Positions 1 through 64,000 of a stretch of 64,000 nt of DNA are shown here, one piece after another. The DNA lies in assembly GCF_023343835.1 (NCBI RefSeq), contig NC_064443.1:13516001-13580000 (forward strand). Direction: 5' to 3'. Position numbers and translations under genes: made by a program. Positions within the stretch are counted from its first letter, which is position 1, and each line of letters opens with the position of its first letter. The stretch comes from Lagopus muta (Eukaryota > Chordata > Aves > Galliformes > Phasianidae). The notes beneath the pieces were generated by a model. It was not told where the DNA came from. It did no database searches and saw only the letters and a program-made list of their open reading frames with translations.

Positions 1-441
1 AATACTACCTGCCCAACGACTGTGCGTCTAAAATGGTTTAAAAAAATGCAGTAAACTTTGTCTTAGAACTCATTTAATGAAATTGGAATAAAATCCAAGC
101 TTGTTTCAGAATACATGAAAGATCCCTTTATGTTGTGTCTGTCTCTTATTACATTCTTGCATCTGCTATAAGACGGTCAGTCCTCAATCAGATTTCTAAT
201 ACATGTTTTCTACAAGTAATCACTTATTTTACGTTTGTCTTTGTAGGGAGATTTTTACTCTTGCAGTACTCTAGCACTGAAGGATCTGTTGCATTATATG
301 CTCTTTTTTTCCTCGTTTTCAGATTTGATACATGTGTATTGAAATTATGATTCAGCTCTAGTGTCGTGGCTCTGTAATTAAACTGTTTTTCAATCATTGT
401 AAGCAGCTGAGAGATATGCCATTTTGTCTTTTTGTTTTTAG
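1..441 (+). other. ATXN7: ATXN7 intron, 3' part
   Basis: This is the end of the intron before the first ATXN7 exon in the window. It is AT-rich and closes with a T-rich tract and an AG at 440-441. The exon that follows starts in phase 1, finishing an Asp codon. The start codon, polyglutamine tract and other N-terminal coding exons of ataxin-7 must lie left of position 1. I see no other feature here; the short frame at 135-350 has no recognisable content. Confidence 0.85.
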
Positions 442-546
442 ATATGCCAATATTTGGTCTTTGCCCGGCTCATGATGATTTCTATTTGGTGATGTGTAAC
501 CACTGTAATCAGGTCGTAAAACCACAGGCATTTCAATCACATTATG
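442..546 (+). CDS. ATXN7: ATXN7 exon with first zinc finger
   Basis: The exon encodes [16 protein letters not shown] then C-N-H-C, and ends ...FQSHY with one extra G. Acceptor AG is at 440-441 and donor GTAAGT at 547. It supplies three of the four zinc ligands (two Cys, one His) of the N-terminal finger; the fourth His comes from the next exon, 24 kb away. In yeast Sgf73 the N-terminal region with this finger links the Ubp8 module to SAGA, so this exon probably determines binding of the deubiquitinase. Confidence 0.97.
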
Positions 547-3500
547 GTAAGTGCTTAACTATTTTTAATAATTAAGGGTGAGGTTAAATCAGGATTAAGC
601 CTGGCAATTTTTTTTTTTAATTGATGGTACATAGAACATTAAATTATAAATAATGTCAAAGAACATAACCTGTGTTTAATCATTTTATATACGTAACAGT
701 GCAGTTACATAAAGATCTTGTTCCTTTCAATTTTTAATGTCTTCCTGAAGCACTGCACACGTGCAGTTCGGTGTTGAAATGACATGTGTACTGTATTTCA
801 TAGACAGGATGTGCAGCGTGTTTGTATGTGTCATTTCTCCATGTGTATTTACACTGATTATTTTTACATGAGGTTCCATTGCAGTTTGAACTGTAACTTA
901 ACCAAAAGCTAAACTTACAAATTCTGCTGTAAAACATAATATGCTTCCAAAGGAGCAGAAAGCTTATTTATTTTCAGTAGTGTCAGTCTGTATTTATTTT
1001 AATGGTTCGATGGTTTTGTATATAAACTGTGCTAGGAAGCTCTTGTTACATTGGCTGGTGCTAGCCAACATCTATAGAGGACTGAGAAAATACAAAGTGC
1101 TCTGCAAGTTCAAGTGTTCCTTAGCTACCTACAAAAAGTAGCAGAGAGAGGCAGCAGACTTTCTTTTCCGTACATATCGAGGTTAGAAATTGATATCAAG
1201 CATTTTCATGTCAATACGTAAATAGAAGGTTTTTTGTGTTCAGCTGTTTGTTTCTTGAGAAATTGAGGAGATGTTAGCGCTTGATTAGAAACAAAAATAA
1301 ACATCTGAACTACTCCTTCCTCCCTGTGTCTGTCTGTTTGTATGTGTTCACTTTTTTCCTAGCCCAGTATTTGACTGCTTGCTTTGCTGCTTAAAGGATA
1401 GAAAATCTTGGATATGGGTGGGGAGTCTTTTCCAGATCTGAGAGCAAGCAGAACTTTCCTTGCATCTTAAATTCTTCAGCAAGAAAAGACACGTTTGCTT
1501 CTGCTGCTTCCTTGAGACTGGGAAATGGTCTTCCTGTGCTGTGCAGAGGGTGCACTTCTTGTTCTTTCTCACTTGGTTTTTGTGTTAGAATGCCATACAG
1601 GATACATCCCAACCCTTGCTGCTGGATTTCTGCAGTCACTCAGTGAAGAATCTGATGGATGTTATAATTCTTGCTAGTTTGTTTGCTCATCTGTGGATGG
1701 CAGTAGTAGTAAAATAAAAAGCAAACTCAGCTTATGTCTCCAGGGCTATAAGGAGTGAGAAGAGCAGAAAGGAATACGCTTCTCTTACTCCAGTTGATGT
1801 AAGCCTTTGTATATGTTGAGAGCAATTCCACCCCTTGCCAGTGTGATTCCTCACCTGTCACTGAGTATCAGTTTGGGATGTCCAATAAGTCCTTCTAAAA
1901 TATCATATTAAATGGATTCTGCCAGTTAAAAATAAATTTATGGGGGAGGACTGGAAGGTAACTAGTTCTGAGTGTTGGCATCATGATTCTTCTGCCTCAA
2001 GGCCAGGAATATAAAGCTGGTTCGGGTTGGCAGTGATGGAGGAGAGCTGTTGGCCTCTGCACATGATTTGGACTGGTGTTCTGCAATGAGTTGGTGACCC
2101 CCAGCTGCTTTCTCGTAACTGGAGATCCATACTGTAGGGGCCAGTGTTGTAGTTGTTGGCGTGACAACCTTTGGGCAGATTGAAAATAGGTTTCAGGAGC
2201 TGTATTGCTTCTTGACCATGGACGTGGAAGTATTGGGTTTTGTAATGCCGCTTGTATCAGTGTTCAATTCATTCTGAGAAGTGTAGTTTATTGTAAGGTC
2301 GTTAATTTAAACTCTCCTGTAAGCAGTATTTGTAATTTGAAAGGAACAGCACAAAGAGGCAATTACAAAATGTAGGTATGGAAAATATATTTTCAAGATT
2401 AAAGAAGAAAAACTCATGCAACGTTCCTGTTCTGTATATGTTATAGGAGTGTAAGCCTACTAATGTTAGATCAGTTGTCTGAGAGAGAAAGGGATGGAAA
2501 TGACAAGGCTTTTCTTAGTATTTCTTAAACCTATTCTGAACAATGAAGACGCTAAACAAGTGCTGCAGCTTGCAGAGGAAATGGGAGGAGACAATCTGAT
2601 GAGAAAAACAGGCTTGGGTGGGGTGAAAATTATTAAAAGACCTTAGTTTGCCAAACTAATAGTCGCAGAAAGGTAAGAGGGCTGACTTTGTGATTCCACG
2701 TCAAGCCAGCAACCTTGTCTTCTCTTTTCAACAGTCTCAAGATCCTTATGTCGTTGGCCCTTGTTTTAGCAAACTAAAACCTGATAAATATGAGAGATGA
2801 TTGATTACTTCAGCAGTGTACTCCTCACTCCGTGTACTTGGAGAAGGAAATAGCTGAAGTCCTCATTTGGTTCTTCTAAAACAAAAAGTAGGCTAAGAAA
2901 ATAAAGTTTGAATTCGTCTCAGTCAGTTTTCCATGGATTGGGTCTTTTCTTCGTGCCTTTATTTCAGGGACTTTAGAAGGGGCGATTACTTTCATACACT
3001 CCAAGATTACAGCATATTCCTGAAGCTGTACCTTTTTTGTGATGATCTCAGTCTTTTTATTTTTAATCGTTACAGGAGAAAATATTGCTCAACTTATGGT
3101 GGCATGTGTTGCTTGTACTTGGAGTTCTTTAACGTGTCACATGGGATTTTGGTTTCTAAAGTAGAATGTACCCTTTTAAAATGTCACTTTTGTCAAAGGA
3201 AGGATAAACAAACTATCAACTAGGCCTAATGAGATAATTAATTACTTCTAAAGCATATTTGTGATAAACTACTTAGGTAGGCTGAAAGTGCATTGCAGGA
3301 CATATCATAGGTAATTTTTGTCCTGTGTTAGTGACAATTTGAACATAATCTTATTCATCAGAATCTTTTACTTTTTTTAGTAAAATATTTCACTTTTTTA
3401 ATATAAAACATGCTTTTATATTTCATGGCTTTTTATGTGACTAGAAGAGATACTAATTCAAAATTAAATATATTTGGAGGCAATCTAAGCATGTATTTGG

Positions 3501-6500
3501 AGTATGAAGTGCCCTTCTGACAACTTTGGTAAATTGGAACAATTGGTAGTACTGTTAGTGCTGTTGTTTTATAGATAGATAGATAGATGTAAATACATAC
3601 ACAAATGCTATCATTGGCTTTTAAAATTCTGTGACATTTGCTGTATATATATGACACCATATATATGACAGGGGTCAAAATCTGTTGGCATTTTTGGAAA
3701 GTAATCTGATCATTTTTTTTCTAAAGCACATTGATCTAGATTTCCCCTGGCCTGTGTCCATCAGCTGCTTTCAGTCCATTCCAGTGCCTTCTCTTCTTGG
3801 TGTGGGGCAGCCCAGGGGCTGGCCTGCTATTCAGAACAAATCTTCCTTCTGTCACACCTCAGCTGCTTCGCTTTCAGGATTGAACAGATGATTTAAGCAC
3901 TTTATTGCCAGCATTCTTGCTGCTTCTTTTGGACTGGCTGCATTTTTGTGGCATCAGCATCTTCTTTGGAGCCGAGATCAATCAGTGGCGAAGGAGTGAA
4001 AAAGCTGTGACACCCGGGCACTCAGTTCTATGAGAGAAGCACCTGAGATCTCTTATCCTGTTGACCTCTTCTGAGAAAGCACAGTATTTTTCTCCAGCTC
4101 CAGCTGACAGTCTGGTTGATCATGTGCCAGCCTCTCCAGCTTCCATGTGGCATATACATGCCTTCTCTATTACTGCTGGGTGCGTTTCTTGAGTCCTGAG
4201 CAGTTTCCTCTCTTACTCTATTAATTCTTACAGTAAAACTGATTTTGTCTGTCAGCCATCACCCTTATCAGGAATACTTCCTTGGCAGCTAGCCTGCGTT
4301 AGGACTGAAAACATTGCCTTTATTTCCTCCTCCTTTTTTCCATTAAAAATCGTGCTAAATATATAGATACTTGCTATACTACAGCAGAAAGCTGCTCTTT
4401 GCAGAAGACGTAGCTGCACTTATTTCAGGTACTTCATGGCAGCCCTGAAGTGCAGTGTTTTTGGAGCCATGTGACCTTTTGCTGGTATTTCAGCCATTCC
4501 ACATGGTTACTGCATCGCCCTTGTGGTGATCGGCCTCCTGTCTGGAAAGAACTGCTGCCCTTCCCCATCTGAGCTGCTCTGTGGTGGCTCACAGGGAGGA
4601 GATAGACAGCTCACTGGTGTGGAAGTAGCATCAGTTTAGAGACATGGATTTTCTTCCCTCTGTTTTTTTTTCCTATTCTTTTTTCTTTTTCAGCAGATTT
4701 TCTTGTTTCCATCAATACCAAGTGGGGTTATAACTGCTAGCAGTAGGTATGGCATGAGGAATGCTACCTGTTAAACTGATAGCATCTGAGTCACACAGTG
4801 ATTGTGGAAACCATTAATACAGTAAGCATTGGAAAGAGACCATTACAGTGTGTCAGATTGTTGAGTCATTATAGAGGTATGTGCCATGTTTTGATTAGAG
4901 TCCATAGGTTTGGCATGCAAGTGACTAAGGCGAGCAACTGCTCTGAGCTTTGCTTTCTGCTTCTCTGTGAACCAAGGGGAAATACCCCAGCATCTGTATT
5001 TCTGCCCAGGACACGTTTAAGGTGCAGGTTTCAGGAAAGGAACAGTATTACAGATTTGTACACTTGAGCTTTCCAGGAGGCTGTGAACTTGAAATGAAGA
5101 TTATCACACAATCTTATACTCAACCTGCAGAGGCCAAGGAGGGCAGATCTCGTTTGCAGAGAAGGGTGTTCACATGGATCCATCCAGCAAGTGGCTGTGA
5201 AATCTCACCTGAATCTCCTTCATACATCTAACTGTATGAGCGTATTCCTTTCTCCTTCACCCAGTTCTCACACCCACCTTTAGCTAGCAGGTTTACTGCT
5301 TTGGCTGATCATAGTGGTGTTCTGTTTTTAATTTATTTGTTAGCTTTTGGTGTTAAGTGCCTGCATTCAGAGAGTACACATAATAGTCAGTGTGATTTTA
5401 ATTGGGATGAGTGATCCGTTAGCTATCTCTGATAACATGCTCCTGTATTTTGGACATTATATCATGAGTGATTCAGGTATTATCACAGAACCATAGAGGG
5501 TTGGAAGCAGTGTAATGTTCTCAGTTTCTTTTGACACTTTGTGAATTGAGCATCAGTTTGTCCTACCATTTTTGTGTTGTCTCATGCTTGGCAGCAGCTA
5601 ATTCTGGAAATCTAACATCAGTATTTAATATTTTGAAAGTTTTTTGAATTCTGCAGATGTTTTTGTTTAGAGTGCTTAGCAAGTATTACAAAGCCAAAGA
5701 TAAAGTGTCTGTGCAAGGCAGCATTTGAGGCAGATATGAAAAGAAAGGAATGTACTGAATCTTGTTCCAAAGCCATTGGACCTGTAGTGGGAGTTTTGTT
5801 TGGTGGGTTTTGTTTTATTTATTTTTTTCTTGTAGGAGATTGCATGAGCTCATCTGTGTTTTGGAAGGATAAGTTTTCTTTATGGCTTGCATGCTTTTGG
5901 CAACAAGTAATTTGTTTTGGTAATGAAGTGTCCACTGTTCTCTAATGACTTCTAAAACAGTATGAAAGTATTTTATATAAATCACAGGGATTTTCTTGGG
6001 TATCAGTAATTTTCTGTAGTAGTCTAATAACCAAGATAAAACTTGAATATTATCTGGTGTGTCACAGATGTGCTGGAGTAATCTGCCAAGCGTATTGCCA
6101 AACATGCACAGGTGGCATTTGGCATATTATAGCCTGAGTTAATGTATATGATTTAACAAATTATCGTTGGCAGCTTCAGCAACTTGTGTTTAAACACGGA
6201 GTCCTCTTGCAGTAGTTCACGCAGTCTGTGTTCCAGCAGTTAGATCTCCGTTCCAGTCTCTGGATCCAGCAGCAACTGGTTGAATTTCTTCTTGGCAGAG
6301 ATACGTGAAATTCTGCAACTTTTTCAAGAGTCGTCTTGGCATATTCCCAGAAAGGAATGGGCTCAGAGGTCAGCGCAGGATTCATTTCAGAAAACCATTT
6401 CAACTGATTATTTACTTGTTTAAGAATAATGCATCCTTAAATAAGAAACTGCTACCACCTGGAAAGAAACTCTGTTATTATTTCTGGGGGTTTGAAATGT

Positions 6501-9500
6501 GCACCCCAAAGCTTGTGTGCGTTGGGATTTAGAGTCTGAAACAGTTCTGCCATGCAGGATTTGAGGAGTAATGAAAGTGTGTGCTGTGGTTACACAGGCA
6601 GTTGGTGTGCAGAAGGCTATTTTTGTAAGCGTAATGGCTGTGGTCTTTGTTTATGACATGGAAACGCAGGGAGTCTGTTTAAGAAGTCGATGGCGGTTTT
6701 GTAGTATAGTAGAACTTCCCTTTTTTTGTGGGTACATGGATTTGTCAACCTCTGGTTGAGGACATAAGGCACTAAGATCAACAAACAAAAACCGTGATGT
6801 TCAGCTTCAGATGTAAAGAAAACTGGCGTGCTGCTTAGGATGTAACTCGTGCTGTTCTGCCCACTCACAGCACCACGTGTGCTGAAAGAATACGAACTCA
6901 GAAACGCTCTGGTGTGCTTTTGGCTTTTGGTTAACAGGAATCAAATTTCATGCCATTCAGCACTAGCAGCAGGCCTACATGCGGAAATCCTTGTGTTTTA
7001 TTGCTTGCTGGATAGGGAGTATCTTTTTATTCCGTTCTATTGATGTTAAAGTGTTTTTAAAACAAGGCTAATATAGATAAGTACTCAAAGACTGGGGCAG
7101 ACCACTCCCTTTTCAAGGTAGACATCAACACGGGGAGAACAAGAACAAAGAAAGAAAACAAGACTATTTATGTTTGTGGGAAAAGAGGAAGTAGTGCCAT
7201 GTCCACTGTGGCTTACAGAAATACTTGTTCAGCAAGAGGCAGAAAGTTAGTGGGTTGATAACAGATTTCAGTACGATCTGAAGAAGGCAGGGCGTTGTGA
7301 TACAAGGAGCTGTTGAGTGTAATTGTCTACAGTTTCACTTTGGAAGCCAGTTGTCAGGTCTGCTATTCAAAGAGATCCAAAAGGAGAGAGTTAACTCATC
7401 TGAAAGTCAATGTAAGGTTTCGCCACTGAAAATTCATTTGGTGCTTGGAGCACAGTGCAGCTCTCAGAATTACTTCAGGTTTTCAGCAGATGCAGCAAAG
7501 GCAGTTCTGCATTGGTTTCCATGCTCCACATCCTTGGAAGGCTTCCTTCTAACTAAAAGGGCTCTTTCTAATGCCTAAGCCACTCCTTTGAGCTGGAGCT
7601 CTGCCAGAGGAGGTGGCACGCATTGCCAGGGCAGGCCATGGGCACGCAGCCTTTGGCAGAGGGCCCTAAATGGAGCACAGCAGAATGAAGCTGCAACCTG
7701 TTTAAGAGCTAGGGAGCTGGAAGGGGGCTGGATCTGTTGTTAGAAGAGCAGCAGGATTTCTGCTGTCATGGAGGTGGACCTGAGACTGGGTCATAGCCAT
7801 CGAGATGTAAACATGCTGTTGGGGAGCTCACCATATATAAGTCAATCAAATATTTATAGGGACTTCCTCATTTATTTTGAGAGAGAAGTATGTGTTCTCA
7901 TGCAGTGAATAGACTATTCCAAGAACTACAGATCTCAGATGAGCACCACTATAATTCCAGGGAGAAGTATTCTAGGAAGCTTGTAAAACAGTGTTGGGTA
8001 TTGAACTGTCATGAAGAAAGCTCTCTTTTTTTCTTGGCAACGTGTAGTTTCAAGTGGCACAGGTTGCACCCTCTCATCCCACCAGCCGTCTATCGAACAA
8101 ATGCCACGTTTGGAAGGGGAAGGATTTACCCATAGCCCCTTTTCCTCTGCATGTGCATCTATGAATGGCAGATAGGAAATCTCAGCAGTACCATTCAGTC
8201 AGGTTAACTTTTGGCCAAGGTACTACCACTCTGAGCCTTAATGCTGCATGAGGGCTGGGAGCTGTGCAGCACCTGGAGGGGTGGAAGGGATGGGATGGGA
8301 TGGGATGGGATGGGATGGGATGGGATGGGATGGCAGAGCCCAACTAGCACAGGCTGGAGGCTTTGGCAGAGTTTGCAGTGCAGCCAGAAGTGGTTTGCAG
8401 TCTGGGTGCGTGTCCAAGGAGAGGAGGGGAAAGAGAGAACGCAGGGGAACAGCTAAAAAGGGAAATGTAAAACAAAGAACTGAAGTAAAACGTGTGGAAA
8501 AGAAATAGATGAAGACAATAAGGAGGAAGCTAAGTAAAGAAAGCAGGAGAAAATGACCTCACAGAAGGGAGAATGAAGAAGGTAGATTATTGCCTTTGTT
8601 ACTTTGTATTGGAGGGGGAGTGGAAGAAGAAAGGGAGAGATTTCATTAGACCAAAAACAAAAGCAAAACCAGAAGCTTTTTCAGAAGCATTTCCATTCTT
8701 AATATTTTGGCAGCAGTGTGTGTGTGATTTGTGTAATGTCATGGTGTTCTCAGACTCAGCATGTTTTAGGCAGAAAAAATATAGTTTTTAATTGGGACAT
8801 TCCTCCCAGCTTTATGAGGCACTGACCAATGAGAAGGGGGATGGATAAATGCATTTGTGTGCACCTACCTGTCTGTCATTGTCATTTTCTTCTACAGTTA
8901 CGTTGCGTTTCTTTTTGGCTGATTTTCTTAATTGTACTTAATAATCCCCCAAGTAATTATTTGTAGAGAATCAGAAGTCCATAGGATGTGTGTAGCTTTC
9001 ACACAGCTTTTGCAGCAGGGCAGGGAGAGGAAAGTGTGCCAGTTCTGTAAGCGGAGAGGAGATGAGGCAGTGTGCTAGATGGAGGAAAGGTGCAGGGCCC
9101 ACGTGAAGGCAGTGTTTTGGAAGAACTTCATCTGCTGCCTCAGGAGGTGTGGGGGATATTCTGAAAGCTATAGCCTCTCGCATACCTGCAGGGCACAGAA
9201 ATTGTCATCAGATGTGAGCATGCATGTCACACTTGTGGGAAAACTTAAGACAATGTAATTCCTACTAATTTAAAAGAAATCAATAGCAATTTGGTTTTGG
9301 GCACAGCCGCAGTGTACGCAGGCTGCTTGTACTTGGCTTTCGCTTAGGCACTGCATCAGGTAACTTCCAGTTGTTATTTATTTGCTTATTTTCCATCAAC
9401 ACTTGGCTGTGTTTGGCTTGCAGCCATTCATATCATCCCTTTGATTTTTTTCCTGGGCAATGTGATACGTTTTAAATCTCACATTTGATACACGAAGTCT

Positions 9501-12500
9501 AGAAACTAGGTCTTTTAAGAGGTTACCAGAAGAGGGAGTGTGTATCACTTCACATAGAGTGAGAGCTCTTACATTTATTGATAAATCTGTAATCACAGAT
9601 GAATTTTAAAAAAGTAGTAATATAAAATGCAGGCTGACATTCACTTTAAAAAAAGTACAGTTAATGCCAACTGTAGGCTTCTCACCTAGTTAAGTTTAAC
9701 AGTTTAACACTAAATAGTTGTATCCAAGTAATGTAAATGGTCTTGAAGTCTATTCAGATTACTAAATGTTTTGTCATGTCCAGCTGCACCAGTGATTCAA
9801 GCTACTTTTCAGTTGCAGTCCTGGACTAGCTCTTGTAGTGCCCATCTCTGGAAGAGCTCTGTAACAATGTGAAACTTGAAAACAATGGCAATATTATTAT
9901 TTTTTTTTAGGCAGGAAATAGAAACAGATAAATATGTTATGAAATTTGACATTAGCCTGTGTTATTGTTGTTGGCTGTGTTGCATTTATTAGATATTCCA
10001 TCAGTAACAACCCAAATACTTAAAAACCCTATTAACTGTTTCTGATGCAGCAAAAATACACAGTAGTGCTTGTGTAGAAAATCAAGGTTTTTACCCTATA
10101 TCTTTTAGTATGCATGTCCTAATAAACTTGTAATGTCTGAGGGAGCTGCTGGCCATAACATTCAGACTAGTTTCTCTAGGTTGTATTAGAGAAAGAAGAG
10201 CCATCATCAAGAGACTCTTTCCTGTTTTTTGTTCTCTGTTCCACAGATAATGAGTTGCCCATGTTGGTATGAAACTCTCACTCTATGCAGTGGTTTCTAA
10301 AAGATGCAATCAGACAGGGTTCCTGGAGAGTTAAAGCAGATTCTGCATAACTGAGTTTTTCCTGTCTGTTTGGCAAGATAGTCAGAAAATCTTTAACTCA
10401 AAACTCTATACATAGTAACTTTCCAAAAGTAGTGTTCCCTTGTAGCCAGACGATCTTTTGATGTTTTTATCCAAAGGATTTTGTTCCTCCTCCAGGTAGA
10501 AGTTGTGTTGTGCTGTCTCCTCCGTGTGACCCTGCAGGATGCCAAGAACCTGTTTGTCTCTTTGTCAGTCAGAAGCCCTGGCTTCTACAGTATGTTGCTG
10601 CTCATTCTGTTAGGTAGGAGGTGCAACACTTTCCTTGTGCTCTTGCATCTCAGAGTCTGAAGCTTTCAGATGTTAGTGGATTTATTAACAGAGCTGCGAT
10701 TGAGCTGATCAGTAATTTTGTTTGGTATAATGTTGATGGGTTTAAAAGCTGTTCGTTAGCATTTGTAGATACTCACGTGGAACTCATGGCTTGTCTCCTT
10801 GCTGAGAGGAAAATTGGCTCTATCTGCTTTGTTACTACATGGCTGAAGTCTTTGTTTGAGTTAGTAGGCGAAGCATGTTGATATTCTTACAACTGTCAAC
10901 TGTAGTAAGACGAGCTGAGTGAAGTAATTGTTTTCCATTCCTTTCACATTTCTAGATCATAGAGGGAAACCTTACAGTCCCACTCTGGCCCTTCTCATTG
11001 TTGACACTGGACTCACTAGTCCTCATTCTCTTCATTTTGCTTTGGCTTTCAATCTGTGAAGAGCCACCTATAACCAACCTTGGTGGTTCCGTGATTTTAT
11101 GGTAACTATATACATTCCTGGAAACATATCATGTTGGCCCTCTCCTGGACTATAAAGTTTTAAACCAACAGTGTCAGTCCCCTCCCATAGTGCCAGGTAC
11201 TCCTTGACCAAAGGTCATTGTGTGGGTCACAAAGCTATGCACCGTTCAGCTTCTGAAAATACCTGTGATGGCCTCAATAGCTACAGAAATGCTGTAAGTC
11301 TGTATTGCATGTAATGCTGCAAGGGTTGATGCTTCTGCGTAGGTTGTCACAGAATGAGAATGACAGATTGTGTCACTTAGGAACTGTCCACTACCAAAAT
11401 TTCCTCTGTCCTCCCTGCTTTAAAAGCTGCTCCAGATAAAAATCCAGTGATTTCAAAATCCATTGTCCCATGGCTCTGGAGGGCAGGGATTTCATTCGTA
11501 GTGGTGCTTCAGAGCACTTCTTTCCAGATTTGGAGAAAAAGTGAGACTTTGGGAGACATATCAGAAGCACTCCTTTACTTTTTATATAATTCTGCTGCTG
11601 TATATGGTAAGGTTGGTTTCATGATGTTGCAGCATATGGGGGGGTTCTTTCACTGCATAGCAGCAAAGTGGTTTTTCCAAGTAACCATGAGTTCTCAATG
11701 GATCAGCTGTGAGAAGTTCGGTGTTGACTCGAGTTCCCTTCCTTCCAGGAAGAAGAATAATAGTAACCCGTAACCAAACAATCTCTTTGAAGCAAAATAT
11801 TTACAACAAAATCATTTTAGAGGGTACTAAATGTAAACCTAAGCAGGCTGCAGAGTAAGCAAGCCTGCTTTATGTAGTGTTGATATCAATCAGATGAAAT
11901 TCCTTGCAAGTTTAAATCTTGGATATCCCTTAAAACTTTCAGCATCTGGGCAAAATGACCCTTATCACAGCTCACAACACAGCTCTTTGTCATGGCCAGT
12001 CGTTTAGGAGTTGCTTCAGCCCCCAGCCCTTTCCCTGTGATCAAGGCACTTCTTAATACTTGCTGCTGGTCGCTCTGCTAATTGCAGGCTTTGGCACAAT
12101 GAGGCGTGCAGTTTGGGAGGCTGTCAGGTCTCTGAGCTGATCGTTTTGTCTTTGTTAGGGAGGGAGCAGATGGTGTGAAGGCTTGAGCAGAACAGTCAGG
12201 ACTGGGGGAGAGGGCAGGAACGCTTCTTGCTGCAGCACTGCTGGTTTGCACCAGCCAGCTTCAAGTGTTGTGAAATTGGTGCCTGAGATTGCTGAATTTC
12301 TAGAGAGGATAAATGAGCTGTTTCATGCACAGTGTAGGTAATGAAACCTTGTCTGTGGCTTTGTGCTGCGTGTTTTGCCATCGCTCACCCTCCCATTGCA
12401 ACACCTCCTGCCCAGTGCACACACCTTCAGGTTGCGTGTTGTGTTTTGGTTTGGTTAGGGGTTTTTTTTGCCTCCCACTTTAATAGGACATATGCATGCT

Positions 12501-15500
12501 GCTTCCATACTGGATGTGTGTGCTTAGTGACAGCAGCACTCATGGTATAAATACCTTCTCATTTTTGTGTGTTCAGTGAGTAAATGTAGAAAGGAGGGCA
12601 CCAATGCTGCTCTGTTATCCTCAGACACAGGAAGCAAAGTTTATTTCTTTGCAATGGTTGACACTATTCCTGTTGTCCTTCTATTGGCTGCTTTCTCATC
12701 AGCCAGGCCCAGGATATCAGGCTCTGCAGCACAGCAGAGCTAACTCCCCCCACCTCCTGCACTGAATGATTTAATCATCCCGGTGCTACGTATAACAGGT
12801 TGCTTTTATGAAGTCAGATTACTTTTCAACTTATCAGAATGCCCATTCAGACTCCTCATTTAACTGCGGCACATCCATCCATCAGTTTCAAGGTGAAATC
12901 CCCTCAATGCTGACTGAAGTTGCTCAGAAGTCCTTGTTCATTAGAAAATAGTAAATTAAAAAAAAAAAAAAAAAAAAAAGCTGTGTTCCAGCATAGATGT
13001 CAAAATCATAGATTTTGTTATTGCAAGGCATAAAACCCAGTGCATTTCAGCAGCTGCGTGCTGTCAGCCGGCCGCTCGCTTTCTCGCCGTGTGAATGTGC
13101 CGTCATGCCTCTCGCTTCCATTCCAGCCCCAGCTCTGACACCCAGCTGCTGGGTTCCTACTGATTGGACTCTTTGTCCTCGCTCTCACTCACAAGGAAGA
13201 CAACTTACTATATTGTTCCAGGCTGGAATTGAATGGCCCGATCTCAGTCAGTTTATTTGTGGAACAAGAAGCAAAATAAGTTACTCACTCTCTTGGTCCT
13301 AAAATGAGAATAGACCAAATCAAAGACTAAGGAAGGAAAATTTGAGTTGGTAAGAAAACAAACACATCAGTGCTGGCTCCCCACATGGTAGTTTAAAGTC
13401 AAGAGTTTTGGGAACCACTAAAATCTGTTGGAGTCTTACCCAGCTTTAATGATAGGTGTCAAGTAGAACAGCATACAACAGCAACAAAGCCTCCAGAAGC
13501 ACACATGGCTGCTACTGATTTTGGCACAGGAGAAAGATGGCTTTTTAAAACAGCTCAGTGCAGGAAAATGTGTGTATGGCTGTGCTGCCTTTAATGAACG
13601 GGATGGGTGCTGGAGCTGTCAGCTGCTGGAGGAGCTGATTGCTGTGTGCCTGCCTGCAGAGATGTGGGAAAGTTGGTGTTCCAGAAATGGGTTTGAGGAT
13701 GTCTTATTTCTTTCTGAGCTCGTTGGTTGGAGGAGTCGTCTCTGGGCTTTTGTACATCTTTGTAGAAACAAACAAACCAAAAAGGCAAAACCAGCCCTCC
13801 TGAAATGATGCTTCCTGCATCTGTTTGACTGTTGTAATGCAGTGAGCAGATGCACAAAGGTATTTGCATAAGTGCATGCATATATGTCTTTCTCTTAGCA
13901 AACTTTAAGTGGAAAAGTGACTTTTTTGCTTTAAAAATGAATCTGAATGGCATTTGATAGGAGAGGAAAGGCCAGAAACTTTACCTTAGGGCGATGAGCA
14001 TTTAAAAGAAGAGCAGAAGCCACTAGCAATATGTTTCTTCCTATTCTATTTTTGTCATCAAGTACCACTATGCTTTCTTTTCTCTTCCTCTCATTCCCTT
14101 CTGCTTTCTCTTCATTTCCCCTTCCGCTTTCTCTTCATTTTCCCTCTTTAGTTTCCCCCCTTTTGCCCCCTTTCTCCTTTACTCCCTCCCTTTTTTATCT
14201 TTCTGCCCCCTTCCTTTTTTTTTCCTGCGTTTTTTTCTCTTTCTTCCTCCCCCTTTTTTTTTTTTACTCTCTCATAATTACTCAAGAGCCGCCCCAGCAA
14301 ACAATAATAGCAAGAAAAAAAAAAGCAGCCCCTCCTGCAGGGGGCCGCAGCCCGGAGCTCCGGGCGCCTGCTGGGGCCGCTGCCGGCCTGCCCGCTCGCT
14401 GTGCGAATGGGAGAGCGGCTTAACCTCCGGCCCCGCCGCGATGGCCATCTTCGATCGCCGCCGGCTCCACCTCCCCGCCCCGCTGGGCCGCCGCCAGCGC
14501 CGCCGCGACTCCAGCGCTGCCGGAGGTAAAGCCGCGGCCCGGGGCGGCCCCGGGCGGGGAGGGGGGGGGACGGGCGGGGACGGCCCGCGGCGCCGGAGCG
14601 GGGCCGGAGGAGGTGGAGCGGGGCCGTGCCGCCGGTGGACTCGGCGGATCGGAGCGGATAAGCCGAAAATGAGGATTAAACGCGAGCGGCCCGCGGGAGC
14701 CCTCCTGAAATGACATCGGGGCGATTTGGCCAAAGTTCAATAAGCGGATGGGGGAGCGGGGCTGTGCCAGCGCTGCGGTCACCGCGGGGGCTTTCCTGCG
14801 GAAATTCGGCATCCCACCCCCTTCAAATCCAGAGCGGTCGGGGTGAAAAGAGAGGGGCAGATTGCAGCGATAAAACTGCGGGTTGATTGCAATCTTGTCA
14901 GGCCTCTAGATAAATGGGCGGCTTTTAATCAGAGCGTTAATTAAAGAAAGAAACTATTAAGGACTTGTTCACTTGAGCTTGTTTTCCTGAGCTCGTTCAT
15001 CCACGTAATTCCCAAACCGGGGGGCAAATCCGTCCCTCCGTGCTGCGGGAGGAAACGGGAAGCGCGTTGGAGCGAGCGCAGCTGCAGGCTTGCTGCAAAC
15101 GCTGATGGAAAGGGCGCTGGGGCTGCACGGGCAGCGTGCTGCACTGCCGGGAGCCTTCGCAGAGCGATGGGAAAAGGCTGCTCTGTTTCGTTTGAAAGGC
15201 ATTGTTGTGCAAGCGTGCTCAGTTCGTGCCCTCGTTCGGCTGTATTGGTGACTGCTGGAAGACTTTGCTGTGCTAATGCTGTTGTACAATTTTAGTTGGT
15301 GTGTGGCCAATGTGTTCAGTGCTTTTAAACACGGGAACAGTTGGTTCGTGCCGGTAATGATTGACCATGAGTTAAGCTGCAGTGATCCTTTTTTATAATT
15401 ACAAAAATGGCCGGTGTAAGGGTGTAAAATAACATAAGGATCTGACTTCAAAAACAGCAATAAAAAGCCCCACAACTCAATTTATTCTCTTTTCCACCAA

Positions 15501-18500
15501 GGTTGCAGTTTTGGTATTAACTTCCAAGAGATTTCACATTTCAGAAAGGCGTTTGATTTAGAAACATCTTTCTGAAAAGCTTTCCTATTTGCTTTACCAC
15601 CAGTTTGTTTCCCTTTTCCACCTCTCAAAGTTGTCTTCTTCAGTCAAAACCTGTGCTGAGAAGCTCCTGCAGGGCAGGCAGGTCCCCCAGATCCACAGTG
15701 CCACCCAGGCTCCTCTGCATGGTGTTGTCAGGTGTCTGTTACTGCACTTTGGTGACAAGCCTGTCTCCTCTGGGGTCCAAAATCTCCTTGCTCATCACAT
15801 CCTGCAGCAAAAGGCCTCAGCAGGGTTTTCTTTATCTGTGCTATGGATGGCAGTGCCTGGGTGTTCTCTATTTTGTTTGACAAATGGTTTTTAAGTAGTT
15901 CTCACTCAGCATGTTTTGTAGCAGCAGGGATTGAAGTTTGCTACAGGTAAATAGCTGCAGGGAAAATGTTAAAATTCTCAAATGTGGTGCAAAGAGAAGC
16001 ATCAGCAGGATGAAAGGTGGACAGGTGTTGACTACTACATTACGTGATAAGGGCTGGTGAGCAGCCTTGGTGATGCTGGATGGGAAGAGCGTGGTGGGAA
16101 AGGCCCATCCTGACCTCTGGGTTGGCACCCACTGCCCAGGGAGTGGAGGAGTCACCATCCCAGGAGCTGTCAGAGAACCACGGAGATGTGGCACAGAGCG
16201 ATGTGGGCATGGCGCAGTACCTCCATTCAGTGGTGCTTTCATTTGTCACTGTAGCTTCTCTGAAGTTAATTTCAAACAACACATTTGTTAATAGCAAAAA
16301 TATGGCTAATTCAGTGCCTGTCTTTAATCATTTGATGCAGGTAGTGTCGTGTCGTCAGGCTGCCCAGAGATTAGTGCTCATAACGTGTGTGTTATAATCT
16401 CTGCATGGCCCGGCTACCATCCAAGACACTTGACTGTCCTTCTGTAATAACTTTTGCAATATTTCTGTTCCTGTGCCTGACAGATTTACAGGCCTGCTCC
16501 CAACCCAAAAGGTTGCATGGTGAGAAATGCATCCTTCCCTTGCCTCTGCTTGAGTCACTCAGGACAGCACACCACAAGTTAGATGTTGTCCTGCAGCCTC
16601 TTGTTCCAAGCTCTGCATTCAGCTCTGATATGCCCTGAAGACCCTGTCTCTGTTTTCCCACATTACTCCTGGGAGCTCCTCACCAGGGTCTCAGCAGCTG
16701 AAGTGAACCCAAGGGAGCATCACTAATTACAGTTTGCCCCTGCAGCATGGGGCAAAACAGTGCCTGGGCTTGGGGCTGGCAGTGCTGCACGGGTGGGGGC
16801 TGCAGGGCCATTTCCCATCGCTCAGGGGCAGCACATGTGTTAGAAAGAGTAATCCTACACCCTGAGGCATCTGATTGCAGAACTACTCGTGTGCTCTGCG
16901 TGCAAGGCTTTGGGAGGGATTAGTAACAAATACGGAAAAACTGAAAAATTAATGTTGGTAATGTGCAGTGCCTTGTGGAAAGGAAGCAGTGCACCTGAAG
17001 GTTGTTTATTTAAATATGTTTTAGTGTTGCTGGTTTTTTTGCTGCATTCTTAATAATGCTACTTGCAGTCTGTTCCCTCCCCTCCTTTCTGCGGCGTTGG
17101 TCTCTGGGGAGCAGTTCTGCTGCAGTTTTCCTATGGGGAAAGCCGAAGCCATTCCTGCTGACTTAGGATCGCCTGGTTAGAAAACCACAGCATCATCCTG
17201 GCTGTGCTGTAGCTGTGATGTTTAAAATGCATCATTTAAATAATCCAAGTTACGGTTGCAGGATTGTCTCCTTTTTGACAGCTGGTTTTAAAGGTTTGAA
17301 ATTGGTGTTGTAAGGAAAATGAGCTTTTTCTCCTACTCCGTTTTCTTCAGCAGTAACAGAAATGTGACCCTGTTTACACATAATTTCATAGCCATTAATC
17401 TAAAATATTTGCAGAGTGATCACTTGAGTGGATTTCACATCTTGTAAGTAAATCTCAAGAAAAACTTCTAATGTATGTATTTAGAAATCAGAGAGCAATT
17501 GGTTTTATAGTGTTGTAAGCAGCCAGTGCTGCTCAGTAACTACCGTAATGAAAGAAGATCCTAATGGTAGCTATTAGTATTATTCTTTTTGTTCAGAAGG
17601 ATGTGGTCAACTAACTAACCACCACACTTCTCAGGACTTGAGAAAATAATTTCCAGATGTTCAGTGTTAAATGTTGGGAAACTTGGGAGAGATGGAGTAG
17701 CACCCCAGTGCTCACGGTGAGAGTGGGGAAGGAAAAAGCCAGAGCCCTTCTCCATGCTGGTTCTCAGGTTCTGGACTTTGCTCTGATTTCTAGTGCAAAA
17801 TGCTCTGGTAAACTTGTTCTTAAAAACAAGCCAAAATGAGAGCTGGGCTAGAAGCTTAAATACATCATTCCTAACAGTCAGTGGCTTTTGGCTGAACTGA
17901 GGTTTGGATTTCATGAGGAGGTGCTGTTAAGTGTGCTGGGCCATCATCAACCTGCAGATGTGCATTATTGATGTGTCTTAAATCAGTGTGAATTAAATGG
18001 AGGGGTTTCAGAACTGGAATGATACACTGAAGTCCTGTATTAATATATATGAGAGTTTTGGATTCTGAACGGTGCATTTGTAACCGAAGCACATCTTTAA
18101 AAACCCCTTTGGTCTTTGTAATTTTGAATTTCCATAATGAATCGGTGGATGCTAATTAAAGCATAGGCAGATTTTGTGTGCTCTTTAGGGAGATTCCAAG
18201 ATGTGCATTTCCAAGATGATTGACAGAGGGAATGCTTTAGGAATTCCCATCTGGAGCAATGAGGCCTTGGCTCTGCTTAGGACTGCTGGACCACCAGAGC
18301 AGGAAATACACAGCAATGCTTCTTGTAAACAAGATACAGAAAACATATGAGAGGTAGAACTTAGTGATGATTTTGTGCCCTACCAACTTAGAAATGGCCC
18401 TGGGGCATCCACAGTCACTTCTTGGTGTATTTATTTGTCTGTTGGCTTCAGGTTTCAAAGAGGAAAGTGATTTTTCTGAGTCCTCTTCGTCAGAGAGTGT

Positions 18501-21500
18501 AAAAGTTTCCTCAAATATTCGAGTTGGAGCTGCCAAGGAGCGTTTCAGTGTGAGCAGACATTTTAAGTGGAATTGTAAAAATGGTTAATTTCTGTGGTTA
18601 GATTTTGCACTGTAATGCATGACCTGACCTGAAATTCTGTGGTTTTTTTTGCTTTGGGAGAATGAGTTTATCTTCTTTGGTGCTGCAATCTTAATGAAAA
18701 CGTAAAACTGAGTGCTGCAGTGTACGTGGTGAAGGTGTCATGTGAAAACATGCAAACCAGCAGTTTAAATCTCTGCTAGGCAAAGCAAACCTTTCAATGC
18801 ATCAAGTTGCAGAAGTGACCCCTTGGTTTTAAAATATGCTCTTCAAAATTGGTTAGATATTGCACTTCGTTGGGTTTTTGATAGCACCAGTCAGATCCAT
18901 TTTTAAAGTGGGGTTTCATCGTTGTGGCCTAATTGCCTTGTTATGGCATGGGGTTGCACACAGGCAGGGGAGACGCAGTCTGTATGTCTGATGTCCTGAG
19001 TATTTTTTGAGCAAGGAACTGTTGAGATATGAGCTTGTATCAGTATAGCTAATTCTGGCATAGTCTATGTAAAAGATGTTACATAAACCTATTTCTTAGA
19101 TAAGAAGTTTATACCTATTGCTGCTTATTTACAAGGAAGACAGTTGTGATGAGCATGGGAGCACGTGCACGTTGTGTTACTCTGTGTGTGCACTGCCCTG
19201 CCTTGTATTTCCTATGCTGCAACATCATTGCTAGGCCTCCTTAATACTTTTGCCTCTCCTGCTCAGTTGTTACTTTTCCATGAATGGAGTGACATCAGCA
19301 TACATGACAATCAGGCAAGCTTTCTTTTTGGTTTTACTAACATCGAGCATTAAACAATAACATCAGCTGCTAGTTGCAAGCAGAACATTTTTTATGAAAC
19401 AGGAAGTCCCTCTAGAGACATGACAGATTGTGCTGCTGCCAGTCAGCCCTTGGCGGTCTGTCCTGCTGATGCTTGGTCTCTGTGAGAATTCTCTTCTGCA
19501 ACTTTCTTGTTGGAGTGTAAAATAAGACTTAGTGTAGATGCTGCCTGCTCGGCTCCGTGTCGGTATAACACCACCCAGCTGGACACAGAGCGACCTCATC
19601 CTGACTGCAGTGCAAACAGAACTGATCAGATGATTAAAGGGATGTCAGTGGAAGATTAAGGCAGAATCTTGGGTATCTGGGTCCTGTGATTAGTGCAGGA
19701 TAATGAAGCAGCAGTAAGTGAGCGAGCAGCAGATGAAGGCCCTGTGCAGGCGATTGCTCCCAACCAGCTGCACGCTGCCAGGATGGCATCGAAGGAGGAG
19801 CATTTTGATTGATGGGCCTTGATTTGAGCTCCTGGGTTCCTCTTGCAGCATCTTTGTGGATCTGTTTTTTGGGTTTGTTTGTAATTGTCACGGTGAGGTC
19901 AGTGTGGCTGAGGATTCAAGCTGGCAGAAGAGGGTTGTGTCTTAAAAAAAAACCTTTTTCAGAGCACAGGACTTTGGGTACTCCTGGTCAAATCAGGATT
20001 TACTGCTCAAAATGCTCTTCTGAAGTTGTGGACTTCATTTGTTGAAGAAGTGGAGTAAGATTGACTCCTCTGCCTTTGTGTACATCACTTGTGATTGTCT
20101 TCTGTTAAATTCATAGAGTTATCGAATGGCCTGGGTTGAAAAGGACCACAATGATCATCCAGTTTCAACCCCCTGCTATGTGCAGGGTCACCAACCACCA
20201 CACCAGGCTGCCCAGAGCCACATCCAGCCTGGCCTTGAATGCCTCCAGGGATGGGGCATCCACAGCCTCCTTGGGCAACCTGTTCCAGTGTATCACCACG
20301 CTCTGAGAGAAAAACTTCCTCCTAATATCTAACCTAAACCTCCCCTGTCTCAGTTTAAAACCATTCCCCCTTGTCCTATCACCATCCACCCTTGTAAACA
20401 GCCGTTCCCCCTCCTTTCAAGTACTGAAAGGCTGCAGTGAGGTCTCTCTGGAGCCTTCTCTTCTCCAAGCTTCTCCAAGTGGCTGTGCAGCAGCCACAGG
20501 CCTCAGCCACTTCATCAGACTCATGCTGGGCTTCCTCCAGTCCCAGTCTGTGTCCTCATGGCATGCACTGCATCCCATTTTTTGGAGCAATTAGAAAATT
20601 AGTTCTCCAAAACGACAGTAGAAATGTGCACTGGAGAAAATTTATCCTCAGGTGAATGATGCTTGTTTTAATATGACTGTGCTAATTCATCTCTGAAATG
20701 ATAAGTCATACAGTAGATCAGCATGATGAAAAAAAGATAAGCTTGTTTCAAGTAGCACTTATCGTGCTTTTAGTTTAGATTAGACATGTAGATAATAGTT
20801 ACAGAAGTGTAAGCTTATGCTTTGTTTCAGTAAACTTATTTAGTTCTGTACTCTGAATAATACCCTTACACCTATGTTAACCTACACTAAAACTGAACTG
20901 TGACTGGAGTCACAACATTTTTCATTGGATTAAACTGGCCCTGTGGGTTTGAATGGGTGTTGTTGAGTTTTAGTGATGGCTCTGCCAGCACTGACACAGG
21001 TCAGTTTGACTCCTTGCCCAGTACTTACGTAAGCAGTCAGTATTAAAAAAGTGGGTTTATGAAACTCGATCTGTACATCGTGTTTGCTGCCCAAAGCTAT
21101 TAATTGATGCACTTGGAGAATGAACACCACAGAACACTTCCTGAAGTTTGGGGACTAAGCATAGATCTGGGAAGAAAAATTGGAGAACTTTTACTCTGAT
21201 AATATACTTATTTTTGTTAGGCGTACAGCAAATTAGTATCTTAGGAAAATGATTTTCTCTATGAAAAGTATATTTTCTCTTATGTTACTGTGGAAATAAG
21301 GTTATAGACCAAAATAAATCTGAGTGTTTACAGCCTAGAAGCAGTAACCAAATGTGATGAGAAACTGTTCTCTTTCCTCCTCCTTTCCTTTCTTTTCCAG
21401 GTTAGTTAACTAAACCTGATAAATATAAGCTGTGCTTAATACTAAACATTAAGTCACATTCTACACAGTGCTGTGAGTTGGATTTGCACCTCATCACTGA

Positions 21501-24500
21501 TTACATTGGGGACAAAATGCTGTCGTTCAACTTGCTTTAATGTTTGCGAATCTTCTGCGTGTCTCCTGCAAGTCTGAATGGGATCAAGGGGAACTTCCCA
21601 ACTGTTTATCCAGAGCAAAAGCTCCTTTTGCTTTAAAAAACAAACAAAAACCTTCCCGTGAGATTTTAGAGATGGGAGCCGCCTTGGACAGGTGCAGTAC
21701 TTGAAATATCACTGTGAAGTTTTGCAGGAGCAATCATAACATTAAAAAGTGCTGCTTTTCTTTCAAGAGTTGTATGAAGGGAAGGTGCATGTGTGTTAAC
21801 TTTTAAAATCCAAAAACTGAGCACCTGGAGATGATCTTATTTTGAAGTACTTTCAAGTCGAGTTAGAATTAATGGCATATGGGAACTACATTAGATTGGC
21901 AAATGATTAGCAGAATTTATCATTGATATGCTGGCATAATGTGCACAGTGGTCTTGGTTATTCAGTGACAGCCTGTGTAGTAATTTGTCTGTGAAGAGAA
22001 TATGTCAGTCCATCAGCAAATACACTGGAAATGAGTGAAGTCCTCACAGTTTTAATTTTATCTCTTCCCTTTAGTGCATCATAACATGCACTGGAGGTTT
22101 TCGTAGGGAACACTAACAGGACTGGCAGCTCACCTCTCTTGCATGCTATTTTATATCATTCTTGGGATGGAAAAATCGTAGATCCAGAGGCTTTTCCATG
22201 CCCTACATTATGATGTATTGTGATGTGTAAAAGCAGTGATAACCTGATCTTGAAGCTCAGACCTCTTATTTAAGCACCCACATGAAGATCTAAGGCTTTG
22301 TTTTGGTACAGGTTTCCCTCAAATACACTGATTCTGCTGTGGCAGATTTGTCTGTAACAGATAACTGGGGACACAACCAGAAGACTCGTGTAGCAGGGAA
22401 CGCTGTGCCTCACACTGCAGTGAGAACAGTTCCCCTAATAATGAGCAGTAGGTAATGGATTGAATCAGACTGTCTGCCCTGTCACTGAGAAGTCTGCTAA
22501 CATCCCAAGGATATCTGTGCTTACTTGTGCTGTGACCACCTGTGTTTAGCTAAATTAAGACACTTCAGCAGTTCTGGCAGAGAAAACGTCTTTGTAATGC
22601 TGCTGTGTATGTTGTGAATGAGATGTTCAGTACTGGGAATGTAATTTTCAGAAGTCTCAGAATTCCAGAAAATGCTCATTTGGCTTTTCTTTGCACTCCA
22701 AATCATACAACTGTTTGTAGAATGGAAATTGTCTCTGACAGACAACAGTCCTGCGTTTTGATGAGCCATTAGCCTTCGCTTTCCTAGGTCAATGTTTTTG
22801 ATTATCAGCAGTGACAGATTTGCCTCTTTCATTAACTCACGTGTATTGAGATTGGTGCTACTAAACATTCATGCAGATAGCAGTCAGTAACATCTCTGTC
22901 TGGAGCTAATTGAATGGTACCAACTGAAGCTGCCAGGAGAGAAGGGTGCATACCATTTGAATCAATAACACAGATTAATATTTTGCCCAGTTTGTTCCTA
23001 ATGCTGGGAGGCAAGGAGCTGCTCAGTCTTATCCTAGGTTCATTCTCTTCTCTCCTGCCAAGCTGTTTCCAAGGAAGCAACATGAAGCAACATTCTCCTT
23101 TGCAAAAGGGGGGAAAAACCCAAAACAAACTCCAAATATTACATTAGCGGGCTACTAAATTATTAGAGATTGTTTGTAACTCTATTAAGTACTCAGACTT
23201 TGGATTTTCTAAATACACAGAAGCTGGCAGAGTATTGAGCAATTTTTCTCATTATCTCATGGAGTAATCTCATAGGGTGTAGCATTGCTGAACTAATGGC
23301 CCTCAAATAGTAACTTATCAAAGCTGCTCAGGGATTCTTGCCATTGCTATAAAAAGACTTTTGGCAATAAGCAGTATGTCATATTAGAAGCACAGCCATT
23401 GACTAGAATATAAGCATGCTAACATACATGAGAACTCTTCAATGGCACACGGTTCTAGAAAACTAAGCAGATCATCCTGAATGAACATCACAGGTTCCAG
23501 CTTCCAGCTGTGAGTGAAGTTCTTACCAGCCATCGTCCCCGTATCGTGTGATTGCTGTACTTAGGAGGGGAGGGAAAAACAGATCCCATAAGCAGAACGT
23601 GGATATATTACTTTGTATTTTCCATAGTGTCACAGACCTGTGCACAGGTTGTGCTGCACTTGGCTTTCACTTTGTTGTAACGTCACAAGTAGCCTGCTTC
23701 CTTGGCAGCTTAAGTAAATTTAAGTCAGAATGTGTAAAGGATCCAGTGGTGGACGTGGGCACCATTAACAATGCCAGCTGGAAGTGTTAGCCACAGATGG
23801 ACCTGTTAATACTCTGTTCTCTCTTAGATCCATGGTTTGCATATACTTGATTGCCAGAGGGACATCTCTAAGCAGGTGTTGATTACGTGCAGGGATCGTT
23901 TAGGAATCACAGGTGTCCAAAGATCAGCTGAGCAAATGCTCTGTTAGCTGTCCATGTAGGCAGAGCTGGGAACTCCGTGCAGCTGTTGAGTATTCTGTGT
24001 CTGAGAATTCATTATCCCAAAAAAGTACTTTTGAATTATACGCTATTTTAACTGCAGTGGTTCTAGAAATGTGTTAATGGTTAATATTTAATGCTGACAC
24101 TTTAATGTTAATTAAATCATTTCTTTTCCAACATGTCTATTGATAAAACCTGACTGTTCAAATGCTTGGATATCCTTTCTCAAAGAAGAATATACATTGC
24201 TCCTTTTCCTGCTAAATAGAATTCTTCTTTACGTTGGTCATATATTGAAAGGATTGATAGAATCAATAAGAAAACCTGAAGGCATGTAACTCACTGCTTC
24301 AGCCCTTGTTCTCAGGGGCATTGACACTGAAGGTCTGGTAGAACACACGAGAAGATCATCAGAAAGTGAAATTTTGTTTTTGCTCCAATATCAGTTTGAT
24401 CAATAGGAGACGTACTAACAGTGAATAGTTACTGCTTGAGGAAATGTGGTATTGAACCTTGTTTGGCCTGGGGATTGAGGTCTCTCTGCTTTGTGTTTCT

Positions 24501-27500
24501 GAGTTCTGCTCTGTAAGATGGAGAATGGGGAGTGTATCGTAAAAGCTGAGCTGTAGCGACTGAGCAATGGAGCTCACAAAGTTAAAAGAGACTCCTTTAA
24601 CTGACTGGGGACCAGCAGTGAATGGAGCCTCATGGATTACAGGGACTCCTCACTGCTCCGTGTGGCAGAGGATCTCCCAAGCCAGCAAAGGAAAAACGTT
24701 AATGTAGTAATTGACAGTATGAAGTATTTAAGAATTGTTTCTGTATGGGCCTTGCCAATTTAAACCCCCCCCCCTTCTGTTTCTTTTTTCTCCTCTTCAG
24801 AAAGAAGACACAGCTCCTCCAGCAAGCCGCCTTTGACTCCTCCCTCCTCTTCAGTATTTTCCCTCATTTCATCTTTCCCTTCAAAAAACAAAGGTAGCGG
24901 CGGAAGTGGGAGCAATCGTTCATCCAGTGGAGGTACTAGTGCATCATCATCATCATCATCAAGTTCCAAGTTGTTGAAATCACCCAAAGACAAGCTGCAG
25001 ATCAGCGGAAACAACAGGTTAATGCATCCGGTACAGCATAGCAAAGTTCCCCATGATAAAATGTGAGTATGTGTGTTGAGAAAGAATTGAGCGTTAATAC
25101 TTGCATAAAAACTGCTGTATCAGTAGAATTTCTTGTTGTTTCAGAGGGTTTTCGCTTTGAGAGATCACTTTAAACTCCACCAGATCTCTTTGAGCAGCCT
25201 AGTCTAAGCTGATAGGTAAACTAATGCAATTGTTGAACACAGCACTCGCCAAGGTGCATCTTGAGTCACTGTAAATAAAGGCTGTGCTACTAGGGGTCTT
25301 CATTCTTTGATCTAGTCTCTATACCTCCATCATAGAGAAGTTTCTGAAGTCACTGATGACTCTGAAATACTTAAGAAAAGGTAGCAGAAAGCACAGAAGG
25401 AATGGGTGGACACCATCAAAGATGTGAAAATACGTAAGAAGAAGAATAAAAATACTAAAACTGAAAATTAAGGATGAAGGTCTAAATTTGTATTATTGAT
25501 AGATCTGAGTATTGAGTAATACAATATGTCAAGTACTTTTTGTAATCTGTGATGCTTATACTATCATCTGCAATTTTTTCTGTTTATTTTTCATAAACAA
25601 TAGTATGACTCCATCTGTCAAAGTGGAAAAGATTCATCCAAAGATAGATGGTGCCCAACTGAAAGCTGCTGTTGGTCCAACTTGTTCTACTACTGTGAGT
25701 TCCTCAATAAAGACTGGCCTTAATTGTCCCTCAATACCAAAGCCACCCTTGCCTTCCCCTGGACAGATACTGAATGGTAAAGGTCTTCTCTCTGTGCCTC
25801 CATTTTTGGAAAAGAAACCTGAAGAAAATACAAATAATAGGAAATTTTTACATAAAAGATTGTCAGGTAATTGCTTTTAAATATTACTTGCTATATTATT
25901 TGTGTACGTGTAGAAATACACATATGGAAATAACCTTTAGAAGCATATTAATATTTATTCTTAGAACACCTAACTTGTAATGAAGTACACTTACGTATTA
26001 GAACTTGAATTTACGATTAGACAGGTTCATAAGGGATGCAAACAACTTGAAACGTGGCTGTTGCTTTCAGAAACCACCTGATGTTACAGTTATCAGTTTG
26101 TGTTTTAACGTTTCTCTCTTCCACTGTCTTTAAAGAGGTTTAATTTTCCTTCTTTCCTATATGAAAACATGGTATTACAGTGCAGTAATTTTGGTTGTTG
26201 GTAGAATTATAGAAAAGCAAAAAATCACCCTGTGTTCATATTTATCATGACATTTAAATATGTTTTTTGTTTTGCAAGATCATTTGTGTACGTAAAAAAC
26301 AAGTAAATCCTAATGCAGCTGAGATAGTCCTGCTTTGTGGTCTCTTTCAGCTGTGAATTTCTCAATTCTGTTTGCAGATTTGAGAACTGTGTCAGCACGT
26401 GGTAAATCTGCTGAGAGTAAATAAATGCATTTGTACAGTTTTATTGTTCATATCTTTGTGTACCTTTGCATGTGTCCTACCTGAAAACATTGGCAGAATA
26501 GTTAAATTCTGTGAAGAAAATGTTAGTATTTCAAAATGTCTTTATTGTGACTTTACAATGATGGGATGTTTGTGCATCTTTGACAGAGAGAGAATTTGAT
26601 CCTGATATATACTGTGGTGTCATTGATGTGGAAACCAAGAAACCCTGTACTAGGTCTTTGACCTGCAAGGTAGGATGTCTTAATCAGAGTAAGATTTTGT
26701 AAGGTTTACGTTTGATTTCTGGGGGAATGTAACAGAACACAGGAAGGTACAAGCTTTGGCAGTCAGTAATTGCCTCTGTAAATGCTTCCTCTCAAAGCAC
26801 ATTGCCAGCAACCAAGAAAGAGCTGTTTTCAAAATCCAGTTAATTATTTATCCAAAAACATATTTCTTAAAGTAACCTTCAGTTCTTCATTATTGGGTAA
26901 ACCCTTTAAACACGGATGCTGGCACTGGAATGCTTCTAACTCCACATGTATGCAGCACAGCCAAGCTGTCTCCTTCTCTTTCTCCAAGCAAAACCTGCAG
27001 CAAATACTTAGCAGGTGTTTGTGCAAACGTTAGTGCCACTGGATGGACCCCTGCAACTTACTCAGAAGGGAGTGTGTGAGGATGCTGTGAGGTACAGCTT
27101 GGGGTCAAACTGAAATAAAGCAATCCTTAAGAACTTTCCATCAGATAAAATGTGTTCTTTGGCTGAAAAGTTTTTGAGGGAGAAGTGGGTATCAGTCAGT
27201 TCCAAAGAACTGAAAATCCCAATCCCCTACAATTGTGTAATGATTAGGCACTCTTATGAAAAGCAGCTAAACTGTTAGTAGGGAAAGTCTCAGGTAAAAA
27301 AGCCCTGTTCAGCACAAAGGTAAACGAAGCTGTCACTAACACACTGCAGGAACTGAACTTTGGTAATTTCTTCTTTTGAAAAGCAATTTGAAACAAATTT
27401 TAACTCAGTTGCTATTCTTCCTTATTTCGTATCAAGCAGGCATATGATCACACCACCCAAACTGTCCATAAGTCTGTTCCATAAGTCATTCTTCTTCTTT

Positions 27501-30500
27501 TTTTTTAACTAAGCCACAAGCGTGGTGATGGTCTGTATTCTAGAGCTCTGGACATGTGTCTTGAGTGTTTGATTTCCACAGATCTAATGGCTTGGGATTA
27601 ATGATTTATTCATGGATTTGCAGACACATTCCTTAACGCAGCGGAGGGCTGTACAGGGTCGAAGAAAACGATTTGATGTGTTGTTAGCTGAGCACAAAAG
27701 CAAAACCAGGGAAAAGGAACTTCTTCGACATTCGGATCATCATCAGCAGATGCCCCCTCTCAGGGAACCACATCCCTCACCTACTAAAACTTCCCAGGAG
27801 CTGCACCAAAATTCTCATGGAGTTACTCTTACAGAATCAAAGCCTTTATTACCTAATAAACCCAAACCTCACCCCCCCAGTCTTCCAAGGTAAGAAAAAT
27901 CAGTATATCCAGTAGTATGAAATTAATACCGATTGCTTTGTCATGTGGATTTTGAAAGAGAGAGGGAGTTCTTTGGGACAGGGTAGCATTTTTGCTCTAG
28001 CCCTGGTGGCGGTCTGTCTGCAATTAACGATTGCACGCTGACTTGTAACTCATAGCAAGAAGGGTTGGGAGTTCTAAGTAGTAGAAGCTGACTTGCATCA
28101 ATTTAAACATTTTTCCAACAATTGCTGCTTTTTCAGGGGCACAACACCTCCTGTCCTTCCCCTAAGTAGGTATGTTATGAGACTCTGGATCATATCAAAT
28201 GACTGTTAATGTGAATTTCCTTCTGTCAGTACTAAAATGTCCATAAGTGCTTATTGCCAAGCCTTGCCTCAACCTTTACTGCTTCCCTTGCCCAGGCCTC
28301 CAGGCTGTCCAGCCCAGCACAGTGGAAATGCCCCCAGCGATTCTCCTTCAGTCCACGAGTCCCCTCACCCTCCCTTGCCTGCAGCTGAGCCAGCATCTCG
28401 GTTATCCAGTGATGAGGGAGAATGTGATGAAAAAGAAGAGCCTGTTGAAAAACTGGATTGTCATTATTCAGGTCATCATCCTCAACCAGCCGCTGTATGT
28501 TTTAAGTCAAAGTTAACCTTGGTCTCTCACTGGCTCTGAATTTGTAAACAAGCAACTTGGGGGTTTTAAGGGTGGATTTCTATTATGTATATATTTTTTC
28601 AGGTTTTAAAGTACTTATTTTCTTACTGATTGATAGTGGAGGCTGATTTATTGTTACTGTTTTTGGCAAAATGTTGACTGCTTCACTGAAGAAGCAAGTT
28701 AAACCTTAAGGTATAACCTTAGCAGTAGATGCACCTCTCCTGATTTCTGCCTGTTAAAACCACTTAGTTTACATTAAATCACAAACTTCATTGCCTGGCT
28801 AGGCTAAAAGCAGGTAAGCTGACAGCTACTCAAAAGAGATGGTTGCGTGTACAAAATTTAAGATAGTTGTTACATTTTCATCTCTGCAGTGTAACATCTG
28901 TTCTATCCTTGCTTTAGACATCTAGAAATGATAATAATTTTGCATGTATGTATAAACAAATGTTTTGTTACTGAAAGTAGAAAACGCCAGTAAAAAAATC
29001 TGTCTTTTCAGTTTTGCACATTTGGTAGTCGGCAGATTGGAAGAGGTTATTACGTGTTTGATAAGCGGTGGAACCATATTCGATGTGCACTTAACTTCAT
29101 GGTGGAGAAGCATCTTAATTCGCAGATGTGGAAGTGAGTACAAGTGGAAGAGTTCTTGTTCTTGTTGGTATTTGTAGAAATACACAAAACCTGTAACTCT
29201 AGTTAGAGAAAAATAACCCCTCCTTTAGATTAGTGAAGTCAAAGATGGATGCTTTCTGTTTTTGTAGAATCACAGAATGGCCTGGGTTGAAAAGGACCAC
29301 AATGATCATCCAGTTTCAACCCCCCTGCTATGTGCAGGGTCACCAACCACCACACCAGGCTGCCCAGAGCCACATCCAGCCTGGCCTTGAATGCCTCAGG
29401 GATGGGGCATCCACAACTTCCTTGGGCAACCTGTTCCAGTATTTCACCACCCTCTGAGTGAAGAACTTCCTCCTAAATCTAACCTAAACCTCCCCTGTCT
29501 CAGTTTAAAACCATTCCCCCTTGTCCTATCCCCATCCACGCTCGTAAACAGCCGTTCCTCCTGTTTATAAGCTCCCTTCAACTATTGGAAGGCTGCAGTG
29601 AGGTCTCCCTGGAGCCTTCTCTACGCTAAACACGCCCAGTTCTCTTAACTTTTCATCATCGTTCTCTTGCAACTATTAAGTGCCAGCAAGATATTTTAGT
29701 GCTGGAGTGACTGCATCTCTTGATGATGCTAAATATCATCCCAAAGAATGGGAGCTACCTGTTTCTTTCTTTTCCTGTTTACCCACAGGAAAATTCCACC
29801 AGCATCTAGTAGCACAGCAGCAGTTCGTGCACCGCACCGGACAAATGCGATACCTGCTTCACAGTATGGGGTCAGCACGACGGGTTTCCTCCTCCCCACC
29901 ACTGTTATGTCCTCTCCAGCTCTGGTGTCTCCTTCCTGTACGTCTCTGAACAATAAATCGGTACCATCACATGGAACTACACTAAATGCAAATCCCGCTA
30001 CCTTGGGTGCAGTGGATCCTGTCTGCAGTATGCAATCAAGACAAGTGTCTTCGTCTCCTTCAACACCTACAGTGCTTTCCTCTGTACCTTCACCTATGCC
30101 CAGCAAACCTCAGAAGTTGAAATCCAGCAAATCTTTTAAACCTAAGGAATCTTCTGCTGGCAGTGGCACCTGTAACAGCACCGGCAGCGTCAGCAGCGGC
30201 GGCGGCTCAGGAAAGAAGCGTAAAAACAGTTCCGCACTGCTAGCACCTTCTCATTCCACAGAGTCCTTTAGAAAAAACTGCGTGGTTAACTCTGGAAACT
30301 CTGGGACCTCCTATCATCCGTCGGTGACATCTTCGTCCCACAGCGTTGGCCTCAATTGTATGACTAGCAAAGCTAACTCCGTTAGCCTCAAACATGACCA
30401 ATCAGGGAGGGGTCCTCCTACTGGAAGCCCTGCAGAATCAATAAAAAGAATGAGTGTGATGATGAACAGCAGCGATTCCACTCTCTCCTTAGGGCCATTT

Positions 30501-32042
30501 GTTCATCAGTCCAGTGAGCTGACTGTGAACTCGCACAGCGGTTTTTCACATTCGCATCCTTCCCTAGACAAACTAATAGGGAAGAAAAGAAAGTGCCCAC
30601 CTGGTTCTAGCAGCATAAACAGCAGCAGCAGCAGCAAGTCAAACAAAGTTGCCAAATTGCCATCGGTGAATAACGTTCACGCAAAACACACTGGTGCAAT
30701 CCCAGGGACACAAGGACTGATGAACAATTCTCTTCTTCATCAGGTAGGAACTTTTGTCTTGAAATAAGCCAGTGCGAACGCGTCTCTCCGTGTGCTGATA
30801 TTTAGATGTGCTCTGTTAATTACTGATAACCAATTTCAGACGCTTCAAGGAAAAGACAGTCCTCTTACTTGCTCGTTCTCTTTGAGTCTTTTTTTGTAGG
30901 ACATTTGTGCAGGATTTTTACAAACGCTGTAGTATGAAGTGTGAGTTTGTTTATGTGTTTTTGAAGCCACCTTGAACACAGCATCCCAGGCTCCCACAGA
31001 TGCTCTTCCTGTCAATCGCTCTCAGATGAAATTCAATTCTTGCATTTAAAAACAAATGATAGTAATTATAAAATCTTGCAGCCAGCCATGGGACTGAACT
31101 GAATGTCTCAGCCTAACTTCTTGTTCTCGTGTCAGTAATAAACACTCTACGAAGTGGAACATAATGGTGCTGATAACAGAACTGTGATAAAATAAGCTTA
31201 TTATCCCAAGGTGTCACTGACTAACTTCTTAGTATTAACGAGATTAAATTTTATAAACAAGATAGATAAAAACCTCTGTAGTCTGTTAACAAACATTGAC
31301 TATAAAAGAAGCAGATCTCATGGGTATGTAATTTTAAAAAAGAAAAAGTTAGTTTGGAGTTTTACTCTTTTGAACAGGTTGCACTGGACTAGAATTGGGA
31401 AAGAAGTTTCTTCATAAGTTAAAATGAGCTTAAACTTCTTAATGCTTCAGATTGGCTTGAAGGATCATTTGGAGGGGTAAAATAATTTCATACGCAATTA
31501 AAAGTGTAGAGAAGATGGAATTTTAGAGGGCACATTTGGAACTAGATTTTTCCAGATGAAAACTAAAGGCTCTTTTTGTTTCCTGTGGTACTAAAAGCCT
31601 GAGATCTGAGCGTGCCAAGAGGTAGGAGGTCAGCGAGATCTTTTTCAGATCAGCTGCTGAATTTAGAGTTTCAGCTGTGAAGAAGACTTTCACCACTTGT
31701 GTTTAAGATAACAAACAATCATTTATTTGACTGAACCTTATTTTTGGGCTTAGCTAACAGTTGTTACTTCAACTGCAATAAGAAATAAAGGAAAAATGCA
31801 ATTTGGAGGAAGGAAGTCATGTCCAAAACCACTCTAACTTGAGAAAGCACTAGCTTGAGCATTGTGAAGTTTCAGATGAGCCAACTGCATATGAGTGGTG
31901 TGTCAGATTATGCCTGCTGATTCTCCCCAGAATATGCTCTCAATATCCAGAAAATGTATTTTAGGAGCTCCTGCTATAACAGCCTGGCTCACTCATACTT
32001 CTCTCCCATTTATTTGCTCAAAAGCCAAAGGCACGTCCCTGA
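442..32042 (+). CDS. ATXN7: Ataxin-7, 3' part of gene (nine coding exons joined)
   Basis: Ataxin-7 is a nuclear subunit of the SAGA coactivator; it anchors the deubiquitinase module that removes ubiquitin from histone H2B. Its polyglutamine expansion causes SCA7 in humans. The coding exons 442-546, 24801-25062, 25604-25866, 26587-26669, 27624-27889, 28296-28494, 29012-29133, 29789-30743 and 32025-32042 join with consistent phase and no stop until PKARP-TGA, giving about 757 residues. Counting from the first Met in the window, a zinc-finger-like C-X2-C-X11-H-X4-H uses C18, C21, H33 and H38. The SCA7 domain has C219, C230, C236 and H239. Basic nuclear-localisation-type runs GKKRKNSS and GKKRKCPP lie in the large exon. 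The sequence follows human ataxin-7, as I recall it, along its whole length. The first coding exons are outside the window, so the CDS is 5' partial. Confidence 0.97.
3571..3588. repeat. (ATAG)n short tetranucleotide repeat
   Basis: There are four to five tandem ATAG units inside the ATXN7 intron. It is a minor microsatellite with no evident function. Confidence 0.85.
8287..8333. repeat. (TGGGA)n pentanucleotide repeat
   Basis: Eight perfect TGGGA units lie at 8291-8330 with partial units on each side. Two overlapping frames read through it as repeated GMGWD-like peptides; these are repeat artefacts, not genes. It is intronic in ATXN7. Confidence 0.95.
12958..12979. repeat. A22 homopolymer
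   Basis: An uninterrupted run of 22 A lies in the ATXN7 intron. It could be the tail of an old retro-inserted sequence or simple slippage; no element body is recognisable next to it. Confidence 0.8.
14040..14275 (+). repeat. Pyrimidine-rich tract upstream of intronic CpG island
   Basis: About 235 bases are nearly all C and T on the plus strand (mixtures of TTTCTTTTC, CCCTTT and CCTTCC). It sits directly upstream of the CpG island at 14.3 kb. Such tracts can form triplex DNA or bind pyrimidine-tract proteins. The 130-codon frame across it (14031-14423) is a Ser/Pro/Phe-rich artefact. Confidence 0.7.
14290..14830 (+). promoter_or_regulatory. ATXN7: Intronic CpG island, candidate internal ATXN7 promoter
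   Basis: This stretch is very rich in G+C and CpG, against AT-rich flanking intron. It holds two GGGCGGGG Sp1-type boxes (14552-14559, 14572-14579), a G9 run (14561-14569), and GCCATCTT at 14444-14451, the reverse complement of the YY1 core AAGATGGC. These are typical of a TATA-less housekeeping promoter. It overlaps a candidate first coding exon (14441-14525). Transcription from here is inferred; CAGE or 5' RACE data would decide. Confidence 0.7.
14441..14525 (+). CDS. ATXN7: Candidate alternative first coding exon of ATXN7
   Basis: An ATG in a strong context (GCCGCGATGG) opens a frame encoding [16 protein letters not shown] and a further 12 residues ending SSAAG, plus one extra G. It is followed by a good donor, GAG|GTAAAG, at 14526. 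The 85 nt leave phase 1, exactly what exon 24801 (AA AGA AGA CAC) needs, so splicing restores GAA and continues as ERRHSSSS. The joined product would be 750 residues, without the polyglutamine region and without three of the four ligands of the N-terminal finger. I recall a shorter human ATXN7 isoform with its own N-terminus, which may be the counterpart. An out-of-frame upstream ATG at 14407 could compete if it is within the transcript. Confidence 0.62.
14831..24800 (+). other. ATXN7: ATXN7 large intron, 3' half
   Basis: This is intronic sequence between the CpG island and exon 24801. The one clear element is the CR1 fragment at about 20111-20485. A moderately GC-rich shoulder of the island reaches about 15200. 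The intron ends in a C/T-rich tract and CTTCAG at 24795-24800. No further coding exon or RNA gene could be recognised. Confidence 0.8.
20111..20485 (-). mobile_element. CR1 LINE 3' fragment (antisense to ATXN7)
   Basis: The plus strand reads as the reverse complement of an avian CR1 3' end (ATCGAATGGCCTGGGTTG, then the AACCTGTTCCAG region). On the minus strand a frame at 20165-20389 encodes the C-terminal tail of CR1 ORF2, with the characteristic [20 protein letters not shown]. It is 5'-truncated like most CR1 copies. It is very similar to the copy at 29266. Confidence 0.93.
24801..25062 (+). CDS. ATXN7: ATXN7 exon (ERRHSSSS ... poly-Ser)
   Basis: The exon begins after CTTCAG and ends at AT before GTGAGT (25063). 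It starts by completing a Glu codon and encodes [20 protein letters not shown], giving the last His of the first zinc finger, and later [16 protein letters not shown]. It contains a run of six TCA codons (poly-Ser, about 24949-24966). It is the shared acceptor for the upstream exon 442-546 and for the candidate alternative first exon. Confidence 0.97.
25604..25866 (+). CDS. ATXN7: ATXN7 exon ([13 protein letters not shown])
   Basis: The exon starts after AATAG (AG at 25602-25603), completing an Ile codon, and encodes [13 protein letters not shown], the Pro-rich [20 protein letters not shown], and ends RKFLHKRLS plus G before GTAATT. It is the Ser/Pro-rich linker before the SCA7 domain. It follows human ataxin-7 closely. 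Confidence 0.97.
26587..26669 (+). CDS. ATXN7: ATXN7 exon, SCA7 domain zinc ligands
   Basis: The exon encodes [20 protein letters not shown] followed by TRSLTCK. Three Cys of the SCA7 zinc site lie here, and the His (T-H-S) is the second residue of the next exon, giving C-X10-C-X5-C-X2-H. The SCA7 domain is the ataxin-7-specific zinc domain, reported for the human protein to contact nucleosomal histones. Donor is GTAGGA at 26670, phase 0. Confidence 0.97.
27624..27889 (+). CDS. ATXN7: ATXN7 exon, rest of SCA7 domain
   Basis: The exon begins [20 protein letters not shown], completing the zinc site and the basic helix of the SCA7 domain. The RRKRF segment is a likely nuclear localisation signal. 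The rest is His/Pro-rich. Acceptor is TTTGCAG at 27617-27623 and donor GTAAGA at 27890; it ends with AG of a split Arg codon. Confidence 0.97.
28296..28494 (+). CDS. ATXN7: ATXN7 exon (PPGCPAQ ... HHPQPAA)
   Basis: The exon starts after TTGCCCAG with G completing Arg, then [17 protein letters not shown]. It contains an acidic stretch [18 protein letters not shown] and ends HHPQPAA before GTATGT. The content matches the human protein between the SCA7 domain and the conserved [17 protein letters not shown] block. Confidence 0.97.
29012..29133 (+). CDS. ATXN7: ATXN7 exon, conserved [17 protein letters not shown] block
   Basis: The exon encodes [20 protein letters not shown] and then [20 protein letters not shown], one of the best conserved segments of ataxin-7 outside the zinc domains. 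Acceptor is TTTTCAG at 29005-29011. Donor is GTGAGT at 29134, leaving AA of a Lys codon that is completed 655 bp downstream. Confidence 0.97.
29266..29665 (-). mobile_element. CR1 LINE 3' fragment in ATXN7 intron
   Basis: The plus strand starts AGAATCACAGAATGGCCTGG and continues through the same sequence as the copy at 20111, differing at scattered positions. It reads as CR1 in reverse orientation. It ends about 120 bp before the acceptor of the large ATXN7 exon at 29789. Its freshness by eye suggests a relatively recent insertion within birds. Confidence 0.93.
29789..30743 (+). CDS. ATXN7: ATXN7 large Ser-rich exon
   Basis: This 955-nt exon completes Lys and then encodes [20 protein letters not shown] through [11 protein letters not shown], with donor GTAGGA at 30744. 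It contains two basic clusters, SGKKRKNSS and IGKKRKCPP, likely nuclear localisation signals, and the conserved [20 protein letters not shown]. Where I recall a long poly-Ser run in human (after KKRKNSSPLL), this sequence has only SHSTESF, so the tract is shorter here. A short (AGC)5 tract at about 30619-30633 encodes Ser. Reading on into the intron would add VGTFVLK and a stop at 30765-30767. Confidence 0.97.
30744..32024 (+). other. ATXN7: Last ATXN7 intron
   Basis: The intron separates the large exon from the six-codon terminal coding exon. It contains a second strong acceptor, TTTTTTTGTAG ending at 30899, followed in frame by [10 protein letters not shown] and a stop. An alternative terminal exon there is possible but unsupported by homology. 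The true acceptor CTCAAAAG at 32017-32024 is comparatively weak. Confidence 0.8.
32025..32042 (+). CDS. ATXN7: ATXN7 terminal coding exon (PKARP stop)
   Basis: CCAAAGGCACGTCCCTGA encodes PKARP and the stop, identical to the C-terminus of the main human isoform as I recall it. It joins ...SLLHQ in phase 0. Upstream is a C/T-rich stretch (CTCTCCCATTTATTTG). Because only six codons are involved, assignment rests on exact C-terminal identity plus phase. Confidence 0.9.
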   Translation, partial: PKARP

Positions 32043-34305
32043 TAGCTGAATATACCATGGTGAGAAAAGAACTGGACAGTTTTCACTACAAGCAAAACCT
32101 CCATCTGGAATTCTGGACTCCAAGATGCCTTGAGTTTTCCCAGCTTCCCATGGTCCTCAGGTGTGGAAATCTACTGGACTGTCATTCAAACAAGGAATTT
32201 CCCTGAAGCCATGTCTGTAGCAGTGAAAATACTAGAAATGGACACTGGATGAAGTTCAGCCACATAATTGCTCTTATCAGTGTTAACGGTGGTCTGGACT
32301 AGTTTGCTACAAACCTGTGAGATTTACTTACAGGAGTACATCATCTTGCCACTATTTGACATAGATTGGCTGGGCAAAGGAATGTTTTCTGGGGGGGAAA
32401 TAAACATGACTGTGGACTTATTTTTATACTGATGGTGTCTTTTGTAGGTGATAGCTGCCAGGTGGACACTGTCAGCAGAGGGGACCCCACAACAAGGGGC
32501 ACAAATGCGTGAGGCACAATGGAAAGAAGCCCTCGAGAAGGGAATATGGCTTTAGTGTTTTTATAGCAATGTTCCTTTAATGGAATATAAAAATAGCACA
32601 ATTCAAACAAGCAGTCTGCGTTTTGCCCAGCCTTTTGCAAGTGATTTGGGGTAAGAAGGTATCAGGAGTTTAAAAACAAACGTTAAAACACCAATAGGAA
32701 CAGTAAACAGCAAAAACTTGTTTGAGGCCATGGCTCAGAAAGCAAGTATAAAAATGTTGTGCTTGGGTGATACAGAAATTATTTTTTATTCTTTTGGATA
32801 AGATCTGATTGCAGAAGAAGTTAATTGTTTTTTAAGCAGTCCAAAAATATGAAGCAAAGGCAAATAACCTCTAGAACTATGTGCCCAAAGAACGTATTTC
32901 TTGACCTTTACTGTATGCCATCAACCTTTGTTATTTGTAAAATAACAACCGTGTTGGTTATGTTAGGCTGGCTTGGCCTTCCAGCCTGTAAAAAAAAAAA
33001 AAAAATAGCCCTTTTAAAGTGAAGTATTTAAACTATTTAAATATTTTCTAAAAAATAGTAATAATAATAATAATAAAAGTCACTTATTTTATGCCTTCTT
33101 TGTAGAACTGAAGCGTTGATGCTTTCAACCACTCAGATTTTATTTTATTTCCCCAAAAGTGGGGAGCGGATGACAGCTGAGTTCCACGTCAGGTGCAGCT
33201 GTGCGCATTGCAGCCGTTGTGCTCCTGCCTGGCACTGTGAGTCGGGGGCTCTGCACGGTTCTGTGCACCCTCTCAGTCTGCAGGAAACGTTTTGTGTTGC
33301 TTCGGAACACCTCAGAAGTGAATTCAAGGGCTCGTTGTATTGGGGTTTGGTTCGTCGGGGTTCTTTTGTTAAGTTTTTAGGTAAAGTCTCAAAACGGACT
33401 GAACTTTTCTGAAGGGGTAAAGCCAAGGCAAGCAAAGTATTGACCAAGAAGACATTTTTCTGCCTTAAAGGGGCACCAGCTGTCGCTGAGAGCAGACAAT
33501 CTGAGCCTGTCACGTTGTTCCCGTTGCCCAGCCTTCCCCATTTCGGTGGCAAGTTGTACATCAGGGAATCCAAAGCCACTACCAGTAGCAGTCGCTGAGT
33601 TGTTTACCTGACGATGCTTTCAGTTTCACCTGAACTTGCTCCAGAACCGGTGTCGTACGGCAAAGCAAGCAGCCTCTATGCAGACACTTGAGCTTCTGAA
33701 TGGATACAAGAGATCACTCTTAGAAAGCGACGCGTTATGGACTCTTATTATGCAAACTTTAATTTAGAAACAAACAAAATCCCGCGCAACTTTTCAGGAA
33801 CAGAAGGATTCGTGATTAATAAGGCGCCCTACTGAAAGGATTGTTGGAACTGTGATGGGTTTAACGTGAAAGGAACCAAAGTATTACGCCACAAAGAGAA
33901 ATCAAAATGCATCCTTCAGTCCCGCACGCGTGGAATCAAATCCATGCTGCGAGGAAATCTCTGGGGCAGAAATGTCACTTTGGGACGGTCTCAGTCACAA
34001 GTGCGATTCGACTCTTCTAAATACAAAGGAGACAATTTGGCAAGAACGGAATCTTGTGAGTTTGCGACCAAGCTCACCCTGTTCATAAGGTTCTGTTGAT
34101 CCGAAAGCAAAATGCAAACTCGTGCTCCTCCGGCAGCACAGGAAGGGAGAGCAGAGACGGGCTGGAAGCTGCTGGAAGAGCGGGCTGCAGCACTGCGGGT
34201 CTGCGTGCCTGTGGGCATGGATGGAGCTGCCTCCATGTCGTGTGTGAGATGTCAGCTACAAGCAGAGCGTTGTTCCTGGAGCTTCTACTGTCCCCTGGTT
34301 CTGAC

Positions 34306-34313
34306 TGTAAATA
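34306..34313 (+). promoter_or_regulatory. Pumilio response element TGTAAATA
   Basis: This is an exact match to the UGUANAUA motif bound by Pumilio proteins, in the predicted ATXN7 3' UTR. Similar sites occur at 34602-34609 (TGTACATA), 35157-35164 (TGTACATA) and 35976-35983 (TGTAAATA). Binding is inferred. Confidence 0.5.
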
Positions 34314-34679
34314 ACAAAGGAAGCTGAAAATCAATTTTCCTAGCAAAAATGAATTTGCAGTGGCTGGGTTGTTTCTAGACAGATTTTGGTATTAATTTAA
34401 GAGATACACTTTTTATAGTCTTTCCGACTTCTCGTTATGACTCCTGCAGTTTTCTTAACCTAAAAACATTGCTGCAATGATGAACAAAGAATTATACAAG
34501 AAAAAGAAAAAACATACTTTTGTATCTTTATTTTGGAATTTCTTGTTCTATTATAAATATTGAAGTATCCCTATTTCAGAAGACGTATTTTGTTAATTGA
34601 TTGTACATATTTAAATATGTATTTTTGCACAGGTCTTTTTTTCTGATATCCAGTTTTGGTACAATTGAGATCATCTAGT

Positions 34680-34700
34680 ATTTATTTATTAATTAATTAA
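34680..34700 (+). promoter_or_regulatory. AU-rich element in ATXN7 3' UTR
   Basis: TATTTATTTATTA contains overlapping AUUUA pentamers and the UUAUUUAUU type of nonamer core typical of class II mRNA instability elements. It is followed by TTAATTAATT and a long A-rich run to 34735, which could also misprime oligo-dT in cDNA libraries. Confidence 0.5.
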
Positions 34701-34751
34701 AAAAAAAAAGGCAAAAAAAAAAAAAAGAAGAAAAAGCAAATACCTTTTCTG

Positions 34752-34794
34752 TTATATATATATATATATATGTGTGTGTGTATATATATATATA
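34752..34794. repeat. (TA)n(TG)n(TA)n microsatellite
   Basis: A TA array, a short TG array and a second TA array form a nearly self-complementary block in the ATXN7 3' UTR. It could form a hairpin in RNA and is likely to vary in length. Confidence 0.9.
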
Positions 34795-35124
34795 ATTTGA
34801 AGTGGTTCACTGCCAAGCCAATAGCAACATGCCTACTTTGCAACTCAAGGGGTGCCTCCACGTGCCTGGAGCCACATCCCTGCCACGTCCCTCGCTCCGG
34901 CGTTGCTTCTCGGTTGCCTGACTCCAGAGGACTCCGTTTAGTGACACACTGCTTTCCTTGCTTCGCGTTGGTGTGTGCGTCCGTGTGGGTCTCACGTGGT
35001 TTCAAACTAAAGGAAAAACTGAAAGTGCCTGATATAACTCGATCTGAGCTCGGACTGCTGAGACAGCTTCTCCTTAAATGACTTGAATGTTCAGTTGAAA
35101 TCTCGGAGCTTGCTTTTTCCACCT

Positions 35125-35195
35125 ATATATAATAGATGTGTGTGTGTATATGTGTGTGTACATATATATACATACACGTTTATATATATATATAT
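35125..35195. repeat. TA/TG-rich microsatellite cluster
   Basis: Alternating TA, TG and ACATA units, imperfect, lie in the ATXN7 3' UTR. The block overlaps one Pumilio-like TGTACATA, which here may be a by-product of the repeat. Confidence 0.85.
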
Positions 35196-35938
35196 TTTCT
35201 GAAGTTGTTGAGATGGATTGATGGCAGAAAAGCAAACAGTGCTGGTGACTTTTGTGCGATGTTTCCATTGGAGTACCTTGTGCTGGAACAATCCCATTAG
35301 TAGTGCAGAGCGGGAGTAGCGCCAAGAGTTCGGAGCGTGGGCTTCCTTTAACCAGCAGTGGATTGAGCTGTGTCGTTTGGGGCAGGAAGGGGATGGGGGA
35401 TTATTCATCCATAAGTGAAACAACTTAGGAAATGTTCCCAAAAGTCCATATTCCGGGAAAGGAAAACAAAAACCCAGTAAGTACCTCTCGACACCACTCA
35501 GAAATAAAGATGTGATTTCCAAATGACATTTCTAAGGCAGTTTGTCTTCCTGTAAGAGTTCTCTTGCCAAGGAATCTCTCTTATCTCTCACTCATTCTGT
35601 CCCGGAGGAGGGAATTGGGCTTGGAAAGATTCTTCACGTTTCGCTGTTGAGCAGAAAATAATCATTTTTACATTTTGTGCGAGATATTTTACGTTTTAAA
35701 GATGATAATTTGAAAAATGAGCACTACGTAATGTCAGTGTGAATGTAGGCCTTGAAAGCGTCTTGCTCGGTGTTGAGCCTGGTTCTAAAAGCAATCTCCT
35801 GTGTACAATGTGTGAATAGTTTGATAATTTGTATACATAATCAAGAGCATCTGATCAGCTGAACTCCGTGTTGGCTGCTGTATAGTACATGAACAAATGT
35901 CATGGGATAGAAAAATTACTTTGGATATTTAAAAGAAA

Positions 35939-36110
35939 AATAAATATATAGTCTATTTGTTTTGTAACAAGTTTCTGTAAATAAAATAATTTATACTATT
36001 TATAAGAAAAAGTTGTGCTTTGCTTCATGACAAAGATTAGTTTGTTGAACAAACATGTTACTAAACAAGGCAATAAAATTAGGACTTTTCAATAAATGAG
36101 GTTGGTTGCA
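35939..36110 (+). terminator. ATXN7: ATXN7 poly(A) signals and cleavage region
   Basis: AATAAA hexamers occur at 35939-35944, 35980-35985, 36072-36077 and 36091-36096. The last two are followed by a GT-rich downstream element (GAGGTTGGTTGCATGG), fitting cleavage near 36.1 kb. The 35980 hexamer overlaps a TGTAAATA Pumilio motif. Confidence 0.75.
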
Positions 36111-36114
36111 TGGA

Positions 36115-38795
36115 ACGCATCCGATGTTTCTGCTTCATTTTACCATCCCTCACCGTTCAGAGGAACCAAAGAGCTGCGACTCAGCTCTGGATGGGCTGGG
36201 CAGGCTGTGTGCAGTTCTGCACAGCCCGTCCAACTCCTGCTCTGGGCTGGACTCCACAGCCACAGCAGTGCTCTTCTTTTTGTTTTAATTTCTTTCTTTT
36301 TTTTCTTATTTTAGCTCTAAGCACAAAGTATTTTACAGTATTTGGAATGAATGCTGGAAGAAATGGGGCAGGCAGTAAGCAGGCTCTTTGCTTCCAGTAC
36401 TGGTGTTTCAATGGCAGTGTTACTGTGGTGTTGGCTGATTGTTCTTCATCTTGCCTCCCTGCAAATATCTTCTGGTTTCTTCCCCTTTCTTTCCTAACTC
36501 CTGCTCCCTGCTATCAGCTGCTGGCACTGGGGTTGTGCTGAGCTGTGCCAGAGACGTGCAGTCGTGCAGCAGAGCTCTGCTTGCCATCAGAGCCATCTGC
36601 ACCCGATGCAGAATTGCTTTCAGGTGCGTTTAAAATAGGATGCTGGATCCCCTAAGACCGACAAGGTAGAGAAAACCAGCTGAGTGTATCCCTGTAACTG
36701 ACTCTGTGAGGTGTCCTGGAGCTCTGCATGTGCTGTGTCTCCCTGTGCTGCACTGGGCACACCACACTGCAACTCCGCATGGGAGCCAGCAGACCCTCTG
36801 CCCTCTGCTGCTGCTTCTCCCAGCAAAGCAAGTCCGTTGGCTCAGTAGCAGTGGTTTGCCATGGAAAACGCCTTTTGATCGCAGCTGGAGCGCAGCCCAG
36901 CCATTACTTCAGTCCTGGAGTTTGTGGACAGAAAGTAGGGCCTCTGCTGCCACTCTCACAGGAAGATGCCTGTAGCCAGGATGAGGCGTTGGCTCCGTGC
37001 CTTTGCCACACGTGCAGCGAGCTCAGCAGAGCCCTGTGAGCCACGGCACACCACAGCCTGCCCTCACTTAGCCCAGCTACTGCAGCAGCTGATAGAAGAG
37101 CTTGCCATTGGCTTTATTTAAATGCAAATTCGGGTGCCTTTATTATCATCACGTTCTGCTGCAACAAATAATCAAACACACGTGGGCTTGTATGATCTGC
37201 TGTGAGGCTCTTAATTTGTCTGAATGCTTTTCTCAGTGCTTTGGCTCAATACTGCATTAGCTATTGGATCGGTTCCTAACAAGCAGCATGGGACCTTTGT
37301 TGCAGAAAAGCAGCATGTGCTTGATTTGCTTTTGTTCTTCTGGCACACCAAACTTCAGAAGACTCATAAACCTTCTCTGAAGTTGTTCAAATTAACTCAG
37401 ATTTAAACTTCATTGCAAGGAAGGAAAACCAGCCTGAGACATGCGGGCAGCAGGCTGCGTCCAAGCCCATGAGATACGGTTGTCACTGACAGCTGCCACC
37501 CAATCCATACAACTCAGCAAGGACAGAGCACTGCTGCTTGGTTTTGTTGCTCTCTAGCAGTGCTGGAAGTTTCCTCATCCTCTTCTTTACAGCTGAGCTC
37601 CATTCACTTACCTGCAGCCGTTCCTGTCCCCAACAGGTCACTTTATTTTTTTTTTAAAGCAAATGAGAGTGTTGTCTGCAAGGCTAGAGCTCGAGCTCTG
37701 GAGCCCAATCTTCAGTGAGAGATTAAATGGAGCCTTAGACACAGGTGAACCAAAGGACAGTCACACACAAACTAGATTTCAACTGCTTTGTAGAAAAGCT
37801 TTACCCACAGACTAGTGTTCTCACAGCTTAGTGATGGCTAATAGAGTGCAGAGCAAGGGGGGAAGTGTCAGGGTTGTAAGGCTGCAGCTTGGAAGCAGCA
37901 TCTGAGTCTGCATACCTCAGTGCCAGAGCTAAGTTGGCCTCCCAGGGGGAAATTGGAGAATGGCAGTAGTTCAAAGAACTGCACAGGATTAAATTACGAG
38001 AGAGAATGTACAACTTTGGCATGCAGGCTATAAATCTATGGATAGGTGTCAGGACCAACCCACAAATTGGGTCAGACTGACACAATCAGAATTAAATTGA
38101 AACCGTGAGCTAAAACAAGCCAAAGGAAAACATACTGTTATCATCAGAAACTGAAAGATAAATGAAAGTTACCTTGTGTTTAAAGGAAGCAGAAATCCTA
38201 TCAGTTCTGCTTGAAATTGAATGGAAATTGAATTGCTATGCTCAGAACAGAAATCACACTGAGGCAAGTCAGAGGGTCTTTAAGAATCATCCAGTGCAAC
38301 TCCTGTTGTTCTACACACTGCTGTCATCTCGAGAAATACAAATATCCTGAAAGGAAAATTCACCTCTGCACCACAAAGGAAATCCCTCAGTTCAGTGGGC
38401 CCTGTGGCTCATACTGTTTTGTAGTACTGCCATCTAACATCCTTAGCATTTGTATCTATGGACAGTGGAAAAGATGCTACCAAAAAGCAGCCAGAGCTCA
38501 AGTCTTCACGCCCTGCTCTGCATCAGTTATAGAAAAAGAAAATGCCTCTTCTTTCTGCCTTACACTGCAATTCTCTCATGTCAGAATTGATCCTGCCTTG
38601 ACCGTGCTCAAAAAATGACAAATTTTTGGCTATTATTGTTTCTTGGCAATTATTTCTTTTCACCTTTGATTCAAATGTAAAGGTCTTAGAAAAAGGATCA
38701 CTGTGTTCTTTCTGTACAGATTTCCACTCGCTTTGTTACAAAGCATTGAGCATCACACACATTCAAGTGAAGGAATAAAATATATTACAAGAGAT
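36115..38795. other. Convergent intergenic gap ATXN7-PSMD6
   Basis: About 2.7 kb lies between the 3' ends of two convergently transcribed genes. No gene, RNA or clear repeat was recognised; a stretch near 38283-38310 (AATCATCCAGTGCAACTCCTG) resembles a decayed CR1 end. AATAAA on the minus strand also occurs at 37642-37647, so a longer PSMD6 3' UTR cannot be excluded. Confidence 0.65.
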
Positions 38796-39005
38796 CAATT
38801 GTACCAGACATTTAATAAATGAACTGGGATCCATCCCCCAGTGTACATAAACATTGTGTACATCATGAAGTGGAAAGTAAAAACATGAGCTCTCTCGCTA
38901 CTATTTTTCTTTTACCTACAGTATACCAAGTTATACAATATATTTATAGGTTACTTCCAAAATGGTTTAAACATCTACATTTTGCATTCCCTTGCATTAG
39001 AAAAA
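38795..39005 (-). other. PSMD6: PSMD6 proximal 3' UTR
   Basis: AT-rich sequence after the TAA, ending near the ATTAAA at 38811-38816. The small plus-strand frame 38819-39016 overlaps it and is not a gene. Confidence 0.55.
38811..38816 (-). terminator. PSMD6: Candidate PSMD6 poly(A) signal ATTAAA
   Basis: The minus strand reads ATTAAA about 190 nt after the PSMD6 stop. It is the common variant hexamer and gives a short 3' UTR. No experimental support is available from sequence; distal AATAAA hexamers on the minus strand are alternatives. Confidence 0.5.
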
Positions 39006-44647
<5,642 letters not shown>

Positions 44648-44708
44648 GGCGGCGGGGCTCGGAGCGGCTCGGGACGGCGGCGGGCACCGGGGCGGCGGCG
44701 CGGCCCAG

Positions 44709-44719
44709 TGACTCAGCCG
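44709..44719 (-). promoter_or_regulatory. CNC-MAF (NFE2L1/NFE2L2) antioxidant-type element
   Basis: GTGACTCAGCC matches ten of eleven positions of RTGACTCAGCA. It lies about 62-72 bp upstream of the PSMD6 start codon. Proteasome subunit genes are known targets of NFE2L1, which raises their transcription when proteasome activity falls. Site use here is inferred from motif and position. Confidence 0.65.
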
Positions 44720-44863
44720 CGACGGGCGGAAACGGCGGCCTCACTTCCGGCGCCGCCGCCGGCTCTGCAGCGTCCCCTTTCGGGCCGGAGGTGTGCGAGA
44801 GCTCAAAGAGAGGGAGTGCGCATGCGTAGAGTGGAAGTAGCGCGTGGAGGGGGGTTGTGGCAG

Positions 44864-44875
44864 TGCGCATGCGCA
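44864..44875. promoter_or_regulatory. NRF-1 palindrome TGCGCATGCGCA
   Basis: Perfect match to the nuclear respiratory factor 1 consensus, with a near match TGCGCATGCGTA 47 bp away at 44817-44828. The palindrome has no direction and could serve PSMD6 or a divergent transcript. Confidence 0.7.
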
Positions 44876-45414
44876 GAACGGGGCAGAGTGGGCGTGCGTG
44901 GTCTATAGGGGGTGCACGTGCAGCAGTGCTGTGTTCGTCCTGTGGCGCTCAGCGCCTGCGGCGGGAAGAGCTGCGGTTCTGTTGCGGGCTGTGAGGAAAA
45001 GCTTCTCCTTCCCCCATTTCTGGGTTTGCCACCTTTCAGTTCGCCATGAAGTCAATCCTTGGGAATGAGAGGAGAGTAAGAGAGTCGATTTTCCCGAGTG
45101 CAGGTATTGCCAATACTCCGTGTTGTGCTTGGTAACAAAGTGAAACACTGGTTGATTAAACAAAACGGCACTTCTCGTCTGTAAATATTTGCCCACACTT
45201 TGCATACTTATGTACGTTTAAGGGATAACCAGCAGTGCAGGAGCTGGCTGCGTGCATGTGATGCTCCCTTAAATACGTATAGCAAGCAGCAAGGCCTGTG
45301 GTGACTGTAATTCATCTTACAAGGCTCTGTGTCATAGAGAATCTATACCGTATGGATCGGTGGAGGAGGTTTTTCTCCACTGTGGACTGTAGCTGACTGC
45401 TGCCCAACTCGGTG

Positions 45415-45640
45415 GAATCACAGGATGGCCAGGGTTGGAAGGGACCTCAAGGATCATGAATCTCCAACCCCCTGCCACATGCAGGACCACCAACCTCCAC
45501 ATTCGATACCAGATCAGGCTGCCCAGGGCCCCATCCAGCTGGCCTTGAACACCTCCAGGGATGGGGCATCCACAGCCTCTGGGCAGCCTTGTTCCAGCAC
45601 CTCACCACTCACAAAGTAAAGAACTTCCCCCTGACATAAT
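45415..45640 (-). mobile_element. CR1 LINE 3' fragment
   Basis: The plus strand starts AATCACAGGATGGCCAGGGT and continues with CTTGAACACCTCCAGGGATG, the reverse complement of a CR1 3' end. It is more diverged from the ATXN7 copies than they are from each other. Located about 0.5 kb upstream of the PSMD6 CpG island. Confidence 0.9.
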
Positions 45641-46908
45641 GATTGTGAAGATCTCCAAAAGGGAGATGCACCAAGGCCTGGCACTGTGCTGCCATGAGAA
45701 GCTCTTTGCACAGAACCCACACCACGAGCTGCAGGCTGACCCCAGTAATACCAATTAACTTTGCTTGGAGCCATGCTGTGAGCCTCAGACTTTTTCATCT
45801 GATAGGATGGGTGTCTGTTTCACTTTAATTGGTGCCCTTTATTTATTTATCTGGATACTTTCAAATCACTAAATCCTTCCCTGTTAGCACATCGGGGATG
45901 CTGTGAAGAGCAACGTTTCATTTAAGTCTTTTGCAGCATTAAGGTATATTAGTTGGGGTATTCCAAAAATCAAGCCAGGTTAGGGGGAGTTAGTAGGAGT
46001 TAGCATCCAAGGGCGACAAAACTAAACTTTATCATTAGTTAGAGGACTGGGAAGCTGTTAGTATCTAATAGGAGTGAGACACCAAGGGGCAGGCAGGGTG
46101 GCTGTGGGGATCTTCTGCTCCATCACCTGCCACAGCCCTGGGTGCAGTGTCTTTGGGCTGCTCCCACGCTGCTCCCCTGTTTATCCTGTTACATCACCAA
46201 GGTGATGGTCGTACAGGCACGTACTACACACACATGCATATGCTTGAACCTTAAAGGCTGCCTTTTTTTGGGGGGTAATATGTTCCATCCCCCCATGTCA
46301 GAATGCAGAGACCAATACCTCCTGCAGATGGGTTCGGTGGGATACAGCACACGGGACAGGATCTGCTGCTTTTTAAGATGTTCTATTGGTTGTAGAACCC
46401 CACAAGTCTTCATTAAGCTTTGTCATCTCCAGCTGTGTGTCTGTATCTGCCTCTGCCTTTTTAGGTAATTTGTGCTGTACACTTATACTAAATGATTGCT
46501 TTTATTATATGTGATTCCTTCCAATGGGCACTTCTCTGTTGACTATGATTACTACCACGCCAACTGGAAATGCTCCTTTACTGTATAATTAACTTTATCT
46601 GCTTAGCTACAATGCCTCTCACTGGTAATTACGTGCACTTCAACTCTTTCTTTGCATTTCTAAGACTTCCTCTTGATTCCTCTTGCCCCAGTCTTTGTCC
46701 AGACTGGATGGTTTTCACATGTCTACAATTATATCTATTTCCCTGAAACAGCTCCACTGTAATCTGGATATTGATTTCAGTACATATCATGTGATCTTTA
46801 AATAAGCCATCTGCTTGGAGTTCATTGTGCTTTACACGTGCCGGTAGCAAAAAGCTCACTCAAATCCTCAGGTTGGTGTTGTATAAGCCCTCCTGGGTGC
46901 CCCATCAC

Positions 46909-47054
46909 TGCAGACTTTCAAGGTGAGGCTGGATGAGGCCCTGGGCAATGTGATCCAGCTGTGGATGTCCCTGTTCATTGCACGGGAGTTGGACTAGATG
47001 ACCTTTAAAGGTCTTTTCCAACTCTAAAGATTATGTGATTCAATGATCCTATGG
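46909..47054 (+). mobile_element. CR1 LINE 3' end, sense
   Basis: Contains CAGACTTTCAAGGTGAGGCT, then GTTGGACTAGATGACCTTTA and the terminal GATTCAATGATCC-type tail. This is the sense-strand CR1 3' end, opposite in orientation to the copy 1.3 kb upstream. Confidence 0.88.
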
Positions 47055-48489
47055 TTGGGCCATTTTTACTGAGATAATTTGAAACGGAGAGCAAGAATTC
47101 TAAGATTTTTCCATGATTCTGCTGCCTTGGGAGCTACTCCATTTCCCCCTCTTAGCTCCTGTCAGCCTTTTTTTGAGGTGCATTAGCGACTTTTGTCCTT
47201 TGTGGGTTTTTAAAGCTTCTTTTTCAAAGGAAATAGTCTCACACAATTACACCGCCTGCCTGTCAGTCTGTGTGTCTGTTCTGAAATGCATTTTAAACCC
47301 CTGGGTCAACCCGAACCAAATTTGTCAGCTGTCACGAGTCCCCAATGACGGCCAATTGCTTGAACTTAGGTCCAAGCCACGTACAGCCGAGCCGAGCTGG
47401 GAAGGAGCAGCGGTCGTGGTTAACCCGTGCCTGCATCTCAGCACCAGTGCCAATGCCTCTGGCACAGACATCTCTTAGGGAAGGAGATCAGCAGTGGGGA
47501 TGGCTGTGTGGCCATCCCAGGATGAAGGCAGGGAAGGGAAACGCGTTGGGTATTGATGAGGCACACTGTAAGAGATGGGAGCGCTGCGCTGGTGGCGATG
47601 GGGGCAAAATGGGAGAAAGAATAGCTGATCTGTGGGAAAGCAACCCTCACTGGTGCGTGCACACAGAGCAGCACCTGCCACTGTAATTACAAATATTGAT
47701 GTGCTTTGGCAGGTCTTTTGCACAGCTTCTTTTCAAACACGCAGCCTCGTTTTATTTTTCACTCTTTGTAATGACAGGTCATTTTCACATCACGCAAAGA
47801 AAAGCGCCGGGCTGAGAAGCATCGTGTAACTTCTATTTAGATCTCATAGCAAATCAGGCAAACATGTATTAATCAAGGCAAGCAGTGTTTGATGCAAACA
47901 CGAGTGCAGTATAACATTATGCTGTCTTTTAAAATAAATGCCACGTTGGAGTGGATGCAGTCTAAGCATACTGCTGGATTCACAGGGCAAGACACTGCTC
48001 AAAAACTGATGGGAGTTTGGCTCTGAGCATTGCTCATGTGCCTGGAGAGCACCTACCTGAAGCCCATTGATTTGGGTTTCAAATTAGCTAGAGAAGCTGC
48101 TGATGCTCCTTGTCCTGAGTGCACTAAGTCCCAAGGTGGGGATGTGAGGGTCATTCATGTGAGCTGCACCAGCATGGCACTGCTGTGATATTTTCCTTTC
48201 CATTTCCTTTCAGCACTGGCTTTCCATTCCTCATCTCCTCTGCTCCAGACTTTTCCTTTTCCCGTGTGCTTTTTGCATTTGGGGGATGGCAATTCACCTT
48301 GCCTGGTAAATGAGACAGTTCTCCTGCTGTCACCTCCTTTCAGTTTGAGTTTATACTGCAGTATATCAGATGCTGTGTTTTACGTGGTGTGATTTACAAC
48401 TCCCTGTAACTCATGTGAGCAGGGTGCAACGCCCATGCACTTTGCAGATATTCACCCTCTGAATCAACCTCTGCTTTGCCCTGACACAC

Positions 48490-48720
48490 ACACCATGACA
48501 CCTATGTATATATCTAATACTGCTCTATATGTACTGTATAAGCTGTACAGACTATACGTACTATATACATGTACATGCTACTTTATGTATTTATATACAC
48601 ACACTTCTTACAGTTATACAAATAGCCATACAAATACTATATAGATAGCATATATATAGTATGCTGTGTATAAGCAAACACACACAAGTGTGACTGTATC
48701 AATCTATGTGCATCTACCTA
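48490..48720. repeat. TATA/CA-rich imperfect repeat region
   Basis: AT-rich stretch with repeated TATATA, GTACTATA and ACACAC units. It is imperfect and gives no stable coding frame. Probably a decayed dinucleotide repeat. Confidence 0.6.
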
Positions 48721-49944
48721 TGTAACAGACATTGCAGGATGCTTGTTTGCATTTGTTCTTTTTCCTTTCAGAGCATTTTCCTCCTGGACATTTTGCTGAG
48801 CCATACATGGTTTTTTCTTTTACTCTTTTGATTTTTTCCCTTTAAAAACTGTTTTTTCAAAGAACGTCCAAAATTACTCAATAACTGATTCAATTGACTT
48901 TTAATGTCTAGAAACTCTGCAAGGAGGCTTTCCTGCAGCAGCTATTTCCAGTGCCTTTTTCCTGCCTACCTTCCCTGGCACTGTGTGCCACTTTCCTTGT
49001 AGTTTCCATGACAATTCTCAGAGTTGCAGGCAGCCTCGTCCTTGCTTGCTGTTTTGCAAAGCTGTCCTTGCTCTTGCCCGTCTGAAGAGCTGGCTGCAGC
49101 CATGCATGCATAATTAAACCCCTTATTTTCCTATTTCAGGTGTAGCATGTTTCGTACCCATCACTATAACAGTGGTGAGAGCAGGGGATGGAGGGGGCAG
49201 GTTGTGTGCTCTGTTAACCTTCTTAGAACGATACAAATAACTTTAACTTTCTCTCTCAGCTGCTCTCAGCCTGAAGCCCTTTGCTGTTTCTCTGCCTGCC
49301 TTTGCTTTGTCTCCATTTGACCATTTCCTTCCATTATCCCCTGTGCTGCCTCCATCCACGCTCACCTCCCTGCCATCCCCCGGCTTCCTCTTGTGAATCC
49401 ACTTCAGTGTAATCCAAAACTCACTGCATGGATGTAGGAGCCCAGAGAAATATTTGCTCTGGCTCTGGCTCTCACCTAGCGATGCCAACGAGCTCGGAGA
49501 CAGCAGACTCTGAGCCCGGCAGTAAAATGAGCCTTTCCCGTAAGTTTGGAATTGGAGTCTTTCTCACACACTGCAGTCAAAATGATTGTCAGCTCAAATA
49601 GCTCCTTTTAACTCAATTCAAAGGAAAGCATTCAGAGTGGATTCTGAATTTGCACCGTGATAAAACTAATTACAATTACCTGCCCGTCACTGAAACAGAG
49701 ATCGTGCCGAGTGCCACAATATTTGATACACTGTATTAAGGCACAAACACACTGAATCAGAAAGAAAAGCTTCAAAGGCCAAAGCGGTCATCTTTTAAGC
49801 ATTCTTAATTTCCCTTGAGGTAAAGGGAAATGGCGTTCTGAGGGACAGGGAGAGCAGCACACGGCCCACTGCAATCATGCTGCATGACTTATAGAGCATC
49901 CTTAGACCTCCCAGCCTGCACAGTGGAGTGAGCAGCCCAAGGGG

Positions 49945-50055
49945 TGGCAGGAGAAATGGAGAAATGAGAAGGAAGGGGAGGAATGAAAAGGAAAGGAGAG
50001 AATGAGAAGGAAAGGAAGAAATGATGAGGAAAGAAAGAAAGGAGAAGGAGAGGGG
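49945..50055. repeat. Purine (GA-rich) tract
   Basis: About 110 bases almost entirely A and G on the plus strand, built of GAGAAGGAAAGG-like units. The minus-strand frames across it (49795-50359 region) read as Ser/Phe/Leu-rich artefacts. Possible triplex-forming DNA. Confidence 0.75.
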
Positions 50056-52635
50056 ACTGTGGACAACCAGCCCCACAGTTGGCACCCAGGCCAAGGGCTG
50101 GAGCTGGGACCTCAAAACCAGGGTTGGGGTAGCAGCAGGCGAGAAGTGGGATGAGCCAGAGAACCACAGCTGGGGTTCCCAGACAGCATCGTTCTGCCTG
50201 GGGTTGGACTCGGTGACCTGGGGAAGTGAGCAGTTGGATGGTCACAGCTTGTTTCCCCACCAAGCACGGGGGTTTATGGCTGGCTGTGGTTTGGCACTTG
50301 CTTCTTGTTTTGGCTTCACCCCAGCTGTGCCGTCTGGGCATGAGAATCCCCTGCAGCACATGGGTTTGCCCTGGGGTCCAGGAGCTCAGAGCATTTTATC
50401 ATCGGTGAGTTCAGCCTTCAGGGGATGATGGAGTCGAGGTGTGGCTGCTCTGCAGTCCCCCACCATCAATACAGGGCAGTTGGCATCTACCTCCAAGTTG
50501 GATGAACCACGAGAACGCACTGGGCGCTGGGTACACAAAGGCACTGACAACCCTGAGAAGAGAAGAGGGAATTTTTCCTTTGGCTCAAAGATCCGCATGG
50601 TGAGCGCTGTTGTTTTTAATAAGCTCACAAAGCTTTCTTCTTTTTTCTGTCCTGAGCACATGAGGTATTTTCATTTCCTAATGACTGTGTGTTATGTCCA
50701 ACTTCCAGAAAGCCTTTCGCCTGAAAAAAATAGCAAAGGCTTTTTCAGCTGCTGGAGTGAACAGGGTGGAAGTAATCATGGAACAAAATGCTGGGATATT
50801 TGCTCTGTGCTCAGAGGTTGTGTGGCATCTTGTATTGTCTGAAACAGAGCACCAGATAGTAATTACATCTGCAAATCTCTCAGACTGGGGCAGTGGGAAG
50901 AGGAGCCAATCTCTGTGACTCTGCAGAGCTGGAAGAAATCTCAGATATTTCTGTTTGTCTGCAGAACAGCTGGGGACTTCTCAGGCATGAATCTAATTAA
51001 GCATATTCCTTGCCACAAACACTTCAAGCCCCATTTCTGAGATCCGGATGTCTGACCAAAATGAATCTTCAGGAATATTGCTTTCATGCAGCATGCTTTT
51101 TCTTTTCTTCTTTTTTTTTTTTTTTCTTCGATCTGGGCAAAATTAAATTACATTTATAAGCTCAGCTCGAAATTCACTGAAGTCGATACTATTGATTGAT
51201 ATCTGGCTATCAGCAGAATGCCATGCATTAATTATAGCTGTGTGTAATGCATGAGCCCAGAGAGGCTCCTCTGTGAGCGATGACAGCAAGGAGCATCCTC
51301 CCTGCCATGGCACCAGAGCCTTTGTGCCCTGGGCTTACAGGAGAGCACCGAGGCACCAGGTCCCGCTCTGTGATGCACAGTACAGCTGTGGCAAAGCGCA
51401 CTGGCAGAGCTATGAACCCTAAAACCATGAACTGCAAAAAACTTCCTTGAGTCTCTTGTACTCAAAGTTGTTTGTCTGCGCTCCTCGGTTTGATTTATGT
51501 TCATTTGCATATACAATGCATGGGCTTAAGACAGAGAATTCTCCTGATGTTTTTTCGCCTCTGTAAGAAATACGGCGGGATGTGGAAGATATGATCATCT
51601 CCCTCCCTGGTGGCATCAGTAAATATCACACATATCAGATTAAACCCTTGACATTTTTCCAACAGTGTGAAATTTGCTTGAAGATGTTGGAAAATGAGTT
51701 ATAGATGTGAAAGCAAGGCTTGGAATATGAATGCAAACACGTTAACCCTAAAACCGATGTAATTGGCTCTTCCCTGTATCCTGGAGCACAGCACTGGGTG
51801 GGGAGAGAGGGAGAAGCTGGGGATGCATGGGGTGAGCTGTGAGACAGACAGGCGACCTGAGCAGCAGCAAAAGACTGAACTTTCCCTGAAGGGAAGGGCT
51901 GGGGGATGGATGCCAGCAGTGACATGGACATCACCTGCTGCAGCAACATATGCAGGGCTGCAGTGAGCAGCATTGGCAGAGCAATCCCCGAGGGATGGGA
52001 GAGATTTTGTGCATCTTAAGGAAGAGGCTGATTTTAATCCAGCAGAATCGTGGCAGTAATTACAGTATTTAAAGCAGTTTGCTGCCTCTCATTAATTCCC
52101 AGAGCATTACCCCCGCTGCCCCTTTAGAGATGACCAAGGCAGAACATGATGACATCTGCTAGTTGTGTGCACACTCAGAAAGCTGTGGTTACGTGCAGAG
52201 ACTGTGAGCATCCCTGAGGTTGCCATGGAGATGCCAGGGCTGGCTGTGAGACACATCGACCATGGCTATACCCACTGCAGAGCCCCTTACATCCTTCCCA
52301 GGGACACAGGCTTCACATGGCTTGGGTGGGAGGAGACAGAAGCTCAGGACGCTGCTACCCAGAGAGGTGGTGGGGGCACCAGGACATGTATCAGGGTCTG
52401 GGTAGGCTCAGAGGGATCGGAGTGCTGGAGGGATTGGGCCTGAGACCTACGTCTGCAAAAAGAGTAGGGGAGGAATTCTCTGTGCCAGTTGTCACAGCCA
52501 GATGTTCGTGCTGGATGCTCTTTGTTGGCCTCGCTGACCTGGCCAAGGGTTGTTGTGCTCCTCTCAGAGGCTGCTTTTGGGGCACTTGCTGCTGGGAAAC
52601 ACAATCTTCAGCATGTGGTAAGTGTTAGCATTAGG

Positions 52636-52795
52636 TGGTGGAGTCACCGTACCTGGAAGTATTTAAGGAAAGGGAAGATGTAGTATTTAGGGACATGGTT
52701 TAGTGGACGATATTGGTGGTAGGTGGATGGATAGACAGGATGATCTTAGAGGTCTTTTCCAACCTTAATGATTGTATGATTCTGTGATCAGTTAG
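52636..52795 (+). mobile_element. CR1 LINE 3' end, sense
   Basis: GGTGGAGTCACCGTACCTGG, then GGGACATGGTTTAGTGG and GATCTTAGAGGTCTTTTCCA with a GATTGTATGATTCTGTGA tail are characteristic of the 3' end of a CR1 subfamily. Only the last ~160 bp are recognisable. Confidence 0.9.
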
Positions 52796-55560
52796 CTGAG
52801 AACATGCTGTGGCACAGCAAAGGTTGCCGTTTGGTGGCAGGTGGCTGGTTTTCATGCAACAGATATTCTGCCTTTACGAAATATACATCTACCAGACAGA
52901 AAGGTGACGTGGCTGACACACAGCTCATCTATTCTTAGATTTGGCATTTGGGAACACAGTTTCACCAATTCTATCTGGCTGGAAGCAGGTACTGTTTCAC
53001 AGGCAGGAAGGCTATCACTGTTAATTAATCTTGACTCTCATTTGGAGGCAGGATGATTGCGTTCTCTCTGCATGCCCTGCACAAGCTTTCCTGAGGGCTC
53101 AGCCACTGCCTGTGTTTTGCAGCTCTGGGTTTGCCAAAAAGATCAGAATTCTGCTGGCAGCACCACCAGCAATGAGAAAATGCCTCTCATATCAGTGCCA
53201 GGTCTAGGGACAGCCATCGGATGGGCTGCTGGCATTGCACAGCATCACCATCTCCCATTGCCCACCCTGCCAAGTCCTGCTCCATGGCAGCAATCATCCC
53301 CTTCTAAATACAAAGTTGGTGCAGCTCCTGTAGATTTCAGTTACCTGAGGTCAAGAATACTGTTTTTATTACCAGATATAGAAACAGGGTCAGAAAGCCA
53401 TGGATAAATAGGGCAGAGCATCTAAAGAAATGAGAGGAGACCTAATTATGGGATTGAAGTTATGGGATGCAGCAGATTTTTGTGTCTCTTTGTATTTGTG
53501 CAGGAACATGAAATGTTCTTTCTTCTTGCCTCAGCCCATCAGAAATCAGTACATTTTTAGCTGAAGGTTGGAGATGGGGACCAAATGGCCTTTGGAATTA
53601 AGCAGCAGATTTCAGTTGTCTGGGAACAGCTGGAGGAGTGTTAGCATTTCCTTCTCTGTGCACAGGACAGAATGGCTGACCTTGAAAACGGAGCAAACAG
53701 TTGGGCTTTTTTCCCCACATTTTCAAACCGGAGTTTGCAGTCACCACCACCACACGTCCAACAGTGCTTTCTACCACCTACCCACTCCGTGTGCTTAATT
53801 TAGAAGGACAGAGTTATGCCATACCGGGATATTATAGCATTATTGCAGCAGTAAATTCATCCTCACTGCTTGCCCTGCTGGAATGGCATGGGCCGCATTT
53901 GCTAAATTTGCAATGAATAAATAATGCAGGATGAGAATGAAGCCAACGCTGTTATCGGGACCGTTGGATGAAAGCACATTGGGAACCAGCATGGATTTGG
54001 ATATTCTGACGGCAGGGTGGTGGAGTGGGTACTGGAGAAATCCCTGCTCTGGAGGAGCACACGTGCCGATGGGAAGGGGTACCCTGCTGTTCTGGGGCTG
54101 GCTTATCTCTGGGACAGAGATAACAAGGCATCTCGCTCTGTGGCGGTGAAACTTGATTGCTGCCTTATCAGCCAGAGCTCAAGGGGTGCATGCATGCTGT
54201 TATTAAAATTGTTATTTCCTCACGGTGCTTCATGGAGATGATAGGGGCTGTGATGCAGAACTCTGTGTGTGTGAGAGCACGTTGTGCTCGCCTCTGTCAG
54301 TGAAAATCTGTCTGCTTTCAGCGCTCACTGCAGAGCAATGTCTGCTTCTTTTGTCTTTTGCAGTGAGCAGTGGTCTATGAAGGTGTAAAAGTTGCATGCA
54401 GCAGAAATGTGAAACTCGCAGTAACTGGTTCAGGACAGGTAAGCAGCTGCTCTGGCAATAGAGGTTAATGAACAAGCTTTCAGCTTTCTCCTGGAAGCTC
54501 CCCTGGATCCCAAACCTGCCCAGTTTAACAACTCAGGGTCCCTTGGAGAGTTCTTTCATCCTGCAGTGCTGCTTCTGGCTGCTCCTGTGCAGAAGGGACA
54601 GAGCAGAGGACAAACCAGCCCGGTGCTGGGGTACTCTGTTGGCAGCCCAGTCCCAGCACCTGCTGGGGCACACCATCCCCAGGCTGATCCCTGACACAAG
54701 CTCACTTGCCCCAGCAAATTCAGTTTGCTTTAATGCAAGCAGGAGGAGCTTGCTAGAGATGCTGGGGAGATTCTGGGCAGTGGCTGTGCATCCCGAAGTA
54801 ATAACTTCATTGAAAAGAATAATGCTTTAAACCATTTTCATTTTGCTCATCATGTCTTCAGAGTGCCTGAATATTCTGTCAAGAGTTTTGGGTTGTTATG
54901 ACCTGAAAGAATCAAACTATCTCTGTTCTGACAAGGCTGATACACTTTGACTGACGCTAACTAAAATCAGCTTTTCCGCCTACGAAATGTTACAGCATCA
55001 TTTGCATACAAACTGGGAACTAGACAAGCACCTGGAAATCTCTTGCACTTGCAAATGCTGACTCTTGAGATGAATAAAAGGAATTTTACACCCTGAGCCC
55101 AGTGGATGCTCAGCAGTAATGATGTCCTCATAAACATTGGTTTGAAAATCCAAATTACGGAGGTGATTCTGGGAGCATTCCACCTTTCTTTCCCCAGCCG
55201 GGCTCTCCGGCTCTCTCATGGCTGTTAACAAGCAAGCATCATTAAATCTTCAGATCTCTGGGGCTGCCATAAAGCCTCCATGGGGAGCAGTGCTTGTTTT
55301 CTCCAGTTCTCTGTGCATCCCAAATCAACTTCCTCTCTATATCTTTCACCATGCGCGACTGTGTTCATACATATATGCAAAGCATTGTTCCCCTGAGCAG
55401 AGCCCTCAGCCATCATGGCTGGGCCAGGTGGTGAAGCAGGCACTGCTGACTCCCACCACAAAAAATCTAGAATACAAGCTGTTGGAAATGGATTTTGTAG
55501 GAAAGGAGGCTGCTCAATAATGCACGCTGATGAGCACAGGTCTCCAGCCCCAAATGGGCT

Positions 55561-55872
55561 CCTTCCCTTCCCTTCCCTTCCCTTCCCTTCCCTTCCCTTC
55601 CCTTCCCTTCCCTTCCCTTCCCTTCCCTTCCCTTCCCTTCCCTTCCCTTCCCTTCCCTTCCCTTCCCTTCCCTTCCCTTCCCTTCCCTTCCCTTCCCTTC
55701 CCTTCCCTTCCCTTCCCTTCCCTTCCCTTCCCTTCCCTTCCCTTCCCTTCCCTTCCCTTCCCTTCCCTTCCCTTCCCTTCCCTTCCCTTCCCTTCCCTTC
55801 CCTTCCCTTCCCTCCCCTCCCCTCCCCTCCCCTCCCCTCCCCTCCCCTCCCCTCTCTTCCCCTCCCTTCCCA
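55561..55872. repeat. (CCTTC)50 array with (CCTCC)n extension
   Basis: Fifty perfect CCTTC units run from 55561 to 55810, then eight CCTCC units to 55850 and a degenerate end to about 55872. All frames stay open on both strands, giving false proteins (repeated PFPSL on plus, REGKG on minus). The perfect core suggests recent expansion; assembled length may be inexact. Confidence 0.98.
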
Positions 55873-57302
55873 TTCTCATCCCATCCTCATCCCATCCTCA
55901 TCCCTATCTGCATCCCCATCTCCACCAAATCCATCAATCTGACCCCAGATGTCCTCAGAAACTTGGCATGGAGAAGTTCTGTTCCACCCCCATCCCACCC
56001 AAGGGTGAGGGTGCAGGGAGGGGGGGGTCAGGGATTGCTAAGGGCTGGGTGCCAGATGAACATGTGCATATTTGGGCCCAGCTAATGATTTGTAATGGCA
56101 CTCACTGGCTCCCATTTCCTGCCCCTGTAAGCTGAGAAATGATATGCAAATGTTTCACTCGATATTTTTAAACTGTTTTTACAAGGTTCTATTAATTTAG
56201 TAAAACTTCTTAAATATTCATAAACTGTTCACCAGGCACATAATCTGATGAAGGATGGAGCAGACTGGGGGTGGGATTTACTATTTTGAAGAGCCATCCT
56301 ATAAATTATTCAACAGCTCTGGTTTGACCAGCTGTATTTACTATTGGTAGCCAAGAGCTCCAAAGGCTGCTGCCTCCGGACTCCAACCAGAAACATCACT
56401 GCTTCACCTTTTGGCTCAGAGTCCAAGAACAGCCAAACCCATGTGGGATGGGAGGATGCTGGGGGCTTCTTCTGGGTCCTTTCATCCCGATGGCAAAGCC
56501 TTTGGTTCTGCCCACCTGCCCATGTGCTGATGGGCACATGCTCCTCTGATGCCAAAAACAAATTATGGAAGAGGAAAAAAAAAGAAGAAAATTCCATTCA
56601 TTTTTTTTTTCCATAGGAAATGGAAGATGATGTAATTATACATTAGTTTCTCAGTTTATGAGAACCATGAATGAGCATCACAGGGTACCATGGTTGGGGA
56701 GCTCCCTGCTGGACACACTGCAGCAAAAATCTCCATTTAGCCAAAATATCAGTGTCCTTTCTAGCAGGCAGATGGGCTCTGTCACACCGCAGTGCTCCAT
56801 GGAGCCCCTGTGCGTTGCAAACAATCAGTAATAATTACAGCACCTCCAGATGTTTTGTGTATGCTTCAGTCTTCATTTATTTGTTTTCTGTGCCGAGTTA
56901 CTGGGGATACTGGAAATGTAAATAATGAATATGTGATGAGCTGCAAGAATGGATATTGCTCTGCTTTGCTGTTCCAAAAAAGCTAATTAAGCCAAGCACG
57001 GAAATAAAAGCTTCTTGAGCCTGCTCCAGATCAGTCATAAAAGAGTACTCACAAGCAAATATTTAGGGCCAATTAGACACCAGCACACAGCAAAGACCCC
57101 GGGATTCTTGCAGATAAAACATTATTACAGTGGTGTTTTGGAGATGGGGAAACTGAGGCACCAAGCCTGGGCAGAGGCAGCAGCTGGGCAGGGCTGGAGC
57201 TGCCATAGATCCCTGCACACACTGATGTGTACATGGCCTGGTGTCCCCTGGGGCTGAAGCTGCTGTGGGATCACAGCCTGGGGGCTGTGGGTTTGATTGT
57301 AT

Positions 57303-57370
57303 GAATTATGTGTGTGTATAAAGACGTGTTTATAGCTGTGTGCGTGTGTATGTGTGTGTGTATGTATATA
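57303..57370. repeat. (TG)n-rich imperfect microsatellite
   Basis: Interrupted TG/TA repeats (TATGTGTGTGTATA and similar). Simple repeat with Z-DNA potential; no other feature near it. Confidence 0.75.
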
Positions 57371-60311
57371 CTGTGATGTGATGTGCGCTCTTCAGAGTTT
57401 AATGCTTTATTTAGACCGAATTAACTTGCTTCACAGCACTTTGTTTATCCATTTTAATAAATCAGTTCTTTCAGCTAAATCTCACTTTAAGAGTTGATCG
57501 TATCCAGAGCCTCGAAGAGAGCAGCAGATATAAATATTTGCTTTTACAACGGGAAAACTCTCCTGAGAATGCTTTAGCAAACGGCTGCGGCCTTGCTTAG
57601 CACAGGGGCACCAGTAATTCTCTGCGTTGTTAATCAGAAGCACAGCAGCACAAAGGTGGGGCTGCAGATAAGAGGTCCCAGAGCACTGGGGTGGAGGTGC
57701 ACTGTGTGGCTCTGAGCTCCCGTGCTCCCAGATGGAGACCAAGCCTGGATGTGGCGGCTAAGGGAAAATATTTTCTTAATATTGTAAAATAGAACGGTGG
57801 AAAATGGGAAGGCCTTTTGTAGGGTGCACGTGGGCAGGTGCTCGTGGGGCTCTCTAAAGCAAAAGCATGGATGGAGATACGGAGAGCCCTTTGGCTGCAA
57901 AGCCCAGCCTGGCTAATGGGGCTCCCACTGTGCAGAACTGAAATATTCCATCCGGTTCTTGAGGGAAAAAAATGTTATTATCAGGATTATCAGGTACTGC
58001 CTGTGAGTGCGCTGATATTGCAGTGTGATGGCTTGCAGATGCTTTTGGAAATAGCCCCAGCTCTCTTGTGACATGTTCATGGCCCGCAGCATCCCTGACC
58101 GCCAGTTCCCCTTGTACTTGAATGGGGCCTGAATTCCTAAATCTGGGTTAAATTGTGTTTTAGGTTGTGTCTAGGATCTGGGTTGGAAATGTGTTGCTCT
58201 TCACTGTCATGTCAGGAGGTGTGAGAAAATGGGACACACACACACACAAAGGCAGGGCACTTGAGCTTTCAAATGAAGTCGTCTGAAGTTGCTCTTAGCT
58301 AACAAGCTCCCCTGGCCGCGGAGCAGGGGAATGAGGGCAGCCTAGATTTCATAAATAGCATGATTTTATGTAAATGCAAAGAATGGGGACCTTGCTTCTT
58401 TTTTTCATCCTGAAGGAGCAAAGTTTGTCAGCTCAGGTGGCAATTCCCAGTGCCAAAGTGCAGCATGATGGCTCCTGTCTGGCTGGGTTTGGCTAAGGAA
58501 AGCAGAAGGTGGCTGCAGGGTGGCACCTCGCCTGGCCAGAGCTGTGTGTGCTGTTTGCAAATACAGGCTGAGCTGTGTGCTACAAAGCTCCTGACCCTGT
58601 CCTTCCCATTGCTATGTGTCTCTGCAGAGCCTCTGCTCATCTGGTTGTAATTTATCTGCATGGCTTCAAGCCTGCGTGGCTTTTGACTTCCTGAAAAGCA
58701 AGGCTCGTTGTGCTGGATGCTTCTCTGCAAAGTTTGGTGGCTTTTGGGCCAATGTGCTGCCTGCATAGGGCATATTTGACTGTGGCGATGGGCCGTACTG
58801 AGCCCCCAGGCCCTCTGAGGGGAGTGGTCATTAAATTGTGGTCGAGTGGAGGAAAGAAAGAACAAAAAATATCTTTTACAGAAAAAAAAGAAGAAAAAAA
58901 AAACTTAGCAATGGACCTAAACAAACTTTTAATGCTGTTTTTAATAGCAAAGTTGACGTGGTGCCAGGATCACTCACATTCCACAGCTGTCAAGGGCTCT
59001 CTTGGCAAAGCCCCTCCACCAGCATCATCCTGGCTCCCCACCACCTGGTGCTCATCCCCACCTGCAGCTGGAGCCACGGGTTCCAAATTCTGGGAGCAGG
59101 AGAAGGCAGCAGAGCGTGTGTGAAGGCTGCTCCCAGGTGCTGGCAACCTGCATGCAGGTAGTGGGTGCACCATGAGAAGCAACCCAGCGGGGCCAGATGG
59201 TGTGGGAGCAGGATTTTACGGGCTCGTAGCTCCAGCCCTCAGGCTCAGTGGGTTTGTCAGAAATGGTTAATCATATTCTGAATAACCCCCCCAGAAAAAC
59301 TACCAATTTTTCCCCCGTGGGACTGCTGGAGCCCATATGAAAAATGAAAAAGGTTTGGAAACCTGGTTTACATTTTTACTACTGGAATTTTGTACCAACT
59401 TGGTGTTTTCTTTCTTTGACAACATGATGTGAGACCTTTGTGCTGTGCTGGCAAAGAGGGGAACACAATGAGATACTTGTTAATTTGCTGCCTGTCTGCT
59501 CTGATTTCAGTGCTGCAAACACGGTGGTTTGAAAGACACAGCCCTGCTTGTGGTGCTGAGGAGCCACTGCTCAATGAGCCCATCCATTTGTTAAGGAATT
59601 GCACAGGAAGAAGCACAGCAATCCTGATGGTCAATAAGCCTTGAATACTCATTGGGCAAGAGGCAGAATTACCCTGCTTGAGTTAATTCTCAGAGAGGCC
59701 ATGGCTGGTTGGTTATACCCAAGGATTAGCTCTTTGCCATTTGCTGAGCAATGCAGAGCTTGCTGTACAAACAGACATCAGTCCTCAGGCAGCTCAGCTG
59801 TACAAGGCACTTAGGGCTGATAGGCAACACTCATCGTGCAGTTAATCAGTGACAGAGAATTAAATTGTACATATTAAAAGCCAATTATATAATAACCTGT
59901 TGTTAGCGTCACACTTGTCACTGAAAGCAATGCCCCTACCCTCCTCACCAGGCCTGTTTGGGAAAACAAGTGAGGATCTGTGATCTTTCTAAGGAGAAGG
60001 CTGTTATTTATAAATTACAGGTTGAAGCCTTGCCTGGCACAATGCAGAACAGTGCAGTGGGTGGCAGCAGGGTGTGCTGATTCATTCGCACCAGGTTAAG
60101 ACCTGGCTTGTTTAGCACAGGGAAACCAATGGGGGCAGAAGCCCCCTGCTTTGAGAGATGGAGCTGGGGATGGGACCCAGGTGCCTTATGCTGTAACTGC
60201 AGTAAGGGCCAAGTGAAAATAAGGCCTTTGTTAATTGCTCCATGACTAACCAACATGGCTTCAGAGTAAAAACATACACCCAAGACTCTTCCCTTTGGAT
60301 GAATATTTCCA

Positions 60312-61879
60312 TTTATTCCAACTGGAAAAAAAAAAAAAAAAACATTTTTTTTTTAAATATACTTAAGTGTTATCTTTTTTTTTCTTTTTCTTTTTCAAGG
60401 AATAATAATTATCACATTGTCCTTTACAAACAACAGAAAAAAAATTCCTAGCAATATTTTGTGGCACGGAGACACTCATCTTCACAATTTTTCTGCATCT
60501 GCTGCTGCGGGTGGGCAACCCCACCTCCCCCACCAGTGCTGCTCCCGCGGTGGGGGGGAGGTGAGGCCCCATTGGAGGCAGTGGGGATACCAGGGCTGCT
60601 GCTGCGAAGCGCAGTGCCCACACAGCATCCATCGCCTGCACCGCGCTTCACTGCCTCGATGGTTGAAAGCGTACAGAGAACAACTCACGTCCACCAGAAC
60701 ACAACACGGCTGAGCCCTGCCACCGGGACACGGAACGGCTTCGGGCAGCAGGGAGCAGTTTGCAGTCGGTCTCTGAAGTGTTAGGCAGTAGGCAATGCTG
60801 AGACTTCCACTTGGTAATGAACAGCAGTTAACATAACCCAGGAAACTAGAGCACCATAAGACAAGTCTATATTCAAAACAACGTCATGCTGACATCACAC
60901 AATTGCACCATTTACACTTTTATTTACTCCAAAGAATAGTTCGACGTTTAGTAACTTCAGCATTCTCTACAGAGGTGTAAAATTCCTTCTCCAGCTTTGG
61001 TCATTGACAACTTTGCGGACATTTGGTAGTTCTGTTCTTTCCTATTTGACAAAAAAAGTCACTTTTGCAGCTGTCAGGATTCCTGTATTTGACTGATAGT
61101 GAACCTGAAAACCACAGGTGTGAGCAGGCTTCAAAGTGCTGCCTTGGGCTCTTCAAGATTTAATGAGTCAGAAAATGTTTTCTTTACTTACCAGGAATAA
61201 AACAAACAGAAAAAAAAAAAAAAAAAAAGAGTTTAAAAAAATAAAGCAACTTAAACTTTCACTGATACACTTAAGAAATTTGATGATGAAATGAAAAGGG
61301 AGGGCCCAAAGTATTCTGTTCAGCTCTGGCGGAAAACAGCTATGGATGTGGATGCTTTTTCCCAGCGACTCCTAAGATATAGAAATTCCTCTGATATTAC
61401 AAAATACAAAAATATTTTCTCCAAACTCTCATTTACATCGCATTTACAACAATCATGGAAATAACTTAGGCTCCTACACTGAGAGAGACAAAGACGTACC
61501 AAAATGGCTCACGGAATACGACGATGTGGTGAGAAGCAAAAGCTACCAGTGACCAGGTGGTGATAGCAAAGAGTGGTGACAGAACGTATGGGCAAAGAGA
61601 ACTCAACAGGGTGGCAGCATCTGGGAGAAAGAAGAGAAACTACTTGGTAAATATTACAGGCTAAAGTGAACTTCTTTTTTTTGTGTTTCCAAGGTAAGAT
61701 GTGCAAAATATATTCACCGTGCCCAGGATTATAACTATTTATAGAAGCCAGTCTACAACCTTCTTACAAACCCTTCCTCTTCGGGTCCTTTTCTTACAAT
61801 TAAAAGCGCTTAATGATCTAGAACAGTGCAAGTTTGTGAGTTAATCTACATTCTCCAAAGGTGCCTGGCAAGGATGCCA
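60312..61879 (-). other. PRICKLE2: Probable PRICKLE2 3' UTR
   Basis: Sequence downstream of the PRICKLE2 stop on the minus strand. AATAAA occurs on the minus strand at 60919-60924 and 60312-60317, either of which could end the transcript; the human 3' UTR is longer still as I recall, so the true end may be farther left. It contains an A-run at about 61211-61228 and T/A runs at 60326-60357. The GC-rich stretch 60490-60760 has open frames on both strands but none with recognisable content. Confidence 0.6.
60919..60924 (-). terminator. PRICKLE2: Candidate PRICKLE2 poly(A) signal AATAAA
   Basis: Canonical hexamer on the minus strand, about 960 nt after the stop codon. A second one lies at 60312-60317. 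Sequence alone cannot say which is used. Confidence 0.4.
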
Positions 61880-62736
61880 TTAGGATATGATACAGTTTTT
61901 GCTCTTCTGTCTTTTCCGGCTGTGCAACTGTCCCCTGCCACCCAAGGTGGAAGACTTGGGCATGCTGTAGGAGCCGTACTTGTGCAGCAGCTCCTCGCTG
62001 GTCACGTACCGCAGGCGGGCGGGTTGGGGGATCGGCTCCCCGAGGAAATAGCCCTCGTTGTCAGACTCGGAAGAGGAGGAGCACGTCGAGCACCAGTCGT
62101 ACTCGGCAAAGTAGGGCCCCCACCGCTCGCCCAAGTGGTTCTGCAGGGCGAGGTCTGACACCGTCCTGGGACAGTGGCCGTAGGCATCCCTGCGGGGACC
62201 CTGCTCCAGGCTCTCTCTGCAGCTCCTCTGGTGCATGAACTGATCGTAATCCTCCCTAGCTCGCAGCGAGGGCCTCTCCTTCAGTCGGCAGCACTGCTCA
62301 CTAGCCAAGTGCAGCGCGTTATCCGAGCGGGAGCGCCGGGAGCGCCGCGGCCGGTGCGGGCGGTAGTGCCGCTCATCGTCCCGCAGTGGAGTTCGCCGGC
62401 GCGTGCGCTCGCTCATGGGGGCATGCCTGGTGCCATCCTGCGCCGCCAGCTTGGCCCCGGGCGTCCCGCTGCCGTAGTCGAAGCTCTGGTGCAGGCGGCC
62501 ATGCGCCGGCCGCTCACGGTAGCCCATGGGGCTGGCCAGGTTGTGCAGGTTGGGCTCCAGGTCTTGGTACTGCTGCACCGAGAGCAGGCTGCGGACGGAT
62601 TCGGCGCTGCGGAACTGCACGGAGGAGTTGAGAGTCCCCATGGTGCTCAGCTTCTCTGAGACGTTCATGCCTGAGTCTTTGCTCAGGTCGGGCATGGAGA
62701 AGCGGGAGAGGTGTTCCTGGCGCTTGGCTCCGCCAT
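61880..62736 (-). CDS. PRICKLE2: Prickle-like protein 2, last coding exon
   Basis: PRICKLE2 is a PET-LIM protein of the planar cell polarity pathway, also found at neuronal synapses. This exon starts after CTCTCTGCAG (minus strand), completes a split codon, and encodes 284 residues from [18 protein letters not shown] to NCIIS-stop. Features: Arg-rich [20 protein letters not shown], conserved [20 protein letters not shown], an acidic Ser/Asp/Glu cluster after [11 protein letters not shown], and the polybasic SRKRQKSKN before the CaaX box CIIS. A terminal Ser suggests farnesylation, which in Prickle proteins promotes membrane association. The PET and LIM domains are encoded by exons right of the window. 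It matches the human C-terminus closely as I recall it. Confidence 0.97.
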
Positions 62737-64000
62737 CTGCAGAGAGGCCTTTATAGGGAAGGGGAAAAGGAGGGAAAAAAGAGAATTCAGGAGAATTTCT
62801 TATTGCTGGGGGTGCAGGGAAAAGGCTGTCTTTGGTCTGTACCTGCAGCCTTCTATTTTAAAAGAAGCTCAGTTCTTGAGATGCTGTCCTGAAGAGCCCT
62901 TCAAGACTATTTTTTAAGAGGAGACAGATCCTCCTCTGGGGAAATCACACCAACTTAAGGTGTTTTGAGTTGGACTCCAAGGACTGTGAGTTGTTTTTCA
63001 CGACTTCCTTCTCCATATGTCTATGCTGTCTGTGGCTTGATAGGAATAACTACTGATGCCAGCAACAAACCCATGCGTCAGAGGTAACCCGAGGCCTCCT
63101 GCACGCTGAGGTAAGTAGGGTGCCATGATCCAGCACCCACTTCTTGCTCAACAAAGACATGTTTTGAAGGACTGAGCAGTGTCAGGAGCAGCCAAAAACA
63201 GGACCATCAACCAATTCAGGCATGTCACTGAGCTGCACTGTCTGGTTCCCAGGTGACACTCATGGTAGGATGGCAAGTGCAGCCTGGCCATGTACAAGGG
63301 GCTTCCCGCAGCCCAAGAAGCCTTAATCCCACTACAGAGAAGTGGGGCTTCTGCCTGGCAGTATCATATGGTCAAGAAATTCAGCACGCCCCATGGTTCC
63401 ATAGCCCTGGCCTTTCTTCTGGGAGTTTTATATCCCACACTTGGAAGGGTGCAAGGCCAGGCTGCATGGGGCTCTGAGCAGCCTGATCCGGCAGGAGGCG
63501 AACAGCCCACAGCAGGGGGTTGGAACTGGATGACCTTTAAGGTCCCTTCCAACCTAAGCCACTCTATGATTCTGTATTTTCTGACCATTTTCTGACTATC
63601 TCCATGTTGGCTTGACAACTGACTGCTTACATTTACAAGCTCAGGACAACATATTTTGCAAGCTGTTTCAAAGGAAATTCAATTCATCCCAAATCAAATG
63701 CAGAGTGTTTGCTTTGGCACTTTGCTCCCCGTCACAATCTCCCCGTGCAGACTGAACTGGGAGTGCTGTGCACCATCAGCAGGATTTTCAGCATGACGCA
63801 CACCCCTTATGCAATCACCAAGAATTTATGACTTTGTAAATTAATTAGAAAACCCAACAACCCAACCCTCAATTCAAGAATAAACTTTCTTTTTTTTTTT
63901 CCTTAACAAAAGCTGCTTGCATTTCATCAAGAGCTCAGCTCCTTCGGCATTAGCCATTGCAAGCCAAAAATGAGTGAGAACAACGGCTGCTGTCACTAAC
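62737..64000 (-). other. PRICKLE2: PRICKLE2 intron (partial)
   Basis: Intron upstream of the last exon, ending in CCTCTCTGCAG on the minus strand and running off the window. It contains a CR1 3' end at about 63450-63576. No other exon found. Confidence 0.8.
63450..63576 (+). mobile_element. CR1 LINE 3' end, sense
   Basis: GCAAGGCCAGGCTGCATGGG, then GGTTGGAACTGGATGACCTT and CACTCTATGATTCTGT mark a CR1 3' end on the plus strand. It lies antisense inside the PRICKLE2 intron. Short, about 127 bp. Confidence 0.92.

Follow-up and report, generated by a model that had tools for sequence, protein, structure and literature searches.

A candidate alternative first exon of ATXN7 in an intronic CpG island of Lagopus muta

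A CpG island inside an intron of ATXN7 in Lagopus muta probably acts as an internal promoter that yields an N-terminally distinct ataxin-7, with the exon at position 14441 serving as the alternative start, as judged from the genomic sequence. The window (the whole 64,000-nt stretch of DNA that was analysed, C14:13516001–13580000) holds the downstream portion of ATXN7 on the plus strand, followed by PSMD6 on the minus strand, and exon 14441, which is real as sequence, sits in the island within a 24,254-bp ATXN7 intron (547–24800). In the proposed mechanism the island at 14.2–15.3 kb would be an internal CpG-island promoter of ATXN7, RNA would begin upstream of 14441 and be translated from the ATG at that position, and splicing from 14525 to 24801 would give a 750-residue ataxin-7 whose N terminus is distinct, whose SCA7 domain is retained and from which domain I is missing. 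Transcription, splicing and translation of this form are predictions. A first-pass annotation had read the locus as an alternative first exon; this reading is partly supported, with start codon context, phase, island, product and the position of the intron's sole qualifying start–donor pair in the island all in its favour, and with the strength of the donor overstated. The features are collected in Table 1.

Table 1. Coordinates of the candidate exon, the island and the ATXN7 exons in the window
Feature	Position	Strand	Remarks
Canonical ATXN7 exon with domain I	442..546	+	ends ...QSHY + 1 base, phase 1
Intronic CpG island, putative internal promoter	14205..15314	.	1110 bp, GC 0.611, o/e 0.95, 98 CpG
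Upstream out-of-frame ATG	14407..14409	+	weak context, C at -3
YY1-like element CGATGGCCATCTTCGA with core GCCATCTT	14439..14454	.	overlaps start codon ATG 14441
Putative alternative first exon, coding part	14441..14525	+	28 arginine-rich residues + 1 base
Donor GAG/gtaaag	14526..14531	+	PWM 3.17 (human frequency weights), without G at +5
First common downstream exon	24801..25062	+	begins within codon of human E167
ATXN7 exon	25604..25866	+	its end encodes first SCA7 domain residues
ATXN7 exon	26587..26669	+	SCA7 domain
ATXN7 exon	27624..27889	+	remainder of SCA7 domain
ATXN7 exon	28296..28494	+	
ATXN7 exon	29012..29133	+	
ATXN7 exon	29789..30743	+	
Terminal coding segment	32025..32042	+	PKARP*

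Start codon, frame and donor

The plus-strand ATG at 14441 lies in the context ...GCCGCG ATG G... (sequence 14401–14540), with G at -3 and G at +4, and was rightly described in the first-pass annotation as strong. The frame that it opens runs for 85 nt up to the donor after 14525, and the earlier count of 28 codons plus one base, fitting the phase of exon 24801, proved correct to the base: the donor phase is exactly that required by the common exon, which is directly preceded on its acceptor side by CTCTTCAG, and the canonical domain I exon has the same end phase (phase 1).

Donors were scored using human frequencies as weights, with no trained model. The score of 3.17 after 14525 compares with -0.72 to 7.12 for the eight other ATXN7 donors of the window, seven of which are higher, and with 4.38 and 8.02 for two ATXN7 donors upstream of the window. 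A donor is thus present where one had been called, and calling it good went too far; it is moderate, usable but not strong. It is the sole donor scoring at least 2 in 14281–15400, ranks among the best 2.0 percent of the 3645 GTs on the plus strand, and scores above the first donor of PSMD6 (2.48).

The GC counts by codon position across the 28-codon frame are 23, 18 and 25 of 28, an order that coding sequence usually shows and that weakly favours coding. Without ATG 14441, the next in-frame methionine of the spliced frame is residue 103. The upstream ATG at 14407, absent from the first-pass annotation, counts against the proposed start: if included in the RNA, it would open an overlapping frame of 71 codons. 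The first 30 bases of exon 14441 occur once in the genome (1.03 Gb, 165 contigs), and hence no retrocopy with that exact sequence is present there. Bacterial or viral contamination was considered and rejected, as no relatives were found in those collections (pattern of first bases; first 115 residues).

Spliced product

Exon ends were placed by hand using homology and splice sites, the exons having been located with a human ataxin-7 sequence, and the alignment was confirmed independently by PDB chain 7ktr_N (human ataxin-7, 892 aa). The spliced exons (85 + 262 + 263 + 83 + 266 + 199 + 122 + 955 + 18) sum to 2253 nt including the stop, giving 750 residues, which reproduces the size proposed earlier. 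This product aligns with 7ktr_N from human residue 166/167 through the C terminus. The canonical form, assembled by adding the upstream exons identified in this genome, has 864 residues, and the alternative form would carry 28 residues in place of canonical residues 1–142.

SCA7 (PF08313) is present at residues 199–260 of the 750-residue form (E 5.8e-25), also supported by structures 7ktr_N and 2kkr_A, and a Pfam search of this form at E up to 1 returned nothing besides SCA7. Domain I (human 132–166) is encoded in exon 442–546, in which no Pfam family reached its curated cut-off, and is absent from the 750-residue form according to the exon translation and the alignment with 7ktr_N.

The canonical start codon lies ~36 kb upstream, at C14:13494786, within a CpG island of its own (13493595–13495622). 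The canonical start exon (C14:13494786–13495035, outside the window) reads MSARAAGDVRREQRRAAAARQRQRRPRHGEGG..., and the polyglutamine tract of human ataxin-7 is not there.

CpG island and promoter-like features

The island claimed in the first-pass annotation was recovered, and its CpG o/e of 0.95 stands against 0.33 for the whole window. GC skew changes sign around the donor, from -0.15 over the 245 bp before it to +0.31 over the 245 bp after it, and in 60-bp bins the switch (-0.33 to +0.42) falls at 14521. In PSMD6, whose first coding exon also lies in the window and in a CpG island, skew is -0.12 from ATG to donor and then +0.31, and the canonical ATXN7 start exon is without such a flip (+0.14, then -0.05). 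An excerpt of PMC3882496 reports that, at GC-rich promoters, skew is positive immediately downstream of the start. Of all window positions, 3.5 percent show a jump that equals or exceeds the one at donor 14525, and within the island the skew jumps most at 14335 rather than at the donor.

No TATAAA was found on the plus strand of 14001–15400, and GGGCGG or its complement is present in this interval. The names given to promoter motifs, including YY1 for the core GCCATCTT, are presumptive. Since the YY1-like site lies across ATG 14441, a promoter element alone could explain those bases. A tract of 89 percent pyrimidine (14040–14270) lies just upstream of the island and extends into it. The promoter island of PSMD6 (44158–45132) contains GCGCATGCG-type sites.

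Chance expectation

Start–donor pairs were counted with a filter that takes an ATG with a purine at -3 and G at +4, followed within 400 nt of open frame by a phase-1 donor with a score of at least 3.16, a threshold that equals the candidate's own score and so favours the claim. The intron (547–24800) contains one such pair on the plus strand, that of ATG 14441, and none on the minus strand. Across the whole window three were found on each strand, so about one pair is expected by chance per intron of such size. The evidence is accordingly that the intron's single qualifying pair sits in the island, rather than that it exists: the island makes up ~1.1 of 24.3 kb of the intron, or about 1 in 20. 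When the donor threshold was lowered to 2.4, 1.5 and 0, the intron counts (plus/minus) became 1/1, 3/2 and 6/4, and the pair of ATG 14441 was the sole one inside the island at all three settings. With looser ATG context the intron held 3–44 pairs on the plus strand and 1–27 on the minus strand, with one and none, respectively, in the island. The filter is not sensitive, as the first coding exon of PSMD6 fails it owing to its donor score and to a C at ATG +4.

In Markov-1 sequences of island composition (5000 runs), a strong-context phase-1 exon arose in 7.3 percent for the full island and 2.2 percent for its 520-bp core; the corresponding values were 18.5 and 5.7 percent when any phase was accepted, and 23.9 and 6.4 percent for phase 1 with any ATG context. 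Sliding 1034-bp stretches of the window (overlapping, both strands) contained such an exon in 24 of 504 cases. No such exon, in any phase, was found on either strand of the window's two other large islands or on the minus strand of the candidate island.

These counts bear on a competing account, in which the island does act as an internal promoter but produces RNA that is non-coding or reaches ATXN7 via a different 5' exon; the 28-codon frame would then be a by-product of stop-poor GC-rich sequence. Long chance frames do occur in the island (two on the minus strand, of 151 and 130 aa, and a plus-strand ORF of 130 aa running in), such an exon arises in 2–7 percent of the Markov sequences, and the start codon is overlapped by the YY1-like element. 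The location of the intron's sole qualifying pair within the island and the lack of any other donor scoring at least 2 in 14281–15400 argue against this account, which we consider unlikely.

Comparison with the ATXN7L1 paralogue

The corresponding intron of ATXN7L1 (C1, minus strand) is also phase 1 and ~38 kb long, and five stretches within it satisfy the CpG island criterion. The largest of these, C1:13713020–13713477 (o/e 1.26) and 13721187–13722117 (o/e 1.01), are possibly internal promoters of the paralogue. Strong-context phase-1 pairs number one at a donor score of at least 3.16 and three at 2.4 or above, and the presence of one pair at the higher threshold in this intron too indicates that such pairs are not rare. 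The three comprise 13720026 (10 codons, donor 4.38, outside islands), C1:13715810–13715852 on the minus strand (14 codons, MAAVPRGRTAQGDR, phase-1 donor 3.14) and 13722093 (15 codons, donor 2.44, at the edge of an island). The island around the 14-codon pair is marginal (234 bp, o/e 0.58), and the pair shows no skew flip (+0.21, then +0.02). None of the three was judged a counterpart of exon 14441, and no clear counterpart exon was found in the paralogue.

A peptide search with the alternative N terminus, covering three regions and then the window, returned a 22-residue match, IFNKRNLSLKTPSGLRPRRKNT, at C1:13725484–13725419 (minus strand; 24.3 bits, 45 percent identity). This bit score was reached by 0/300 and 13/4000 shuffled peptides and in 0/200 randomised 60-kb sequences. 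The match is not taken as support, since no ATG is adjacent to it, it falls outside every listed island, and inspection by eye shows no phase-1 donor where it ends.

Some intronic CpG islands give no stable product, and the five island-criterion stretches in the homologous ATXN7L1 intron, found without a clear exon, would fit an enhancer or orphan CpG island from which no stable ATXN7 RNA arises. The directional GC skew resembling that of PSMD6 and the phase-matched exon speak against such an element at 14205–15314, and we regard it as quite improbable.

Relation to known ATXN7 forms and possible function

An internal promoter with an alternative start exon is an ordinary and common gene arrangement, and public gene sets may already contain this exon. 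Intragenic CpG-island alternative first exons of vertebrates likewise combine an island, an ATG of their own, a phase-compatible donor and common downstream exons, and the candidate exon does not differ from them in structure. Here the CpG island lies within the host gene, far from the main start, and a start codon, an open frame and a donor in the phase of the common exon are present.

A short human isoform with a separate N terminus, presumably RefSeq isoform c of about 747 aa, would be a close parallel. In that case the predicted product would resemble it in near-equal length and in a distinct N terminus whose junction falls at the same position, human E167. No description of a short ATXN7 isoform was found among the matches listed from open-licence PMC papers, and none is given in excerpts of PMC10676324, PMC9515312, PMC7760973, PMC9359700 and PMC12528612. 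NM_001128149 is mentioned a single time, as a label for ATXN7, in an excerpt of PMC3671971.

Human ATXN7 has an alternative promoter near the CAG exon, associated with the antisense RNA SCAANT1 (Sopher et al. 2011, as reviewed in passages of PMC7760973 and PMC10676324). That promoter and the putative one here are alike in being a second promoter inside ATXN7. They differ in position, as the human promoter is placed 5' of exon 3 (excerpt of PMC10676324), whereas the putative one follows the domain I exon and would eliminate the whole N terminus.

According to an excerpt of PMC8080568, Sgf73 residues 1–104 are part of the smallest active form of the yeast module, and a C-terminal fragment links the module to SAGA; the N-terminal part anchors the deubiquitinase module in the yeast and fly work covered by passages of PMC8080568 and PMC6693919. 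Because this anchoring part is missing from it, the short form would occupy the place of ATXN7 in SAGA without holding the deubiquitinase module. A figure legend in the available part of PMC10676324 describes the SCA7 domain, kept in the short form, as essential for association of the module, and this counts against an N-terminal anchor. The sources thus disagree on which ataxin-7 domain holds the module, and we therefore only infer that the short form would be unable to do so.

If expressed, the short form would be a natural ataxin-7 without the N terminus, the site of the human CAG expansion, and with the SCA7 domain and C terminus kept. It would bear on how the deubiquitinase is held in SAGA, and on which ataxin-7 forms are left after silencing of the main promoter or of the CAG allele. 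A broader and distinctly speculative extension, which we hold to be doubtful, is that the internal promoter is a trait of vertebrate ATXN7 whose product lacks the deubiquitinase anchor, such that cells, by choosing between promoters, could tune the amount of deubiquitinase-holding SAGA in a way that does not depend on the disease-linked N terminus.

Other features of the window

The window has no Rfam match at the gathering threshold. The coding exons of PSMD6 span 39009–44647 on the minus strand. A (CCTTC)n array of 62 copies with 97 percent matches occupies 55561–55871. At 61880–62695 a minus-strand ORF of 271 residues, ending in KNCIIS, lies in a GC-rich stretch and is probably the last part of PRICKLE2.
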